This document shows positions 1 to 64,000 of a DNA stretch of 64,000 nucleotides, piece by piece. The translations under genes and the position numbers were made by a program. Source of the stretch: Streptomyces venezuelae (lineage in GTDB: Bacteria > Actinomycetota > Actinomycetes > Streptomycetales > Streptomycetaceae). The stretch spans positions 7,688,001 through 7,752,000 of the forward strand of contig NZ_CP029191.1 of NCBI RefSeq assembly GCF_008642335.1, written 5' to 3'. The notes below the pieces were generated by a model that did no database searches, had not been told where the DNA came from, and saw only the letters and a program-made list of their open reading frames with translations. The number at the start of each line of letters is the position of its first letter. The first letter of the stretch is position 1.

Positions 1-2
1 AG

Positions 3-47
3 GGCGCGAAGAAGCACCCGGGAGTCGCGGAGCTGACGGTCAATTAG
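3..47 (+). CDS. C-terminal end of a gene entering from the left (partial)
   Basis: The first bases read in one frame as 14 residues, ending HPGVAELTVN, followed by TAG. The gene would run into the window from the left and converge on the hydrolase gene whose stop lies two bases further on. Fourteen residues are too few to name a family, and the frame is inferred only from the lack of stops and the abutting convergent gene. Confidence 0.4.
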   Translation, partial: GAKKHPGVAELTVN

Positions 48-48
48 C

Positions 49-939
49 TCAGGCTCGTGTCGGTTCCGGAGCGGACCTGCTCCAGAACTCGACCAGGGCG
101 GCGGCGAGTTGCTCGGGGGCCTCCTCCGCGATGTGGTGGCCGGACTCCACGGGGCCCCCGGTCGGCGGTGCTTCCGCCCAGTCGCGCCAGACGTCCAGTA
201 CGTCGCCGTAGAGATCGACCATGTCGTCGCGGGTGGCCCACAGCACCTGCAGAGGGCACGCGATGCGCCGGCCGGCCCGCCGGTCGGCGTCGTCGTGTTC
301 CCGGTCGACACCGAGCCCCGCCCGGTAGTCCTCGCACATGGCGTGCACGGTGGCCGGGTCGTGGATCGCGCGCCGGTAGTCCTCGTACGCCTCGTCGCCC
401 ATGTGCTCGGACGTGGCCTTGTACCAGGCGTCGGGGTCGGCGTTGATGACGCGTTCGGCGGGCTTGTCGGTCTGCCCGAGGAAGAACCAGTGCCACCAGC
501 TCGCGGCGAACCTCGCGTCGCAGCGCCCCAGCGCCTCGCCGATGGGGACGGCGTCGAGGACGCTCAGAGCGGACACGGCCTCGGGGTGATCCAGGGTGAG
601 GCGCGTCGCCACGTAGGCGCCCCGGTCGTGCCCCACCACGGCGAACCGTTCGTGCCCGAGTCCGCGCATCACCGCGAGGCAGTCACGCGCCATGGCGCGC
701 TTGGAGTACGGGCCGTGCCGCTCGTCGGTCGGCGGCTTCTCGGAGCCTCCGTAGCCCCGCAGGTCCGGGCAGACGACCGTGTACCCGGCCGCGACCAGCA
801 GTGGGGCGACGCGGTGCCAGGTCGCGTGGGTGCGGGGATGGCCGTGCAGGAGCAGCACCGCGGGCCCGGCGCCGCCGTGCCTGACCCGCAGTCGCACGCC
901 GTCGCCCTCGCGCCGCGTCAGCTCGAAGTCGTCGAACAC
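49..939 (-). CDS. Alpha/beta hydrolase, haloacetate dehalogenase-like
   Basis: A 296-residue cytoplasmic alpha/beta hydrolase. The oxyanion-hole motif HGHPRT lies near residue 32, and the nucleophile elbow GHDRGA carries Asp105 rather than Ser. The catalytic His is in SGHH near residue 268. An Asp nucleophile is the signature of the haloalkane and haloacetate dehalogenase and epoxide hydrolase branch. The closest resemblance is to fluoroacetate/haloacetate dehalogenases, also around 290-300 residues, with the aromatic run WWHWFF in the cap. Substrate is inferred; an epoxide hydrolase role is possible. The gene is divergent from a MarR regulator 80 bp away, a usual regulator-target arrangement. 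The ATG is preceded by an AGGAGG-like site. Confidence 0.85.
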   Translation of the reverse strand: MFDDFELTRREGDGVRLRVRHGGAGPAVLLLHGHPRTHATWHRVAPLLVAAGYTVVCPDLRGYGGSEKPPTDERHGPYSKRAMARDCLAVMRGLGHERFAVVGHDRGAYVATRLTLDHPEAVSALSVLDAVPIGEALGRCDARFAASWWHWFFLGQTDKPAERVINADPDAWYKATSEHMGDEAYEDYRRAIHDPATVHAMCEDYRAGLGVDREHDDADRRAGRRIACPLQVLWATRDDMVDLYGDVLDVWRDWAEAPPTGGPVESGHHIAEEAPEQLAAALVEFWSRSAPEPTRA

Positions 940-1019
940 ATGACCTCCTGTGTCTCAACCGGTGCCTCGAACACCGTAGGGGCGGACGAGTACCCACCAG
1001 GGGAGGGTAGAAAGGACTC

Positions 1020-1547
1020 ATGGTCGAACCCGGGAAGTGTCCTGAGGACGCGGACGACGTCGACGCGGTGACGCGGGCGGTCCTGACGGCGTCGAGACTG
1101 CTGATCGCCGTGTCGGCGCGGTCCCTCGCGCAGGTCGAGGAGCGGGTGACGCTCCCTCAGTTCCGTATGCTCGTCGTACTTTCGACGCGCGGGGCCACGA
1201 AACTGGTCACGCTCGCCGAGCACTTGCGGGTGGCGCCGTCGACCGCCATGCGGATGGTGGACCGGCTCATCGCGATGGGCCTGGCCGACCGGCAGGTCAA
1301 TCCCCGCAACCGCCGTGAGACGTTGCTCCGGGTCACCGAGGAGGGGCGGCGGACCGTCGAGACCGTCACCGCCCGGCGCAGGGAAGAGGTCACGGCGATC
1401 GTCGAGCGGCTCGCACCGGAGCAACGCGGGGCTCTGGTCGCGGCGTTGACCGCGTTCAACGAGGCCGGCGGCGAGCCGCCGGTCGCGGACACGGACGGCA
1501 GGGAATCGCATCCGCTCGGCTGGGCGGAGGCGACGACCGGGGCCTGA
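1020..1547 (+). CDS. MarR family transcriptional regulator
   Basis: A 175-residue winged-helix regulator. The HTH spans roughly residues 45-115 ([15 protein letters not shown], then [19 protein letters not shown] for the recognition helix, then a wing with [16 protein letters not shown]). This is the standard MarR/SlyA fold, slightly long because of a polar C-terminal tail. It shares an 80-bp intergenic region with the divergent haloacetate-dehalogenase-like gene, so I infer it controls that gene and itself. MarR proteins are often lifted off DNA by small phenolic or hydrophobic ligands; the ligand here is unknown. Confidence 0.88.
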
Positions 1548-1623
1548 GAGCCCGTGTCATCAGCGCGGACAGGTCAGCGCCGGTGGCCCAGCGGGCGATG
1601 AGCGAGCGATACGAGCCATGGGG

Positions 1624-1661
1624 GTGTGCGGCGCTCCGGTTCGAGCCGGAGCGCCGCACAC
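1624..1661. terminator. Perfect 16-bp stem-loop between marR and metE, bidirectional terminator
   Basis: GTGTGCGGCGCTCCGG (1624-1639) is followed by a six-base loop and its exact reverse complement (1646-1661). It begins 4 bases past the metE stop and 77 bases past the MarR stop, so it can serve both converging genes. There is no long T-run, as is common for high-GC actinobacterial terminators. Confidence 0.8.
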
Positions 1662-1664
1662 GCG

Positions 1665-3989
1665 TCAGGACGCGCTCGTCCCGATCTCCGCGCGGACCGT
1701 CCTGGCCGCCGCGACCAGGTTCTCCAGCGACGCGCGGGTCTCGGGCCAGCCACGCGTCTTCAGGCCGCAGTCCGGGTTGACCCAGAGCCGTTCGGCGGGG
1801 ATGGCGTCGAGCCCCTTGCGCAGCAGCGCGGCCGCCTCATCGGCGCCGGGGACGCGCGGGGAGTGGATGTCGTACACGCCGGGGCCCGCCTCGCGCGGAT
1901 AGCCGTGGGCGGCGAGTTCGCGCGCCACCTGCATGTGCGAGCGGGCCGCCTCCAGGCTGATGACATCGGCGTCGAGGTCGTCGATGGCCTGGACGACATC
2001 GCCGAACTCCGCGTAGCACATGTGCGTGTGGATCTGCGTGTCCGGCCGTACGCCGCTGGTGGTGAGGCGGAAGGACTCGGTGGCCCAGGCCAGGTAGGCG
2101 GGGTGGTCGGCGGCGCGCAGGGGCAGCGTCTCGCGCAGCGCGGGCTCGTCGACCTGGATGACGGAGGTGCCGGCGGCCTCCAGGTCGTCGACCTCGTCGC
2201 GCAGGGCGAGGGCGACCTGGCGCGCGGTGTCGCCGAGCGGCTGGTCGTCGCGGACGAACGACCAGGCGAGCATGGTGACGGGACCCGTGAGCATGCCCTT
2301 GACGGGCCGGTCGGTGAGGGAGTTGGCGTACGTCGTCCAGCGCACCGTCATCGCCTCGGGGCGCGAGATGTCACCGGCGAGGATCGGCGGGCGCACATAG
2401 CGGGTGCCGTACGACTGGACCCACCCGTGCTGCGTCGCGAGATAGCCGGTGAGCTGTTCGGCGAAGTACTGCACCATGTCGTTGCGTTCGGGCTCGCCGT
2501 GCACCAGGACGTCGATGCCGGTCTTCTCCTGGAACGCGATCACCTCCTGGATCTCGGCCTTGATGCGCTCCTCGTACTCGGCGCCGTCGATCCGCCCGGC
2601 CCGCAGGTCGGCGCGGGCCGCGCGCAGTTCGCCGGTCTGCGGGAACGAGCCGATGGTCGTCGTCGGCAGCAGCGGCAGGCCGAGTGCCGCGCGCTGGGCG
2701 GCGGCCCGCTCCGCGTACGGCTGGGAGCGCCGTGCGTCGGCGTCCGTGACGGCGCCGGCGCGGGCGCGGACGGCCGGGTCGCGGGTGATGGGGGAGCCGG
2801 CCCGCGACGCCAGGTCGGCGCGGTTCGCGGCGAGTTGGGTGGAGATCGTGTGGGTGCCGCGGGCCAGGCCGCGGGCGAGCGTCACGATCTCGGTGGTCTT
2901 CTGCCGGGCGAACGCCAGCCAGCGCAGGATCTGTGGCTCGATGTCCCGTTCGAGGCCTGTGTCGAGGGGGACGTGCAGGAGGGAGCAGGACGCGGCCACG
3001 TCGACCCGCTCGGCGAGGCCGAGCAGGGTGCCGAGGGTGGACAGGGACTTCTCCAGGTCGTTGACCCAGATGTTGCGCCCGTTGACGACACCGGCGACCA
3101 GGCGCTTGCCGGGCAGCCCGCCGACGGAGGCCAGCGCTTCGAGGTTGGCGGCGGCCGCCTCCGTGAAGTCGAGGGCGAGCCCGTCGACGGGAGCCTTCGC
3201 GAGGACGGGGAGGGCGTCGCCGAGCCGGTCGAAGTACGACGCGACGAGGAGCTTGGGGCGGTCGGTCAGGGCGCCGAGGTCACGGTAGGCGCGCTCGGCC
3301 GCGTTGAGATCGGCGGGCGTGCGGTCCTGGACGAGGGCGGGTTCGTCCAGCTGGACCCATTCGGCGCCCGCCGCGCGCAGGTCGGCGAGCACCTCCGCGT
3401 ACACCGGGAGCAGCCGGTCGAGCAGCGTCAGCGGGTCGAAGTCGGCGGGGACCCCGGGCGCGGGCTTGGCCAGCAGCAGATACGTGACCGGCCCCACGAG
3501 CACGGGCCGCGCCGTCAGCCCCAGCGCACGGGCCTCCTCGAACTCGGCCACCTGCTTGGAGGAGTCGGCGGTGAACACGGTTCCGGGCCCCAACTCGGGC
3601 ACGAGATAGTGGTAGTTGGTGTCGAACCACTTCGTCATCTCGAGGGGCGCCACGTCCTGCGTGCCGCGCGCCATCGCGAAGTAGCCGTCGAGGGCGTCCG
3701 CGTCGACGGCGGCGCGGTGCCGCTCCGGGACGGCGCCCACCATCACGGTGGTGTCCAGAACGTGGTCGTAGTACGAGAAGTCGCCGGTCGGGACTTCGCC
3801 GATGCCGGCGTCGGCGAGCTCACGCCAGTTGGCGCGGCGGAGGTCGGCGGAGGCGGTTCGGAGCGCGTCGGCGGTGACGCGGCCCTTCCAGTAGCCCTCG
3901 ACGGCCTTCTTCAGTTCGCGGTTCGGGCCCTGGCGGGGGTAGCCGTACACGGTGGCCCGTGCTGCCGCGGCTGCGGTCCTGGTGGTCAC
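1665..3989 (-). CDS. metE: Cobalamin-independent methionine synthase
   Basis: A 774-residue 5-methyltetrahydropteroyltriglutamate-homocysteine methyltransferase, which makes methionine without B12. It has the expected double-barrel length (E. coli 753). The C-terminal zinc site is visible: His and Cys in [10 protein letters not shown], the Glu in SLEAARSHM and the last Cys in [12 protein letters not shown]. The N-terminal barrel has the typical [15 protein letters not shown] start and the conserved [12 protein letters not shown]. The GTG at 3989 is chosen because AAGGAG sits six bases upstream; an in-frame reading upstream runs back into the leader and is not coding. The leader carries a cobalamin riboswitch, so expression should fall when B12 is available and MetH can replace this enzyme. 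Confidence 0.97.
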
Positions 3990-4025
3990 GGAGATCTCCT
4001 TCGCGAGATGAATCCCTGAGATCCC
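3990..4025 (-). promoter_or_regulatory. Possible hairpin masking the metE ribosome binding site
   Basis: On the mRNA strand GGGATCTC (4025-4018) can pair with GAGATCTCC (3998-3990), with one bulged base. The downstream arm overlaps the AAGGAG Shine-Dalgarno and its spacer. It could be the expression platform of the upstream riboswitch acting at translation, but I did not fold it against competing structures. Confidence 0.4.
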
Positions 4026-4159
4026 GGGGACGGGACGAGAGCGCGAAGGGTGACGCACCCGACGGGTCCGGGAACGCGCGGGGCGCGGCCGTCCGTCAGA
4101 TGTGTTCGCCGACCCGCCCTCGAGGTCACCGGGATATCCGCGCACGAATGGTTCGGGCA

Positions 4160-4362
4160 CGGACAGCGGGCAGGTCTTCGGACTCGCGGGCACGTCCTCC
4201 GGGGAGGACACCTACTGGCCGTCGCTTCCCAGGACCGTTCGTCGGTCCCAGTGCATGTGACGGCGGTCGTTCCCGCTCACCGCTGCGGGGCAGTCCCGGA
4301 TTTCCACCGGGTTCCCTCTTGCGACGCTCCCGTCTGGCGGACGGGGCGAACCAGCTGCACTG
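4160..4362 (-). promoter_or_regulatory. Cobalamin riboswitch (B12 aptamer) in the metE leader
   Basis: Reading the minus strand from about 4360, the leader has the family landmarks in order: a GGAACCCGGTGGAAATCCGG segment, then GACTGCCCCGCAGCGGT, then a CACTGG and GGGAAG pair, and the B12-box end CGAAGACCTGCCCGCTG near 4183-4166. These match the conserved core of the AdoCbl riboswitch class. It lies about 170 bases upstream of the metE start. Established knowledge: B12 riboswitches upstream of metE repress it when cobalamin is present. Confidence 0.93.
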
Positions 4363-4537
4363 ATCACCTTACGGCGCCGTCCGCGGGCGGACCGGGTCGC
4401 GGCCGGCATTCGGAAGGTGAGGTGGAACACGTGCGCGACAGGCTTCGGTCACGGTGCGGGCGGGAAGGCGGCGAGCCGCCGGCGGACGGCCCGAATCGAC
4501 CGACGGGCCGGGCCGGGGCACGGCAAGCTACGGGGAT

Positions 4538-5632
4538 ATGAACCACCACCACGACGAGGACGCTCCCCCCGACGGACCGGCCACCCGGAACGACCGCGCC
4601 GCCCGGGGCGACCGCGCCGCCCGGGGCGACCGCGCCGCCCGGGGCGACCGCGCCGCTCGGGGCGACCGCGCCGCTCGGGGCGACCGCGCCGACCAGCCCG
4701 GCCGCGCCGACCAGCCCGGCCGCGCCGCCCAGCCCGGCCGCGCCGACCAGCCCGGCCGCGCCGCCCAGCCCGGCCCCGCCGACCAGCCCGACCGCGCCGA
4801 CAACTCCGTCCTCCTCGACCTCTCCGACCCCTCCAACCTCCTCGACCGGATGGAGAGGAACCTCGCCGAGCACGCCTGCCACCTGCACCGGGACATGCCC
4901 GGCGCCACCGTCGTGGAGACCGACGACCTCCTGATCGCCGACAGCGGCCTGAACGACGACACGTTCAACGTCGTCGCCCGCGCCCGTTTCACCGCCGACA
5001 CCGCCCCCGCACGCGTCGCCGTCACCGCACGGGCGCTCGCCGCGACGGGCCGCCCCTTCTCCTGGTGGGTCGGCCCGACCTCGACACCGCCGGACCTGTC
5101 CGCCCGCCTGACGGCCGCCGGCCTTCCCGCCGCGGAACAGGAGACGGCGATGTGGGCACCCCTGGACGAGCTGCCGCCGCCGTCCGCCCCACCCGGCCTG
5201 GACATCCAGCACGTGACGACACCCCGTCAACTCGACGACTACGCCACGGTCCTCGCCGCGAACTGGACCCCGCCCGCCGAGACCGTGCGCCGCTTCCACA
5301 GCCGCGCCGCCGCGCGGGCACTCGCCCCGGACTGCCCGGCCCGCTTCCTCGTCGGCTACGCGGCGGGCCGACCGGTCTGCTCCGCCGAGGTGTTCGCGTA
5401 CGCGGACGTCGCCGGGCTCTACAACATCAGTACCCTCACCGCACACCGAGAACGCGGCTATGGCGGGGCGATCACCCTCGCCGCGCTCCACACCGCCCGC
5501 GACCGCGGCCACACCGTCGCCGTGCTCCAGGCCTCGCCCGACGGTGAGCCCGTCTATCGCCGCCTGAACTTCCGCGCCTGCGGCGGCTTCACCGAACACG
5601 CCCTGCTCCCCGAAGCCCACCGCCCACAATGA
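4538..5632 (+). CDS. GNAT family N-acetyltransferase with a repetitive N-terminus
   Basis: A 364-residue protein. The first 95 or so residues are a low-complexity arm: about five copies of DRAARG followed by six copies of (D/A)QPGRA. The rest is an acetyltransferase with the acetyl-CoA-binding segment [21 protein letters not shown] and the C-terminal PVYRRLNFR typical of GNAT enzymes. The start used is the ATG of MNHHHDED. A later ATG at 4850 (MERNLAEHA) would give a more usual GNAT length of about 260 residues and is a real alternative, since no strong Shine-Dalgarno marks either. Substrate unknown. The stretch in front of it down to the riboswitch shows nothing else. Confidence 0.75.
4592..4799 (+). 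repeat. 18-bp tandem repeats inside the GNAT gene
   Basis: Two adjoining arrays with an 18-base period: GACCGCGCCGCCCGGGGC-type units (about five), then GACCAGCCCGGCCGCGCC-type units (about six), with near identity between copies. Both preserve the reading frame and encode DRAARG and (D/A)QPGRA. Such in-frame arrays can gain or lose copies by slippage. Confidence 0.9.
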
Positions 5633-5669
5633 CCCCCCGCCCCCGGCTCCTCACCAAGCTCGAACGCCC

Positions 5670-7949
5670 CTAGTCGTCGCGTGCGTGCAGGCGTTCTCTG
5701 TTGAGGTGGTCGACCGCGCCCAGTGCGTCGCCGATCGTCGCGAAGTCGACGGCGACGAAGTTGACCGGGCGGCCGCGCTCCTTCTGGCAGCGGTGGGCCC
5801 GCTCCAGGATGAAGTCGCGTTTGTTGACGACGGCGGCGTCGAGGCGGCTGCCGCCCATGTCGGTGATGAAGTGGTTCAGCAGGAACAGCCGCTTGCCGGT
5901 GCCGCCGCGGTGCGGGACGCAGTTCATCTGTTCCGGTGCGGTGTACGCGAACGGGGTCTCCATGCCGTACCGGTAGAAGTTCCGGTACCAGGGTGCCGGT
6001 CCGTCGGCCTGTTCGGCGAAGACCACCAGGCGGCGCCCCGAGTCGATCATCTCGCCCAGGGTGGGCCACGGACGGTCCGGGTCGGCGTCCGGGGTGAACA
6101 GCAGCCGGTCCAGTCCCGCCCGGCGGAACGCCTCCCGCGTCTGTTCGCCGTCGATCGCGTCCTGGACGATCAGGGTGACCACTTCACCGGGGTGCTCGTC
6201 CAGCCAGGTGCCGATCTCGCGCAGCGTGTCCACGAGGGGGATCGCGCCGGCCCGGCACACCGCGTGGCACAGCCACATGCCGGGGCGCGGCGGGTTGGCG
6301 CGCTCGGCCAGGCGGGTGATCTGCTCCTTCATGTCGGGCGGGAAGTCCGCCTCCCGGAGCCGTTCGGACACCTCCTCGGGGGTCTCCCACGTCTGGGTGT
6401 CGATCAGGAGGCCGCGGGCCCCCGCGTCCAACTGCGCGACGATGTCGGGGTCCTGGAGCGGGCCGATGAACCGGTCGGCGGTCGTCGACATGGCGTTGTG
6501 CGTGGCCAGGAAGGCGACCTGGTCGTACGGCCTGTCGCAGAGCGACTCCGAGCCGAGGCACAGCTCGCGGGCGTCCTTGCCCGCCGCCAGCGGGGCGAGC
6601 ACCGCGCCCACCACCGCGACGGCCACGAGGGCGCCGCCCGCCGTGCCGAGGACCGCGCTCCGCCGCCGCCCGGTCAGCCGTGCCCCGCGCCGCGCCACGA
6701 CCTTCTCGTACGCCCACGGCGCCCCGGCCAGGACAAGACCCGCGACCAGCGGGAGCGCCGACGTGATCAGACCCACCGAGAGGAGTGCGTCGGCGGCACC
6801 GTGCTGCACGTCGTCCAGGAGCCGGCCCACGGAAGGCGGCCAGCTCGACGGCGGGCGCGCCATCAGCTCCCCGACCTGCCACCGCGCCACGGCGAGGACC
6901 ACGGCCGACAGCGCACCGCCCGCGGCCAGCGCCGTGCCGACACGGCGCACCCGTACCGCCCAGGACGCCGAGCCGGTGAAGACCAGCACGCAGCCCGCTC
7001 CGAGGGCGAGCACGCCCGCGATGCCCTGGACCCATCCCAGCGCCAGCCTGGTGAAGTACCGGGCCTGCTCGGCCGCGCCCAGGTCGACGCCCGCCGCCTT
7101 CAGGTCCGGTACGACGTTCCAGCGGCCGTCGTCCGTGAGGGCCGACAGGTCCGACGCGGCGCCGGGCACCCGGTCGCCCAGCGCGTACGGCCCCACCGCG
7201 GCCAGCGCCGAGGCCACGTCTCCGGAGCCGAGCGACGCCTCCACCTGAGGGCGCAGGGCCGCGCGCCGGTCCTCCGGGACGGCTCCCATGAGCCACTCCG
7301 CCGCCTGCCGCGCCGCGGCGGGTTCGAGGCGCAGCTCGGGGAGGTTGTCGGGGCGGTGGCCGCGGGAGATGTCGTCCAGAGCGGCCGTCAGCTCCCGCGT
7401 GAACGCGGCGAAGTCGGGCGATTCGCGCCCCTGCGCGGAGGCGACCAGGTCCCCGAGGTAGATCTCGGCGAAGCTGCCGATGTTCGTCAGGACGGGCCGC
7501 AGGTCGACGGAGAGACGCAGTCGCGGCTCCTGCCCGCGCAGATACGCCACGGCGTGACCGATCTGTTCGTCCACCAGGGTGCGCAGGGTCGCGGGCGGCA
7601 GCACGTTCTTCAGGTTCGCCGTCACCTGCGCCTCGGGCACGGGCAGCCGGCCGAGCAGATCGCGGGTGACGCGTGCCGTCGCGGGGTCGACGAGCACCTC
7701 GTCGTACAGCCGGTCGTACGCGCCCTGCTCGTCCAGCACGGCCTGGTAGAAGACCCGGTTCAACACCGTCGCGCGGGCACTTCCGGCGAGGACGAGGACG
7801 ACGGTGGACAGGGCCAGCACACCCCAGGCCACGGGCCGCAGCCCGGACCGCCATCTTCTCCACCACGGTCCGGCGGCGGTATTGTCCCTGCTCTCCGCGT
7901 CGCTGCCACTCACGAAACGATCATCCTCCGGCCCGGGACGCGGCGCCAC
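5670..7949 (-). CDS. Membrane protein with extracellular PI-PLC-like phosphodiesterase domain
   Basis: A 759-residue protein. A short cytoplasmic arm precedes a membrane segment near residues 36-56 (PVAWGVLALSTVVLVLAG). A large extracellular part follows, then several more membrane segments around residues 300-460 (including LGWVQGIAGVLALGAGCVLVF and VVAVAVVGAVLAPLAAG). The C-terminal 290 residues resemble the PI-PLC X domain: the first catalytic-type His is in FLATHNAMS, the second in MWLCHAVC, with LIDTQTW between. The actual lipid or glycan substrate is unknown. GTG at 7949 is used, with GAAGGG five bases upstream; another GTG 12 codons later is possible. It is the last gene of a three-gene minus-strand operon, 9 bp after its neighbour. 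Confidence 0.8.
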   Translation of the reverse strand: MAPRPGPEDDRFVSGSDAESRDNTAAGPWWRRWRSGLRPVAWGVLALSTVVLVLAGSARATVLNRVFYQAVLDEQGAYDRLYDEVLVDPATARVTRDLLGRLPVPEAQVTANLKNVLPPATLRTLVDEQIGHAVAYLRGQEPRLRLSVDLRPVLTNIGSFAEIYLGDLVASAQGRESPDFAAFTRELTAALDDISRGHRPDNLPELRLEPAAARQAAEWLMGAVPEDRRAALRPQVEASLGSGDVASALAAVGPYALGDRVPGAASDLSALTDDGRWNVVPDLKAAGVDLGAAEQARYFTRLALGWVQGIAGVLALGAGCVLVFTGSASWAVRVRRVGTALAAGGALSAVVLAVARWQVGELMARPPSSWPPSVGRLLDDVQHGAADALLSVGLITSALPLVAGLVLAGAPWAYEKVVARRGARLTGRRRSAVLGTAGGALVAVAVVGAVLAPLAAGKDARELCLGSESLCDRPYDQVAFLATHNAMSTTADRFIGPLQDPDIVAQLDAGARGLLIDTQTWETPEEVSERLREADFPPDMKEQITRLAERANPPRPGMWLCHAVCRAGAIPLVDTLREIGTWLDEHPGEVVTLIVQDAIDGEQTREAFRRAGLDRLLFTPDADPDRPWPTLGEMIDSGRRLVVFAEQADGPAPWYRNFYRYGMETPFAYTAPEQMNCVPHRGGTGKRLFLLNHFITDMGGSRLDAAVVNKRDFILERAHRCQKERGRPVNFVAVDFATIGDALGAVDHLNRERLHARDD

Positions 7950-7958
7950 ACCGACCCT

Positions 7959-8933
7959 TCAGTCCAGGCACTCCCTCGCCCGGCGGCCCGCTCCACTGAG
8001 CAGATCGACGCGCTGGCCGTCCCCTTCCTTGAGGACGTAGAGCGTGCCGTTCTCGGGCGTCCAGTCGCGCGGCACGAGGAAGACGCGGTCCCCGGAGACG
8101 TGGAACAGGCGCAGCCCGCCGTACTCGTACGCGTACTGGCTCCCCTTGTCGGTGACGCGCCGGAAACAGCTGCCGCCGCCGCGGATCATCAAGTCCTTCT
8201 CGCTGAAGACGACGACGGCGGGGAACTCGCCGCGCAGCGTCCGCTCGGTCAGCTCGGCGCGGCCCCGGCCCGCGATCGCCGCGTACGACGACACGGCCCA
8301 GAACAGCGAAAGCACGCAGATGAAGAGGGTGAGCCCCCACAGGCGCAGGTCCCGGCGTTCGCGTGTGCGGGCGTACGCGTTGAGCGCGAAGCCGCCGATC
8401 GCCGTGAGCGGGAGCAGCAGGTCGAACAGCCAGGGACTGAGCGGATACAGCGGTACGAGGGCGAGCGGGACGGCCCAGGCGAACCGCAGCACGCGGGTCG
8501 CGCGGGCCAGCCGTTCCGGTTCGCCCGCGGTCCAGCGGAGCAGCCCGAGCGTGCCGAGCGCGATACCGGCCGCGAGCCAGGCCGGGAGGTACAGGGCGCC
8601 GACGCTGCGCAACAGGTAGTCGCTGGTGGAGAGGTGGAAGACGGTGTCGCGCAGTCCGAGCGCCTTGGTCTCGGCGTCCGTGCTCGCCCAGCCGAAGTAG
8701 AAGAGGACGGCGGTGAGCAACGTGACGAGGGATCCGACGGCACCGAGAATTTCCACCCAGCCGATGTGGGGGGCGGAGGGGGTTGGGAGTGGGCCCGGGG
8801 CGGGTTCCGGGTCAGGGTCGGGGGTTGGGTTCGGGTCGGGGGGTGGGCCCGGGTCGGGGGTGGGGCTCGGCGCGGGGGAGGGGTCGGGATCAGGGACGGG
8901 TTCCGGGTTCGGCGTGGGGGCGGGGTCGGTCAT
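7959..8933 (-). CDS. Polytopic membrane protein with Pro/Asp-rich N-terminus
   Basis: A 324-residue protein with no family I recognise. Residues 1-52 are a repetitive acidic proline stretch (PDPDP, PTPDP units). About four or five membrane segments follow, such as ILGAVGSLVTLLTAVLFYF, LPAWLAAGIALGTLGLL, WAVPLALVPLYPL and LWGLTLFICVLSLFWAV. A soluble C-terminal domain of about 110 residues contains SCFRRVTDKGSQYAYEYGG. The start is the ATG at 8933, which overlaps the previous gene's TGA in ATGA, so the two are translationally coupled. The partners are a membrane-tethered Gly/Ser-rich protein upstream and a PLC-like phosphodiesterase downstream, suggesting a shared envelope task. Confidence 0.7.
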   Translation of the reverse strand: MTDPAPTPNPEPVPDPDPSPAPSPTPDPGPPPDPNPTPDPDPEPAPGPLPTPSAPHIGWVEILGAVGSLVTLLTAVLFYFGWASTDAETKALGLRDTVFHLSTSDYLLRSVGALYLPAWLAAGIALGTLGLLRWTAGEPERLARATRVLRFAWAVPLALVPLYPLSPWLFDLLLPLTAIGGFALNAYARTRERRDLRLWGLTLFICVLSLFWAVSSYAAIAGRGRAELTERTLRGEFPAVVVFSEKDLMIRGGGSCFRRVTDKGSQYAYEYGGLRLFHVSGDRVFLVPRDWTPENGTLYVLKEGDGQRVDLLSGAGRRARECLD

Positions 8934-10141
8934 GGGGCGGGTGTGGGTGTGGCGGTGGGGACGGGGGACCTGGACGAGAGGGGAGGTGCCGGAGGCTGCG
9001 GGATTCCGGCCCACGTGATCGTGAACGCCGCCCGGCGGGTCACCCTCGCCCCGTTCTTCGTCACGAGCGTCACGTCGATCACCGTCGGGCGGCGGCCACC
9101 GAACCCGTCCGGGCCCGGCAGGTCGACGGTGACCGTACCGTCCTTGCAGCACTTCTCCCTGGCGTTCTCGTCCCCGTAGGGCGTCAGGACCAGGGGTTCC
9201 CGGAGCTCGGCGGCGCGCAGTTCCACGGTCCTGGGCACATCGGGCCACGTGCCGTAGAGGCCGACCGACTCGCCGGGCGCGACACTGCGCTCCGTGGCCG
9301 CGATCTTGTTGCCGCAGGCCGCGGTCCCCGCCGGAGCGGACCGGAGCGCCACCTGCTCGGCGGGATGCCGCCGGTAGTACGCGACGAAGCGCCGCAGGAC
9401 AGCGAAGGCGTCACCGTCCTTGCAGAGGTACTCGCTGGTCCCGGGCCGGTAGCCCGCCGCGCGCAGCCCCGCTTCGGCGCGGATGGCGATGGCCAGGCCG
9501 GTCCGCTCGCCGTGCGCGGCCTTGCAGATGCCGGCGAGCCCTTCGATGACCTTCCAGGCCTGCGGGGTCGCCGAGTTGTCGGGCCGTTTCTCGGGGTCGG
9601 TGGCGCTGTCGTACGGCAGTTGGCACTCGCCCCGCTGAAGCAGGTCGTACATGCTGTCCGGCTCCGGCGCGTCGTCCGTGTTCGGTGACTTGGGGCCCCA
9701 CGGCAGCCAGCCGGGAGGTGTCCCGCCCCCACGATTGCCGCCCCCGCCCCCGCCATCGCCTCCGCCGCCCGCTCCGGCGGCCCCGCCGTCGCCCCCGTCC
9801 GAGCCGCCGGTCTGCCAGGAGCCGCTGGACGACCCGCCGGTGCCCCCCGTACCCCCGTCCGTACCACCGCCCGACGTCCCGCCCGCCGTGTCGCCCCCGC
9901 CCGAACCGCCGCTCCCGCTGCCGCCCGACGTGTCGGCACCACCGCCACCGGTGCTCGTCCCCGTACTCGTGTCCGAACTGATGCCACCGTCGGGGGAGCC
10001 GCCACCGCCTCCCCGCGCCCCGCCGCCGGGCGATGCGACACCCCGTATCCCGAAGAACAGCCCCACCACCAGGACGAATCCGACGACGGCGAAGGCCCAG
10101 GGCGGTACGCGGTCGGCACCTGAACCGAAGCGAACAGCCAT
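8930..10141 (-). CDS. Membrane-tethered protein with long Gly/Ser linker and Cys-containing outer domain
   Basis: A 403-residue protein of unknown family. One membrane helix near residues 14-34 (PWAFAVVGFVLVVGLFFGI) is followed by about 100 residues that are almost only Gly, Ser, Thr and Asp. The outer domain (residues about 145-385) carries six Cys (GECQLP, AGICKAA, YLCKDG, AACGNK, KCCKDG), likely forming disulfides outside the cell. The tail is Pro/Thr-rich. It heads the operon with the polytopic protein and the PLC-like enzyme. The linker would span the wall and display the domain. Start is the ATG at 10141. Confidence 0.7.
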   Translation of the reverse strand: MAVRFGSGADRVPPWAFAVVGFVLVVGLFFGIRGVASPGGGARGGGGGSPDGGISSDTSTGTSTGGGGADTSGGSGSGGSGGGDTAGGTSGGGTDGGTGGTGGSSSGSWQTGGSDGGDGGAAGAGGGGDGGGGGGNRGGGTPPGWLPWGPKSPNTDDAPEPDSMYDLLQRGECQLPYDSATDPEKRPDNSATPQAWKVIEGLAGICKAAHGERTGLAIAIRAEAGLRAAGYRPGTSEYLCKDGDAFAVLRRFVAYYRRHPAEQVALRSAPAGTAACGNKIAATERSVAPGESVGLYGTWPDVPRTVELRAAELREPLVLTPYGDENAREKCCKDGTVTVDLPGPDGFGGRRPTVIDVTLVTKNGARVTRRAAFTITWAGIPQPPAPPLSSRSPVPTATPTPAP

Positions 10142-10225
10142 GACGGCACCCCCGTTTCGCTTCCTTTCATGATGCTGCGGAGGGGGGCAGTCCGGAGTGT
10201 TTTCGGGCGACCGGGCCCGCGCGGC

Positions 10226-10768
<543 letters not shown>

Positions 10769-10783
10769 GACCACCAGCGTTCA

Positions 10784-10812
10784 GTAAGGGTCTTAGCCAC
10801 CACAACCCTTAC
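10784..10812. promoter_or_regulatory. 8-bp inverted repeat between GNAT and LysR genes, likely LysR operator
   Basis: GTAAGGGT (10784-10791) and ACCCTTAC (10805-10812) are exact reverse complements 13 bases apart, in the 61-bp divergent gap. LysR proteins bind such dyads and usually control a divergent gene and themselves. Confidence 0.6.
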
Positions 10813-10829
10813 GTTCTATGCTCCCGGTC

Positions 10830-11783
10830 ATGGGACATAGAAACGCCGATACCGATGCCGATACCGGCGCCGGCGCCGAGGTCACCCCCTCCCTCGACCT
10901 GAACCAGCTCCGCACCTTCCTCGCCGTCTACCGCTCCGGGTCCTTCACCGCGGCCGCCCGCCTCCTTGGCCTGTCGCAGCCCACGGTCACCGCGCAGATC
11001 CGGTCCCTGGAGCGCAGGCTCGACCGGGAACTGTTCGAGCGGCTTCCGCGCGGCGCGGCGCCCGCGCCCTTCGCGGACGAGCTGGCGGCCCGCATCGTCG
11101 ACCCGCTGGACGCGCTCGCCGAGGTCGCGGGCCACGCCGACGACAGCTCCGCGGAACCCGTGCACCTGGCGGGACCGGCGGAGCTCCTCTCCCACTGCGT
11201 ACTGCCGCGGATCGCGCCCCTGGTGGAGAAGGGCGTGGTGCTGCGCGTCGCGACCGGCCTGACGGACGACCTCCTGGAGGAACTGCGCGCGGGCCGGCAC
11301 GACCTGCTGATCGCCACGGCCCGCCCCCGCGGCCGGACGTTGGCTTCCGTGCCTCTCGCCGACGAGGAGTTCGTCCTGGTCACCTCCGCGGTCTGGGCGG
11401 AGCGGATCGGCGGGGCGGCGCGGTTCGCCGTCGACGGCCCCGCGGTGCTGCACGGCGTCCCTCTCGTGGCGTACGCCGATGACCTGCCCATCGTCCGCCG
11501 GTACTGGCGGCACGTCTTCGGCAGGCGCCTGGTCTGCAAGCCCGCCGTCACCATGCCGGACCTGCGCGCGGTCAAGGCGGCCGTCGTGGGCGGCGCGGGC
11601 TTCAGCGTGCTGCCCCGCTACCTGTGCGCCGACGAACTGGCGTCCGGCGCACTGGTCCTGCTCAACGACCCGGACGACCCGCCCATCAACACGGGGTACC
11701 TCGTCCAGCGCCCCGGCTCCTCGGACAACCCGCACGTGGCGCTGGTCAGGGACCACCTGCTGGAGTCCGCGCGCGGCTGGTAG
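10830..11783 (+). CDS. LysR family transcriptional regulator
   Basis: About 317 residues. The N-terminal winged HTH is plain: LDLNQLRTFLAVYRSGSFTAAARLLGLSQPTVTAQI (split here by the usual LysR spacing) followed by SLERRLDRELFERL. The C-terminal effector domain (residues about 95-310) includes the LLEELRAGRHDLLIAT strand-turn seen in LysR sensors. An ATG at 10818 gives four more residues; neither start has a clear Shine-Dalgarno. It is transcribed away from a GNAT gene with a dyad between them, so that gene is the likely target. The effector is unknown. Confidence 0.88.
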   Translation: MGHRNADTDADTGAGAEVTPSLDLNQLRTFLAVYRSGSFTAAARLLGLSQPTVTAQIRSLERRLDRELFERLPRGAAPAPFADELAARIVDPLDALAEVAGHADDSSAEPVHLAGPAELLSHCVLPRIAPLVEKGVVLRVATGLTDDLLEELRAGRHDLLIATARPRGRTLASVPLADEEFVLVTSAVWAERIGGAARFAVDGPAVLHGVPLVAYADDLPIVRRYWRHVFGRRLVCKPAVTMPDLRAVKAAVVGGAGFSVLPRYLCADELASGALVLLNDPDDPPINTGYLVQRPGSSDNPHVALVRDHLLESARGW

Positions 11784-11835
11784 CCACGGGTGCCCGAAGA
11801 GGTCCTCCACGCATCACCGGGGTACGCGGCCGCGA

Positions 11836-12486
11836 TCAGTCTTCGGCGTCCCGCAGTTGCAGCCCGTTCTCCCAGATCGTGTTGAGCGTCGTGACGAGTC
11901 GCTCGTACGGGATGCGCTGCCCGAGCACGAACACCATGTACGCCATGCGGCTCACCATGACGGACAGGGCGTGCGCGGTGACGAGCGGGTCCAGGGACGT
12001 GTCGGCCCGGCCGCTCTCCTGAAGGGTGCGGATGAGCTTGGCGTTGCGCCGGGCGAACGCGTTGCCCCGCTCGATGCGCAGCGCCATGAACTGCTCGTCC
12101 ACCTGGGCGACCTGCTCGAACAGTGCCATGAGGCGGGCGTTCTTCTTGTACGCCCGCAGGTATTCGCGGTTCGACGCGTCGATGAGCTTCCGGGGGTCGG
12201 TGATGCCGGTGCGCTCGCGCAGGTGCGGGTGGAGCATCTCCTCCTGCACCTGCTCGACCAGCGCCTGGAAGATCTCTTCCTTGCTGTTGAAATACGTGTA
12301 GAACGACCCGGAGGCGACGTGGGCCGCTTTGGAGATGTCCGTGATGCGGGCGTCCAGGTACCCGTCGCGCTCGAACACCTCGCGCGCGGCGGCGATCAGT
12401 GCGGTGCGCGTCCTGACGCCACGGGCGCTGCGGGGCGTGATCGGTTGCTTCTGGCCGCCGTCCGCGGCCGGGGCCTGGGCCGTCAC
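11836..12486 (-). CDS. TetR family transcriptional regulator
   Basis: A 216-residue TetR-type repressor. The HTH occupies residues about 24-70: TRTALIAAAREVFERDGYLDA, then ITDISKAAHVASGSFYTYF and NSKEEIFQALVEQV. The C-terminal helices form the ligand domain. Its GTG overlaps the TGA of the epoxide hydrolase gene upstream, so the two are one unit. The divergent HAD/acyl-CoA dehydrogenase/SDR operon is the likely second target, and the ligand may be an acyl-CoA; both are inferences from context. Confidence 0.88.
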   Translation of the reverse strand: MTAQAPAADGGQKQPITPRSARGVRTRTALIAAAREVFERDGYLDARITDISKAAHVASGSFYTYFNSKEEIFQALVEQVQEEMLHPHLRERTGITDPRKLIDASNREYLRAYKKNARLMALFEQVAQVDEQFMALRIERGNAFARRNAKLIRTLQESGRADTSLDPLVTAHALSVMVSRMAYMVFVLGQRIPYERLVTTLNTIWENGLQLRDAED

Positions 12487-13427
12487 TTCTCGACCTGGGA
12501 GAGGAAGTCGAGGAGCGCGGCGTTGACCTCGTCGGGCCGCTGCTGCTGGATCCAGTGGCCGCCGTCCTCAAGCACGACGTGGGCGCGCTGATCGGTCAGC
12601 ATGTGGCCGTGGTCCTTCGCCGGCATGAACTGGCCGACGGGATCCTTGGAGCCGGTGAGGAACAGCGAGGGCTGGGTGACGCGGCGGTCGGCCAGGTGCT
12701 CGGTGAGCTCCCAGTTGCGGTCGAGGTTGCGGTAGTAGTTGAGGCCGCCGGTGAAGCCGGTGCGCTCGAACGACTCGACGTAGTAGGCGAGTTCCTCCTC
12801 GCTGAGCCACGGCGGGGGCGACGACGGCTCGTCGTGCCGCTCGGCCCACCGGGCGGAGTAGATCTCCTTCGCGACGAGCGTCCTGCGCACGTTGCGGCCG
12901 AGGGCCGCGTCCGCCGCGCCGGGCTCCTGGAACCAGACCATGTAGAAGTCGTCGCCGAGCCGCCTGCGCAGGATCGGGATCGGGGGCGCCGGGGCGCGCC
13001 GCGTCAGGGGCACGCTCATCCCGGCCACCGCGCGCACCCGCTCCGGGTGGGCCAGGGCCATCTGCCACACCACCATGGCGCCCCAGTCGTGCCCCACGAA
13101 GACGGCGTCGTCCGCGCCCGCGTCGTCGAGGACCGCCGACAAGTCGCCGCAGAGCGTCAGGATGTCGTACGCGTCGACGTCGGCGGGCCGCGAGCTCCCA
13201 CCGTATCCCCGCATGTCGGGGACGAGGACGCGGTATCCCGCGCTCGCCAGCGCGAAGACCTGGTGCCGCCAGGAGAACGCCAGCTCGGGGAAGCCGTGGC
13301 ACAGGACCACCGGGGGCCTGCCCGGCCGCCCCTCGCCGTGGTCGAAGACGCGCAGCGTGATGTCGCCCGACGTGACCTCGCGCGTCGCGACGCGCTCCCA
13401 CTCGGCGAGGGTGACGTGTGTCGGCAT
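12483..13427 (-). CDS. Epoxide hydrolase-type alpha/beta hydrolase
   Basis: A 314-residue enzyme of the Asp-nucleophile alpha/beta hydrolases. The HGFPE oxyanion motif, DMRGYGGSS, the nucleophile in VGHDWGAMV and the catalytic His in DGGHWIQQQRPDEV are all present, as in soluble epoxide hydrolases. The start is the ATG at 13427, with GGAGG eight bases upstream; earlier in-frame codons lie in the regulatory gap. It is coupled to the TetR gene and divergent from the HAD-led operon. HAD and epoxide hydrolase domains are fused in mammalian EPHX2, so finding them back to back is noteworthy. Confidence 0.88.
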   Translation of the reverse strand: MPTHVTLAEWERVATREVTSGDITLRVFDHGEGRPGRPPVVLCHGFPELAFSWRHQVFALASAGYRVLVPDMRGYGGSSRPADVDAYDILTLCGDLSAVLDDAGADDAVFVGHDWGAMVVWQMALAHPERVRAVAGMSVPLTRRAPAPPIPILRRRLGDDFYMVWFQEPGAADAALGRNVRRTLVAKEIYSARWAERHDEPSSPPPWLSEEELAYYVESFERTGFTGGLNYYRNLDRNWELTEHLADRRVTQPSLFLTGSKDPVGQFMPAKDHGHMLTDQRAHVVLEDGGHWIQQQRPDEVNAALLDFLSQVEK

Positions 13428-13464
13428 GGGCAGAACCTCCGTGGTCCGCGCTTCGAACTTGACG

Positions 13465-13540
13465 TTGAGTTCAATGTACAAGGCGGGGCCGCCCTTGCGG
13501 GGCGGGGCTTTCCGCACTCTTGAACCTGAACCCGGATTCA
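13465..13540. promoter_or_regulatory. Candidate TetR operators in the epoxide hydrolase/HAD divergent gap
   Basis: TTGAGTTCAA (13465-13474) is a near-palindrome, and TGAACCCGGATTCA (13527-13540) is a 14-bp palindrome with one mismatched pair. They share TGAA/TTCA half-sites and lie in the gap between the two divergent units that flank a TetR gene. Confidence 0.5.
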
Positions 13541-13582
13541 ATTACGTTGACGGAACCGGAGGCGAGCGAAGGCGCGGTGGCG

Positions 13583-14299
13583 ATGACGGCGGGTGGAGTG
13601 GACGTACGGGTGCGCACTGCGGTCCTGTTCGACTTCGGCGGGGTGCTGACCACCAGCGTGGTCACCGCGTTCGAGGAGATCGGCACCGAACTGGCCGACG
13701 ATCCGCGGCTGTTGCTCCGGCTCTTCTCGAAGGACGAGGAGAGCGGCGCCCTGCTCGTGGCGCACGAGGAGGGCCGCATCGGAGAGCCGGAGTTCGAGAA
13801 CGGCCTCGCGGCCCGGCTGCGGGACCACGGTGTAGCCGTCGAAGGCCCCGGCCTGGTGCGCCGCATACAGACCCGGCTGCGTCCCGACCCCGGCACGATC
13901 GCCCTCGTGGCGGCGTTGCGGACCGAGGGGCGACGCGTCGGCCTGCTCTCCAACTCCCTCGGGGACCACTGCTACGACGGCTTCGACCTGCCCGCGATGT
14001 TCGACGCCGTCACGGTGTCCGGGGACATCGGCGTACGCAAGCCGTCCCGCCGTGCCTACGCCATCGCGTGCGAGCGTCTCGGCGTACGGCCCGAGGACAC
14101 CGTGATGGTCGACGACCTGCCGCAGAACATCGTGGCGGCGGAACGGCTCGGCATCGCCGGGGTCGTCCACCGCGACGCGCCCACGACCGCGGCGCAGCTT
14201 GCCCGGCTCCTCGCGCCGGCGCCCGGCGCCGGTGCTGACGTCGCTGCACCAGGATTGCCAGACACACGACCGCTGGAGGACGACCCGTGTTCGACGTGA
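13583..14299 (+). CDS. HAD family hydrolase (EPHX2/ACAD10 N-domain type)
   Basis: A 238-residue haloacid-dehalogenase-fold phosphatase. Motif I is [11 protein letters not shown], motif II the GLLSNS segment, the Lys is in [10 protein letters not shown], and motif III is [17 protein letters not shown]. The second motif I Asp is replaced by Gly (DFGG), as in the HAD domains of EPHX2 and ACAD10, so phosphatase activity is not certain. The ATG at 13583 or the GTG at 13577 could start it; GAAGG lies just upstream of both. Its end overlaps the acyl-CoA dehydrogenase gene by 13 bp. Confidence 0.85.
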
Positions 14300-15507
14300 C
14301 CGACAGGGCCAAGGAGTACCAGGAGCGGCTGCTCGCCTTCATGGACGAGCACGTCTACCCCGCGGAGGCGGTGTACGAGGCCCAGATGGCGGAGTCGGGC
14401 GACCCCCACTTCCACCCGCCGGTCCTCGAACAGCTCAAGGCCGAGGCGCGGAAGCAGGGCCTGTGGAACCTCTTCCACCCGCACCCCGAGTGGGGCCCGG
14501 GCCTCACCAACCTGGAGTACGCGACGCTGGCCGAGATCATGGGCCGCAGCGCGCACCTCGCCCCCGAGGCCACCAACTGCAACGCGCCGGACACCGGCAA
14601 CATGGAGGTCCTCACGCTCTTCGGCACCGAGGAGCACAAGGAGAAGTGGCTGAAGCCGCTGCTCGCCGGCGAGATCGCTTCCGCGTTCGCCATGACCGAG
14701 CCCGCCGTCGCCAGCTCCGACGCCCGCAACATCGAGATGCGGATGGTCCGCGACGGCGACGACTACGTCCTCAACGGCCGCAAGTGGTGGACCTCCAACG
14801 CCCTGCACAAGAACTGCCGGGTGCTCATCGTCATGGGCAAGACCGACCCGGACGGGCCGAGCCACCGCCGGCAGAGCATGATGGTCGTCCCGCTCGACAC
14901 CCCCGGCGTCACCGTCCTGCGCAACCTCCCCGTTTTCGGCTACCAGGACCGCGAGGGCCACGCGGAGGTGCTCTTCGAGGACGTACGCGTTCCCGCCACG
15001 GCGCTCCTCGCGGGCGAGGGCGACGGCTTCATGATCAGCCAGGCGCGGCTCGGCCCCGGACGCATCCACCACTGCATGCGCACGATCGGCATGGCGGAGC
15101 GCGCGCTGGACCTGATGATCGACCGCGCCCAGTCGCGTACGACGTTCGGGGCGCCGCTCGCCGACCGGGCGAACATCCAGGACTGGATCGCCGAGTCCCG
15201 CGTCGAGATCGACATGGCGCGGCTGCTGACCCTCAGGGCCGCACACCTGATGGACACCGTCGGCAACAAGGAGGCGCGGACGGAGATCGCCGCCATCAAG
15301 GTCGCCGCTCCCGAGGTCGCGCTCAAGGTCGTCGACCGGGCCATCCAGGTGCACGGCGGTGGCGGCGTCAGCGACGACTTCCCGCTCGCCAGCATGTACG
15401 CCCACCTGCGCACCCTGCGGCTCGCGGACGGTCCCGACGAGGTGCACAAGCGGGCCATCGCCCTGCGCGAACTGCGCCGCCGCGAGAACGAGCGGAGCGG
15501 CCGGTGA
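14287..15507 (+). CDS. Acyl-CoA dehydrogenase, ACAD10/11 type
   Basis: A 406-residue flavoenzyme that would oxidise an acyl-CoA at the alpha-beta bond. Visible family features are [15 protein letters not shown] (FAD/substrate loop), [14 protein letters not shown], the helix [19 protein letters not shown], and the C-terminal [15 protein letters not shown]. Length and motifs match the ACAD10/11-like bacterial branch, which acts on hydroxylated or longer substrates. GTG start, overlapping the HAD gene; its TGA overlaps the GTG of the SDR gene. The chain HAD-ACAD-SDR mimics the domains of human ACAD10 without its kinase-like domain. Confidence 0.9.
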
Positions 15508-16274
15508 GCGCGCCGCGTGCCGGGCAGGGGTCCCTGGCCGGGAAAGTCGCCGTCGTCACCGGCGCCTCGCGGGGCATCGGACTCGCGGCGGCCGCCGCGC
15601 TGCGCGACCGCGGCGCGCGGGTCGTGGTCACCTCGCGCAGCGAGGAGCGCGACAAGGAGGCGGCGTCACGACTCGGCGACGGGGTGGCCGGATTCGGGGC
15701 CCACGCCACCGACGAGGAGGCCGCGCGTGCCTGTGTCGAGCACACCGTCGCGACGTACGGCAGCCTCGACATCCTCGTCAACAACGCCGGTACGAACCCC
15801 GCGTACGGTCCGGTCGTCGATCAGGACCACGGGCGCTTCGCCAAGACGATGGACGTCAACCTCTGGGCGCCGATCCTGTGGACGTCGCTCGCGGTGAAGG
15901 CATGGATGGGCGAGCATGGCGGCTCCGTCGTCAACACCGCATCCATCGGTGGCCTCACGGTCGCCCAGGACGTCGGCATCTACCACGTCTCCAAGGCGGC
16001 ACTCATCCACCTCACCAAGCAACTCGCCTTGGAACTGGCCCCCAAGGTCCGCGTCAACGCCATCGCACCCGGAGTGGTCCGCACCAGGCTCGCCGAGGCG
16101 TTGTGGGAGGAGAACGAAGCGAAGGTCGCCGCGGCCACGCCCCTCGGACGCATCGGCGAACCCGAGGACCTGGGCGAGGCCGTGGCCTTCCTCGCCGGGG
16201 AGGGCGCCCGCTGGATCACGGGGGAGACCCTCGTGGTGGACGGCGGCCAGCTCCTCGGCGGCGGCCCGTTGTAA
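15504..16274 (+). CDS. SDR family oxidoreductase
   Basis: A 256-residue classical short-chain dehydrogenase. [10 protein letters not shown] binds the dinucleotide, NNAG follows, and the catalytic Ser (NTASIGG), Tyr and Lys (YHVSKAAL) are intact. Arg in VVVTSRSEE after the second strand favours NADP(H). The GTG start overlaps the stop of the acyl-CoA dehydrogenase gene by three bases, so the two are coupled. It likely oxidises the hydroxyacyl intermediate of the same pathway; the substrate is inferred. Confidence 0.9.
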
Positions 16275-16347
16275 CGCGCCGCTGTGACGTTCCGGCTACC
16301 GCTCGCCCTCCGTACCGCTTGACGTCGCCCGATGTTCGCCCCCGCGT

Positions 16348-16371
16348 CACCCGCCCGCGCGGTGGCGGGTG
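16348..16371. terminator. Stem-loop after the HAD-ACAD-SDR operon
   Basis: CACCCGCC (16348-16355) and GGCGGGTG (16364-16371) form an 8-bp stem with an 8-base loop, 74 bases past the SDR stop and before pstS. No T-run. It is a plausible terminator or part of the pstS leader. Confidence 0.4.
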
Positions 16372-16425
16372 CGAGCATCTGGGGTCAGGCCGAGATCCAT
16401 TCCGCGGTACCCCGAGGGGACAACG

Positions 16426-17583
16426 TTGCAACGCCCACGTCCAGGACGTACGTACCACCACGGAGGGAGAGCGCGCGCCGCGGTCTCCCTCACCGCTCTG
16501 CTGTCGCTGTCCCTGACGGGATGCGGTGTCGCGGGGCTCGGGGGCGACGGTGACGACGGAGGTGGTGACGCGGGCGCCGGTGCCGCGGCCGTCGCGGGGA
16601 TCGACTGCGCCGCCGCGGGCAAGGTCCAGGGGACCGGCTCGAGCGCGCAGCAGAACGCGATGAAGTACTGGATCAAGCACTATCAGCGCGCGTGCCCGAA
16701 GGTGCGGATCGCGTACAACCCGATCGGGTCGGGCGCGGGCGGCGCGCAGTTCCTGCGGGGCGCGACCGCGTTCGGCGGCTCCGACAGCGTACTCAAGCCC
16801 GATGAGGTCGAGCGCTCCAGGGACGTCTGCCGGGGCGGGCGCGCCATCGACCTGCCCATGGCCGGCGGCCCCATCGCGATCGGCTACGACGTCCCCGGCG
16901 TCGACGGCCTGGTGCTCGACGCCCTCACCCTCGCCAAGATCTTCGACCGGAAGATCACCGTGTGGGACGACCCGCTGATCCGGCGGCTCAACCCGGGCAC
17001 CGACCTCCCTTCGATGCCCATCCGACCCGTGCACCGGTCGGACGACTCCGGCACGACGCAGAACTTCCAGGCCTACCTCGCGGGCGCGGCCCCCACGGCG
17101 TGGCCCCACCTGGTGGCCAAGTCCTGGCAGGGGAGGGGCGGCGCGTCCGCGAGCGGGTCGAGCGGGGTCGCATCGGAGGTGACCTCCGGCGTCGGAGCGA
17201 TCGGGTACTTCGAGCTGTCCTTCGCGCGCGCCCGCCAGATCAAGACGGTGAGCATCGACACGGGCGCGCCCGCCCCGGTCGCGCCGACGCCCGCGACGGC
17301 GTCGAAGGGCATCGCGGCCGCGGAGGTCGCCGGCCGGGGCAAGGACATGAAGCTGAAGTTCCGCTACGGCGCGTCGACGCCGGACGCGTACCCGATCGTC
17401 CAGGTGACGTACGAGATCGTCTGCGACAAGGGAAACCAGCGGGCGACCCTGCCCGCGCTCAAGTCCTTCCTCACCTACACGGCGAGCAGGGTGGGCCAGA
17501 AGGACCTGTCACGCCTGAACTACGCACCGCTGCCGGAGTCGGTCGCGGGCCAGGTGCGGGACGTGGTGGACACGCTCTCCTGA
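16426..17583 (+). CDS. Phosphate-binding lipoprotein, PstS-like
   Basis: A 385-residue secreted lipoprotein. The signal ends LLSLSLTGCG, with the lipobox Cys about 33 residues in, followed by a Gly/Asp-rich tether. The mature part has the PstS phosphate-site segments GTGSSAQQNAMKYW, IGSGAGGAQFLRG, FGGSDS, and HRSDDSGTTQNFQAYL. PstS binds inorganic phosphate for the PstCAB importer. The TTG at 16426 is preferred: GAGGGG lies five bases upstream and it begins LQRPRPGRTY right before the basic signal region; the only upstream ATG has no such site. No pstC, pstA or pstB follows, so this copy stands alone here. Confidence 0.85.
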   Translation: MQRPRPGRTYHHGGRARAAVSLTALLSLSLTGCGVAGLGGDGDDGGGDAGAGAAAVAGIDCAAAGKVQGTGSSAQQNAMKYWIKHYQRACPKVRIAYNPIGSGAGGAQFLRGATAFGGSDSVLKPDEVERSRDVCRGGRAIDLPMAGGPIAIGYDVPGVDGLVLDALTLAKIFDRKITVWDDPLIRRLNPGTDLPSMPIRPVHRSDDSGTTQNFQAYLAGAAPTAWPHLVAKSWQGRGGASASGSSGVASEVTSGVGAIGYFELSFARARQIKTVSIDTGAPAPVAPTPATASKGIAAAEVAGRGKDMKLKFRYGASTPDAYPIVQVTYEIVCDKGNQRATLPALKSFLTYTASRVGQKDLSRLNYAPLPESVAGQVRDVVDTLS

Positions 17584-17670
17584 CGCGCGCCGGGCGTCGG
17601 GGCGCGGGCCGGCGCGATGCGGCCTCGGCCGCCGCAGCTGAGACCGCCCGCCCCGCCACCCGCACTCTCA

Positions 17671-17993
17671 GGCGACCGCCGTCCCCTGCGCGACATGGAG
17701 GCGCTCTCCGCGGCCGGTGTCCCCGTCTATGCCGAGCGCGGCCGGAACGGCGGGTTCGCGTTGCTGCCCGACTTTCGGGCGGCCCTCACCGGACTGAACC
17801 CTCGGCTCGGCGCTCGCATCGGCCATGCACAAAGTGTTCGACACGGTGGACCCGATCGGCCTGGTCACCGTGCGCGGCCAGGGTTACCTGTCGGCCGTGC
17901 GTGGCGGCGCCGACCGCACGTACCCGCTGTCCCGGGTGCGGGTTCGCCGAGGCGCTCGACGAACCCGCGCCCGGAGTGGCAGCGCACCTCCCT
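17671..17993 (+). pseudogene. Decayed WYL-domain (YafY-type) transcriptional regulator
   Basis: Three frames carry successive pieces of one family. Frame one gives PLRDMEALSAAGVPVYAERG and then NGGFALLPDF, the end of the HTH of YafY/WYL regulators. After a large gap, another frame gives TVDPIGLVTVRGQGYL and then RTYPLSRV, the WYL core. A third frame gives GFAEALDEPA, the next WYL segment. The middle of the protein and its start are missing, so at least one deletion and one frameshift have occurred. It lies between pstS and the P450 gene, both intact. Confidence 0.7.
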
Positions 17994-18017
17994 GCGCGAC
18001 CGCGCCGCCGCCGCGCT

Positions 18018-19271
18018 CTACGCGCCGTCCGCCTCACCCCACGTCACAGGGAGTTCGTGAACGCCGTAGATGTTCATGCCCTCCCGCAGGGGCACGTCCT
18101 CCGGTGCCGCGGCGAGGCGCAGGGTCGGGAAGCGGGTGAGCAGGGACGGGAAGGCGACGCGCATCTCGACGCGGGCCAGTTGCTGGCCCAGGCACTGGTG
18201 GATGCCGTGGCCGAAGCCGAGGTGACCGGTCGCCTTGCGGTGCAGGTCGAGCCTGTCGGGGTCGGGGAACCTCGCCGGGTCCCGGTTCGCCGCCTCCATC
18301 GACAGGGTGACGGACTCGCCCTTTCTGATGAGTCGCCCCTCGACCTCCACGTCCTCCAGCGCCGCGCGGAGTCCGGTCTGGGCGATGGTGGCGTACCGCA
18401 TCAGTTCCTCGACGGCCTGATCGACGAGGCCCGGATCCGCGCGCAGGGCGGCCAGTTGGTCCGGGTTGGACAGCAGGGCGAACGTGCCGAACGCGATCAT
18501 GTTGGCCGTGGTGTCGAGCCCCGCGCCGAGCAGGAACCCGCCGATGCCGGTGAGTTCGTCGTCCGTGAGGTCGCTTGAGGTCAGGTCGCTGAGGAGGTCG
18601 TCGGTCGGCGCGGCGCGCTTCTCCAGGACCAGCTTCCGCATGTACTCGTCCATCGCGACCATGGCCGCCGCGCGCTCCTCCTCCGTGGAGCTCAGTGTCA
18701 TGGACGTCGCGACGTGTCGCTGAAACATGTCCTGGTCGGCGTGGGGCACGCCGAGCAGTTCGCAGATCATGAGCGCGGGAATGGGCCGCGCGTACGCCTC
18801 CATGAGGTCGACGACCGGCCCCCGGCGCTCCATCGCGTCCAGATGCTCGACGGTGATCTGCTCCACGCGTTCCGTGAGCAGCCGCATGCGGCGCACGGTG
18901 AACTTGCCGGCAAGCAGCCGTCGGTAGCGCGTGTGTTCGGGGGCATCGAGCCCGGTCATGTCTCCCGTGGGTGCGGGCGGCAGCTCACCGGTGAAGCCCG
19001 TGGCGAAGGGCATGTGCAGCAGTTCGTAGCGCGAGCTGAAACGTGTGTCTCCCAGGATCGCGCGGACGGCGGCGTGACCGGTGGCCAGCCAGCCCACGTG
19101 TCCGTCGGGGTATCGCAGGCGCGTGAGCGGCCGCTCCTCGCGCAGGCGCGTCAGCTCGGCGGGCGGATCGAACGGGCAGCTCTTGGTGCGGGTCGTGGGG
19201 AAGGCGGCCACGGGGGCATCCGGGGTTTCGGGGCCGGTCGACGGGTCGTTCTGCATGGTGCTGTTCTGCAT
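18018..19271 (-). CDS. Cytochrome P450
   Basis: A 417-residue soluble bacterial P450. The I-helix oxygen-activation motif is GAGLDTTAN, the K-helix ExxR is EELMR, and the heme loop is [16 protein letters not shown] with the axial Cys. All essential residues are present. The overall look is of the Streptomyces CYP107/CYP105 type used in secondary metabolism and xenobiotic oxidation. ATG at 19271 is chosen because GGAGGGG sits seven bases upstream. No ferredoxin gene is adjacent. The promoter region contains four TGGCGC elements that look like regulator sites. Confidence 0.93.
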
Positions 19272-19304
19272 GGTGCGTCCCCTCCAGTGCGTACGGCAGT
19301 GCAG

Positions 19305-19373
19305 TGGCGCCAGCATGACACAGGAGTGGCGCTATGTGGCGCCAGTATGAGCCAAAGTGACTCGGTGTGGCGC
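19305..19373 (-). promoter_or_regulatory. Array of four TGGCGC elements upstream of the P450 gene
   Basis: TGGCGC occurs at 19305, 19327, 19337 and 19368. Two copies are part of the longer direct repeat TGGCGCCAG(C/T)ATGA (19305-19318 and 19337-19350), each with the palindrome TGGCGCCA. The spacings 22, 10 and 31 are close to whole helical turns, putting the sites on one DNA face. This suggests cooperative binding by a regulator of the P450 gene, possibly also of the divergent lipoprotein gene. Confidence 0.55.
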
Positions 19374-19496
19374 AGAGGGGTGGGGTGCAGGGTTGATCGA
19401 GTACGACGGGCGCGGCGGCTGAGTACTCGTACTCATGATTCGTCCCCCTTCGCCCGCGCACCCTGGACACGCAACCCCGATGAGAGGAAGACGACT

Positions 19497-19835
19497 GTGC
19501 ACAGCAGCATTCGCGTTCGCCCGGCCTCCCGCGCGTCCGGCAGGCGGTCGGCGCGGTCCCTCGTGGTGCTCGCGCTGACGGGCGCGGCGGCCGCAGCGGT
19601 GCTGACCGGCTGTTCCATGGAGGACGCGGTCTGCGGCGGCGGCGAGTATCCGGTCCTGCACGTGGGCAGCGGCGGTTCCGCGTGCCAGCCCGACGGGGAG
19701 GATCCGCCGAAGGGCTACGCCCGCTACCCGGAGGGCAAGGTCCCGGAGCATGTCGGGGACAAGTGGGACGAGTACTGGAACGACCACACGCTCGACGAGA
19801 ACGGAAAGATCGTCAAGTTGAAGGACGGCCAGTGA
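19497..19835 (+). CDS. Small lipoprotein, SCO0607 type
   Basis: A 112-residue protein with a basic N-terminus, a hydrophobic stretch (SLVVLALTGAAAAAVLTGC) and a lipobox Cys, then a 70-residue mature part with two more Cys (AVCGGGEYP, SACQPDG) and KGYARYPEGKVPEHVGDKWDEYW. It resembles the small SCO0607 lipoprotein family of streptomycetes, whose function is unknown to me. GTG at 19497 follows GAGAGGAAG at six bases. It is divergent from the P450 gene and ends at a strong terminator. Confidence 0.8.
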   Translation: MHSSIRVRPASRASGRRSARSLVVLALTGAAAAAVLTGCSMEDAVCGGGEYPVLHVGSGGSACQPDGEDPPKGYARYPEGKVPEHVGDKWDEYWNDHTLDENGKIVKLKDGQ

Positions 19836-19854
19836 GCGTCCGCCGGACACGGTG

Positions 19855-19890
19855 CTCGCCCCGACCGCGAGGCACCGCGGTCGGGGCGAG
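19855..19890. terminator. Perfect 15-bp stem-loop after the small lipoprotein gene
   Basis: CTCGCCCCGACCGCG (19855-19869), a six-base loop and the exact complement (19876-19890). It starts 19 bases past the stop and lies between convergent genes, so it can act on both. Confidence 0.8.
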
Positions 19891-19919
19891 TCGTGTGACG
19901 CCTCAGGTGGCGACCGCGC

Positions 19920-21575
19920 TCACGATTCCGCTGAGATGAACTGACTGTCGGGAGTCTCGGGAATGTCGTCGGAGGCGGGCGCAGTGGTGGCGCCCGTGAC
20001 CCCTATGGCCTCGGTGGCGTCCTCCCGCACGCTCTCGGGGGACGAAGCAGGCGACGCGCCCTGTCCGGCAGTGACGGCACCGTCGCCGCCGCCCGCGGAC
20101 TCCAGCCACGGGATGGCGTACACGTTGGTGCGAGCGGGTTGCCGGGCGGCCGCCAGCGCCAGCTGTTCGGCCCGGGCCGACGGGGGGCCGTCGGTCGGTG
20201 GCGAGTACGGCACCAGACTGCTCAGCCAGGCGACGATCTGCATGCCCGGGACCGTGAGTGTCGTGCCGTCGAAGGACGACGCGAACCGGCGGGTCGACGA
20301 ACTGTTCTGGTAACTGCCGGACAGTGAGAAAGGACCGATGCCGACGCTGCTGCGAATCGACGTGGCCTGCGTGGCCCGCTGAAGGTCCGTGGTTCCCCAG
20401 TCCGCGCTTATCTTGATGTCCCTGGCCACGATGAAGGCGGTGGGCAGCAGGGAGAAGATTCCCTCGTTCTTGTCGCTGATCTCGCCGGTCGAGTAATCCC
20501 CCGGCCTGCGGCCCGCCGTGCTCCAGCCGCGCAAGGACGTCAGGGAAGTGTCGAGCCAGCGGCGGCGAATTTCTATGCGCCCGAAACGGAAGGAGATGTT
20601 CATGTTCGACGTCTCGGTGTGCAGGCTGTACTGCGTCCTTTCCGTTGTGCCCGCTGCGCCCACGCGCCACAGACCGAGATTGATTCCGCCGCCCGCGCCA
20701 TAGCGGGAGAAACGTGATTCTTCGTTGATGCGGAGCCTGTTGGACGTCAGCGTCAATGCGGTGAAGTTCGTGGCGCCGGATTCGGCGAACCAGTTGCCCG
20801 GGAACGCCTCGCACAGATGCCAGAAGATGTTGGCGTCCACGAGGCTGCCCCGCCTGGTCTGCAGGTACGTCTGCCGCGCCCGCGAGAAGATCCCGGCGAG
20901 GCTCGACTGCTGGAACTGCCCCAGGGTGGCGAGGGCGCTCTCCACCACGCCGGGACTCGCTGCCTGAAGGTCCTGGTAGGCGAGGTCCACGGGTGCCTTG
21001 AGCACCGGCGCGAGGATGGCCCACTTGCGCTGGTCCTCGGGCTTGCTCAGGTCGTACTGGAGGAAGTTCGTCGTGTAGCTGAGCAGTGCGGCGTTGTACA
21101 GCTGGAACTTGTTCTTGTAGTTGCGGTACAGCGGGGAGTCGACTTTCACCGTGACGGGAAGGCCGTCCTGGTCGAAGTCCTGGCCGTCCACGAAGAGCAG
21201 GTTGAACGCCCTGTCGTACGCCCGCTGGCCTTCGGGGTCCGCGGGCGGCGGATTCACGTTCGCGCGGACGATCTCGCCGTAGACGTTGTCGGTGCTGACG
21301 CCGCCGACCGCGTAGGCCGGTGTCAGCAGGGGGACGGGATCCACCAGGGTCGCGAAGTTCTCGCTCGCCGCGACGGAACCGGTCGGATTGTTCGGGGACC
21401 ACGGGTTCGCGAACTGCGCCGGGTCAACGGGATTTCCGGGAAGTTGCAGCGACATATAGGTCTGTGCGCGCCGCAGAATGGGCTGTCCGCCACCAATGCC
21501 GGAAGGAGTGGTGGTGAGTGCGTCGAAGATCGCGTCGTAAATTCCTTGGAGCAACTGTTTCTGATCGATGGTCAT
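19920..21575 (-). CDS. Protein of unknown function, 551 residues
   Basis: I do not recognise a named family. The protein has no signal peptide or membrane helix. The first half looks helical (KQLLQGIYDAIFDALTT). Residues about 280-470 look strand-rich and Gly/Ser-rich, with segments such as GAGGGINLGLW, SNMNISFRFGRIEIRRRWLD, LLPTAFIVARDIKISADWG and the end TVPGMQIVAWLSSLVPYSPP. The last 80 residues are a loose Ala/Pro/Glu tail. Codon use is less GC-extreme than in neighbours (for example runs like gaatttct). The ATG at 21575 has a G-rich site six bases upstream. It has its own near-consensus promoter and no operon partner. Confidence 0.7.
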   Translation of the reverse strand: MTIDQKQLLQGIYDAIFDALTTTPSGIGGGQPILRRAQTYMSLQLPGNPVDPAQFANPWSPNNPTGSVAASENFATLVDPVPLLTPAYAVGGVSTDNVYGEIVRANVNPPPADPEGQRAYDRAFNLLFVDGQDFDQDGLPVTVKVDSPLYRNYKNKFQLYNAALLSYTTNFLQYDLSKPEDQRKWAILAPVLKAPVDLAYQDLQAASPGVVESALATLGQFQQSSLAGIFSRARQTYLQTRRGSLVDANIFWHLCEAFPGNWFAESGATNFTALTLTSNRLRINEESRFSRYGAGGGINLGLWRVGAAGTTERTQYSLHTETSNMNISFRFGRIEIRRRWLDTSLTSLRGWSTAGRRPGDYSTGEISDKNEGIFSLLPTAFIVARDIKISADWGTTDLQRATQATSIRSSVGIGPFSLSGSYQNSSSTRRFASSFDGTTLTVPGMQIVAWLSSLVPYSPPTDGPPSARAEQLALAAARQPARTNVYAIPWLESAGGGDGAVTAGQGASPASSPESVREDATEAIGVTGATTAPASDDIPETPDSQFISAES

Positions 21576-21627
21576 GGGCTGCCCCCCTATATTGACCACC
21601 GCCGGATGGGCCCGGGATGTTAGTGAT

Positions 21628-21656
21628 GTCCTACTCCCGCCGCACAACAGCGTCAA
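21628..21656 (-). promoter_or_regulatory. Near-consensus vegetative promoter for the 551-residue protein gene
   Basis: On the minus strand TTGACG (21656-21651) and TAGGAC (21633-21628) are separated by 17 bases, close to the streptomycete HrdB consensus TTGACN-17/18-TAGGAT. Transcription would begin near 21620, leaving a leader of about 45 bases before the ATG. Confidence 0.7.
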
Positions 21657-21967
21657 TGAGCCAAGGAGCGCGCGGGAAGGACGTTCCGCATTCGACTGGA
21701 TTGTGGCCAGAAAGGTTTTGCAAGGACGGTTCAGGACGGGTTCCCAGGGGCCCTGCGGCCTGTCGGGGGTCCGTGTGTGCGAGTGAGGCCGTGCGGGCGC
21801 CGCGCGGGGAGTGGGTGCGTGGGCGGGAACTTGCCACGCGTGGAGGCGAGGAGCCGGTGACGGCTCGTCCTGGCGGCTTGCCGCGAGCCGGTCGGCCGCG
21901 GCCGCGGCCGCGGAAATAGGTTCGACGCGTGGGTGTGAGGGTCCCGTCAGCGGGCACTCGATGGGTG

Positions 21968-22001
21968 GGCCCCGCCGTGTCTCCCCCGTCGCGGCGGGGC
22001 C
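21968..22001. terminator. 10-bp GC stem-loop in the gap
   Basis: GGCCCCGCCG (21968-21977) pairs exactly with CGGCGGGGCC (21992-22001) around a 14-base loop. It lies upstream of the 551-residue protein's promoter and beyond the end of the crystallin-like lipoprotein gene, so it probably insulates the two. Confidence 0.55.
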
Positions 22002-22052
22002 TGCCGAGTCTCCGGGGGTTCCGCGTCGGGGCCGTGGGTGGTGGGCATGAGT

Positions 22053-22087
22053 GGTGCCCGCCCCCGGGGGATGTCGGGGCGGGCACC
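22053..22087 (-). terminator. Perfect 12-bp stem-loop after the lipoprotein gene
   Basis: GGTGCCCGCCCC (22053-22064) and GGGGCGGGCACC (22076-22087) are exact complements with an 11-base loop, 30 bases past the stop of the minus-strand lipoprotein gene. Confidence 0.8.
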
Positions 22088-22116
22088 GGTCTCCGGGCCG
22101 CTTGCGCGGCGTCGCG

Positions 22117-23073
22117 TCAGCCGAACTTCACCGAGCTGATCCTGTTGTCGAAGCCGATGGTGGCCAGGTCGGCCACGTCACCGTTGATGACCTTGGACGC
22201 TCCGGTGCAGCCCGGACCCGACCAGATCTTCGCCGAGCCGTCGAGCGAGATCGACGAGGTCACCTTGGGTCGTGCGACGTTCTGGCAGCCCTTGCCCGCG
22301 ATGCCCTGGGCCGGGCCGTTGTCCGAGAAGTTCGCGTCGTCGAAGAGGATGGCGCTGGTGGCGGGCGCCTGCCGCGTGTCGTCGGTGTCCGTCGGGTCCT
22401 CCTGGCCCGCGGGCCGACCGGACTTCGAGCCGTCGGGCTGTACGCCGAACCATGTGCCGCCGACGCCCTGCCCGTTGGTGTCGCCCGGCTTGGTGTCCTT
22501 GCTGAAGCGGTAGACCGGCCAGCCGCCGATGGTGACCTGGTGGGTGCCGTCGTCACGGGTGATGACGCCCACCTGCGACCGTGCCACACCCTGGACGAAG
22601 ATCTTGCCGCCAGGGTCCACGAGGACGGGCGGCCACGTGGTGGCGCAGGCGCCGTTGCAGTTCGACCGGGAAGGCGACGCGGTGTCCTTGTCGAAGCGGT
22701 AGAGGGTCAGGCCGGACCCGTTGACGACCACCGGGTCGAGGGCGCCCGCCCGGCCCGCCGAGAGCTGGACCCACTTGCGCTGCACGGGTTTGGTCGCGGG
22801 CTTTCCGGGCGGGTTGGCCCAGTCCCCGGTGTTCTCGGGAGCCCGGTTCTGCCGCGCGGTACCGGACTTGAGGGCGAGTTCCATGGAGTCGGACGTGTCG
22901 CGCGCCGCCTCCGTGCCCGCGCTCCTGGCGCCCGGTCCGCCGTCGTCGCCCCCGCCGCACGCGGACAGGAGCAGGGCTCCCGCCGCGGCGAAGGACGCCA
23001 GCAGCACGGCCTTCCGGCGGTGCGTGCCGCTCGCCGTGTCGCTGCTCGCACGGGTTCCGGTCGTGTCGTTCAT
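22117..23073 (-). CDS. Lipoprotein with COG4315-type repeats and a crystallin-like C-terminal domain
   Basis: A 318-residue lipoprotein: LLASFAAAGALLLSACGGG gives the signal and lipobox. Residues about 105-210 hold two copies of the secreted repeat found in many actinobacterial lipoproteins: GLTLYRFDKDTASPSRSNC with CATTWPPVLV, then GWPVYRFSKDTKPGDTNGQG with WFGVQPDG. The last 80 residues (ILFDDANFSDNG, SSISLDGSAKIW, FDNRISSVKFG) look like a beta/gamma-crystallin-type domain, as in SMPI-like inhibitors. Function is unknown; an electron-transfer or metal-binding role has been suggested for the repeat family. ATG at 23073 follows GAGGAG. Confidence 0.82.
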   Translation of the reverse strand: MNDTTGTRASSDTASGTHRRKAVLLASFAAAGALLLSACGGGDDGGPGARSAGTEAARDTSDSMELALKSGTARQNRAPENTGDWANPPGKPATKPVQRKWVQLSAGRAGALDPVVVNGSGLTLYRFDKDTASPSRSNCNGACATTWPPVLVDPGGKIFVQGVARSQVGVITRDDGTHQVTIGGWPVYRFSKDTKPGDTNGQGVGGTWFGVQPDGSKSGRPAGQEDPTDTDDTRQAPATSAILFDDANFSDNGPAQGIAGKGCQNVARPKVTSSISLDGSAKIWSGPGCTGASKVINGDVADLATIGFDNRISSVKFG

Positions 23074-23314
23074 CGCATCTCCTCGGTCGGGTCCTTGAGC
23101 GGGTGTCGCTGACCCGCTCGGCCTTTCGAGACGTGAGTACGGGGCCCGGGCGCGCCCCCGTTCAGCCCGGACGGGACCGAGACCAAACCGAGACATTGTC
23201 TAAAGTGTGATCTCTTCCGGTAGTTGACCAGCTCTGTGAAGCGAGGGGCCGGTAGCGCGGGGTTTCGTTCGCCGCTCGACGGCTACTCGTCCGGGACTGA
23301 AGGGAGGGGTCCCC

Positions 23315-23698
23315 GTGACAGTCACGACAGCCCCGCCACATGTCCAGGAGCAGTTCAGCCACGAGGACCTCGTCCGCTACCTCGAGGACCGCTTCGCCTG
23401 CGCCCAGGCCTGCGACGACTGCGCACGCGTGTGCCTCGTGCGCGAGGGCCCGGCCGAGCCGGGCGGGGCGCCCCGCCTCAACACCGCCTGCGCGGACGTG
23501 TGCGAGGCGACGTCCCGTGTCCTCGCCGAACAGAGCGACCAGGACGAGCAACGCGTCCGCATGCAGGTGGAGTGGTGCCGAGCGATCTGCCTCCAGTGCG
23601 CATCGCTCTGCGACCTGCACCCCGCGTCGGCCGCCGCCGCGGAAGCCTGCCGCCGCTGCGCGAAGGCATGTGACGCCTTCCTGACCACACTGGGCTGA
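23315..23698 (+). CDS. Four-helix-bundle copper-binding protein (Csp/DUF326-like)
   Basis: A 127-residue protein with 13 Cys laid out on predicted helices: CAQACDDCARVC, CADVC, WCRAICLQCASLC and CRRCAKAC. This Cys-every-third-or-fourth pattern is that of the ferredoxin-like four-helix bundles (DUF326, Csp proteins), which store many Cu(I) ions. No signal peptide is visible, so it would be cytosolic like Csp3. GTG at 23315 follows GGAGGGG. It lies directly upstream, same strand, of the putative metallophore operon, with two hairpins between. Copper storage is inferred from the family. Confidence 0.85.
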   Translation: MTVTTAPPHVQEQFSHEDLVRYLEDRFACAQACDDCARVCLVREGPAEPGGAPRLNTACADVCEATSRVLAEQSDQDEQRVRMQVEWCRAICLQCASLCDLHPASAAAAEACRRCAKACDAFLTTLG

Positions 23699-23736
23699 GC
23701 CCCCCCCGGGCAGAGCCGCCCCCAACCGGTCGGTGT

Positions 23737-23765
23737 GGGCCGGGAACCAGAAGCGGTTCCGGCCC
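23737..23765 (+). terminator. Stem-loop after the copper-bundle gene
   Basis: GGGCCGGGAACC (23737-23748) pairs with GGTTCCGGCCC (23755-23765), with one bulged G and a six-base loop, 38 bases past the stop. Likely a terminator without a T-run, or an attenuator if the two units are cotranscribed. Confidence 0.55.
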
Positions 23766-23772
23766 GACCACT

Positions 23773-23816
23773 GTTCCAGAGTCCCCGCGCGGCCGCGCGT
23801 ACCCACGCTCTGGAAC
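23773..23816 (+). promoter_or_regulatory. Long inverted repeat abutting the Shine-Dalgarno of the methyltransferase gene
   Basis: GTTCCAGAG (23773-23781) and CTCTGGAAC (23808-23816) are exact complements; inside them is the self-complementary CGCGCGGCCGCGCG. The right arm ends immediately before GAGG (23817-23820), and the ATG is at 23831. It may be an operator or an RNA hairpin controlling the first gene of the metallophore-like operon. Confidence 0.5.
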
Positions 23817-23830
23817 GAGGTAGCAGCCCC

Positions 23831-24580
23831 ATGAACTGGTACGAGGACGACGATTTCTGGTCGGACTTCGCCGAGACCATGTTCTCCGAGCGCAGGCGCG
23901 CGGAGGTCGAGGCCCTCGTCGGCGGATCCCCGCTGCTCCGCTTCCCGGCCGGGAGCCGGGTCCTCGACCTCTGCTGCGGTCCCGGTCTGTACCTCGTGCC
24001 CCTGGCCCGCGCCGGGAGCACCGTCACCGGGGTCGACCTCAGCCCCGGCATGCTCAAGCGCGCCGACGCCGCGTGCGAGGCGGCGGGCGTCGATGTCCGC
24101 CTGGTACGAGGGGACATGCTGACGCACGTCGAGCCGGAGACGTACGACGTGGTGCTGAACCTCTTCACCTCGTTCGGCTACTTCGACGACCCGCGGGACA
24201 ACGAGCGCGTGCTGCGCAACGCCCACGACTCGCTCGTGCCGGGCGGGCGGCTGCTCATCGACGTGATGGGCAAGGAGGTCCTCGCGGGCTGGATCGGCCG
24301 GCCCCAGGTCGTCGACCTCGACGGCGGCGCGTACGTGCTGCAGCGCGACACCGTCCTCGACAGCTGGACCCGGCTGCGCACCGACTGGACGCTGGTCCGG
24401 GACGGGGAGGCGCGCGCCGCGTCGATCACCTCCTTCCTCTACAGCGGGGCCGAGCTGAGCGCCCTCTTCGAGGCGGCCGGCTTCACCGACGTGCGCTGTT
24501 ACGGCGACTTCGACGGCGGCCCGTACGACAACCACTCGAAGCGGCTGATCGTGACCGGCACCCGCCCTGAACTCTCATGA
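23831..24580 (+). CDS. SAM-dependent methyltransferase, first gene of a metallophore-like operon
   Basis: A 249-residue class I methyltransferase. Motif I is VLDLCCGPGLYLVPLA, followed by the acidic end of strand two (VTGVDLSPGML) and the motif-IV-like YDVVLNLFTSFGYF; the post-motif helix is ERVLRNAHDSLVPGGRLLIDV. The fold is that of small-molecule N-, O- or C-methyltransferases. Its TGA overlaps the ATG of the permease gene, so it is part of the transport and synthesis unit. I infer it decorates the chelator made by the later genes; the target atom cannot be told from sequence. Confidence 0.85.
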   Translation: MNWYEDDDFWSDFAETMFSERRRAEVEALVGGSPLLRFPAGSRVLDLCCGPGLYLVPLARAGSTVTGVDLSPGMLKRADAACEAAGVDVRLVRGDMLTHVEPETYDVVLNLFTSFGYFDDPRDNERVLRNAHDSLVPGGRLLIDVMGKEVLAGWIGRPQVVDLDGGAYVLQRDTVLDSWTRLRTDWTLVRDGEARAASITSFLYSGAELSALFEAAGFTDVRCYGDFDGGPYDNHSKRLIVTGTRPELS

Positions 24581-25701
24581 CCGAGGCGACATCCGCGGCA
24601 CCGCCCGCGGGCCGCGCCGCCCGCTCGCCGGGCACATCACGTCAGAACCACGACCAGCAACCCCCGGGCCGCGGGCGGCTGTTGACCACACTGACCGCAC
24701 TCTCCGTGACACTGGTGGTCTCCGTCCTGGCCGGTATCGCGCTGGGACCGACCGTCGTACCGCTCGGTGACGTCGTGCACTTCCTCACCGCCGCCCTCAC
24801 GGGAGGCACCATCGACGCGGACGACGCGTCGGGGTACGCCATCGTCTGGCACGTGCGCACGCCCCGGGTCCTGCTGGCCGCGGTCGTGGGAGCCGGACTG
24901 TCCGTCGTGGGCGTCGCCATCCAGGCGCTGGTGCGCAACGCCCTCGCGGACCCGTTCGTGCTCGGCATCTCGTCCGGCGCCTCGGTGGGCGCCACCGCCG
25001 TCGTCGTGTTCGGGATCTTCGCGGGACTCGGGGTGTACGCCCTCTCCGCCGCCGCCTTCCTCGGCGCTCTCGGCGCGACCGTACTGGTGTATCTGGCCGC
25101 GCGCGGACCGCTCGGCCTCACGCCGCTGCGGCTGGTGCTGACCGGCGTGGCGCTGGCGTACGGCTTCCAGGCGCTCATGAGCGTGCTGGTGTTCCTCGCA
25201 CCGAACGGGCAGGCCGCGCGGACCGTGCTGTTCTGGCTGCTCGGCAGCCTCGGCTCCGCGACCTGGGAGTCCCTGCCGCTCGTGACGGCGGCGGTCCTCG
25301 TCGCGGTCGTCGTACTGCTTCGGCACAGCCGGTCGCTCGACGTCCTGTCGCTCGGCGACGAGACCGCGGCCAGCCTCGGCGTGGACGCGGACGCGCTGCG
25401 CCGCGGCCTGTTCGTGCTCACCGCGGCCGTCACCGGGCTCATCGTCGCGGTCAGCGGCGCGATCGGCTTCGTCGGTCTCGTCCTGCCGCACGTGGTGCGG
25501 ATCTGGGTCGGCTCCACGCACCGGCGCGTCCTCGCCGTCGCGCCACTGGCCGGCGCCTGCTTCATGGTGTGGGTCGATCTCGTGGCCCGCACCGCCTTCG
25601 CCCCCGAGGAGCTGCCGCTCGGGGTGATCACCGCGCTGATCGGCGTACCGGTGTTCGTCGTCCTGATGCGCCGCCGCGGCTATCTCTTCGGAGGCCGGTA
25701 G
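24577..25701 (+). CDS. FecCD-type ABC transporter permease for metal chelates
   Basis: A 374-residue integral membrane protein with about ten membrane helices after a 35-residue cytoplasmic arm. Family landmarks include RTPRVLLAAVVGAGLSVVGV, the LVRNALADPFVLGISSGAS loop, LGDETAASLGVDAD (ATPase contact) and GFVGLVLPHVVRI. This is the permease type used for ferric siderophores, heme and B12. Only one permease gene is present, so it should act as a homodimer. Four-base overlap with the methyltransferase gene; the ATPase gene starts at the very next base after its stop. Confidence 0.93.
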   Translation: MTEATSAAPPAGRAARSPGTSRQNHDQQPPGRGRLLTTLTALSVTLVVSVLAGIALGPTVVPLGDVVHFLTAALTGGTIDADDASGYAIVWHVRTPRVLLAAVVGAGLSVVGVAIQALVRNALADPFVLGISSGASVGATAVVVFGIFAGLGVYALSAAAFLGALGATVLVYLAARGPLGLTPLRLVLTGVALAYGFQALMSVLVFLAPNGQAARTVLFWLLGSLGSATWESLPLVTAAVLVAVVVLLRHSRSLDVLSLGDETAASLGVDADALRRGLFVLTAAVTGLIVAVSGAIGFVGLVLPHVVRIWVGSTHRRVLAVAPLAGACFMVWVDLVARTAFAPEELPLGVITALIGVPVFVVLMRRRGYLFGGR

Positions 25702-26537
<836 letters not shown>

Positions 26538-26541
<4 letters not shown>

Positions 26542-27566
26542 CCCGACCCCCGTTCCCCCGAGCCCTCGCCGCCGGGCTCCTGGCCACCGGGCTCCTGCTG
26601 ACCGGCTGCGGCGCCGAGGTCGAATCGGCGGCGGGCGGCAAGCCCGGCACCGGCTCCGGCAAGGGCGCCGACACCGTCACCGTCTCCAACTGCGGCAAAA
26701 ACGTCACGTACATCCGCCCGGAGCGCGCGATCGCCTACGACGTGAGCGGCGCGGAGAAGATGTTCGCCCTCGGCCTCGCGGACCGCATGCGCGGCTACGT
26801 CATGAACAAGCTCGGCGACCCCTCCATCAAGGGCTCGCCCTGGCGGGAGAAGTACGCCGAGGTCGACCGCCTCGGCAACGAACGCATCACCCGCGAGATC
26901 GTCGTCGACGCGAAGGCCGACTGGGTCCTCGCCGGCTGGAACTCCGGCTTCAGCGAGGAACGCGGCATCACCCCCGCCCTCCTTGACAAGGTCGGCGTCG
27001 CCAGCTACCTGCACACCGAGACCTGCTGGGACTACGGAAACAAGAGCGTCGACACCTCGCCCCTCCAGGCGCTCTACACGGACCTGGACAACCTCGGGAA
27101 GATCTTCGGCGTCGAGAAGCGCGCCGACAAGCTCGTCGACGAACTCAAGGAGCGGGTCGCCGCGCTGAAGAAGACGTGGCCCGCCAAGGGCGACCCGGCC
27201 AAGGTGTTCGTCTACGACTCCGGCACCGACCAGCCGTTCACGGCCGGCCGGCACGCCGCACCCGACGACATCATCACCGCCGCCGGCGGCACCAACGTCT
27301 TCGGGGACCTCGACAAGGGGTGGACGACGGTGGGCTGGGAGCCGGTCATCAAGGCGAAACCCGACGTCATCGTGATCGTCGACTACGCCGACCAGCCCGC
27401 GAAGGACAAGATCGCCTACCTCAAGAAGCTGCCGAGCCTGAAGTCCGTTCCGGCGGTGCGGAACAACCGCTTCCACGTCATGTCGTACGGCGATGTCGTC
27501 AGCGGCCCCCGCAACGTCGCGGGCGCCGAGGACCTGGGCCGCTACCTGCGTTCGGTCGGGCGGTGA
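26538..27566 (+). CDS. Metal-chelate-binding lipoprotein (class III SBP)
   Basis: A 342-residue substrate-binding protein of the FecB/BtuF class, anchored by lipid: GLLATGLLLTGCGAE. The mature domain begins at VTVSNCGKNVTYI and has the two-lobe layout, with AIAYDVSGAEKMFALGLADRM at the first lobe and GWEPVIKAKPDVIVIVDYAD and VMSYGDVVSGPRNV in the second. It would capture a metal complex outside the cell for the FecCD permease. GTG start overlapping the ATPase stop; its own stop overlaps the GTG of the PLP-enzyme gene. Confidence 0.93.
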
Positions 27567-28729
27567 CGGCGACAGTGACCCCCACGCACACCGTCACCGC
27601 CCCGGTCCACGACCACATCACCGACGCGATAAAGGCCCCGGACCTGCTGCGCCTGTCCGACAACGTCGTCCTCGCCCGCTTCGAGACCCTCAAGGTGTAC
27701 GCCGCCCTCGGCGCCGTCCGCACGCTGCTCGAACGCGGAACCGTCACACCGGGACAGACCCTCGTCGACAGCTCCAGCGGCATCTACGCGCTCGCCCTGG
27801 CCATGGCCTGCCACCGCTACGGCCTGCACTGCCACATCGTCGCCTCCACCACGGTCGACGCCACGATGCGCGCCCAGCTGGAGGTGCTCGGCGCCACCGT
27901 GGACCAGATGCCGCCCTCGGAGGACCTGCGGCTCGACCAGGAGGGCAGGGTCCGGCGCGTCCGCCGGCTGCTGGCCGAGCGGCCCGGCATGCACTGGATG
28001 CGGCAGTACCACGACGCCGTCCACTACACCGGCTACCGGGAGTTCGCCGCGCTCGTCGACCGCGCGCTGCCCGGCGTACCGCTGACCGTCGTCGGGGCCG
28101 TGGGCACGGGATCGTCGAGCGGCGGCCTCGTCGAGGCGCTGCGCGGACGCGACCGTGACGTACGCCTGCTGGGCGTGCAGCCCTTCGGCAGCGTCACGTT
28201 CGGCAGCGAGCGGTTCAGCGACCCCGAGGCGATCATCGCCGGGATCGGCAGCTCCATCCCCTTCGACAACGTCCACCACGACCTGTACGACACCCTCCAC
28301 TGGCTCGACTTCCGGCACGCCATGGCGGGTGCGGTGGGACTGCTGCGCGACCATGCGGTGTTCGCCGGTCTCTCGACGGGTGCGGGGCACCTGGTCGCGG
28401 GCTGGGAGGCCGCGCGCGACCCCGAGCGCACCCACCTCGTCATCGGCGCCGACACCGGACACCGCTACACCGACCGCGTCTTCGCCCGCCACCGCGAGGC
28501 ACTCGACCCGCGCACGCTGAAACCGCACCAGATCACCGACCTCGCGGACCTCACTCCGCCCTGGTCGGCGATGGAGTGGAACCGGCGCCGGTACGAGGTA
28601 CGGGGTGGCGACGGCGGGGGAGGCGTACCCGCGCCGACCAAGGCGCAGCTCGTACGGGAGACACATCCGCTCATGCTCGCGGGCGACGGCCCGCTCGGGG
28701 CAACGCACCAGGAGGACCAGGCACGATGA
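27563..28729 (+). CDS. PLP-dependent cysteine-synthase-like enzyme
   Basis: A 388-residue fold-type II PLP enzyme. The usual SVKDR lysine region is replaced by ETLKVYAALGAV, where the Lys is the likely Schiff-base residue. The substrate-binding loop is DSSSGIYALALA in place of TSGNTG, and the phosphate-binding Gly/Ser loop is GTGSSSGG. Family members make cysteine or, as with SbnA of staphyloferrin B, a precursor of diaminopropionate. Here, between an importer and an ATP-grasp gene, it likely builds an unusual amino acid for a metal chelator. It is longer than OASS (about 310) by a C-terminal extension. Precise reaction unknown. Confidence 0.82.
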   Translation: MTATVTPTHTVTAPVHDHITDAIKAPDLLRLSDNVVLARFETLKVYAALGAVRTLLERGTVTPGQTLVDSSSGIYALALAMACHRYGLHCHIVASTTVDATMRAQLEVLGATVDQMPPSEDLRLDQEGRVRRVRRLLAERPGMHWMRQYHDAVHYTGYREFAALVDRALPGVPLTVVGAVGTGSSSGGLVEALRGRDRDVRLLGVQPFGSVTFGSERFSDPEAIIAGIGSSIPFDNVHHDLYDTLHWLDFRHAMAGAVGLLRDHAVFAGLSTGAGHLVAGWEAARDPERTHLVIGADTGHRYTDRVFARHREALDPRTLKPHQITDLADLTPPWSAMEWNRRRYEVRGGDGGGGVPAPTKAQLVRETHPLMLAGDGPLGATHQEDQAR

Positions 28730-29982
28730 CCATCGCCGCACTCGAAGCTCTCACCTTCGGCCTGGGCCGCCTCGTCGAGGCCGCGGACGCCGCCGGGCAC
28801 CGCCTGTGCCTGCTCACCGGCGACCGCGACGTCTACCGTCACGAACTCGCCCACCTCGCCCCCGGGGCACTCGACATCGTCGACGTCGACACCGACGACG
28901 CCGGAGCCTGCGCGGCCGCCCTGTCGGCCATGCCCGACCTGAGCGGGCTCATCAACTCGACCGACACCTGGAGCGTGCCCGGCGCCGACCTCGCCGCCAA
29001 GTTCGGCCTGCCCGGGCCCGACCCGAGCGCGGTCCGGCTCCTGCGCGACAAGAGCCGGGTGCGCGCGCTCCTCCACGAGCGGGGCCTGAGCGGCAGCCGC
29101 GCCGTGGCCGTCCCGGCGCCGACCTCCTCGGCCACCGCCACGGCGGCCGCCGCCGAGATCCTCCGCGAAGTCGGCCTGCCCGCCGTCCTGAAGGACTCCG
29201 CGGGCACGTCCTCCCGCAACGTATGGCCGGTGCGGGACGAGCGGCAGTTGCACGCCGCGCTCAGCGAAGCCGCCCAACGCCCCTTCAACGGGCGGCTGTT
29301 CGCCGAGCGTTTCTTCTCCGGGCCGGTCTACAGCGCGGAGACCCTCGGCTGGGAGGGCGAGACGAAGCTGCTCGGAGTCCTGAGCCGCCAGATGTCACCC
29401 GAGCCGTCCGTCCGCGAGGAGGCGGCGGCGTTCCCCGTGGCCTTCCCGCTGCCCGAACTCGCCCGCATCGAGGAGTGGGTAGGACGCGTGCTGGCCGCCG
29501 CGGGCCACGACAGCGGCTTCGCGCACGTGGAGTTCGTCCTCACCGCGGACGGCCCGGAGCTGGTGGAGATCAACCGCCGCATCGGCGGCGCCCTCGTCGG
29601 CGAGGCCCTGTGCCGCGCCCTGGGCACCAACGTGTACGAGGCCCTGGTCGACACGGCGCTCGGCCGCCGCCCCGCGCTCCTCGACGCGGTGTCGACCGGG
29701 TACGCCCCGGAACGGGCCACGGCCTTCGTGCTCGTCTACCCCGACCGCCCCGGCACCCTCACCGGCTGGACCGGCCTCGACGGTCTGGCGGCGTTCCCCG
29801 GTTCGCCCGAGTGGTACCCGACGGCGGTCCCGGGGCGGCGTGTGGAGCACCTGAGCGACCAGCGCGGATGCACGGGAATCGTGCTGGCCGAGGCCGAAAC
29901 CGCGGAACTCGCCCTGCACAGGGCGCTCAGCGCGGCCGGCAGCATACGGCCGACCGTCGTGGGCGACGACAACCGAGGATGA
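28726..29982 (+). CDS. ATP-grasp ligase
   Basis: A 418-residue ATP-grasp enzyme that would activate a carboxylate as acyl-phosphate and join it to an amine. Residues about 100-140 hold LLRDKSRVRALLHERGL, the ATP-lid Lys is in LPAVLKDSAGTSSRNV, and the Mg site is in FAHVEFVLTADGPELVEINRRIGGAL. The resemblance is to L-amino-acid ligases and related peptide-forming members. ATGA overlap with the PLP gene and with the MFS gene. It is the only condensing enzyme in the operon, so the product would be small, for example a dipeptide-like chelator. Confidence 0.87.
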   Translation: MTIAALEALTFGLGRLVEAADAAGHRLCLLTGDRDVYRHELAHLAPGALDIVDVDTDDAGACAAALSAMPDLSGLINSTDTWSVPGADLAAKFGLPGPDPSAVRLLRDKSRVRALLHERGLSGSRAVAVPAPTSSATATAAAAEILREVGLPAVLKDSAGTSSRNVWPVRDERQLHAALSEAAQRPFNGRLFAERFFSGPVYSAETLGWEGETKLLGVLSRQMSPEPSVREEAAAFPVAFPLPELARIEEWVGRVLAAAGHDSGFAHVEFVLTADGPELVEINRRIGGALVGEALCRALGTNVYEALVDTALGRRPALLDAVSTGYAPERATAFVLVYPDRPGTLTGWTGLDGLAAFPGSPEWYPTAVPGRRVEHLSDQRGCTGIVLAEAETAELALHRALSAAGSIRPTVVGDDNRG

Positions 29983-31313
29983 ACCCGTCACCCCACCAGC
30001 CGACACCGACACCGACACCGAAACCGAGGCCGAGGCCGAGGCCGACGCCGACGGGCCTGGCACAGTTCACCCACTTCACCGCTCCCCAGTACTTCCTCCT
30101 CGTCGGCTCGTTCCTCATCCCCTTGGGCAGCTTCGCCGTGCTGCCCTTCACGTCCGTCCTGCTGCACGAACGGCTGGGCATGGGGCTCGGCACCGTCGGC
30201 GTGGTGCTGGCCGTCGCCTCGTTCGTGCAGTTCTCGGGCGGTGTCGTCGGTGGGGCCCTGGCCGAACGCATCGGCCTGCAGCCCACCATGCTGCTGGCCC
30301 TGGTGATCCGCACGGCGGGCTTCGCCGTGTTCCTGCCGGGGCTGAGCCGACCCGCGTGGGCGGTCGCCGCGCTGTTCCTCGTCTCCGTCGGGGCCGCGCT
30401 CTACCTGCCCGCCAACAAGGCGTACCTGGTCACGGGGGTGGGGGAGGAGCGGCGCGCGCCGCTCCTGTCCGCGAGCAGCTCGGCGCTCAACGCGGGTATC
30501 GCACTGGGCCCTCTCGCGGCCGCGCCCTTCGTCCTGACGGCGTCGGCGGGGCTCTTCACGGCGGTCGCCGTGCTGTTCGGCCTGATCACGGCGGGGCACG
30601 CGCTGCTCCCGCAGGCGACAGCGCGAGCGACCCCGGAGGCAGCACCCTCCGAGGACGACCAGGATGAGCGTGAGCGGCCGACGGAAGGGCCGACCCTCCT
30701 CCCCTTCGCGATCACCGTGCTGAGCGTGTACGTCTTCATGTTCTTCCAGCACTACCTCGCGCTGTACGCGGTGGGCAGGACATCGACGCTCTTCTACGGC
30801 CTCGTCCTGGCCCTCTACGCCCTCCTCCTCGTGGTCGCCCAGCCCCTCCTCTCGGACTGGATGGCCCACCTGCCCTACCTGCGCGCCCTACGCATCGGTT
30901 TCACCGCGCTGGCCGCGGGCATGGCGGCGCTGGCGCTCGGCCACCCCGCCGCGATCCTCGGCGGGGCGCTGCTCATCTGCGTCGGCGAGGTCGTCCTGTT
31001 CCTGAAGAACGACCTGGAAGCCCTCGCGCGGTCCACCCGCTCGCCCGCGGTCGTCTTCGGCCGGCAGCGCCTGGCGGCGGGGATCGGCGCGTTCGCCAGC
31101 GGGATCGCCGGGGGAGAGGGGTACGCGTGGGCCGAACGCGCCGACCGCGCGGGCCTGTTCTGGCTGGCGGTGGCGGCGCAGTGCGTGCTGCTGCCACCGC
31201 TGTTGCTGCGTGCCCTGCGCGGACCCATTCCCTATTTCTGCAACGGGTTCTACTCTGTGCGCCGTCGGGTCCGGGACCGAGCGAGCCGAGCCGGCCGAGC
31301 GTCGAGCCAGTAG
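29979..31313 (+). CDS. MFS transporter, probable exporter
   Basis: A 444-residue major facilitator with about 11-12 membrane helices. The N-terminal arm is a Pro-Thr/Pro-Arg repeat (PTPTPTPKPRPRPRP) from a 6-base DNA repeat. Helix 2-3 loop GGALAERIGLQPT fits the MFS A-like motif. A charged Glu/Asp loop (SEDDQDERERPTEG) separates the halves. Placed after the synthesis genes with a four-base overlap, it most likely exports the product, as MFS pumps do for staphyloferrins and similar compounds. It closes the cycle with the ABC importer. Confidence 0.88.
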   Translation: MNPSPHQPTPTPTPKPRPRPRPTPTGLAQFTHFTAPQYFLLVGSFLIPLGSFAVLPFTSVLLHERLGMGLGTVGVVLAVASFVQFSGGVVGGALAERIGLQPTMLLALVIRTAGFAVFLPGLSRPAWAVAALFLVSVGAALYLPANKAYLVTGVGEERRAPLLSASSSALNAGIALGPLAAAPFVLTASAGLFTAVAVLFGLITAGHALLPQATARATPEAAPSEDDQDERERPTEGPTLLPFAITVLSVYVFMFFQHYLALYAVGRTSTLFYGLVLALYALLLVVAQPLLSDWMAHLPYLRALRIGFTALAAGMAALALGHPAAILGGALLICVGEVVLFLKNDLEALARSTRSPAVVFGRQRLAAGIGAFASGIAGGEGYAWAERADRAGLFWLAVAAQCVLLPPLLLRALRGPIPYFCNGFYSVRRRVRDRASRAGRASSQ

Positions 31314-31327
31314 AGCCTGGAGGGGCA

Positions 31328-32527
31328 GTGCACCTCGAATACACGCCTGAACAGCAGCAGTTGCGCACGGAGCTGCGTGCGTATTTCGCCGAGCTGGTGC
31401 CGGACGACTCCTCTGCGCGGTACCGCGAACCGGCCGCCCAGAAACGGTTCTACCGGGAGACCGTCCGCCGCCTGGGTTCGGACGGCTGGCTGGGGGTCGG
31501 CTGGCCCGAGGAGTACGGCGGGCGCGGGCTCTCGCCCATGGAGCAGTTCATCTTCTTCGACGAGGCGGCGCAGGCGGGCGTACCGCTGCCGTTGATGGCG
31601 CTGAACACCGTGGGGCCGACGATCATGCAGTTCGGCACGGACGAGCAGAAGGCGTACTTCCTGCCGCGGATCCTCTCCGGTGAACTCGACTTCGCCATCG
31701 GCTACAGCGAACCCGACGCCGGCACGGACCTCGCCTCGCTGAAGACGAAGGCGGTGCGGGAGGGCGACGAGCAGACCGGCCACTACACGGTCAACGGACA
31801 GAAGATCTGGACGACCAACGGCGACACGGCGGACTGGGTCTGGCTGGCGGTCCGCACGGCCACCCCGGAGGAGGGCGTCCCGCTGCACAAGGGCATCACC
31901 ATGCTCCTGGTCCCCAGGAGCGACCCGGGCTACTCCTGCACCCTGATCAACACCCTCGCCTCGCACGACACGACCGCCAGCTACTACGAGAACGTCCGCG
32001 TCCCCGTCTCCCGCCGCGTCGGCGAGGAGAACAAGGGCTGGCGCCTCATCACGAACCAGCTCAACCACGAACGCGTCACGCTCGCCGCGCACGGCACGAT
32101 GGCGATCCGCGCCCTCCACGACGTCCAGCGCTGGGCGATGGACACCAAGCTGGCCGACGGCCGCCGCGTCATCGACCTCAACTGGGTCCGCGGACGCCTC
32201 GCGAAGACCCACGCGAGGCTCGACGCGATGAAACTCCTCAACTGGCAGATGGTGAACGCGGTCCAGGAAGGCACCCTCACCCCCCAGGACGCCTCCGCGG
32301 TGAAGGTCTACGGCTCGGAGGCACGCCGCGACGCGTACGCCTGGCTGATGGAGGTCGTCGCCTCGGCCGGCGCCCTGAAGGAGGGCTCGTCGGGCGCGGT
32401 CCTCCACGGCGAACTCGAACGCGGCTACCGCTCAGCGGTGATCTTCACCTTCGGCGGCGGCAACAACGAGATCCAGAGGGAGATCATCTCCTGGATCGGG
32501 TTGGGGATGCCGCGGGTGCGCCGCTGA
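31328..32527 (+). CDS. Acyl-CoA dehydrogenase
   Basis: A 399-residue acyl-CoA dehydrogenase with all usual segments: GWPEEYGGRGLS, GYSEPDAGTDLASL, YTVNGQKIWTTNGDTADWVWL and the C-terminal FTFGGGNNEIQREIIS. The GTG at 31328 is used, with GGAGG four bases upstream. It follows the MFS gene by only 14 bp on the same strand, so it may be cotranscribed with the metallophore-like operon, but nothing in its sequence ties it to that task. Members of this branch act on branched or steroid side-chain acyl-CoAs, sometimes as heteromers. Confidence 0.9.
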   Translation: MHLEYTPEQQQLRTELRAYFAELVPDDSSARYREPAAQKRFYRETVRRLGSDGWLGVGWPEEYGGRGLSPMEQFIFFDEAAQAGVPLPLMALNTVGPTIMQFGTDEQKAYFLPRILSGELDFAIGYSEPDAGTDLASLKTKAVREGDEQTGHYTVNGQKIWTTNGDTADWVWLAVRTATPEEGVPLHKGITMLLVPRSDPGYSCTLINTLASHDTTASYYENVRVPVSRRVGEENKGWRLITNQLNHERVTLAAHGTMAIRALHDVQRWAMDTKLADGRRVIDLNWVRGRLAKTHARLDAMKLLNWQMVNAVQEGTLTPQDASAVKVYGSEARRDAYAWLMEVVASAGALKEGSSGAVLHGELERGYRSAVIFTFGGGNNEIQREIISWIGLGMPRVRR

Positions 32528-32535
32528 GACGATGA

Positions 32536-33735
32536 TCAGGTGTCGCCGAGGAGGTGGCGGCGGAAGAACGCGCTGAGGTGCGTGGCGGCGATCCGGCGCT
32601 GCTCCGGCTCGGTCAGCTGCCTGGCCGGCGCCCCGCCCTCACGACCCGTGCACTGCCCGGGGTGTCCCTTCACCGGCGTGGCGTCGTCGAAGGCCGCGAC
32701 CTGGCGGCTCTGAGGCGACCACTGCGTGTTGAAGTAGTTGTGGTTCGCGCCGGGGACCGCGTAGCGGTGGAAGCCGTGCCGGTTCCCCTTGGCCGCGTCG
32801 GCCGCGAACGAGAGCGCCTCTTCGCCGACCTGTCCGTCGCAGGTTCCCCGGAAGACGGCGAAGGGAGTCTTGGTGATCGTGTAGGCGGACATGTCCTCCG
32901 TCATCACGTTGTAGGCGGGCGCCAGCGCTGCCACCGCCTTGACCTCGACGCCCTTCGGCCACTGCTTCCGGTGGCTGTCGGCCGCCTGCCAGGTGGCCCC
33001 GGCTCCCGCCCTGGAGTGCCCCATGACCCCCACGTTGCCCATGTCCACGTGGTGGGCGAAGCCGACGCGGCGGGCGGCTCCGGTCGCCGGGTCGGTGAAC
33101 TTCCCGGCGAGCTCACCCGTGCCCTCGGAGCTGAGCCGCTGCCACATGCGCAGATGCCGGTTGATGAGATCCGCCCGCGCGGCGGCGTTGTCGTCCCCCG
33201 TCACGGAGGAGGCGTTGATGCCGTTGCCGCCGGCCGAGACCACGACGAACCCTTGAGCGGCCAGCTTGCGGCCCAGGTAGTCGTATCCGCGCATGCTGGG
33301 CAGGGCGGGCGTTCCCTTCGCACAGGGCCAGGCGGTCAGTTTGGCGTTGGCGGCTTCGTACGCGGCATCGTCGCCCCTGGCTTCGGCGGCGGTGCGTGCC
33401 GCCTCGGCCTTTCGGTCGGCGCAGGTGTCGTGCAGGCCGTGGAGCAGCACGATCAGTGGGTGCCGCCCCGTGCCGAGGTCGGCGGGGTAGTGCACCACTC
33501 CCGTCAGTTCGGCTGGTTCGCCCGTCCGTGGCAGGTGCCAGGCCTTGTCACCCAGGTCGTAGCGGACCGTTCCGGTGCCTCCGGACGAAGGTGCCGCATC
33601 GGGTTTCCTCACCTCGTTCGGGGCCGCGGCACCGGTTGCGGCCGTGTATGTGAAGGTTGCCGCCGCGGCGGACAGGACCGCCGCCGACAGGCCCAGCAGA
33701 CGGGCCGAAGTTCTCTTGCGCTTGTGTCGCTGCAC
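32536..33735 (-). CDS. Secreted alpha/beta hydrolase
   Basis: A 399-residue secreted serine hydrolase. Residues 1-38 form a signal peptide (RKRTSARLLGLSAAVLSAAAATFTYTA split by an Ala-rich core, cleavage near GAAA). HPLIVLLHGLHDTCADR supplies the oxyanion hole, GHSRAGAG the nucleophile Ser, and NHNYFNTQW the probable His. Six or so Cys suggest disulfides. It resembles large extracellular esterases of the PHB-depolymerase/chlorophyllase-like kind; substrate not predictable. It is convergent with the acyl-CoA dehydrogenase gene (8-bp gap) and in tandem with a second hydrolase gene. Confidence 0.83.
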   Translation of the reverse strand: MQRHKRKRTSARLLGLSAAVLSAAAATFTYTAATGAAAPNEVRKPDAAPSSGGTGTVRYDLGDKAWHLPRTGEPAELTGVVHYPADLGTGRHPLIVLLHGLHDTCADRKAEAARTAAEARGDDAAYEAANAKLTAWPCAKGTPALPSMRGYDYLGRKLAAQGFVVVSAGGNGINASSVTGDDNAAARADLINRHLRMWQRLSSEGTGELAGKFTDPATGAARRVGFAHHVDMGNVGVMGHSRAGAGATWQAADSHRKQWPKGVEVKAVAALAPAYNVMTEDMSAYTITKTPFAVFRGTCDGQVGEEALSFAADAAKGNRHGFHRYAVPGANHNYFNTQWSPQSRQVAAFDDATPVKGHPGQCTGREGGAPARQLTEPEQRRIAATHLSAFFRRHLLGDT

Positions 33736-33757
33736 TGTTTCTCCCTGGTTGCTTCCG

Positions 33758-34684
33758 TCAGCGGGCGGCGGCGTAGGAATCCACCACGAACGTGATGACC
33801 CGGTCCTGCAACGCGGCCCCGGAGGCGCCTTCCCGCTTGATCATGTCCGTTCCGTGCCGCTCGCCCTTACGGATGACCAGCTCCTTCTCGCGGGCGGCGG
33901 AGGCCGCGTAGACCTCACGGACCTGCTTCTCGACGTTGCCTTGCATGTCACCGGGCGACGCCACGAGCAGCGTCGGGACGTCCAGCCTCTTCACGGCCGC
34001 CACGGCGTCCACCCCGGGGCCGCACCGGGCGGGCGAGGACATCATCAACAGGCCCACCACCCGCAACGGCGTATCCGCCCCGGCGACCGCCGCCGTCGTC
34101 CCGCCGCACGACGCCCCCGCCAGGAACACCTTCTTCGCACCGAGGCGCCGCAGTTCCGCGAGACCGGCGCGGGCGTCCCGGTCGATGTGCTCGTTCCCGG
34201 CACGCTTCTCGGACGCACCGTGATTGCGGTACTCGGGGATCACCACGTGGTAGCCGCGCTCGGCGAGCTGCCGCCCGATGTCGACGAACGAGCAGATGCT
34301 GTAACCCTGCTCGTGATCCAGGAGAACGCCGTCGGGCCCGTCCCCCAGGACCAGTGCCGACAGATGCGCCCCGTCGACGGTCGTCAGCGTGGTGGCTCTG
34401 TTCCGCAGGTCCTTGGGCACGCACGCGTTGACGCGATGTCCGCGGGCCGTGCGCACCGTGGTGTCGGGCCAGCTCGGCTCGTACGAGACGGGCTCGTGGT
34501 CCGGCGGCGCGGCGGGAGCGCTGCTCCGCGCCCCGGAGAGCGGCGGAGGGGTTGATGCCGGGCCTCCCGCCTCCGGGCGGTCGGGCCCGGACCCGCCGGC
34601 CGGGCCCGCACAGCCCGACAGCAGTCCCAGACACGCCAGCGTGGCGGCAGCGGCAGCTCTGAATTTCAGTACGGTCTTCCTCAC
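33758..34684 (-). CDS. Alpha/beta hydrolase lipoprotein
   Basis: A 308-residue serine hydrolase with a lipoprotein signal (AAAATLACLGLLSGCAG). The mature enzyme has DHEQGYSICSFVDIGRQLAERGYHV before the nucleophile motif GASCGGTT, DVPTLLVASPGD for the acid strand, and GERHGTDM with the His. Unlike most, its active-site core is GASCG. GTG at 34684 gives the shortest product with a complete signal; it has no strong Shine-Dalgarno. It lies 22 bp upstream of the other secreted hydrolase gene and is divergent from a sigma factor gene, which may control it. Confidence 0.8.
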   Translation of the reverse strand: MRKTVLKFRAAAAATLACLGLLSGCAGPAGGSGPDRPEAGGPASTPPPLSGARSSAPAAPPDHEPVSYEPSWPDTTVRTARGHRVNACVPKDLRNRATTLTTVDGAHLSALVLGDGPDGVLLDHEQGYSICSFVDIGRQLAERGYHVVIPEYRNHGASEKRAGNEHIDRDARAGLAELRRLGAKKVFLAGASCGGTTAAVAGADTPLRVVGLLMMSSPARCGPGVDAVAAVKRLDVPTLLVASPGDMQGNVEKQVREVYAASAAREKELVIRKGERHGTDMIKREGASGAALQDRVITFVVDSYAAAR

Positions 34685-34711
34685 GCCTTGACAGACGTGC
34701 GGCCCCGCCCG

Positions 34712-34819
34712 GGGTTGCAGGCCGTGGCGAGTGATGTTGCACCGTGCGGTGAACTGCAACCTGTCGGCGCTCCATACGTCCTCTCTTTGTAGAGGACACT
34801 TTTGGAACTCCTGGAACTC
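34712..34819. promoter_or_regulatory. Repeat-rich divergent control region of hydrolase lipoprotein and sigma factor
   Basis: Three related half-sites occur: GGTTGCAG near 34712, GTTGCA near 34734 and CTGCAACC near 34754. GTCCTCT (34778-34784) and AGAGGAC (34791-34797) form a perfect 7-bp dyad. The heptamer GGAACTC is repeated at 34804 and 34813; GGAAC is the typical -35 core of ECF promoters. The whole region would control both divergent genes. Confidence 0.4.
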
Positions 34820-34829
34820 GAGGGCGCTG

Positions 34830-35441
34830 ATGGCTGCCGTATCCGCCTGTGAAGGTGCTTTCCCGCGCGGCCGGTGGCGATGGCTGCTGGCCCGGCTCTC
34901 CCAGGACCGCGACAGACCGGACGTCAGGGGCCGGGACCGGCTGTCCGGCACGGCATCGGAAGAGGTCGACAGGCTCTACCGCGACCGCAGGCTCGACCTC
35001 GTGCGCCTGGCCGTCCTCCTGGTCGACGACGTCCCCACGGCCGAGGACGTCGTCCAGGAAGCCTTCGCGGCCCTGTACCGGCGCCACGGCACATCGCTCG
35101 ACGACATCGCCGATCCCGAGGCCTACATACGGCGCAGCGTGGTCAACACCTCCAGGGACGTGCTGCGCAGGAGGCGCACCGTGCGCGCCTACATCCCGCC
35201 GCGGATCCTCCCCGCACCACCACCGGAAGACGAGGTCCTCCTCAAGGAGGAACACCAGGAAGTGCTGCGAGCACTGAGACTGCTCACCGTGCGCCAGCGG
35301 GAGGTCCTCGTCCTCAGGTACTGGTCGAACATGTCCGAGGCGGACATCGCGGCAACCCTGGGTCTGTCTCGGGGCGCGGTGAAGTCGACAGCGAGCCGGG
35401 CACTCACGGCCCTGGCCAGAAGACTGGAGGAGACGCCATGA
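34830..35441 (+). CDS. ECF-type RNA polymerase sigma factor
   Basis: A 203-residue sigma-70 family factor with regions 2 and 4 only. Region 2 is seen in EEVDRLYRDRRLDLVRLAVLL and AEDVVQEAFAALYRR; region 4 in ALRLLTVRQREVLVLRYW and DIAATLGLSRGAVKSTASRA. ATG at 34830 follows GAGGG at five bases. Its stop overlaps the next ORF, which begins like a single-pass membrane anti-sigma partner but is broken. If that partner is lost, the sigma factor may be active without control. Confidence 0.88.
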   Translation: MAAVSACEGAFPRGRWRWLLARLSQDRDRPDVRGRDRLSGTASEEVDRLYRDRRLDLVRLAVLLVDDVPTAEDVVQEAFAALYRRHGTSLDDIADPEAYIRRSVVNTSRDVLRRRRTVRAYIPPRILPAPPPEDEVLLKEEHQEVLRALRLLTVRQREVLVLRYWSNMSEADIAATLGLSRGAVKSTASRALTALARRLEETP

Positions 35442-35752
35442 CGGCCATCGAGGACCGCCTTCGCGCCGCACTGCATGCCAGGACCGACCAAGTCACCACC
35501 CTCCGCCCGGACCTCTCGCCACTGGCCCGCCCACACGCACGGACGGTCACCCACCCCCGCCTGCGCAAGGCCGCGGTGGTCCTGCTGGCCGCAGCAGTGA
35601 CGGTCGTCCTCCTCATGCTGCCGCGACTCCTCTCACAGGACGCCCCGTCAGCCCCCGCCGACACTCCGCCACCCGCCGCCCCGAGCATCAGCACGTCGCC
35701 GACACCCGCCCCCTCCCCACCGGACGAGTCACCTGGACCTGCCGCACCGTAG
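35438..35752 (+). CDS. Truncated single-pass membrane protein, sigma factor partner
   Basis: A 104-residue ORF, coupled to the sigma gene by ATGA. It has a cytoplasmic arm (MTAIEDRLRAALHARTDQV), a membrane helix near residues 45-65 (AAVVLLAAAVTVVLLMLP) and a Pro/Ser/Thr tail. This layout is common for the partners of SigE-type ECF factors. The reading frame stops at 35752, but good coding sequence continues in the two other frames to 35992, so this is probably the front part of a longer gene broken by frameshifts. Confidence 0.65.
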   Translation: MTAIEDRLRAALHARTDQVTTLRPDLSPLARPHARTVTHPRLRKAAVVLLAAAVTVVLLMLPRLLSQDAPSAPADTPPPAAPSISTSPTPAPSPPDESPGPAAP

Positions 35753-35992
35753 GGCGCTGGAACACCGACGTACGGCTGCGGCGCATGACGGCGGACGGGC
35801 GCACGCTCGGCAAGGCGGTCGTCCCCGTACGGGCTCCCGGGCGGGAGGTCGTCTGCGCGGACGTCCCGGACGACCTCGCTGCCCGGGGAGAGCGTGACGA
35901 TCGGCGTACGCGGATGGGATGCCGTGGGTCCCCGTGGCGGACCGGATGTCGCCGCCGTCAGGGCGGCCCTGTTCGCGGTGGAGCCCGCATGA
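35718..35992 (+). pseudogene. Frameshifted remainder of the sigma-partner gene
   Basis: Beyond the Pro/Ser-rich tail, a second frame reads GRVTWTCRTVGRWNTDVRL and on through TLGKAVVPVRAPGREVVCADVPDDL. A third frame then reads PGESVTIGVRGWDAVG and VAAVRAALFAVEPA, ending in a TGA (35990-35992) that overlaps the ATG of the LacI gene. That conserved overlap supports an originally single extracellular domain. Two indels would restore it; the first falls in a C-rich run where a sequencing error is possible. Confidence 0.6.
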
Positions 35993-36903
35993 GTGAGCAG
36001 CGGCTGACCATCCGGGACGTGGCGGCGCGGGCCGGGGTCTCGCGCGCCGCGGTGTCCCTGGCCTTCAACAACAAGCCGGGGGTGTCGGAGGCGACCCGGG
36101 CCCGGATCATCGAGGTCGCCCGCGCGATGGGCTGGGAGCCCAACCGCTCGGCACGCGCGCTCAACAAGCAGGGGACGGGCACGATCGGGCTCGCCATCAG
36201 CAGACCCGCACGCCAACTCGGCCTCGAACCCTTCTACATGGAGTTCATCTCCGGCCTGGAGAGCGTGGTGTCCGATCACTCGGGCGGGCTGCTCCTGCGC
36301 CTGGTGAAGAGCCTCGACGAGGAGATCGAGCTGCAGCGCCACTGGTGGCGGTCGGGCCAGATCGCCGGTTCCGTCCTGGTCGACTTCCGTGAGCACGACC
36401 CGCGTGTGCCCGTGCTGTCGCAGCTCGGGCTGCCCGCGGTCGCCGTCGCCCACCCCTCGCTGATGGGCCCGTTCACCTCCCTCTGGACCGATGACACCAC
36501 CGCCGTCACCGAAGCGGTGCGCTACCTCGCCGCGCTGGGGCACCGCTCCATCGCCCGGGTCGGCGGCACGGCCGAGCTCGGGCACAGCGTCATCCGCGGG
36601 GCCGCTTTCGGCGCGGCCGTGGCGGATCTGGGGCTGCCGGAGGGGCGCCAGCTGGCCACGGACTTCTCCGGGGACGCCGGGGCCCGGGCGACACGCTCGC
36701 TGCTGGCCTGGGACGATTCGCAGCTGTGCAAGCTGACCCACCCGACGCTCTCCGCGATGAGCCACGACATCCACGCCTTCGGTGCGGACGTCGCCCGGAG
36801 CCTGTACGAGGTCCTGGCGGGCGGCCGGGTGGCCGCGCACCAGGTGCCGACGCCGGCCCTCACGCCGAGGGGGTCGACGGGGCCGCCGCCCGGGCGAGAA
36901 TGA
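35989..36903 (+). CDS. LacI family regulator with an internal deletion
   Basis: A 304-residue protein, short for LacI/PurR regulators (about 335-345). The HTH is intact: LTIRDVAARAGVSRAAVSLAF, then hinge NRSARALNKQ. The periplasmic-binding-like sensor starts normally, but the text jumps from GARATRSLLA straight to WDDSQLCKLTHPTLSAM near 36697-36710. Family members have around 35-40 residues there, carrying the PTA-Y-DND and ELG-VP-LS-V segments. The sensor therefore lacks part of its C-terminal lobe and may not bind its sugar. ATG overlaps the preceding pseudogene's stop. Confidence 0.82.
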   Translation: MSEQRLTIRDVAARAGVSRAAVSLAFNNKPGVSEATRARIIEVARAMGWEPNRSARALNKQGTGTIGLAISRPARQLGLEPFYMEFISGLESVVSDHSGGLLLRLVKSLDEEIELQRHWWRSGQIAGSVLVDFREHDPRVPVLSQLGLPAVAVAHPSLMGPFTSLWTDDTTAVTEAVRYLAALGHRSIARVGGTAELGHSVIRGAAFGAAVADLGLPEGRQLATDFSGDAGARATRSLLAWDDSQLCKLTHPTLSAMSHDIHAFGADVARSLYEVLAGGRVAAHQVPTPALTPRGSTGPPPGRE

Positions 36904-36957
36904 GGGAACCGGTCACGTGCAGGGCCGGGCCGTCAGCCGTCAGGAGTTGGTCGCACC

Positions 36958-37956
36958 ATGCCGGAGCGCGCACACCCGCGTACGTCCATATCCGCGCCCG
37001 CCCCCTCACCCGCCCCGTCACCCGGCTCCTCACCCGACCGTGACCCCGGGCTGTTCGGCCCGTCCTCCGTGACCTGGCAGGCGCACGCCGACCCGATGAT
37101 GTGGGTCGCCGGGATCAGGGCCCTCTACCTCCAGGCCCTGCATCCCCGCGCGGTCCGCGGCGTCATGGAGAACTCCGACTTCCGCAAGGACGCGTGGGGC
37201 CGCCTCATGCGGACCGCCAACTTCGTGGGCACGACCACCTACGGGACGAGCGCGGTGGCCGAGAAGGCGGGCGCCCGGGTCCGGAAGATCCACACCATGC
37301 TCGGGGCGACGGATCCCGAGACGGGGGAGCGGTACGGCGTCGACGAGCCCGAGCTGCTGCTCTGGGTGCACTGCGCCGAGATCGACTCCTACCTCCACGT
37401 CGTACGCCGCTCGGGGTTCCGCCTCACCGACGCGCTGGCCGACCGGTACGTCGACGAACACCGGCAGAGCGCCCGCCTCGTGGGCCTCGACCCCGCGGAC
37501 GTACCGGCGTCGACGGGGGAACTCGCCGCGTACTTCGAGGACATACGGCCACGGCTCGCCGCCGGGCCCGACGCGCGCGCCGTCGACGACTTCCTGCAGC
37601 GCCCGCCGACCCACGCCCTGCTCATTCCGGCGCGCGAACTGCTGTGGAGGCGTGTGGCGAACCTGGCGTACGCCTCCCTGCCGCCGTACGCCCACGAGCT
37701 GTACGGCAGGGCGGCCCCGCCACCCGCCGCGGTGACCCGCAGGCTCGTCCTCACCGGCACCGTCCTGCGCGCCGTCCCCAACCGTGTGCGCTGGCAACTC
37801 CCGCCCAAACACATCCTGCGCGCCATGGCGCGACTCGGCCCCGGCAGCCGCCCGGCCCCGTACAAACTCCACAGACGGGACGCCATACTGGGCGGGGCGG
37901 GGAGGGCGCGGCGAGGCGACGGGGGCGACAACACGAGATGGCGGACACCAGGCTGA
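36958..37956 (+). CDS. MpaB-type oxygenase family protein (DUF2236)
   Basis: A 332-residue protein of the DUF2236/MpaB family. A Ser/Pro-rich N-terminal arm is followed by MMWVAGIRALYLQALHPRAVRGV, FRKDAWGRLMRTANFVGTTTYG and the HRQSARLVGLDP segment seen in this family, whose fungal member MpaB cleaves a terpenoid chain. Bacterial members are mostly uncharacterised; LCP rubber oxygenases are distant relatives. The gene overlaps the start of the kinase gene by 19 bases, so both are made from one message. Confidence 0.85.
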   Translation: MPERAHPRTSISAPAPSPAPSPGSSPDRDPGLFGPSSVTWQAHADPMMWVAGIRALYLQALHPRAVRGVMENSDFRKDAWGRLMRTANFVGTTTYGTSAVAEKAGARVRKIHTMLGATDPETGERYGVDEPELLLWVHCAEIDSYLHVVRRSGFRLTDALADRYVDEHRQSARLVGLDPADVPASTGELAAYFEDIRPRLAAGPDARAVDDFLQRPPTHALLIPARELLWRRVANLAYASLPPYAHELYGRAAPPPAAVTRRLVLTGTVLRAVPNRVRWQLPPKHILRAMARLGPGSRPAPYKLHRRDAILGGAGRARRGDGGDNTRWRTPG

Positions 37957-40175
37957 TCCAGGGCCGCTACCGGCTCCTGGATCTGATCGGGCGCGGCGGC
38001 ATGGGCGAGGTCTGGCGGGCCCGCGACGAGTCGCTGGGCCGCCAGGTCGCGGTCAAATGCCTCAAGCCGGTGGGGCCCCAGCACGACCAGGCGTTCACGC
38101 GCGTGCTGCGTGAGCGCTTCCGGCGCGAGGCGCGCGTCGCGGCCGCGCTCCAGCACCGGGGCGTCACCGTCGTCCACGACTTCGGCGAGCACGACGGCGT
38201 CCTGTACCTGGTGATGGAACTCCTCGACGGCCGCAACCTCAGCCAGCTCATGGAGGACAACAAACAGCACCCCCTGCCCGTCGAGGACGTCGTCGAGATC
38301 GCCGACCAGGTCGCGGGCGCCCTCGCGTACACCCACGAACAGGGCATCGTCCACCGCGACCTGAAGCCCGCGAACATCATGCGGCTCGCCGACGGCACGG
38401 TGAAGATCTGCGACTTCGGCATAGCCCACCTCGGTGCCGACATCGGCTTCACCTCCCGGCTGACCGGCACGGGCATCGCGATGGGCACCCCGCACTACAT
38501 GTCGCCCGAGCAGATCAGCGGCGACCCCGTCGACCAGCGCAGCGACCTCTACTCCTTCGGGTGCGTGCTGTACGAGATCGCCACGGGCGCCCCGCCCTTC
38601 GACATGGAGGACGCCTGGGCCGTCCTCGTCGGCCACCGCGACACCACACCCGCGCCGCCCCGCAGACACCGCGACGAACTGCCCGCGTACTTCGACCGCA
38701 TCGTCCTCGACCTGCTCGCCAAGGAGCCCACGAGCAGGCCGCACGACGCGCGGGAGCTGGGCCGCCGCATCGCCGCGGGACGCACGTCGATCACGTACGT
38801 CCCGACCGTCGCGACGCCACCCGTCCGCCGCGCCGACCCCCTGGTCCCGCACGAGCCGCGCCTGCCCTCCTGGACCCGGGGCATGACCACAGGACACAAG
38901 GCCGGCGGCGCGTCCGTGCTGCGCACCACCCCGCCCGACGCGGCCGCAGGCCTCACGGGCGAGTGGATCCCCCGACGTGACGCGCGTCGCACCGCGGCCC
39001 CCCGCCCCACCGAACGCCCCACACCCGCGCCCGAACTGGTGGCCACCCTCACCAACCGCCACAACGCCGGACTGAGCCTTGGCCGGCTCGGCCGCTGGGC
39101 GGAGGCGGGCGAGGTGCACCGCTCCGTCGCCGCCGAACGCGAGCACGCGCTCGGCCCCGACCACCCCGACACGCTCGCCAGCCGGTACGAGGTCGGCTTC
39201 ACGCTCAGCCGCACCGGCCGCGCCTCCGACGCCCTGCGCGAGTACACCCGCGTCGCACAGGGCCGGGAGCGCACGCTCGGCCCCGAGCACCCGGACACGC
39301 TCGCCGCACGCCAGGAGATGGCGTACGTGCTCGGCCAGCTCGGACGGCACTTCGAGGCCCACCAGACGTACACCGCGGTGCTCGCCGTCCGCGAGCGCAC
39401 GGCGGGCCCCGACCATCCGGACACGCTGCGCTGCCGCCACAACCTCGCGTACAACCTGAGCCGCCTCGGCCGCCTCGAGGACTCCTACCGACTCGCGGAG
39501 GAAGTGGCGGAGGCCCGCGTGCGAGTCCTTGGCCAGACCCACCCCGACACACTGGTCACGCGTTACGAAGTGGCTTACGCACTGGGCCAGTTGGGCCGCT
39601 GGCAGGAAGCCCTGGCAACCTACCGGGAGGTCGCCGACGCGCGCGAGCACGCCCTCGGCCCCGACCACCCCGACACGCTCACCGCCCGCTACGAAGTCGG
39701 CATCAGCCTCGGCCGGCTCGGCCGCAGCGGCGAGGCTCTCGACCTCTACCGCCACCTCATCGACGACCGCACCCGCGTCAACGGCCCCGCCGACCCCGAA
39801 ACGCTCCGGGCCCGCCACGGCCTCGGCGTCAACCTCGGCCGCCTCGGCCGCTGGGAGGAGGCCCTCGCGGAAGCCCGCGACGTGTGCGCCATCCGCGAAC
39901 GAGTCCTGGGCCCCGACCACCCCGACACCCTCGTCAGCCGCCGCGAGGTAGCCGTCGGCCTCGGCTGGCTCGGCCGCTGGACCGACGCCCTCACGGAGTA
40001 CCGCAGAGTGGCCACATCCCGCGAACACGTCCTGGGCCCCGACCACCCCGACACCCTGGCCAGCCACAACGACGAGGCCCACTGCCTGGAACAGCTGGGA
40101 CGGGGCGCGGAGGCGGTGGAGGTGTACCGGAGGGTGGCTGTGGTGCGGCAGAGGGGGGCGGGTGGGGGGCGGTGA
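37938..40175 (+). CDS. Ser/Thr protein kinase with C-terminal TPR-type repeats
   Basis: A 745-residue soluble Hanks-type kinase. The Gly loop is IGRGGMGEVWRARD, the ATP Lys is in VAVKCLK, the catalytic loop IVHRDLKPANIM and DFG in ICDFGIAHL; APE is present as SPE in HYMSPEQISG. After a Pro-rich linker (about residues 285-360) come eight units of 42 residues with LGPDHPDTL-type signatures (kinesin-light-chain-like TPR). No membrane helix is seen, unlike most PknB-type kinases. TPR arrays usually bind partner proteins. ATG at 37938; the last bases overlap the next gene. Confidence 0.93.
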   Translation: MADTRLIQGRYRLLDLIGRGGMGEVWRARDESLGRQVAVKCLKPVGPQHDQAFTRVLRERFRREARVAAALQHRGVTVVHDFGEHDGVLYLVMELLDGRNLSQLMEDNKQHPLPVEDVVEIADQVAGALAYTHEQGIVHRDLKPANIMRLADGTVKICDFGIAHLGADIGFTSRLTGTGIAMGTPHYMSPEQISGDPVDQRSDLYSFGCVLYEIATGAPPFDMEDAWAVLVGHRDTTPAPPRRHRDELPAYFDRIVLDLLAKEPTSRPHDARELGRRIAAGRTSITYVPTVATPPVRRADPLVPHEPRLPSWTRGMTTGHKAGGASVLRTTPPDAAAGLTGEWIPRRDARRTAAPRPTERPTPAPELVATLTNRHNAGLSLGRLGRWAEAGEVHRSVAAEREHALGPDHPDTLASRYEVGFTLSRTGRASDALREYTRVAQGRERTLGPEHPDTLAARQEMAYVLGQLGRHFEAHQTYTAVLAVRERTAGPDHPDTLRCRHNLAYNLSRLGRLEDSYRLAEEVAEARVRVLGQTHPDTLVTRYEVAYALGQLGRWQEALATYREVADAREHALGPDHPDTLTARYEVGISLGRLGRSGEALDLYRHLIDDRTRVNGPADPETLRARHGLGVNLGRLGRWEEALAEARDVCAIRERVLGPDHPDTLVSRREVAVGLGWLGRWTDALTEYRRVATSREHVLGPDHPDTLASHNDEAHCLEQLGRGAEAVEVYRRVAVVRQRGAGGGR
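39030..40150 (+). repeat. 126-bp tandem repeats encoding TPR units
   Basis: About eight and a half copies of a 126-base unit, each with a CCCGACCACCCCGACAC-type core encoding GPDHPDTL. The copies are diverged but clearly related in both DNA and protein, pointing to expansion by duplication. Confidence 0.85.
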
Positions 40176-40900
40176 CCGCCCCGGAGCGGGGCTGCGAGGA
40201 TGCGGTCGTGGAGCGGATAGTGAGTCGACTGGAAGCATCTGAGGCCGTGAGCAGTCACGGGTGGCGCTACGTGCTGGGCACCCTGCAAGCCTCCGTGCCT
40301 GTGGGGACGTTGGTCGACGCGATCAGTCTGGCGGCGGATGCTGCCGCCGCGTGCGGCGACGATGCCGATCGCCATCTCCGTGTTGATGTCCGCGCCGACA
40401 TGGCGTTCCTCACCCTTCAGTCACTGGACCACGCGGCGGTGACCACCCGGGACGTCGAACTCGCACGTCGCATCTCTTCCGCCGCCGACCGGGCGGGGTT
40501 CCCGCTCGGGCCCGGCATCGGCACGGAGGCACCCCGCTCGGTCCAGGTCGTGGAGATCGCGATCGACGCCCTGAGCATCTCCGGGATCCGGCCGTTCTGG
40601 AAGGCGGTGTTGGCCTACGCCGACGAGGCCGGCGCGGACGGTCCGGAGGATCCGCTGGTCGACCCGCTCCGACAGGGCCCCGCCCTCTGGTTTCAGCAGA
40701 TGGACCGCGCACGTCCGCAGCGCAATCGCCTCCACCTGGACGTCAGCGTCCCGCACGACGAGGCACCACGCCGCGTCGAGGCCGCGCTGGCGGCGGGCGG
40801 CCGACTCGTGTCCGCGAGCCGCGCCCCGGCCTTCTGGGTCCTCGCTGACCAGGAGGGCAACGAGGCATGTGTCACCACGTGGCAGGGGCGGGACGGCTGA
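40172..40900 (+). CDS. Pterin carbinolamine dehydratase-like and VOC/glyoxalase fusion
   Basis: A 242-residue protein. The first 100 residues match the PCD/DCoH layout (HGWRYVLGTLQASV, HLRVDVRADMAFLTLQS, AAVTTRDVELARRIS) although the family's active-site HH pair is not present. Residues about 125-240 are a vicinal-oxygen-chelate domain with VVEIAIDAL, FWKAVLAYAD, RNRLHLDVSVPHDE and the end ADQEGNEACVTTW. GTG at 40172 overlaps the kinase gene's stop, so it is coupled to it. Both domains are likely non-canonical; function not known. Confidence 0.75.
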   Translation: MTAPERGCEDAVVERIVSRLEASEAVSSHGWRYVLGTLQASVPVGTLVDAISLAADAAAACGDDADRHLRVDVRADMAFLTLQSLDHAAVTTRDVELARRISSAADRAGFPLGPGIGTEAPRSVQVVEIAIDALSISGIRPFWKAVLAYADEAGADGPEDPLVDPLRQGPALWFQQMDRARPQRNRLHLDVSVPHDEAPRRVEAALAAGGRLVSASRAPAFWVLADQEGNEACVTTWQGRDG

Positions 40901-40907
40901 CGCGACG

Positions 40908-41030
40908 TGATGACATCACGCTGTCGGCCGGTCGGCAGCATGATCATCGCGAACGGGGAGGCGCCGTCGCCGCGCGCCGACGTCATCAGTCCGATGCCGT
41001 CGAGGCCGGGCAGCATCACGTCGAGGATCC
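40908..41030 (-). pseudogene. Fragment of a response-regulator receiver domain
   Basis: On the minus strand the sequence reads ILDVMLPGLDGIGLMTSARG followed by PFAMIMLPTGRQRDVIT. This is the region around the phospho-acceptor Asp (DVMLPGLDG) and the next strand (IML) of response regulators. No start, output domain or rest of the gene is present; it stops at the end of the glyoxalase-fusion gene. The surrounding 272-bp gap up to the oxidoreductase gene shows nothing else. Confidence 0.6.
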
Positions 41031-41172
41031 CTCCGAGCCGAGCCCGGCTCAGCCGACACCGTCCGACCCTGCATCACCGGTCCCGCGGTCCGGCCGCAGC
41101 CGTGTATCAGCCAACACTCAACCCACCCGGAACGTCAGCCCACCCCGTGCCACGAAGATGCTAGGAAGAGCC

Positions 41173-42744
41173 ATGCCCGATCGTGATGCGTACGACGCCG
41201 TCATCGTCGGTGGTGGCCACAACGGTCTTGTCGCCGCCGCCTATCTCGCCCGCGCCGGACGATCCGTGCTGCTCCTGGAGCGGCTCTCCGGAACCGGGGG
41301 CGCCGCCGTCTCCAGCCGGCCCTTCCCCGGGGTCGACGCGCGGCTCTCCCGCTACTCGTATCTCGTCAGCCTGCTGCCCAAGAAGATCGTCCGGGATCTC
41401 GACCTCAACTTCAGGGTCCGCACCCGCACCGTGTCCTCCTACACCCCGACCGAGCGCGGCGGCCGTCCCACCGGGCTCCTCGTCGGCGGTGGCGACGCCC
41501 GCACCCGGCAGGCCTTCGCGCGGCTCACCGGCGGACAGCGCGAGTACGACGCCTGGCGGGAGTTCTACGCCATGACCGGCGAGGTCGCCCGCCGCGTCTT
41601 CCCCACGCTCACCGAACCCCTGCCGAGCCGCGCCGAACTGCGCGCCCGTGTCGACGACGACACCGCCTGGCGCACCCTCTTCGAAGAGCCCATCGGCACC
41701 GCGATCGAAGAGCGCTTCGCCGACGACCTGGTGCGCGGCGTCGTCCTCACCGACGCCCTCATCGGCACGTTCGCCGACGCCCACGACCCGTCCCTGCGAC
41801 AGAACCGCTGCTTCCTGTACCACGTCATCGGCGGCGGCACCGGCGACTGGAACGTGCCCGTCGGCGGCATGGGCGCCCTCACCTCCGCCATCGCCGACTC
41901 GGCGCGGATGTCGGGCGCGCGGCTGCGCACGGGGTGCGAGGTCACCCGGATCGACACGGACGGGCGGCGCGCCGAGGTGACGTACCGGACGGAGGGCGTC
42001 GAACACAGCGCCTCCGCACGCCACGTCCTGGTCAATGCTTCGCCTGAAGCCCTCGCGGGGTTCCTCGGCGACGAGGCGCCCGAGCCCGCCGAAGGCGCCC
42101 AGTTCAAGGTCAACATGCTGCTCGAACGGTTGCCGCGGCTCCGCGACACCTCCGTCGACCCGCGCGAGGCCTTCGCCGGGACCTTCCACATCGCCGAGGG
42201 GTACGAGGAGTTGGGGGCCGCGTATGCCCAGGCCGCCGGCGGTACGCTGCCCGCCGCGCCGCCCTCCGAGATCTACTGCCATTCGCTCACCGACCCCACC
42301 ATCCTCGGGCCCGACCTCGTCGAACGCGGCTGCCAGACCCTCACCCTCTTCGGTCTGCACACACCCGCACGGCTCTTCGCCGGCGACAACGACACCGCGC
42401 GCGCCGAACTCCTGAAGTCCACCCTCGCCCAGCTCGACGCGCACCTCGCCGAGCCGATCGCCGACTGCCTGGCCCTGGACGCGCAGGGCCGCCCCTGCAT
42501 CGAGGCGAAGACCCCGCTGGACCTCGAACGGGACCTCCGGCTGCCCGGCGGCAACATCTTCCACCGCGACCTGGCCTTCCCCTACGCCCAGGAGGGCACG
42601 GGACGCTGGGGCGTGGAGACCCGGCACGCCAACGTCCTGCTGTGCGGCGCGGGCGCGGTGCGCGGCGGCGGTGTCAGCGGCGTCCCCGGACACAACGCCG
42701 CGATGGCGGTGCTGGAGGCGCAGCCGGAGGCCGGTCAGAAGTAG
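41173..42744 (+). CDS. FAD-dependent oxidoreductase, phytoene dehydrogenase-like
   Basis: A 523-residue flavoprotein. The N-terminal dinucleotide fold is DAVIVGGGHNGLVAAAYLARAG, followed by LLERLSGTGGAAVSS; the C-terminal FAD segment is LLCGAGAVRGGGVSGVPGHNAA. This is the architecture of CrtI-like and PYROXD2-like desaturases and amine oxidases. No carotenoid genes are nearby, so a PYROXD2-like role of unknown substrate is more likely than carotenoid synthesis. ATG at 41173 follows AGGAAG. The 3' end overlaps a convergent gene by ten bases. Confidence 0.88.
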   Translation: MPDRDAYDAVIVGGGHNGLVAAAYLARAGRSVLLLERLSGTGGAAVSSRPFPGVDARLSRYSYLVSLLPKKIVRDLDLNFRVRTRTVSSYTPTERGGRPTGLLVGGGDARTRQAFARLTGGQREYDAWREFYAMTGEVARRVFPTLTEPLPSRAELRARVDDDTAWRTLFEEPIGTAIEERFADDLVRGVVLTDALIGTFADAHDPSLRQNRCFLYHVIGGGTGDWNVPVGGMGALTSAIADSARMSGARLRTGCEVTRIDTDGRRAEVTYRTEGVEHSASARHVLVNASPEALAGFLGDEAPEPAEGAQFKVNMLLERLPRLRDTSVDPREAFAGTFHIAEGYEELGAAYAQAAGGTLPAAPPSEIYCHSLTDPTILGPDLVERGCQTLTLFGLHTPARLFAGDNDTARAELLKSTLAQLDAHLAEPIADCLALDAQGRPCIEAKTPLDLERDLRLPGGNIFHRDLAFPYAQEGTGRWGVETRHANVLLCGAGAVRGGGVSGVPGHNAAMAVLEAQPEAGQK

Positions 42745-43475
42745 CGCGTGAACGGGGTCGCGTCCACGGCGAACAGGCCGTCGAAGGGGCTGTCCAGCTG
42801 GTAGATGAGCAGGACGGTGAAGGTGATCAGGCCGGACAGGCCCATCACCATCACGACATGCGTGAAGCTGCGCTGCACGCCGAACATGAACATGAAGGCG
42901 ATGGTGAGGACGCCGCCGACGATGAGGCCGAACCAGAGCACGGGTGACAGCTGTTCCTCCGCGTCGGCCTCACGTCCGCGGCGTGCCTCGTCCAGGGTGC
43001 TCAGCTGCGCCAGCGTCTCCTGTCCCGTGGCCTGTTGGGCCGGCGTGGCATCGGCCGGCACCTGGCCCGTTGCGCGCACCTGGTCGAGCAACCGCCAGCC
43101 CGTCGTGCCGATCGGGGCGCCCTCGGCCATGGCGGGCCACTCCGTGTCGGTGACGTGCCGGATGTACGACTCGATCTGGCCGCGCATCCGGTCGGCCTGC
43201 CCGGCGGGCAGACCCGCCGCGAGCAGATGGATCTGGTGCGCGGCGCTGGCCTCGGTGGCGGTGTGGTCCTCGGCGCCGGAGCGGGCGTCCCACACCGACA
43301 CCAGGGAGAGGCCGAGGACGAGGGCGTACAGGACGCCGACCATCATCGAGATGTACTCGGCGACGTCCTCGCGGGGTTCGTCGTCGGGTCCGGGCGGCCA
43401 GAACCGGTGTTTGAGCAGGACGACCGCCGCGGCGAGCAGGGCGACGCCCAGGACGATGGCGAAACTCAGGATCAT
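42735..43475 (-). CDS. Membrane protein, DUF4239/bestrophin-like
   Basis: A 246-residue protein with four membrane helices: residues about 2-22 (SFAIVLGVALLAAAVVLL), 42-62 (YISMMVGVLYALVLGLSLVS), then after a 90-residue soluble helical region two more (LWFGLIVGGVLTIAFMFMF and VVMVMGLSGLITFTVLLIY). This order and the VLYALVLGLSLVSVWDAR segment match DUF4239 proteins, which have a bestrophin-like fold. Possible ion channel; unproven. Its stop overlaps the end of the oxidoreductase gene. Confidence 0.8.
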   Translation of the reverse strand: MILSFAIVLGVALLAAAVVLLKHRFWPPGPDDEPREDVAEYISMMVGVLYALVLGLSLVSVWDARSGAEDHTATEASAAHQIHLLAAGLPAGQADRMRGQIESYIRHVTDTEWPAMAEGAPIGTTGWRLLDQVRATGQVPADATPAQQATGQETLAQLSTLDEARRGREADAEEQLSPVLWFGLIVGGVLTIAFMFMFGVQRSFTHVVMVMGLSGLITFTVLLIYQLDSPFDGLFAVDATPFTRYF

Positions 43476-43502
43476 CGGCAGTCCCGATTCGTTGCGGCAC
43501 GG

Positions 43503-44864
43503 TCAGAGTCTGCGCGAGCCGAACACGGCGGCCGCGATGGCTGCGGGGAGCAGGATGAGGAACAGCGCGCTCAGCATGCCGAGCCCCGTGGGGGTGCGGT
43601 CTCTCCGCATGAAGCGGCCGGCCAGGGAGCGCCGGGGTTCGGCAGGGCGCTGGGTACGTCGTGGGGGGCGTGACGTGTTCTTCTTCGGCGGCTGAGCCTG
43701 CTGCCGGGCCACGCCCGGTGGCACCGCCACGGCCCCCGGTGGCAATCCACCCGGCGGCACGGCCGCGGCCCCTGGTGGGACGGCCCCTGGCGGCACGGCG
43801 CCCGGTGGCACCGCGCCAGGCGGCAGCCCCGCCCCGGGCGGCGGCGCGGGGCCCACGGGACCGGGCACCGTCGCCGCGATGCCCGGCGGAGGCGGTGGCA
43901 GAGGGAAGAGCGCGATGAGGGGAGGCCCGGGGAGGGGTGGGGCGGCGGGTGGTCGCTCCGGGGGCAGCCCGACGGGCGGGCGCCGCGGTGGCGCGGGCAC
44001 GGGCCGGGGAGGCCGCGGCACGTGAGCGGCGGGCGGGGGCGGCGCGCGGAGCGTGAACCGCGCCGAGGAACGAGCCGTGAGCCGCGGTGGCGCCACGGCA
44101 CCGCCGCGCACGTCGAGCGTACGGATCAGGTCGCTGCCGTCGGCCTGCCCCCGGCTCTCGTACGTACCGGGCGCGCGCCGCACCGAAGCGACACACGTGG
44201 CCCGCGCGCCGGGGGCGAGGTGGGCGACGACCGGCTGCGGGGAGCCTCCGCAGCCGATCCGTTCCGCGGGCAGCGCCGGATCCGAGACCCGTACGCCGTG
44301 GACGGGCCTGTTGCCGTGGTTGGCCACGACATAGCGGACCTCCGCCCGGTCGGGTCCCGTCACGCGCGCCGTCTCCGTCAGGCCGAGGGCCGCGCCGACC
44401 CCGGCGTACCCCGAGCGTGCGGTCGCCTGCACCATCGCGCGCAGGTAGGGCTGCTGTCCGACCGCCCGTACGTCGCCGACCCAGGCCCCGGGCCGCGCGG
44501 GCGCGGTCGCCGTGCAGTACGCCACGCGCAGTCCCGCCAGCATCGGCACGCGGTCGAGTCCGCCGGGGCAGCGGATCGCGGCGCCGGGCATGGCCGGGTC
44601 GTGCACCCGTACGTCGTGCAGGTCGGCACCGCCGCGGTTGGTCAGGCGGTACGACTTCACGACCGCGGCACCGGTCCGGATACCGGGTTCGAGAGCGCCC
44701 AGGCCGGGGCGGGTGTTGACCGTGACCTCCAGGGCGAGCCCGTTGGCCGTGGGGCCGTCGGCGGCGGAGGGCCCGGCGGCCGACCAGCAGCTCCCGGTCA
44801 GGAGAAGGCCGGTCAGCAGCCATCGCGTCCGCGTCGCTCCCGCACCCTCTCTTCCGATGATCAC
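43503..44864 (-). CDS. Surface protein with DUF11-like domains and proline-rich stalk
   Basis: A 453-residue secreted protein. A signal peptide (TRWLLTGLLLTGSCWSAAG) leads to two DUF11-like beta domains (residues about 35-250), each with the YRLTNRGGADLHDVRV or YVVANHGNRPVHGVRV pattern and paired Cys. A long Pro-rich stalk follows, with VPPGA units repeated. The C-terminus is a membrane helix (LGMLSALFLILLPAAIAAAVFG) and a basic end, without an LPxTG motif. GTG at 44864 is the first start that keeps the signal; its ribosome site is weak. Likely a wall-spanning adhesin-like protein. Confidence 0.75.
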   Translation of the reverse strand: MIIGREGAGATRTRWLLTGLLLTGSCWSAAGPSAADGPTANGLALEVTVNTRPGLGALEPGIRTGAAVVKSYRLTNRGGADLHDVRVHDPAMPGAAIRCPGGLDRVPMLAGLRVAYCTATAPARPGAWVGDVRAVGQQPYLRAMVQATARSGYAGVGAALGLTETARVTGPDRAEVRYVVANHGNRPVHGVRVSDPALPAERIGCGGSPQPVVAHLAPGARATCVASVRRAPGTYESRGQADGSDLIRTLDVRGGAVAPPRLTARSSARFTLRAPPPPAAHVPRPPRPVPAPPRRPPVGLPPERPPAAPPLPGPPLIALFPLPPPPPGIAATVPGPVGPAPPPGAGLPPGAVPPGAVPPGAVPPGAAAVPPGGLPPGAVAVPPGVARQQAQPPKKNTSRPPRRTQRPAEPRRSLAGRFMRRDRTPTGLGMLSALFLILLPAAIAAAVFGSRRL

Positions 44865-44879
44865 ACCGGGATGCTGGTA

Positions 44880-44891
44880 CGGGACGTCCCG
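44880..44891. promoter_or_regulatory. 12-bp perfect palindrome in a divergent gap
   Basis: CGGGACGTCCCG lies 15 bases upstream of the surface-protein start, between it and the divergent lipase-like gene. It could be an operator; GC-rich palindromes of this size also arise by chance at this base composition. Confidence 0.3.
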
Positions 44892-45010
44892 GCCGTCGAC
44901 CCCGGCACGCGCGCACGCTCGGTGATTCACCTGAGCGGCGGCAGCGGCCCTGCCGACCGGCACGCGGGCAGGTCTACTGCTGGGAGTGGCCCTCAGAGAA
45001 GGTGGCGGGG

Positions 45011-46438
45011 ATGACAACCGAGGCAGTCGACGCGATGGCCGAACGGGGAGAACCCGTACAAGAGCAGCACCCCGTACCGCAGGCCCAGTCGGAGCAGACC
45101 GATCCCGAACTGCTCATCGCCGCATCGGTCCTCCTCGCGGACGCCGCACTCGCCGCCCGCAGGACCGGCGCCGATCTCACCGCCGCCGGGGCGAGCTGGC
45201 GGGTCGGGCTGCAGGCGCTGCGGCGCCCGGCGTGGGCCGTCGGCAGCGCGCTGTCCGCGGCCCGCGCGATGACGAACCCCTCGGGGCTCGGGCTCGCCGC
45301 CAACGGCGGTCTGGTCGGCGAGACCGTGCGGTCCCTGGGCGCGGTGGCGCGCCGGCGGCCCGCCTGCGTCGCCATGGCCGTGGACGCCTTCGCGATGCGC
45401 ATCGAGGCCGCCGCCCGTGAACACCCGAGCCTCGCGGCGCCGCTCGCCAAGCGGTTCACCGAAGCCGTCGTCGCGGGCCGCAGGATCGAAGCGCTGCGCG
45501 CCGCCCGCGACCTGGTGGAACTCCTCGGCGTCACCCGCACCCTGACCACCATCAGTCCCGTGGTCATGGAACTGCTCGCGCTGGCCGGACTGCTCGACGA
45601 GAACCCGACCAACGACAGCTTCGCCTGGGTCACCCTCTCCGGCGGAGTCCCCACCACCGACCCGCTGCTCGGCCTGCCCTCCGTACTGATCAGGCACCTC
45701 AACCCGGGCCCGGGGCGCGCCGAACGCTGTGACGCCGACGCGATGCTGGCCCGCGTCCTGGCCCGGTCCGGCAACGACATCGTCCGCTACATCGACGACA
45801 TCTCCGCCCTCGGCAACCACGGACTCGCCCTGCTGCGGCGGATCGCCTGCACGGACGGCGCCACGCGGTACGTACTGCTGCTGCCCGGCACCAGCTTCGG
45901 ACGGCTGAGCAACAGCACCCCGCAGGATCTCGTCGGGGCCTTCGACGCGCTGCTGCGCACCGACACCACGTACAGCCGCTCCGCGCGGCAGATCCTCGTG
46001 CGCGCGGGCGTGCCCGAGGGCGCCGAGCTGATGATCGTCGGGCACAGCCTGGGCGGCATCACCGCCATGAACCTGGCCTGCGACCTCGACTTCGTGTCCA
46101 CGTACCGGCTCACCCACGTGGTCACCGTCGGCTCGCCCATCGACACCAAGCGACCCGTCGACCCCACCACGCAGGTCGTCAGCCTCGTCAACGAACACGA
46201 CGTGATCCCCGGCCTCGACGGGCGCGGCCCCGCCTCCGCCAACGACACCCCGGCCAGCTGGGTCGAGTGCAGCTGGCTGGACGAGACGTACGACTATCCG
46301 CTCTCGCACGCCCCGCAGGCGTACGCCGACACCCTGCGCAGGGGCGAGGTGCCGCACCGCGACCGCGTCAACGAACTCATCACCCGCTACGACGGCGAGA
46401 TCGTCGGCAGCCAGCCCTACCTGGTGCGCGACAAGTGA
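45011..46438 (+). CDS. Lipase-like alpha/beta hydrolase
   Basis: A 475-residue protein without a signal peptide. The N-terminal 240 residues are helical and Ala-rich. The C-terminal part is an alpha/beta hydrolase with YVLLLPGTSFG, the nucleophile in IVGHSLGGITAMNLA, the strand VVTVGSPIDTKRP and NEHDVIPGL (acid), and a His in YPLSHAPQAY. The GHSLGG motif is typical of lipases. ATG at 45011 lies eight bases after GAAGG; a GTG three codons earlier is possible. It is followed at 36 bp by a P450-like gene, suggesting a two-step pathway. Confidence 0.78.
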   Translation: MTTEAVDAMAERGEPVQEQHPVPQAQSEQTDPELLIAASVLLADAALAARRTGADLTAAGASWRVGLQALRRPAWAVGSALSAARAMTNPSGLGLAANGGLVGETVRSLGAVARRRPACVAMAVDAFAMRIEAAAREHPSLAAPLAKRFTEAVVAGRRIEALRAARDLVELLGVTRTLTTISPVVMELLALAGLLDENPTNDSFAWVTLSGGVPTTDPLLGLPSVLIRHLNPGPGRAERCDADAMLARVLARSGNDIVRYIDDISALGNHGLALLRRIACTDGATRYVLLLPGTSFGRLSNSTPQDLVGAFDALLRTDTTYSRSARQILVRAGVPEGAELMIVGHSLGGITAMNLACDLDFVSTYRLTHVVTVGSPIDTKRPVDPTTQVVSLVNEHDVIPGLDGRGPASANDTPASWVECSWLDETYDYPLSHAPQAYADTLRRGEVPHRDRVNELITRYDGEIVGSQPYLVRDK

Positions 46439-46474
46439 CGCCGCGGGCCAGCAGACCCCCGAGGGAGACCGGCG

Positions 46475-47941
46475 ATGAACGCCAGTGACACCACGACCGA
46501 TTCCCGCCGCCCGCCGAAGGCCTGGCCCCTGGAGAGCGCGCTGATCAGCGCCGCGCTGGCAGCCCAGCGCGTGTCCTGGATCGACGCACCGGCCCGCGCC
46601 CTCGGACTCAGGCCCTTCACCCGGCAGCACCTGACCCGGCAGGTCCTGACGCAGTTGCGGCGCACCGCGGGCGGACGGCCGACCCGGCTGCGCACCGCGT
46701 TCGGCACCTTCCTGATGCCGCTGAACGCCGACGACGCCAGGGGCCTGATCGACCGGGCCGAAGAAGCCGGCGCCCGGGGCACGGTCACCGCCCTCACCGC
46801 GGAGGGGCGCCGCCTGCGGGTGACGCCGCACGCGGCGCTGCCCGTCACCCTCACCGCGGTGCGCGTCCAGGTGCGGGAGGCCGTCGCCCAGGAGGCCGCC
46901 GAGATCTTCGCGGCGCGCCGCACGGACGGCGGCGTGGCACGCGACGACTGGTGTGCGCTCACCGCGCGCCTCGCGCGGCGGATCGTCCTCGGGGACTCCG
47001 CCGCCGACGACAGCCTCATCAGCGCCATCCTTGACGCCGTGGCCCAGGCGGCGGACGGCACCGAGTACGCCGCCCGTGCGGCCGCGCTGCGCCGGCGTCT
47101 CGACGCGTACGTCCATGCCGTGCAGTCGGGCGGACTCACGGGGGCGGTCCGCGACGACGGCGGCGAGGACGCCACGGACGACAGCCGGGACGCCGTCGTC
47201 GAGCACGTCCTCGAAACCCTCACCCGGGCCCTCGCCGACACCGTGCCGCAGGCCCTCGCGCTGCTGACCGTGCAGCCGCCGACGCCCGCCACCGACCGCA
47301 CCGAGCGGGCCGTCGGCGAGGCCCTGCGCCGCTATCCGCCGCTGGCCGCCAGCCTGCACGAGATCCGCGCCCCCTTCACCTGGCACGGCATGGCGATCGA
47401 CGCGGGCACCGAGATCCTGTGCGCCACCGCATGGCTGCGCGACCTGGACGAGGCGCAGGGACACGGCAGCCACGACCCGTCTACCTCCCTGTGCGCGGCG
47501 CCGGGACCGTGCGCCGCCGCCGAACTCGCCGTCCTCACCGCCACCGAACTCGTCCGCGCCCTCACCCGGCACGCCGAACCCGTCGTCCTCGCGCCGCACC
47601 TGACCCCCGACGCGCTCCCGGCCGACCTGCCCGCCGCCTCCCTGCGCCTCGCCCTCGCGGACGACGCGGAAGCGGCAGCCGACCTGGCGGCACGCCCCGT
47701 GGTCGACGGGTACGTGGCGCCCGCGGCCGGGCAGAGCCCCGCCCACTACGCCGCGGTCACCGAGGCGGGCGCCTGCAGCCTGGAGGAGCACGCCAGGAAA
47801 CTCACCGACTGCGCGCGCCAGTCCGGCTGGAACCACGACGCGTTCGGTGAACAGTGCCGGATGACGCTCCTCGCCCACGCCGAGCGCTGCACCCAGGCGG
47901 CCGCCGACGCCCGTAGGGCCGCCGAGTGGCTGGCGAGCTGA
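46475..47941 (+). CDS. Degenerate cytochrome P450-like protein
   Basis: A 488-residue protein that I read as a divergent P450. The K-helix EALRRYPPL (residues 282-290) is excellent, followed by TEILCATAWLRDLDEAQGH, which stands in for the ANRDP segment. The heme loop, however, is SLCAAPGPCAAAELAVL: Cys346 and the A-x-x-E/x-L-A helix are kept but the Phe-Gly-x-Gly-x-Arg part is gone. The I-helix Thr motif is not clear. About 120 residues follow the Cys, longer than usual. It may bind heme or may have lost catalysis. Confidence 0.65.
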   Translation: MNASDTTTDSRRPPKAWPLESALISAALAAQRVSWIDAPARALGLRPFTRQHLTRQVLTQLRRTAGGRPTRLRTAFGTFLMPLNADDARGLIDRAEEAGARGTVTALTAEGRRLRVTPHAALPVTLTAVRVQVREAVAQEAAEIFAARRTDGGVARDDWCALTARLARRIVLGDSAADDSLISAILDAVAQAADGTEYAARAAALRRRLDAYVHAVQSGGLTGAVRDDGGEDATDDSRDAVVEHVLETLTRALADTVPQALALLTVQPPTPATDRTERAVGEALRRYPPLAASLHEIRAPFTWHGMAIDAGTEILCATAWLRDLDEAQGHGSHDPSTSLCAAPGPCAAAELAVLTATELVRALTRHAEPVVLAPHLTPDALPADLPAASLRLALADDAEAAADLAARPVVDGYVAPAAGQSPAHYAAVTEAGACSLEEHARKLTDCARQSGWNHDAFGEQCRMTLLAHAERCTQAAADARRAAEWLAS

Positions 47942-47976
47942 CCTTTGATCTCTGACGGCTGACGGCGGTCTGACCT

Positions 47977-48741
47977 CTACCGGAACGGCGTCGTCCTGCG
48001 CCGCCGGTCCCGGTCCACCATGCCCTGGACCGTGAACCACACCTCGTCGCACAGCTGTCGCGCGGCCGCCGCACGGGCGGCGAAGGACGCGGCGCCCGCC
48101 GGGGCGGGGACGGGTTCGCCGATGCTGATCCGCCACTTGAAGGGCAGCGGCAGCGGTGTGGTGACGGGGAAGTACGGCAGGCCGAAACGGCGGGCCAGCG
48201 ACCGGATCTCACCGAGTTTCGGCAGTGTCTCCTCGGCGCCCACGATCGACACGGGCACCACCGGTACGCCGGTCCGCACCGCGGTCACCGCGAAAGCGGG
48301 GCTGAAGGGTCGCAGCCGGTAGCGCTGCGAGAAGGACTTGCCGACCCCGTCGAGCCCCTCCGGGAACAGCGCGACGAGGTGACCCGCCGCCAACCGGTCC
48401 CGGCCCAGCGTCGGATCGTCGGTGAAGACGCCGTGCCTGCGGGCGTACGCGGCCACGGCCGGCAGCCGGAACACCACGGGGGAGGCGTACACGTGCACCG
48501 GCCTGCGCAGCTCCCGGTACAGGAGCTTGTGCAGGACGAACGCGTCCAGACCCCAGGCGCCCGAGTGGTTGGCGACGATGAGCGCGGGTCCCGAGCGCGG
48601 GATGTGCTCCAGGCCCGACATCTCGACGCGGAGGTAGTCGTCGGCGAGCCACCCCAGCACGCCGTCCAGCAGGTCGATGCCGACGTCGTCCAGCAGGCCG
48701 GTCGGGGCGTCGGTCCGCGATCCCGCATGCGCTTCGGTCAC
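47977..48741 (-). CDS. PlsC-type 1-acyl-glycerol-phosphate acyltransferase family protein
   Basis: A 254-residue acyltransferase. The catalytic HX4D block is VANHSGAWGLDAFVL (His, then Asp five residues on), the second block is FPEGLDGVGKSF, with VPVVPVSIVGAEE as the later strand. Such enzymes move an acyl chain from ACP or CoA to a glycerol-phosphate-like acceptor. It is divergent from a stand-alone ACP and a ketosynthase gene, with a palindrome five bases upstream of its GTG start. That suggests a dedicated lipid pathway in which the ACP is the acyl donor. Confidence 0.85.
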   Translation of the reverse strand: MTEAHAGSRTDAPTGLLDDVGIDLLDGVLGWLADDYLRVEMSGLEHIPRSGPALIVANHSGAWGLDAFVLHKLLYRELRRPVHVYASPVVFRLPAVAAYARRHGVFTDDPTLGRDRLAAGHLVALFPEGLDGVGKSFSQRYRLRPFSPAFAVTAVRTGVPVVPVSIVGAEETLPKLGEIRSLARRFGLPYFPVTTPLPLPFKWRISIGEPVPAPAGAASFAARAAAARQLCDEVWFTVQGMVDRDRRRRTTPFR

Positions 48742-48746
48742 AAGAT

Positions 48747-48768
48747 CCCACTTTCAGCTGAAAATGGG
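48747..48768. promoter_or_regulatory. 22-bp near-perfect palindrome between acyltransferase and ACP genes
   Basis: CCCACTTTCAG (48747-48757) and CTGAAAATGGG (48758-48768) are complements at ten of eleven positions. The centre TTTCAGCTGAAA is exact and unusually AT-rich for this genome. It abuts the acyltransferase start and is about 85 bases upstream of the ACP ATG, a fitting place for one regulator to control both sides. Confidence 0.7.
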
Positions 48769-48812
48769 TCACCGCAAGACTAAAGGTGCCATTGAGGTGG
48801 TCTCTCTTCCTA

Positions 48813-48844
48813 GCGCCCGATTTCCGGGCGCCGTTCCGGAAAGG
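48813..48844 (+). promoter_or_regulatory. Two competing hairpins in the ACP leader
   Basis: GCGCCCG (48813-48819) can pair with CGGGCGC (48825-48831). Alternatively TTTCCGG (48821-48827) can pair with CCGGAAA (48836-48842). The two share bases, so only one can form. The second hides part of the GGAAAGG Shine-Dalgarno, which ends seven bases before the ATG. Confidence 0.45.
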
Positions 48845-48850
48845 CCCGCC

Positions 48851-49140
48851 ATGAGTACCTCTGCGTCACCCGCGACCGCGGATCTGATCACCGGCCTGCT
48901 CATCGACAGGTTCGACGTCGACCCGGCCGCCGTGCGCCCCGACGCGCGGATGACCGAGCTGCTCGTCGACTCGCTGATGGTCGTCGAGATGGCCATCGCG
49001 CTCAAGGACGAACTGCGTGTCGAAGCCACCGAGGACGAGCTGCGGGAGCTCACCTTCGCCGAGTTCGCCGCTCGCGTCGACGAACGCCGCATCGATGAAC
49101 GTCGCGTCGACGAACGCCGCCTCGACGAGCGCTGCGCCGG

Positions 49141-49144
<4 letters not shown>
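48851..49144 (+). CDS. Stand-alone acyl carrier protein
   Basis: A 97-residue carrier protein. The phosphopantetheine attachment site is the Ser in ELLVDSLMVVEM, in the usual four-helix setting (ITGLLIDRFDVDPAAV, then ALKDELRVEATEDEL and LTFAEFAARV). The tail is unusual: DERRI, DERRV, DERRL, DER in a row, from a 15-base DNA repeat. It is coupled to the ketosynthase gene by an ATGA overlap. It is not the housekeeping AcpP; it probably serves the adjacent ketosynthase and acyltransferase. Confidence 0.88.
49079..49135 (+). repeat. 15-bp tandem repeat at the end of the ACP gene
   Basis: Nearly four units of the type GACGAACGCCGC plus ATC, GTC or CTC encode DERRI, DERRV, DERRL and DER. Reading frame is kept. 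The added charged helix lengthens the ACP beyond its usual end. Confidence 0.85.
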
Positions 49145-50358
<1,214 letters not shown>

Positions 50359-50401
50359 GCGCCTGTCCGTGAACTCTGCGCCTGCCCGTGAACGTGAACG
50401 C

Positions 50402-50740
50402 CTACGGCGCGCCGCCGAGACCGATCTCGTTCCCGTCGGGATCGCGGTACGTCGCCTTGCGGACGCCGTTCGCGTACGTCTCCCGGCGGGTCGGAGCGAG
50501 GCCGCGGCCCGCGATCTGCGCGACGCGCTCGTCGAAGTCGCCGACGAAGACGGTCAGCCGGGCGTGGCCCGCGTGGTCGGGGAGGTGCTCGATGTACAGG
50601 TAGCGGTGTTCCGCGAGCTCCCAGACGGCTTCGACGTCGTTCGGCACGAACGCGGGAGGGCCGCCCAGCACGCGTTCGTACCATGTCAGGGCCGACGCGA
50701 AGTCGCTGACCGGAATGCCGGAGAACAGATCGAGGGACAT
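50402..50740 (-). CDS. VOC family protein (glyoxalase-like)
   Basis: A 112-residue single-domain vicinal-oxygen-chelate protein: IPVSDFASALTWYERVLGGP begins it, RYLYIEHLPDHAGHARLTVFVGD forms the middle strands, and TYRDPDGNEIGLGG ends it with the conserved Glu. These often act in drug or toxin resistance or aromatic metabolism; the substrate is unknown. ATG at 50740 with a weak ribosome site. It converges on the ketosynthase gene. Confidence 0.82.
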   Translation of the reverse strand: MSLDLFSGIPVSDFASALTWYERVLGGPPAFVPNDVEAVWELAEHRYLYIEHLPDHAGHARLTVFVGDFDERVAQIAGRGLAPTRRETYANGVRKATYRDPDGNEIGLGGAP

Positions 50741-50905
50741 GCGGCCATCGTAGGAAGAGCCGGTCCCGGCCGCGTCGCGGCGCGCGGGGTCGGGGGATCG
50801 ACGGGTGTCGGGGAAAAATCCCGGGAAACCCGGTGGATCCCATCGATCTGACACTGCATCAGAAAATCTCTTCCCTCGTCCGGATCGCTGCGGCATCCTG
50901 CGCCC

Positions 50906-52018
50906 ATGCAGACGGAGTTGAGCAGGAGACTGGGAGTCGAGTACGCCATCTTCGGTTTCACGCCGTTCCCCGCGGTGGCCGCCGCCATCAGCAGGGCGGG
51001 CGGGTTCGGGGTGCTCGGCGCGGTCCGCTACACGGCACCCGATGAGCTGGCCAGGGACCTCGACTGGGTGGAAGAGCACGTCGACGGGAGGCCCTATGGA
51101 CTCGACGTCGTCATGCCGGCCAAGAAGGTCGAGGGCGTCACGGAGGCCGACGTAGAGGCGATGATCCCGGAGGGGCACCGCCAGTTCGTGCGGGACACCC
51201 TCGCCAAGCACGGCGTGCCCGAGCTCGCCGAGGGCGAGGCGTCGGGCTGGCGCATCACCGGCTGGATGGAGCAGGTCGCACGCAACCAGCTCGACGTCGC
51301 CTTCGACTACCCGATCAAACTCCTCGCCAACGCGCTCGGTTCACCCCCGGCCGACGTCATCCGCCGCGCGCACGACCACGACGTCCTCGTCGCGGCGCTC
51401 GCGGGAAGCGCCCGGCACGCCCGCAAGCACGCGGACGCGGGCATCGACATCGTGGTCGCCCAGGGGTACGAAGCGGGCGGCCACACCGGTGAGATCGCCT
51501 CCATGGTGCTCACCCCCGAGGCCGTCGACGCCGTCGCGCCGCTGCCCGTGCTCGCCGCCGGGGGCATCGGCAGCGGACAGCAGATCGCGGCCGCGCTCGC
51601 GCTCGGCGCGCAGGGCGTGTGGCTCGGGTCGCTGTGGCTCACCACCACGGAGGCCGACCTGCACTCGCGCGCGCTGACCCGGAAGCTCCTCGCGGCCGGT
51701 TCCGGCGACACGGTCCGCTCGCGCGCCCTCACCGGCAAGCCCGCACGCCAGTTGCGCACGGAGTGGACCGACGCCTGGGACGACCCGCAGGGCCCGGGGA
51801 CGCTGCCGATGCCGCTGCAGGGGCTGCTGGTCGCCGAGGCCGTCTCGCGCATCCAGAAGTACGAGGTGCGGGAGCTGCTCGGCACCCCGGTCGGGCAGAT
51901 CGTCGGCCGGATGAACAGCGAACGCAGCGTCCAGGCCGTCTTCGACGATCTGACGCGCGGCTTCGAGCGGGCCGTCGACCGTGTCATCCGTATCGCGGGA
52001 AGGGAAGGCCAGTCGTGA
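50906..52018 (+). CDS. Nitronate monooxygenase family flavoprotein
   Basis: A 370-residue FMN barrel enzyme. FGFTPFPAVAAAISRAGGFGVLGA opens it, the conserved His is in AQGYEAGGHTGEI, and the FMN phosphate is held by AAGGIGSGQQIAAALALGA. These are the landmarks of nitronate monooxygenases/2-nitropropane dioxygenases. Many family members in actinobacteria act in other pathways, so the substrate is open. Its stop overlaps the GTG of an acyl-CoA ligase gene, so the two are coupled. Confidence 0.88.
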   Translation: MQTELSRRLGVEYAIFGFTPFPAVAAAISRAGGFGVLGAVRYTAPDELARDLDWVEEHVDGRPYGLDVVMPAKKVEGVTEADVEAMIPEGHRQFVRDTLAKHGVPELAEGEASGWRITGWMEQVARNQLDVAFDYPIKLLANALGSPPADVIRRAHDHDVLVAALAGSARHARKHADAGIDIVVAQGYEAGGHTGEIASMVLTPEAVDAVAPLPVLAAGGIGSGQQIAAALALGAQGVWLGSLWLTTTEADLHSRALTRKLLAAGSGDTVRSRALTGKPARQLRTEWTDAWDDPQGPGTLPMPLQGLLVAEAVSRIQKYEVRELLGTPVGQIVGRMNSERSVQAVFDDLTRGFERAVDRVIRIAGREGQS

Positions 52019-53601
52019 GCACACCTTCGACAGGGAGCACACCTTCGACGGGGAGCACGCCCCCGAACGGCTTCTGGGCCCAGGCGTCGGCCGCTCCCGG
52101 CCGCACCGTCCTCGTGGCGCCCGACGGCGAGGAGTGGACGGCGGGTCGGCTGCACGGCGCCGCCAACCGGCTGGTGCACGGCCTGCGGGCCGCGGGCCTC
52201 GAGCGCGGGGACGCCTTCGCCGTCGTGCTGCCCAACGGCGTGGAGTTTCTCACCGCGTACCTGGCCGCGTCCCAGGCGGGCTTCTACCTCGTCCCCGTCA
52301 ACCATCACCTGGTCGGCCCCGAGATCGCCTGGATCGTCGCCGACTCCGGCGCCAAGGTGCTCATCGCCCACGAGAGGTTCGCGGACGCCGCGGTGGCGGC
52401 GGCCGACGAGGCGGGTCTCCCCGCGACCCACCGCCACGCCGTCGGCGACGTGCCCGGCTTCCGCCCCTACGGCCAACTCCTGGACGGACAACCCGAGTCC
52501 GCGCCGAAGGACCGCACGCTCGGCTGGGTCATGAACTACACCTCGGGCACGACCGGCCGCCCGCGCGGCATCCGCCGCCCCCTGTCCGGCAAGCTCCCCG
52601 AGGAGTCCTACCTCGGCGGTTTCCTCGGCATCTTCGGCATCAAGCCCTTCGACGGCAACGTCCACCTGGTCTGCTCGCCGCTCTACCACACGGCCGTCCT
52701 CCAGTTCGCGGGCGCCGCCCTGCACATCGGCCATCCGCTGGTCCTCATGGACAAGTGGACACCCGAGGAGATGCTCCGCCTCATCGGCGTGCACAAGTGC
52801 ACGCACACGCACATGGTGCCGACCCAGTTCCACCGCCTGCTCGCGCTGCCGGAGGCGACACGCGCCGCGTACGACGTGTCGTCGATGCGGCACGCCATCC
52901 ACGGCGCCGCGCCCTGCCCCGACCACGTGAAACGGGCGATGATCGACTGGTGGGGCGAGTGCGTCGAGGAGTACTACGCGGCGAGCGAGGGCGGCGGGGC
53001 CTTCGCCACCGCGCAGGACTGGCTGAAGAAGCCGGGGACGGTCGGAAAGGCATGGCCCATCAGCGAGTTGGCGGTCTTCGACGACGACGGCAACCGCCTC
53101 GGCCCCGGCGAGCTCGGCACCGTCTACATGAAGATGTCCACCGGCGGATTCTCGTACCACAAGGACGAGTCGAAGACGAAGAAGAACCGCATCGGCGACT
53201 TCTTCACCGTCGGCGACCTCGGCCTCCTCGACGAGGACGGCTATCTCTTCCTGCGCGACCGGAAGATCGACATGATCATCTCGGGTGGGGTCAACATCTA
53301 CCCCGCCGAGATCGAGTCGGCGCTCCTCACCCACCCCGCCGTCGCGGACGCCGCCGCCTTCGGCATCCCGCACGACGACTGGGGCGAGGAGGTCAAGGCC
53401 GTCGTGGAGGTCACCGAGGACCGGACCGGCGACGACGCCCTGGCCGCCGAGATCCTCGCCCACTGCGAGCACCACCTCGCCGGCTACAAGCGCCCCAGGA
53501 GCGTCGACTTCATCGAGACGATGCCCCGCGACCCCAACGGCAAGCTGTACAAGCGACGGCTGCGCGAGCCGTACTGGGAGGGGCGGGAGCGCGCCGTGTA
53601 G
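52015..53601 (+). CDS. Acyl-CoA synthetase (AMP-forming)
   Basis: A 528-residue ANL-superfamily ligase. The P-loop is YTSGTTGRPRG, the adenine motif YYAASEGGG, the hinge acid is in FTVGDLGLLDEDGYLFL and DRKIDMIISGGVNIYP, and the catalytic Lys is in DPNGKLYKRRL. It turns a carboxylic acid into its CoA thioester. The first 17 residues are a Ser-Thr-Pro-Gly repeat from an 18-base DNA repeat. GTG start inside the nitronate monooxygenase stop. It converges on the penicillin acylase gene with an 8-bp gap. Confidence 0.9.
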   Translation: MSTPSTGSTPSTGSTPPNGFWAQASAAPGRTVLVAPDGEEWTAGRLHGAANRLVHGLRAAGLERGDAFAVVLPNGVEFLTAYLAASQAGFYLVPVNHHLVGPEIAWIVADSGAKVLIAHERFADAAVAAADEAGLPATHRHAVGDVPGFRPYGQLLDGQPESAPKDRTLGWVMNYTSGTTGRPRGIRRPLSGKLPEESYLGGFLGIFGIKPFDGNVHLVCSPLYHTAVLQFAGAALHIGHPLVLMDKWTPEEMLRLIGVHKCTHTHMVPTQFHRLLALPEATRAAYDVSSMRHAIHGAAPCPDHVKRAMIDWWGECVEEYYAASEGGGAFATAQDWLKKPGTVGKAWPISELAVFDDDGNRLGPGELGTVYMKMSTGGFSYHKDESKTKKNRIGDFFTVGDLGLLDEDGYLFLRDRKIDMIISGGVNIYPAEIESALLTHPAVADAAAFGIPHDDWGEEVKAVVEVTEDRTGDDALAAEILAHCEHHLAGYKRPRSVDFIETMPRDPNGKLYKRRLREPYWEGRERAV

Positions 53602-53609
53602 CCGAAAGC

Positions 53610-56033
53610 TCAGCGGCGCTCGCGCACCCGCACCACCTCCAGCTCCGGATCGCGGAGGATGTCCTTCTCGCAGAAGCGCGACGTCACCCAGCGCTCCTTT
53701 CCGTACAGGCGCGTCTGGTCGCTGTAGTGCGGCGAGGTGGGGTCGGAGGACTGGGAGTACGACAGGAGGGTGCGGGCCTCGGGGCAGCCGCCGGAGTTCC
53801 AGCCGACCGCCTGGATGTGGCTCGACCCGTGGGCGACCTCCGTGTAACCCGCCTTCTTGTCCCAGTTCGCCTCGATCTTGTTCCAGACGCCGAGGGACTC
53901 GGTGCCGCCGGAGACCGGGATGCGCTCGCCGCTCCGCACGACGTACTGGTTCGCGCCGAGCGGGGCGGCCACGTCGGCGCCCGCCGCGGTCAGCTCGGTC
54001 ACCGCGTCGGCGAGCGCGGTGCGGAAGCCGGGCAGCGACGTGTCGAGGGTGTTCGGGGTGCGCACGGGGTCGGCCGCCGAGAACGGCACCTTCCACAGCT
54101 GCGCATTGGGCACGGTCGCCGTCAGCTTGCGCCAGAACCGGTCGAAGAGAAGGGCGCCGCGGCTGTCGGTGTCCATGCGGCGGTCCCAGCGGGCCAGGGC
54201 CTCGCAGGCCTTGCGTACGTCAACCGCCGTGCCGTCGCTGCCCGTTGCCGTGCCGCCGGGCAGAGCCGCGCACGCCTTCGCCGTGTCGTCCACCGCGAGA
54301 TCGGCGGCCGGGACGCGGTTCGCGAACTGCTGGCGCTGGAGGTCCCGGACGGTCAGGTCCCCCTTCTCCGCCATCGCCGCCACGTCTTCGACGGCGCCGC
54401 GGGTGCGCATCGAGCGCTGGGTGCCGATGGTGCCGAAGATCCGCTCGTAACCGGTGATCGGCTGGTCGGCGTTGGTCAGCCAGGCGCTGTCGTTGGAGTT
54501 CTCCGCGTACGGGGCGTCCTTGAGGGTCGGCATCCGGGACGGGCCGAAGATGCCGGGCTGCACCGCGTCCTTGTCCGAGCCGAGCGCGCACGCGCCGCGC
54601 GATCCGTCGAGGACGGCGACACCCGAGGCCGGGTAGGTGACCTTGCCGAGCGGCGTGCTGCACCGTTCCGCGAGGTCGTCGGTGATGCGGGGAAGCACCT
54701 GCGACTGGCTGAGCAGCGAGTGGCCGTGCCGGTCGGCGGCGACGGTGTTCACCCAGGGCAGCCCCTGCGTCTCGCGCAGGGACTTGAGGATGCCCGCGGT
54801 GGAGCGTGCCTTCCCGAAGCCGAGGTCGGTGTCGCTGCCGCGCAGGTTGACGGCGTTGGGGTCGTTGAGCGCGTACGCCGTGGTCGAGGACCAGGGCAGC
54901 GGGAGCTGGGCGCCGAGGCCCGTGACGACCGGGCCGTAGCGGGTCCAGTACTGGGTGCGGGTCACCGGGACGCCGTCCTTGACGGGCACCGTGACCGTGC
55001 GCTTGGTCATCTTCCTGCGCTTGCCGTCCACCAGATAGACGGTCGGGTCGGACGGGTCAAGCGTCAGCTGGTGCAGGTTCAGGGTGACGCCGGTCGCGAC
55101 CGTGTGGCTCCACGCCACGTCGCCGTTGAAGCCGATGTTGACCACGCTCGTGCCGAGCAACGAGCCGCCGGAGACGTTCAGTTCGCCGGGTATGGTCTGC
55201 TGCGACTGCCAGAAGCGGCGGCCGCCCTGCCAGGGGTAGTGCGGGTTGCCGAGCAGCAGCCCCCTCCCATGTGCGGTGGTCTTTCCGCTGAACGCGACGG
55301 CGTTGGAACCCATGTCGGCGTCCTGCGAGGAGAACAGCTCGCGGGCCGCCTCCGCGGTGCGCCGCGGGTCGGGGGCGGCCTTCTGGGCGGGTGTTCCCGG
55401 TTGCGTGGCGGTCGGCGGTGCGGCGGCCGTGATGCCGTCGATCCCGCGGCCCTGCCCGCCGAGCACCTGCACGGCGAAGCCCTGCCGCGCCACGTCGAGC
55501 GCGCTGATCGGGCGCACCCAGTCGGCCTTCGCGCAGGCCGGGTCGGTGACGCGGTTCTGCTTCAGCCAGGCGTTGTAGCCCGCGGCGAACCCACGCATCA
55601 GCTCCTTCGTGCGCCGGCTCGGCCCGGCGGGTGCGGGCTGCGCGAGGAGCTTCTCCACGGTCCCCGCCTCCCGCACACCGCGGAAGTACAGGTCGCTGCC
55701 GAGGTTCGTGGACGCCGACGACAACGCGGAACCGGGGGAGGCGTCGGGCCCGAAGTGCCGCGAGCGTTCGCCGCGTATGGTCACATAGCCGTCCGCGAGC
55801 GTGCACACCTGGTCGGCGGCCTGCGCCCAGCCGGTGCCGAAACCGAGGTTCGCGTAGTCCTCGGCGAGGATGTGCGGGATGCCGTACTCGGTGTAGCGGA
55901 TGGTGGCGTGCAGGCCGCCGCCCGAGGGGCGGGCGTCCTTCGGCGCGGCGCCCGCGCCGGACGACGGGAGCAGGGCCAGTGCCGTCAGCAGGGTGATTCC
56001 CACGGCCGTCGTGCGTCTCGTGCGGATGCGCAT
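53610..56033 (-). CDS. Secreted penicillin acylase family protein (AHL/lipopeptide acylase type)
   Basis: An 807-residue secreted Ntn hydrolase. The signal peptide ends near SSGAGAA. The alpha-subunit begins with ATIRYTEYGIPHILAEDYANLG; the self-cleavage site is ADMG-SNAVAFSG, making Ser243 the N-terminal nucleophile of the beta-subunit. Family features GNPHYPW and NDSAWLTNAD follow. Size and motifs fit the AhlM/aculeacin acylase/PvdQ branch, which removes fatty acyl chains from lactones or lipopeptides. ATG at 56033 follows GGGAGG at four bases. Quorum quenching or lipopeptide deacylation is inferred. Confidence 0.88.
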   Translation of the reverse strand: MRIRTRRTTAVGITLLTALALLPSSGAGAAPKDARPSGGGLHATIRYTEYGIPHILAEDYANLGFGTGWAQAADQVCTLADGYVTIRGERSRHFGPDASPGSALSSASTNLGSDLYFRGVREAGTVEKLLAQPAPAGPSRRTKELMRGFAAGYNAWLKQNRVTDPACAKADWVRPISALDVARQGFAVQVLGGQGRGIDGITAAAPPTATQPGTPAQKAAPDPRRTAEAARELFSSQDADMGSNAVAFSGKTTAHGRGLLLGNPHYPWQGGRRFWQSQQTIPGELNVSGGSLLGTSVVNIGFNGDVAWSHTVATGVTLNLHQLTLDPSDPTVYLVDGKRRKMTKRTVTVPVKDGVPVTRTQYWTRYGPVVTGLGAQLPLPWSSTTAYALNDPNAVNLRGSDTDLGFGKARSTAGILKSLRETQGLPWVNTVAADRHGHSLLSQSQVLPRITDDLAERCSTPLGKVTYPASGVAVLDGSRGACALGSDKDAVQPGIFGPSRMPTLKDAPYAENSNDSAWLTNADQPITGYERIFGTIGTQRSMRTRGAVEDVAAMAEKGDLTVRDLQRQQFANRVPAADLAVDDTAKACAALPGGTATGSDGTAVDVRKACEALARWDRRMDTDSRGALLFDRFWRKLTATVPNAQLWKVPFSAADPVRTPNTLDTSLPGFRTALADAVTELTAAGADVAAPLGANQYVVRSGERIPVSGGTESLGVWNKIEANWDKKAGYTEVAHGSSHIQAVGWNSGGCPEARTLLSYSQSSDPTSPHYSDQTRLYGKERWVTSRFCEKDILRDPELEVVRVRERR

Positions 56034-56151
56034 CGTGCCTCCCAACAGGGGTTCGGGAAGGGGCGGTTGAGCGTACCAAGCGGTCGGTCACTTTCCCCTG
56101 CCGCGGAACGGATCTCTTGACCCGGCCGGTGCGGGGGCCGAGGATCACGCC

Positions 56152-57663
56152 ATGACGGGTGTACGCGACAGTACGGTCGACGGAGTCCTCGGGCGCAGCG
56201 CGCGCCGCACACCACGGCGCACGGCGCTGCGCTACGGCGAGCGGTCGTGGACGTACGAGGAACTCGACGCGGCCGTGTCGCGCGCCGCCGGTGTCCTGCG
56301 CGACAGCGGCCTGGCGCGCGGGGACCGCGTCGGCGCCTACGCCCACAACTCCGACGCGTACCTGATCGGCTTCCTCGCGTGCGCGCGGGCCGGTCTGGTC
56401 CACGTGCCGATGAACCAGAACCTGACCGGCGACGACCTCGCGTACCTCGTCCGGCAGTCCGGCTGCTCCCTCGTCCTCGCCGACCCGGACCTCGCGGGCC
56501 GCCTGCCGTCCGGCGTACCGGTTCTGCCGCTGCGGGACGCGGACGACTCACTGCTCACGCGGCTCACGCACGCGTCGGCGTATGCCTCGTACGAAGATGA
56601 CGGGCCCCGGGCCGACGACCTGGCGCAGCTGCTCTACACGTCGGGCACGACGGCCCTCCCCAAGGGCGCGATGCTCTCGCACCGGGCGCTCGTCCACGAG
56701 TACGTCAGCGCGATCACCGCCCTGGACCTCAAGGAGACCGACAGGCCCGTCCACTCGCTGCCGCTCTACCACTCGGCGCAGATGCACGTCTTCCTCATGC
56801 CGTACCTGGCCGTCGGGGCGGAGAGCACCATCCTCGACGGGCCCGACGCCGAGCGGATCTTCGACCTCGTCGAGGCCGGCCGCGCCGACAGCCTCTTCGC
56901 GCCGCCCACGGTGTGGATCGGCCTCTCGCGGCACCCGGGTTTCGCGGACCGTGACCTCCGGGCGTTGCGCAAGGCCTACTACGGCGCGTCGATCATGCCG
57001 GTGCCGGTCCTGGAGCGGCTGCGCGCCAGGCTGCCCGAGCTCGCCTTCTACAACTGCTTCGGGCAGAGCGAGATCGGCCCGCTCGCCACCGTCCTCGGGC
57101 CCGACGAGCACGCGGGACGGATGGACTCGTGCGGGCGGCCCGTGCTCTTCGTCGAGGCACGGGTCGTCGACGAGGACGGCCACGAGGTGCCCGACGGCAC
57201 CCAGGGCGAAGTCGTCTACCGGTCACCGCAGTTGTGCGAGGGCTACTGGGACAAGCCGGAGGAGACCGCGGAGGCGTTCCGCGACGGCTGGTTCCACTCG
57301 GGGGACCTCGCGGTGCGGGACACCGAGGGGTACTTCACCGTCGTCGACCGCGTGAAGGACGTCATCAATTCGGGCGGAGTCCTCGTCGCGTCCCGACAGG
57401 TCGAGGACGCGCTCTACGAGCACGCGGGGGTCGCGGAGGCGGCGGTGATCGGGCTGCCGGACGAGCGCTGGATCGAGGCGGTCACCGCCGTCGTCGTACG
57501 GGGCGACGGGGGCGTCACGGAGGACGAACTCATCACCCACGCACGGGAGAAGCTCGCCCACTTCAAGGCGCCCAAGAGGGTCCTCTTCGTGGACGAGCTG
57601 CCGCGCAACGCCAGCGGGAAGATCCTCAAGCGGGAACTGAGGGACCGTTTCGCCGCGGGGTGA
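56152..57663 (+). CDS. Acyl-CoA synthetase (AMP-forming)
   Basis: A 503-residue ANL ligase. Its P-loop is LLYTSGTTALPKGAMLSH, the adenine motif YNCFGQSEIG, the acid motif HSGDLAVRDTEGYF, the hinge DRVKDVINSGG, and the Lys is in NASGKILKREL. The pattern matches long-chain or aromatic acyl-CoA ligases (FadD-like). It is divergent from the secreted acylase gene, 118 bp away, so it might activate fatty acids that the acylase releases; this link is inference only. Confidence 0.9.
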   Translation: MTGVRDSTVDGVLGRSARRTPRRTALRYGERSWTYEELDAAVSRAAGVLRDSGLARGDRVGAYAHNSDAYLIGFLACARAGLVHVPMNQNLTGDDLAYLVRQSGCSLVLADPDLAGRLPSGVPVLPLRDADDSLLTRLTHASAYASYEDDGPRADDLAQLLYTSGTTALPKGAMLSHRALVHEYVSAITALDLKETDRPVHSLPLYHSAQMHVFLMPYLAVGAESTILDGPDAERIFDLVEAGRADSLFAPPTVWIGLSRHPGFADRDLRALRKAYYGASIMPVPVLERLRARLPELAFYNCFGQSEIGPLATVLGPDEHAGRMDSCGRPVLFVEARVVDEDGHEVPDGTQGEVVYRSPQLCEGYWDKPEETAEAFRDGWFHSGDLAVRDTEGYFTVVDRVKDVINSGGVLVASRQVEDALYEHAGVAEAAVIGLPDERWIEAVTAVVVRGDGGVTEDELITHAREKLAHFKAPKRVLFVDELPRNASGKILKRELRDRFAAG

Positions 57664-57680
57664 GCCGTGACCTCGTCAGA

Positions 57681-58049
57681 TCACGCGCTCGCGTGGTGCC
57701 GGCCGTCGTCCTGCCCGGAGGGAGCGGCCTGCGCCGAGTCGGTCCGGTCCGCCTCGTCGTGCACGAGCAGGGAGAGCAGGGAGGCCACGGCCAGCCCCGA
57801 CTCCGCCGGGTGGCGCAGCACTTTGCCGGGATCGATCTGGTACGTGTTGGTTCGTCCCTCACGGGTGTGGGACAGGTAACCGTCCTGCTCCAGGTCCGCG
57901 ATGATCTTCTGGACGGCCCGGTCGGTGAGTCGGCAGTGGGCGGCGATGTCACGGATGCGGGCGTTGTGATTGTCGGCGATGGCCGCCAGCACGCGCGCGT
58001 GGTTGGTGAGAAACGTCCATCCGGTATGAGGCTCGGGCACTCCATCCAT
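57681..58049 (-). CDS. Winged-helix transcriptional regulator
   Basis: A 122-residue DNA-binding protein. FLTNHARVLAAIADNHNARIRDIAAHC and DRAVQKIIADLEQDGYLSHTREG form a winged HTH of the MarR/ArsR-like kind, followed by YQIDPGKVLRHP and a short C-terminal helix with a polar tail. It lacks the metal-binding Cys of ArsR sensors. Divergent from the STAS-ANTAR gene across an AT-richer region with a dyad, which is its likely target. Confidence 0.8.
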   Translation of the reverse strand: MDGVPEPHTGWTFLTNHARVLAAIADNHNARIRDIAAHCRLTDRAVQKIIADLEQDGYLSHTREGRTNTYQIDPGKVLRHPAESGLAVASLLSLLVHDEADRTDSAQAAPSGQDDGRHHASA

Positions 58050-58087
58050 GGCTCAACCCTAGTGCCTCGCATTCATGCTTACAAAAA

Positions 58088-58123
58088 CACGTACTCGATT
58101 TCATGTATTAGTTGACGTACGTG
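58088..58123. promoter_or_regulatory. Inverted repeat in the winged-helix/STAS-ANTAR divergent gap
   Basis: CACGTAC (58088-58094) and GTACGTG (58117-58123) are exact complements, 22 bases apart, in a stretch far more AT-rich than its surroundings. It lies between two divergent regulatory genes and is a candidate operator. Confidence 0.4.
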
Positions 58124-58176
58124 TCCCCGGGCGTGCAGCCTGGGAGCAGCGGAAGGCAGCGAGGTGAGGAGAGGCC

Positions 58177-59037
58177 ATGCCGGAGCCCGCGTCCACTCGG
58201 CGGCCCTTCGGGAACGAGGATGGCGAGCACGTTCAGGGCAGCCGCATCCCGACGGCCTCGTCGCCACGGGACGGCAGTGACGTGAGCGGCAGAAGGAGTC
58301 TCGTGGTGCGCGGGGAGCTGGACCTCGACACCGGTCAACGGCTCCGGACGGATCTGTACCGCGCGCTCGCCGACACCGCCGCCGGACTCGACCTGGACCT
58401 GCGCGGCGTGGACTTCTGCGACTGCTCCGGCCTGAATCTCCTGCTCGGCCTGCGTCAGCACGCGGTCCACCAGGGCAAGACCGTGGTCATCCGCCACAGC
58501 AGTCCCGTCGTGGACCGACTCCTCGAACTGACCGGCACCCGCAGCCTGTTCACGCCCCCCGAGCCGGAACCGGAGCCCGAGCCGGAGTCGCGGCCCGAGT
58601 CGGAGCCAAGGCCCGAGCCCGTGGCGACGCCCCGCCCGGTCGTGCACGAGGCGAACCGGCCCGAGGGCTCCGACCAGGAGCTGCAGATCGTCGTGGCCCA
58701 GCTGCGCCGGGCCATGCGGACCCGGCCCACCATCGACCTGGCCAGGGGCATCCTGATGTCCACGTTCAACCTGAGCGCCGAGGCCGCCTGGGACGCGCTG
58801 GTCACGGCCTCGCAGAACACCAACACCAAGCTGCACGTGCTGGCCGGGGACGTGGTCGGCACCGTCAAGGGGGCCGCCCTGCCCGACACCGTGCGCAAGC
58901 AGCTCGACGCCGCGATCACCAAGGCGAGCCGGGCGCACGCCGCCCGCCCCGCGCACACGGCGCCGCGGGCCGAGTCGCTGCCCGATCTCGCCGTGTCCGC
59001 GGTCGACCCCAGCCCTCCCGCCGACGGCGTGCCATGA
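58177..59037 (+). CDS. STAS-ANTAR fusion regulator
   Basis: A 286-residue two-domain regulator. Residues about 40-128 are a STAS domain: LVVRGELDLDTGQRLRTDL and VDFCDCSGLNLLLGLRQ, with the Ser that kinases phosphorylate in anti-anti-sigma factors. A Pro-Glu linker (EPEPEPESRPE) joins it to an ANTAR domain near 165-225: LRRAMRTRPTIDLARGILMS, then LSAEAAWDALVTASQNTN. ANTAR domains bind paired RNA hairpins and prevent termination. The combination suggests an RNA-binding antiterminator switched by phosphorylation. ATG follows GAGGAGAGG. Confidence 0.88.
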   Translation: MPEPASTRRPFGNEDGEHVQGSRIPTASSPRDGSDVSGRRSLVVRGELDLDTGQRLRTDLYRALADTAAGLDLDLRGVDFCDCSGLNLLLGLRQHAVHQGKTVVIRHSSPVVDRLLELTGTRSLFTPPEPEPEPEPESRPESEPRPEPVATPRPVVHEANRPEGSDQELQIVVAQLRRAMRTRPTIDLARGILMSTFNLSAEAAWDALVTASQNTNTKLHVLAGDVVGTVKGAALPDTVRKQLDAAITKASRAHAARPAHTAPRAESLPDLAVSAVDPSPPADGVP

Positions 59038-59058
59038 CTGGCCGTACGGCCGAAGGCG

Positions 59059-60351
59059 TCAGTCCCGCAGATCCACGATCCGCTTGAACTTGCCCACCGA
59101 CCGTTCCAGCGTCTCCGGTTCGACGATCTCGACACCGACCGAGACGCCGATCCCGTCCTTCACCGCCGCCGCGATCTCGCGGGCCGCGGCCTCGCGCCGC
59201 TCCGCAGGTGTGTCCGCGCGTGCCTCGGCCCGCACGGTCAGGGCGTCCATGCGGCTCTCGCGCGTCAGCCGTAGCTGGAAGTGCGGGGCGATGCCCGCCG
59301 TGCGCAGCACGATCTCCTCGATCTGGGTGGGGAAGAGGTTGACCCCCCGCAGGATCACCATGTCGTCGCTGCGGCCCGTCACCTTCTCCATGCGCCGGAA
59401 GATCCGCGCCGTACCGGGCAGCAGCCGCGTCAGGTCCCGTGTCCGGTAGCGGATGACGGGCATGGCCTCCTTGGTGAGCGAGGTGAACACCAGCTCGCCG
59501 CGCTCACCGTCCGGCAGCACCTCGCCCGTGATCGGATCGACGACCTCCGGGTAGAAGTGGTCCTCCCAGATGTGCAGCCCGTCCTTGGTCTCCACGCACT
59601 CCTGCGCGACGCCGGGACCGATCACCTCCGAGAGCCCGTATATGTCCACGGCGTCGATGGCGAAGCGCTCCTCGATCTCGCGCCGCATCTCCTCCGTCCA
59701 CGGCTCCGCACCGAAGATGCCGACTCGCAGGGAGGTCGTCCGGGGATCGACGCCCTGCCGCTCGAACTCCTCCAGAAGCGTGAGCATGTACGAGGGCGTC
59801 ACCATGATGATCTCGGGGCGGAAGTCCTGGATCAGCCGGACCTGGCGCGCCGTCATGCCGCCCGACGCGGGGATCACCGTGCAGCCCAGCCGCTCCGCTC
59901 CGTAGTGCGCGCCCAGACCGCCCGTGAACAGGCCGTACCCGTACGCCACATGCACCTTGTCCCCGGGGCGGCCGCCCGCGGCGCGTATCGAACGCGCCAC
60001 CACGTCCGCCCACATGGACAAGTCCTGCTCCGTGTACCCGACGACCGTCGGCAGGCCCGTGGTGCCGCTCGACGCGTGCAGGCGGCGCACCTCGGACTGC
60101 TCCACCGCGAACATCCCGAAGGGGTAGTTGGCCCGCAGGTCGTCCTTGGTGGTGAACGGGAACCGCGCGAGGTCGGCGAGCGAGCGGCAGTCGTCGGGAC
60201 GCAGCCCCGCCTTGTCGAACGCCGCCCGGTAGAACGGGACGTTCTCGTACGCATGCAACAAGGTGTCCTGGAGGCGCTCCAGCTGCAGGGCTGCGAGCTC
60301 GCGCGGGCCGAGCCGTTCGGCCGCGTCCAGCAGTAGCGGCATACGCGTCAT
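59059..60351 (-). CDS. paaK: Phenylacetate-CoA ligase
   Basis: A 430-residue adenylate-forming ligase that makes phenylacetyl-CoA. The P-loop is LHASSGTTGLPTVVGY, followed by GYGLFTGGLGAHYG, IYGLSEVIGPGVAQEC, the acid motif RYRTRDLTRL and RMEKVTGRSDDMVILRGVNLFP; the Lys is in SVGKFKRIVDLRD. These are the standard PaaK signatures. ATG at 60351 follows GGGAG at eight bases. No paaABCDE oxygenase genes are in the window. A perfect dyad just upstream resembles operators of TetR-type PaaR regulators. Confidence 0.94.
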   Translation of the reverse strand: MTRMPLLLDAAERLGPRELAALQLERLQDTLLHAYENVPFYRAAFDKAGLRPDDCRSLADLARFPFTTKDDLRANYPFGMFAVEQSEVRRLHASSGTTGLPTVVGYTEQDLSMWADVVARSIRAAGGRPGDKVHVAYGYGLFTGGLGAHYGAERLGCTVIPASGGMTARQVRLIQDFRPEIIMVTPSYMLTLLEEFERQGVDPRTTSLRVGIFGAEPWTEEMRREIEERFAIDAVDIYGLSEVIGPGVAQECVETKDGLHIWEDHFYPEVVDPITGEVLPDGERGELVFTSLTKEAMPVIRYRTRDLTRLLPGTARIFRRMEKVTGRSDDMVILRGVNLFPTQIEEIVLRTAGIAPHFQLRLTRESRMDALTVRAEARADTPAERREAAAREIAAAVKDGIGVSVGVEIVEPETLERSVGKFKRIVDLRD

Positions 60352-60376
60352 AGGGAATGCTCCCGTCCTGAACGGG

Positions 60377-60394
60377 CGACCGATCATTCGGTCG
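60377..60394 (-). promoter_or_regulatory. Perfect 7-bp dyad upstream of paaK, likely TetR-type (PaaR-like) operator
   Basis: CGACCGA (60377-60383) and TCGGTCG (60388-60394) are exact complements around TCAT, 26 bases upstream of the paaK ATG. PaaR-type TetR repressors bind dyads with ACCG and CGGT half-sites. No TetR gene lies beside it. Confidence 0.65.
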
Positions 60395-60551
60395 TCGATC
60401 TTCTGTGGAGCTCAGTAATCCAGGCCGGGAGGTGGGCGTCAAGGGATCTCGCAGACCGGCTTGAGCTGCGGCGCGAGGCCGCGGGCGGCGGCATGGGCCA
60501 CCGTCATGGGCCACGGCGCGACAGCGTTGCCCGGGCGGCACACGAGATGTG

Positions 60552-61409
60552 ATGATCACCTCCATGCCGACATTCAGCGCGTACGACGGGACGGAGCTCG
60601 CCTACCACGAGAAGGGGGACGGCGAGCCCCTGCTGTGCCTGCCGGGCGGCCCCATGCGCGCCTCCGCCTACCTCGGCGACCTCGGCGGACTCACCGCGCA
60701 CCGGCGCCTGATCCTGCTCGACCTGCGCGGCACGGGCGACTCCGCGGAGCCGGACGACCCGGCGACGTACCGCTGCGACCGGCTCGTCGACGACGTCGAG
60801 GCGCTCCGCGAACACCTCGGGCTCGACCGGGTCGACCTGCTCGGGCACTCCGCGTCCGGCAACATCGCCACGCTGTACGCGGCCCGCCACCCGAAGCGGG
60901 TCCGCACCCTCGTCCTGGTCGCCCCGGCCACGCACTCCCTGGGCCTCACCGTCACCGACCGGGACCACCGCGCGGCGGCGGCGCTGCGCGCGGACGAGCC
61001 CTGGTACCCGGCCGCCGAGGCCGCGCTCGACAAGCTCGCTGCCGGCGGCAGCGTCGCCGAGGTGGCGGACGCCCTCGCGCCCCTCGCCTACGGACGCTGG
61101 GACGCGGCGGCGCGGGCGCACCGCGCGGCGAGCGCGTCGGAGAAGAACGCCGAGGCGGCGGCCGCCTTCTACGGCGACGGCGCGTTCGACCCGGCCGCCA
61201 CCCGCGCGGCCCTGACGGAGCTGGCCGCGCCGGTGCTCGTGCTCGCGGGGGAGTGGGACGGGGGCCCGAACCCCGCACACGCCGAGGAGCTCGCGGGCTT
61301 CTTCCCGCACGGCGTACGCCAAGTGCAGCCCCGTGGAGGGCACTTCCCGTGGCTGGACGACCCGGAGTGGTTCGTGCGGCGCGTCGCGGGGTTCCTCGCA
61401 CAGGACTGA
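60552..61409 (+). CDS. Alpha/beta hydrolase, proline iminopeptidase-like
   Basis: A 285-residue cytoplasmic serine hydrolase. LLCLPGGPMRASAYLGDLGGL carries the HGGP-like oxyanion region, with Pro in place of His, DLRGTGDSAEP follows, the nucleophile is in LLGHSASGNIAT, the acid in LVLAGEWDGGPN and the His in PRGGHFPWLDDPEWF. Layout matches proline iminopeptidase-like hydrolases. The ATG at 60552 is used; ATG 60564 (MPTFSAYDGTE) is an equally good start, as neither has a clear ribosome site. Divergent from paaK. Confidence 0.85.
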   Translation: MITSMPTFSAYDGTELAYHEKGDGEPLLCLPGGPMRASAYLGDLGGLTAHRRLILLDLRGTGDSAEPDDPATYRCDRLVDDVEALREHLGLDRVDLLGHSASGNIATLYAARHPKRVRTLVLVAPATHSLGLTVTDRDHRAAAALRADEPWYPAAEAALDKLAAGGSVAEVADALAPLAYGRWDAAARAHRAASASEKNAEAAAAFYGDGAFDPAATRAALTELAAPVLVLAGEWDGGPNPAHAEELAGFFPHGVRQVQPRGGHFPWLDDPEWFVRRVAGFLAQD

Positions 61410-61459
61410 CGCACAGGACTGATGCGACCGGCTGGACCATGACCCCCAGGGGAGACGAC

Positions 61460-62107
61460 GTGCGAAACGCCACATCCGTCCGCCGCGCACCGGCCACCGG
61501 TGTGCTGACCGCCGCACTGCTCACGGGTCTGCTCGCGGGTCCGCTCATGGGCGGTGGCACGGCTGCCGCGGCGCCCGCGCAGCCCTCGGCTGCGACGCCT
61601 GCCGCCCGCGCCTCCGCTGCCCCGTACGCCCAACTGCGCCCCCTCGCCGACCTGTCCGCGCGTCGCCTCGCCACCGCCGACCTCGTCGCCGCCGCCAAGT
61701 ACGGCACGGACAGCCCCATCGACGACCCGGCCCGCGAGCGGCAGGTCCTGGACGCCGTGGCCGCGCAGGCGGCGGAGGCGGGCGCCGACCCGGAGGCGAC
61801 CGTCCGCATCTTCCGGGACCAGATCGAGGCCAACAAGGCCGTCCAGCGAGGGCTGTTCCGCCGCTGGGACGCCGACCCGTCGCAGGCGCCCACCGAACGC
61901 CCCGACCTCGCCGAGGTCCGCGAGGAGATCAACCGCGTCAACGGCGAGCTGGTACGGTCCGTCGCCACATCCCCGGCCGCGCGCTCGGCGCCGTACTGCA
62001 AGGGAGTGCTGACCGCCGCGGCCGCGCACGTGCGGCACGAGAGGCGACTCGACGCGCTGCACTCCGTCGCCCTGGGACGCGCGCTGCCGTCGGTCTGCGC
62101 CGGCTGA
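61460..62107 (+). CDS. Secreted chorismate mutase (AroQ-gamma type)
   Basis: A 215-residue secreted protein. The signal peptide core is VLTAALLTGLLAGPLMGGG, cleaved near TAAAA. The mature part is helical, with LADLSARRLATADLVAAAKYGT, DPEATVRIFRDQIEANKAVQRGLF and a later Cys pair (PYCKGVLTA and PSVCAG), as in the exported chorismate mutase of Mycobacterium tuberculosis. It turns chorismate into prephenate, here outside the cytoplasm. The GTG at 61460 is chosen because GGGGAG precedes it by five bases; an ATG seven codons earlier is less well placed. Confidence 0.88.
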   Translation: MRNATSVRRAPATGVLTAALLTGLLAGPLMGGGTAAAAPAQPSAATPAARASAAPYAQLRPLADLSARRLATADLVAAAKYGTDSPIDDPARERQVLDAVAAQAAEAGADPEATVRIFRDQIEANKAVQRGLFRRWDADPSQAPTERPDLAEVREEINRVNGELVRSVATSPAARSAPYCKGVLTAAAAHVRHERRLDALHSVALGRALPSVCAG

Positions 62108-62143
62108 CCGGACGGCGTGCGGCGCGTGCCATCCGGTCAGCCG
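62101..62143. terminator. 16-bp stem-loop between convergent genes
   Basis: The arms 62101-62116 and 62128-62143 are complements with one mismatch (core GGCTGACCGG and CCGGTCAGCC), with an 11-base loop. It begins within the chorismate mutase stop and ends 9 bases before the stop of the STAS gene, so it can end transcripts from both sides. Confidence 0.75.
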
Positions 62144-62152
62144 GCCCGGGCC

Positions 62153-62491
62153 CTAGAGGCGTGTGGCGGAGGCGACGTCCTCGTGGAGCGCGAAGATCTG
62201 GTCGAGACCGACGATGCGCAGGATCCGCAGGGTGTTGGCGGGGACGGCCGCGAGGGCGATGTCCGCGCCCGCCGCCTGGGCGTGGTTGCGGGCGGCCAGC
62301 AGGGCGGTGATGCCGCTGGAGTCGCAGAAGTGCATCGCGGCGAGGTCGAGGACGAGGCGGCCGCCGGGGCGCAGGCCGACCGTGGGGAGCGCGTCGCGCA
62401 GCTCGGGGGCGGTGTGGTGGTCGAGGTCGCCGATGATCGCCAGGACAGGACCCGTCGCGGAGTCACCGGTGATGATCTTCAGTGGGCTCAT
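62153..62491 (-). CDS. STAS-domain anti-sigma factor antagonist (RsbV-like)
   Basis: A 112-residue single STAS domain: VLAIIGDLDHHTAPELRDAL, LVLDLAAMHFCDSSGITALL (the phospho-acceptor Ser in CDSSG) and AQAAGADIALAAVPANTLRILRIVGL. It is the partner that binds and neutralises an RsbW-type anti-sigma kinase when dephosphorylated. Its ATG overlaps the stop of the upstream PP2C phosphatase gene, which is its likely activator. No RsbW gene or sigma gene is in view. Confidence 0.9.
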   Translation of the reverse strand: MSPLKIITGDSATGPVLAIIGDLDHHTAPELRDALPTVGLRPGGRLVLDLAAMHFCDSSGITALLAARNHAQAAGADIALAAVPANTLRILRIVGLDQIFALHEDVASATRL

Positions 62492-63795
62492 GGTGTGATC
62501 TTCGTCGTCGCGCTTTCCGTCGTTGAGGTCGGTGCGGATGCTCCCAGTGCGAGCAGGGCCGTGTCGTCGTCCAGGCCTGCGCCGAGGCCCGTCAGCAGAT
62601 CGGTGAGCGCGCCGACGACGTCTCCCGCGGAGGTGCCGGCGTGCTCGGTGGTGAAGGCGCGCAGTGCCTCGTCCCCGAAGAGGTCCGTGCGGTCGGCGCC
62701 GGTGCGGGCCTCGGTGACGCCGTCGGTGTAGAGGAGCAGCGTGTCGCCGGGCGCGAGGGTGGTCTTCGCGGCCGTGAAGCGCGGGTCGGGCAGCGCGCCG
62801 ACGAGGAGGCCGCCCGGTGTCGGGAGATAGTCCGCCGTGCCGCCGCCGCGCAGGACGAGGGCCGGCGGGTGGCCCCCGGACGCCAGCTCCACGGAGACGT
62901 ACCCGGAGACGGGGTCCGGGTCGAGGACACCGAAGATGACGGTGCAGAAGCGCGGGTCGTCGCCCGAGTACCGGTCGTGGAGGACCTGGTTGAGCGTGGT
63001 CAGCGCGGCCACGGGGTCGGGGTCGTGCAGAGCCGCGGCGCGCAGCGTGTACCGGGTCAGCGAGGTGACCGCGGCCGCCTGGGGGCCCTTGCCGCACACG
63101 TCGCCGAGGAAGAAGCCGAAGCGTTTGCCGTCCAGTGGGAAGACGTCGTAGAAGTCGCCGCCGAGCTGGTCGGGGGACGCGGTGTGGTAATACGTGGCCG
63201 TCTCGACGCCGGGAATCGGCGGCAGGGACGACGGGAGCAGCGACTCCTGGAGCACGGCGAGCGCCTGCTGCAGCCGGGCCCGGTCGGCGCGAGCCTGCCG
63301 CGCGGACTCCTCGGCGGCCCTGCGGCTGCGCAGCAGCTCCGTCTCGTAGGCGCGGCGGTCGGTGGCGTCGAAGACGGTGATGCGGGTCAGCAGCGGCGTG
63401 CCGGTGCTGCCGTACTTGACGACGGCGGAGACGAGGACCGGCCTGCGGCTGCCGTCGGCCTGCTTGACCTCCAGGGCGACTCCGCTGATCTCGCCCCGCA
63501 GGCGCAGCAGCGGCGCGAAGTGCGTCTCGTGGTACAGCCTGCCGCCCACCGGCAGCAGGTCCGTGAACCGCAGCCGGCCCACCACCGCTTCCCGGTCGAG
63601 CCCCAGCCAGTCGAGCAACGTGCCGTTGATCTTGACGATGGTGCCGTCCATCAGCGTGGACAGGTACCCGCACGGCGCGTTCTCGTACAGTTCCTCGGCG
63701 CTGTCCTCCAGGAGGGCGGCGAACGCCGAGTCCGAGGTGGTACCGCCGTCGGCTGCGTCGGCGTCCTCGGGGCCGGTTCCCGTGCGGCACATCAT
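62488..63795 (-). CDS. PAS-PP2C phosphatase (RsbP-like)
   Basis: A 435-residue protein phosphatase. Residues about 35-150 form a PAS domain (ENAPCGYLSTLMDGTIVKIN, WLGLDREAVVGRLRF). A helical linker near 155-185 (ELLRSRRAAEESARQARADR) leads to a SpoIIE-type PP2C domain: LGGDFYDVFPLDGKRFGFFL holds the metal Asp, then GDVCGKGPQAA, GGHPPAL, LYTDGVTEAR and DDDTALLAL. It would dephosphorylate the RsbV-like protein encoded next. ATG at 63795 overlaps the stop of the RsbQ-like hydrolase gene, as in Bacillus rsbQ-rsbP. Confidence 0.93.
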   Translation of the reverse strand: MMCRTGTGPEDADAADGGTTSDSAFAALLEDSAEELYENAPCGYLSTLMDGTIVKINGTLLDWLGLDREAVVGRLRFTDLLPVGGRLYHETHFAPLLRLRGEISGVALEVKQADGSRRPVLVSAVVKYGSTGTPLLTRITVFDATDRRAYETELLRSRRAAEESARQARADRARLQQALAVLQESLLPSSLPPIPGVETATYYHTASPDQLGGDFYDVFPLDGKRFGFFLGDVCGKGPQAAAVTSLTRYTLRAAALHDPDPVAALTTLNQVLHDRYSGDDPRFCTVIFGVLDPDPVSGYVSVELASGGHPPALVLRGGGTADYLPTPGGLLVGALPDPRFTAAKTTLAPGDTLLLYTDGVTEARTGADRTDLFGDEALRAFTTEHAGTSAGDVVGALTDLLTGLGAGLDDDTALLALGASAPTSTTESATTKITP

Positions 63796-64000
63796 CCGAG
63801 GCCTGCCAGGAACGCGGTGATCGCCGCGTTGGTCGCCTCGGGCGAGGACAGGTGCGGGCAGTGCCCGGTCGCGTCGAGGGTGACCAGCTTCGACGAGGGG
63901 ACCGCACGGTGTACGTAGGCACCGACCTCGCGCGGCGCGATCGCGTCCTGCGAGCACTCCAGGACGAGCGTCGGGACGCGGACGCTCGACAGCTCGTTCC
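63792..64000 (-). CDS. Alpha/beta hydrolase, RsbQ-like (partial, 5' end outside window)
   Basis: Only the last 69 codons are here. They read VRVPTLVLECSQDAIAP (acid Asp), EVGAYVHRAVPSSKLVTLDATGHCPHLSSP (catalytic His in the GHCPHLS signature) and an end NAAITAFLAGLG. GHxPHLS is typical of RsbQ and its plant relatives D14/KAI2. RsbQ hydrolyses an unknown small hydrophobic molecule and is needed to activate RsbP. The four-base overlap with the PAS-PP2C gene supports the same pairing here. Confidence 0.85.
   Translation of the reverse strand, partial: NELSSVRVPTLVLECSQDAIAPREVGAYVHRAVPSSKLVTLDATGHCPHLSSPEATNAAITAFLAGLG

Follow-up and report, generated by a model that had tools for sequence, protein, structure and literature searches.

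A seven-gene operon of Streptomyces venezuelae probably directs the synthesis, export, and re-import of a small metal chelator based on amino acids. The operon lies at positions 23831-31313 of the window (by which we mean the whole 64,000-nucleotide stretch that we analyzed, from a host genome of 8.05 Mb in a single contig). A metallophore function is well supported by the sequence comparisons, and we think it fairly likely that the operon is specifically a copper-acquisition metallophore (chalkophore-type) under the control of a SigC-like ECF sigma factor.

The operon comprises seven open reading frames on the + strand: a methyltransferase (MT), a FecCD permease, an ABC ATPase, a substrate-binding lipoprotein (SBP), a PLP enzyme, an ATP-grasp ligase, and an MFS transporter. 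The junctions are 4-bp ATGA or GTGA overlaps, except for FecCD/ATPase (0 bp). A preliminary description of this DNA had reported seven genes in one direction with junctions of 0-4 bp, and both this layout and the families that it assigned hold, as all seven proteins score above the Pfam cut-off. The MT (23831-24580; PF13649, E = 9.7e-20) is predicted to be SAM-dependent. It is followed by a FecCD-type importer permease (24577-25701; PF01032, E = 9.4e-87), an ABC importer ATPase (25702-26541; PF00005, E = 2.3e-33), and a metal-chelate-type SBP (26538-27566; PF01497, E = 3.3e-20). The closest NCBIfam models for the permease ("F420-0 ABC permease") and for the SBP ("F420-0 ABC SBP" and EitA) scored below their cut-offs. 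Next are a fold type II PLP enzyme of what we term the SSSGIY family (27563-28729, alternative start 27575; PF00291, E = 1.1e-30), the ATP-grasp protein (28726-29982), and the MFS transporter (29979-31313; PF07690, E = 2.2e-19), which is a probable exporter. The ATP-grasp protein is a predicted L-amino-acid ligase: it has both the ATP-grasp domain (PF13535, 36.9 bits, cut-off 27) and the LAL C-terminal domain (PF18603 or LAL_C2, 56.4 bits, cut-off 29.4), and its top PDB matches are L-amino acid ligases (best 3vot). An acyl-CoA dehydrogenase-like gene lies 14 bp past the MFS gene, but we rejected it as an operon member because its family was found in only one other genome (L036, which is the same as L096).

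Directly 5' of the operon is a Cys-rich gene (23315-23698, + strand) that resembles copper storage proteins (Csp). Its best PDB match is a cytosolic copper storage protein (6qvh, E = 1.4e-10); nine PDB sequences matched at E up to 1, eight of them at 2.7e-07 or less, and all were copper storage protein or CSP3. It also matches DUF326 (20.9 bits, cut-off 20.4). We do not consider it to be a conserved eighth member of the operon, as it was found in no other compared locus. The preliminary description covered neither this gene nor the promoter at 23742-23773 nor the genomic paralogue of the PLP enzyme, both of which are discussed below.

The PLP enzyme had been described as altered around the PLP lysine. 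In fact, the lysine itself is retained (K44, in 106 of 107 aligned sequences, with a gap in the other), but the preceding Asn-Pro loop is missing, and SSSGIY stands in place of the SGN loop; this replacement is exact in 102 of 107 sequences and has one change in the other five. The predicted structure (pLDDT 76.4) has the OASS/SbnA/CBS fold. When we searched with this model, no single enzyme stood out: O-acetylserine sulfhydrylases, SbnA, and cystathionine beta-synthases tied. The sequence scored 130.3 bits against the SbnA model (cut-off 349.95), so it does not qualify as SbnA, and its second-best PDB sequence match was CmnB (8if7, E = 5.1e-16). Firm grouping with primary-metabolism enzymes would have counted against the proposal in the preliminary description; the enzyme stood apart from our reference set, which was the other three type-II PLP enzymes in its own genome. 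This genome also encodes a PLP paralogue (60% identity) outside the operon.

We compared the neighborhoods of 107 PLP genes: the window, 60 chosen stretches from the matches in 295 genomes of the same genus, and 46 named loci. Four named loci are repeats (L096, L099, L102, and L103), which leaves 103 non-duplicate loci. (The loci were picked as relatives of the PLP gene and not at random, so the sample favors relatives.) The exact seven-gene order is present in 8 of the 103 (the window, L037, L038, L040, L098, L100, L104, and L136), and the named loci with this order include Streptomyces and Saccharopolyspora. So, the order is not confined to this strain. A further 14 of the 103 loci, 11 of them from Amycolatopsis, have the other six genes but no adjacent MFS, and MT-PLP-ATP-grasp is contiguous in 16 of the 103. 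We defined the window's group as the 64 non-duplicate loci that have MT or ATP-grasp and are without DUF364 or GHMP kinase. Within this group, MT is found in 59 loci, ATP-grasp in 62, FecCD in 30, the same MFS family in 33, and an Opp-type SBP in 5. Thus, the operon is conserved and modular. In some relatives, an enolase-superfamily gene and an Opp-type importer are also present. Among the titles and abstract openings listed in searches of the open-access literature, none describes the seven-gene operon.

Upstream of the MT gene is an ECF-type promoter, GGGAAC-N16-CCGACCACTG (23742-23773, + strand; genome position 7711742), which is conserved before the operons of the group. The sequence there is GGGAACCAGAAGCGGTTCCGGCCCGACCACTG, and the motif (GGGAACY-N16-CGACYA) begins 89 bp 5' of the MT gene. 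A looser form, GGAAC-N16-18-CGACY, had 251 matches in 2.08 Mb of loci, versus 31 in reversed sequences (with duplicates counted). Its intergenic matches precede MT (54), FecCD (16), PLP (14), ferric-reductase-like (11), and P450 (10) genes, among others. Under a fixed rule (motif at most 300 bp 5' of a cluster gene whose upstream gap is at least 40 bp), GGGAACY-N15-17-CGACY is present in 50 of the 64 loci of the window's group, while the backwards motif is present in none; in the two sister groups the motif was found in 0 of 24 and 0 of 14 loci. Among the misses, L036 and L097 are at contig ends, L042, L047, and L120 have the motif at 324-362 bp, and L121, L132, L134, and L141 have variant CGGAAC or TGGAAC forms. 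No promoter motif was seen in L052, L092, L094, L095, or L106. Genome-wide enrichment of the motif is by itself modest: 118 of 150 same-genus genomes have a match, and the matches sum to 309, versus 216 for the control. When the pattern was given a CT tail, the host genome had 3 matches (versus 1 in the backwards control), but another form of the pattern had 3 matches versus 3, so this genome by itself proves little. The three CT-tail sites are before the window's operon, before a gene for a CopA-like P1B-ATPase, and within a gene (L153).

The other genes that share this promoter include many that handle copper. In the host genome, the motif leads the CopA-like P1B-ATPase and then a PCuAC-like gene, whose relative L196 is a PCuAC by Pfam. 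The genes that it leads in other genomes include those for P1B-ATPase, PCuAC, CopZ, DyP, PepSY-TM, and importers, as well as the ECF gene itself. We picked 40 regions among the matches listed, with preference for intact −10 elements, which gave 48 intergenic sites. PepSY-TM operons are at 24 of these sites (16 with PepSY-TM alone); P1B-ATPase, PCuAC, or CopZ are at 9; and an SBP importer is at 7. In all, 32 of the 48 sites lead at least one of the following: PepSY-TM (which may or may not handle copper), DyP, a copper gene, the ECF gene, or the gene for its membrane partner. However, this is not an unbiased rate because the regions were chosen for intact motifs. Of the remaining sites, 6 lead an importer only and 10 lead genes of no classified family. 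One locus (L221) has a PCuAC-DyP pair under the motif, which recalls the sco-ecuC-dtpA operon of S. lividans. According to excerpts of a report on S. lividans, added copper restores the maturation of GlxA in dtpA and ecuC mutants (PMC4736821). After the cluster of Plantactinospora mayteni (L130) come CopC, PCuAC, DyP, CopC, and PepSY-TM genes, and the motif copies before PCuAC and PepSY-TM are of the looser TGGAAC/CGGAAC form. As the operon is in an ECF-sigma regulon that is rich in copper-handling genes, copper is the likelier metal.

An ECF sigma gene is present in 28 of the 64 loci of the window's group and in none of the sister groups of 24 and 14 loci. The host genome encodes a close relative of this cluster ECF at 7888458-7889015 (63% identity, 225 bits; the runner-up had 62 bits). 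It adjoins a membrane-protein gene, and one segment of that protein is rich in Met and His. The richest 30 residues of this protein include 7 H/M, and the corresponding counts in 25 relatives are 5 to 13; the background mean is 3.4 (551 proteins of similar size), and the poorer relatives overlap this background. Among NCBIfam models, the ECF factor best matches SigC (NF007231), at 184.8 bits versus a cut-off of 219, and an unnamed sigma model (PRK12535) scores 177.8. The PDB entry that it matches best is 2o7g, the "sigma-C factor" of M. tuberculosis (E = 3.3e-30). Excerpts of a study of M. tuberculosis describe SigC as guarding against copper starvation and as driving ctpB and the nrp operon (PMC7924339).

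Other clades of the PLP enzyme have other switches. The PLP paralogue in the host genome is clustered with a DUF364 gene, an MFS gene, and FecCD-ATPase-SBP. (The DUF364 family is annotated as "putative heavy-metal chelation," which we checked on L080.) A Zur-type box is found within the fixed rule at 20 of 24 DUF364 loci, versus 0 for the control, although this count is partly circular because the consensus was refined on the hits of an earlier box scan. Three more DUF364 loci (L065, L069, and L082) have a farther Zur box. In the host genome, allowing up to 2 mismatches, the Zur box had 4 matches (versus 2 for the control) at two loci: the DUF364 cluster and the start of a ZnuA gene. A third group, of 12 Streptomyces loci, has the order GHMP kinase-PLP-ATP-grasp-MFS-MT. 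All 12 have a cobalamin riboswitch (RF00174) 120-359 bp 5' of the GHMP gene, and 7 have a second one 29-31 bp 5' of the SBP gene. Cobalamin riboswitches were not found in two further GHMP-bearing loci (L091 and L093), nor by Rfam in the 7 ECF-group and 7 Zur-type loci that were scanned. The window has a cobalamin riboswitch at 4152-4370 on the minus strand, which we rejected as the operon's switch because it leads a gene that is distant from the operon. In a FastTree phylogeny of the PLP proteins (with duplicates included and the fragment L141 dropped), the three switch types separate. The ECF clade has 64 rows, 52 with the motif and 12 without (support 0.81); the riboswitch clade has the riboswitch in 12 of 12 (support 1.0); the Zur clade has 24 rows, 20 with the box (support 0.94); and six more rows branch outside.

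We propose that when copper is scarce, the SigC-like ECF factor would transcribe the operon from the promoter at 23742, with the adjacent Met/His-rich membrane protein as a possible sensor. The PLP enzyme would combine activated serine with a nucleophile to give a beta-substituted alanine, and the ATP-grasp ligase would join this to another amino acid. After modification by the methyltransferase, the chelator would leave the cell through the MFS protein, and the metal complex would return via SBP-FecCD-ATPase. The sequences show the gene families, that the operon and its promoter are conserved, and that many copper genes share this promoter. From these, we infer the low-copper signal, the sensor, each chemical step, the binding of copper, and the transported cargo, as well as a methylated, amino-acid-derived chelator as the product. 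An NRPS-free make-export-import metallophore operon with an SbnA-like enzyme but without SbnB, as proposed in the preliminary description, fits the comparative evidence, but that proposal did not take in regulation, and the promoter points to copper.

As FecCD/PF01497 importers often serve siderophores, the operon might instead encode an iron siderophore system, in which the chelator brings ferric iron back via FecCD, like systems of the staphyloferrin B type. The FhuF-like and ferric-reductase-like genes that carry the motif in some relatives could point to iron. However, the shared promoter leads copper genes. Also, we scored iron boxes (19-mers of the DmdR type) and Zur boxes in the intergenic stretches around the 107 PLP genes, and the iron-box scores in the intergenic regions of the core genes were not above background. 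Five iron boxes scored at least 16/19, all at flanking non-core genes, while the Zur boxes sit at core genes, in the DUF364 sister group. We therefore consider the iron reading to be unlikely. Another account is that the product is a peptide-like antimetabolite or signal that is not a metal ligand, with the ABC importer for self-uptake. The combination of a PLP enzyme, an ATP-grasp ligase, and an MFS transporter is a known antimetabolite layout, and the enolase-superfamily gene and Opp-type importer of some relatives would fit with this. Nevertheless, we give this account little weight: three metal- or B12-linked controls on three clades of one enzyme, and the recurrent metal-chelate-type importer, suit a metal ligand better.

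If the metal is copper, then the ECF factor could respond to copper excess instead, with the exported ligand sequestering copper outside the cell. Possible parts of a detoxification system are indeed tied to the motif or to the operon (the CopA-like P1B-ATPase and the Csp-like gene). This seems quite improbable because the operon includes an importer, because the PCuAC-DyP pair under the motif in L221 is like ecuC/dtpA of S. lividans, whose mutants are rescued by copper in the excerpted report (PMC4736821), and because SigC works in starvation, again according to excerpts (PMC7924339).

Beyond copper acquisition by this operon, a broader proposal seems to us to be evenly balanced between true and false: that there is an undescribed NRPS-free metallophore superfamily built on the SSSGIY PLP enzyme, in most cases together with an ATP-grasp ligase and methyltransferase, whose clades are switched by a SigC-like sigma factor (copper), Zur (zinc), or a cobalamin riboswitch (cobalt). 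The host genome would have both copper and zinc versions, the PLP enzyme would make the metal-binding amino acid by a new beta-substitution, and metal preference would be tuned by the partner enzymes. To our knowledge, the copper-scavenging molecules described from bacteria are few (methanobactins and isonitriles). A compact and widespread NRPS-free class would bring new chemistry, and mining rules for NRPS/NIS may miss it. Also, one enzyme family that is matched clade by clade to copper, zinc, and B12/cobalt switches would be a natural experiment on the evolution of metal selectivity among small chelators. The match also predicts which metal to withhold to reveal each product.

Among known systems, the staphyloferrin B (sbn) genes include SbnA, which the PLP enzyme resembles, but it is far below the SbnA cut-off and has the SSSGIY loop. 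Staphyloferrin B uses IucA/IucC synthetases; there is no such synthetase among the seven operon proteins, which include an ATP-grasp ligase and a methyltransferase instead. The lack of an SbnB-like partner, which had been claimed, was confirmed: a PF02423 search of the host genome gave a single OCD/mu-crystallin gene (6688707-6689597), about 1 Mb away. CmnB from the 2,3-diaminopropionate branch of capreomycin biosynthesis also matches the PLP enzyme in sequence, but there is no SbnB/CmnK-like partner near the operon and the operon's company differs. The Zur-type DUF364 clusters, including the one in the host genome, share the PLP enzyme family, FecCD-ATPase-SBP, and MFS, but they have a Zur box rather than an ECF promoter, they have the DUF364 gene, and their recorded gene orders do not include an ATP-grasp protein of the operon's family.

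The SigC/nrp chalkophore system of M. tuberculosis is similar in that a SigC-type sigma factor is tied to copper supply and to a P1B-ATPase (ctpB there, according to excerpts of PMC7924339, and CopA-like here). It differs in that the nrp product is an NRPS-made isonitrile lipopeptide, whereas the operon is without an NRPS, and the ECF factor scores below the SigC cut-off. Predicted biosynthesis, export, and import genes are together in one operon, as in a chalkophore system, and the operon would act like one, which makes it a candidate member of that class. On the simplest account, the operon supplies copper by means of a chelator and has counterparts for zinc and B12/cobalt.

A cobalamin riboswitch stands ahead of the PLP/ATP-grasp/methyltransferase genes in 12 Streptomyces relatives (L056-L064 and L066-L068 among the compared loci), which are candidate cobalt-chelator loci. 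The window has a cobalamin riboswitch of its own on the minus strand (4152-4370, 95.2 bits); it precedes a minus-strand gene (1665-3989) whose product resembles a methionine synthase on visual inspection.

An inverted repeat (GTTCCAGAG...CTCTGGAAC), possibly a leader hairpin, lies at 23773-23816 of the window, in the gap between the operon's promoter and its first start codon. The window also encodes a P450 on the minus strand (18018-19271), from a sequence family that is common to the P450 genes of Saccharothrix and related loci that bear the ECF motif. No ECF motif was seen upstream of this gene in the window.

The PLP gene's paralogue in the same genome lies in a cluster (L055:4385-11650, near genome positions 6822684-6829949) with DUF364-like, MFS and FecCD-ATPase-SBP genes, and we consider this cluster a candidate zincophore locus. 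The cluster also includes a divergent GHMP-kinase-like gene, and its Zur box is near-perfect.

A basal branch of the PLP family (L091, L093, L094, and L095) has an ATP-grasp gene alongside, together with genes whose products, by eye, resemble tetrapyrrole methylases. At these four loci we saw no ECF motif, Zur box, or riboswitch (the riboswitch scan covered L091 and L093). Finally, the Micromonospora-type relatives (L130-L138) have extra genes for an enolase-superfamily protein and a second methyltransferase, and several also have an Opp-type importer.
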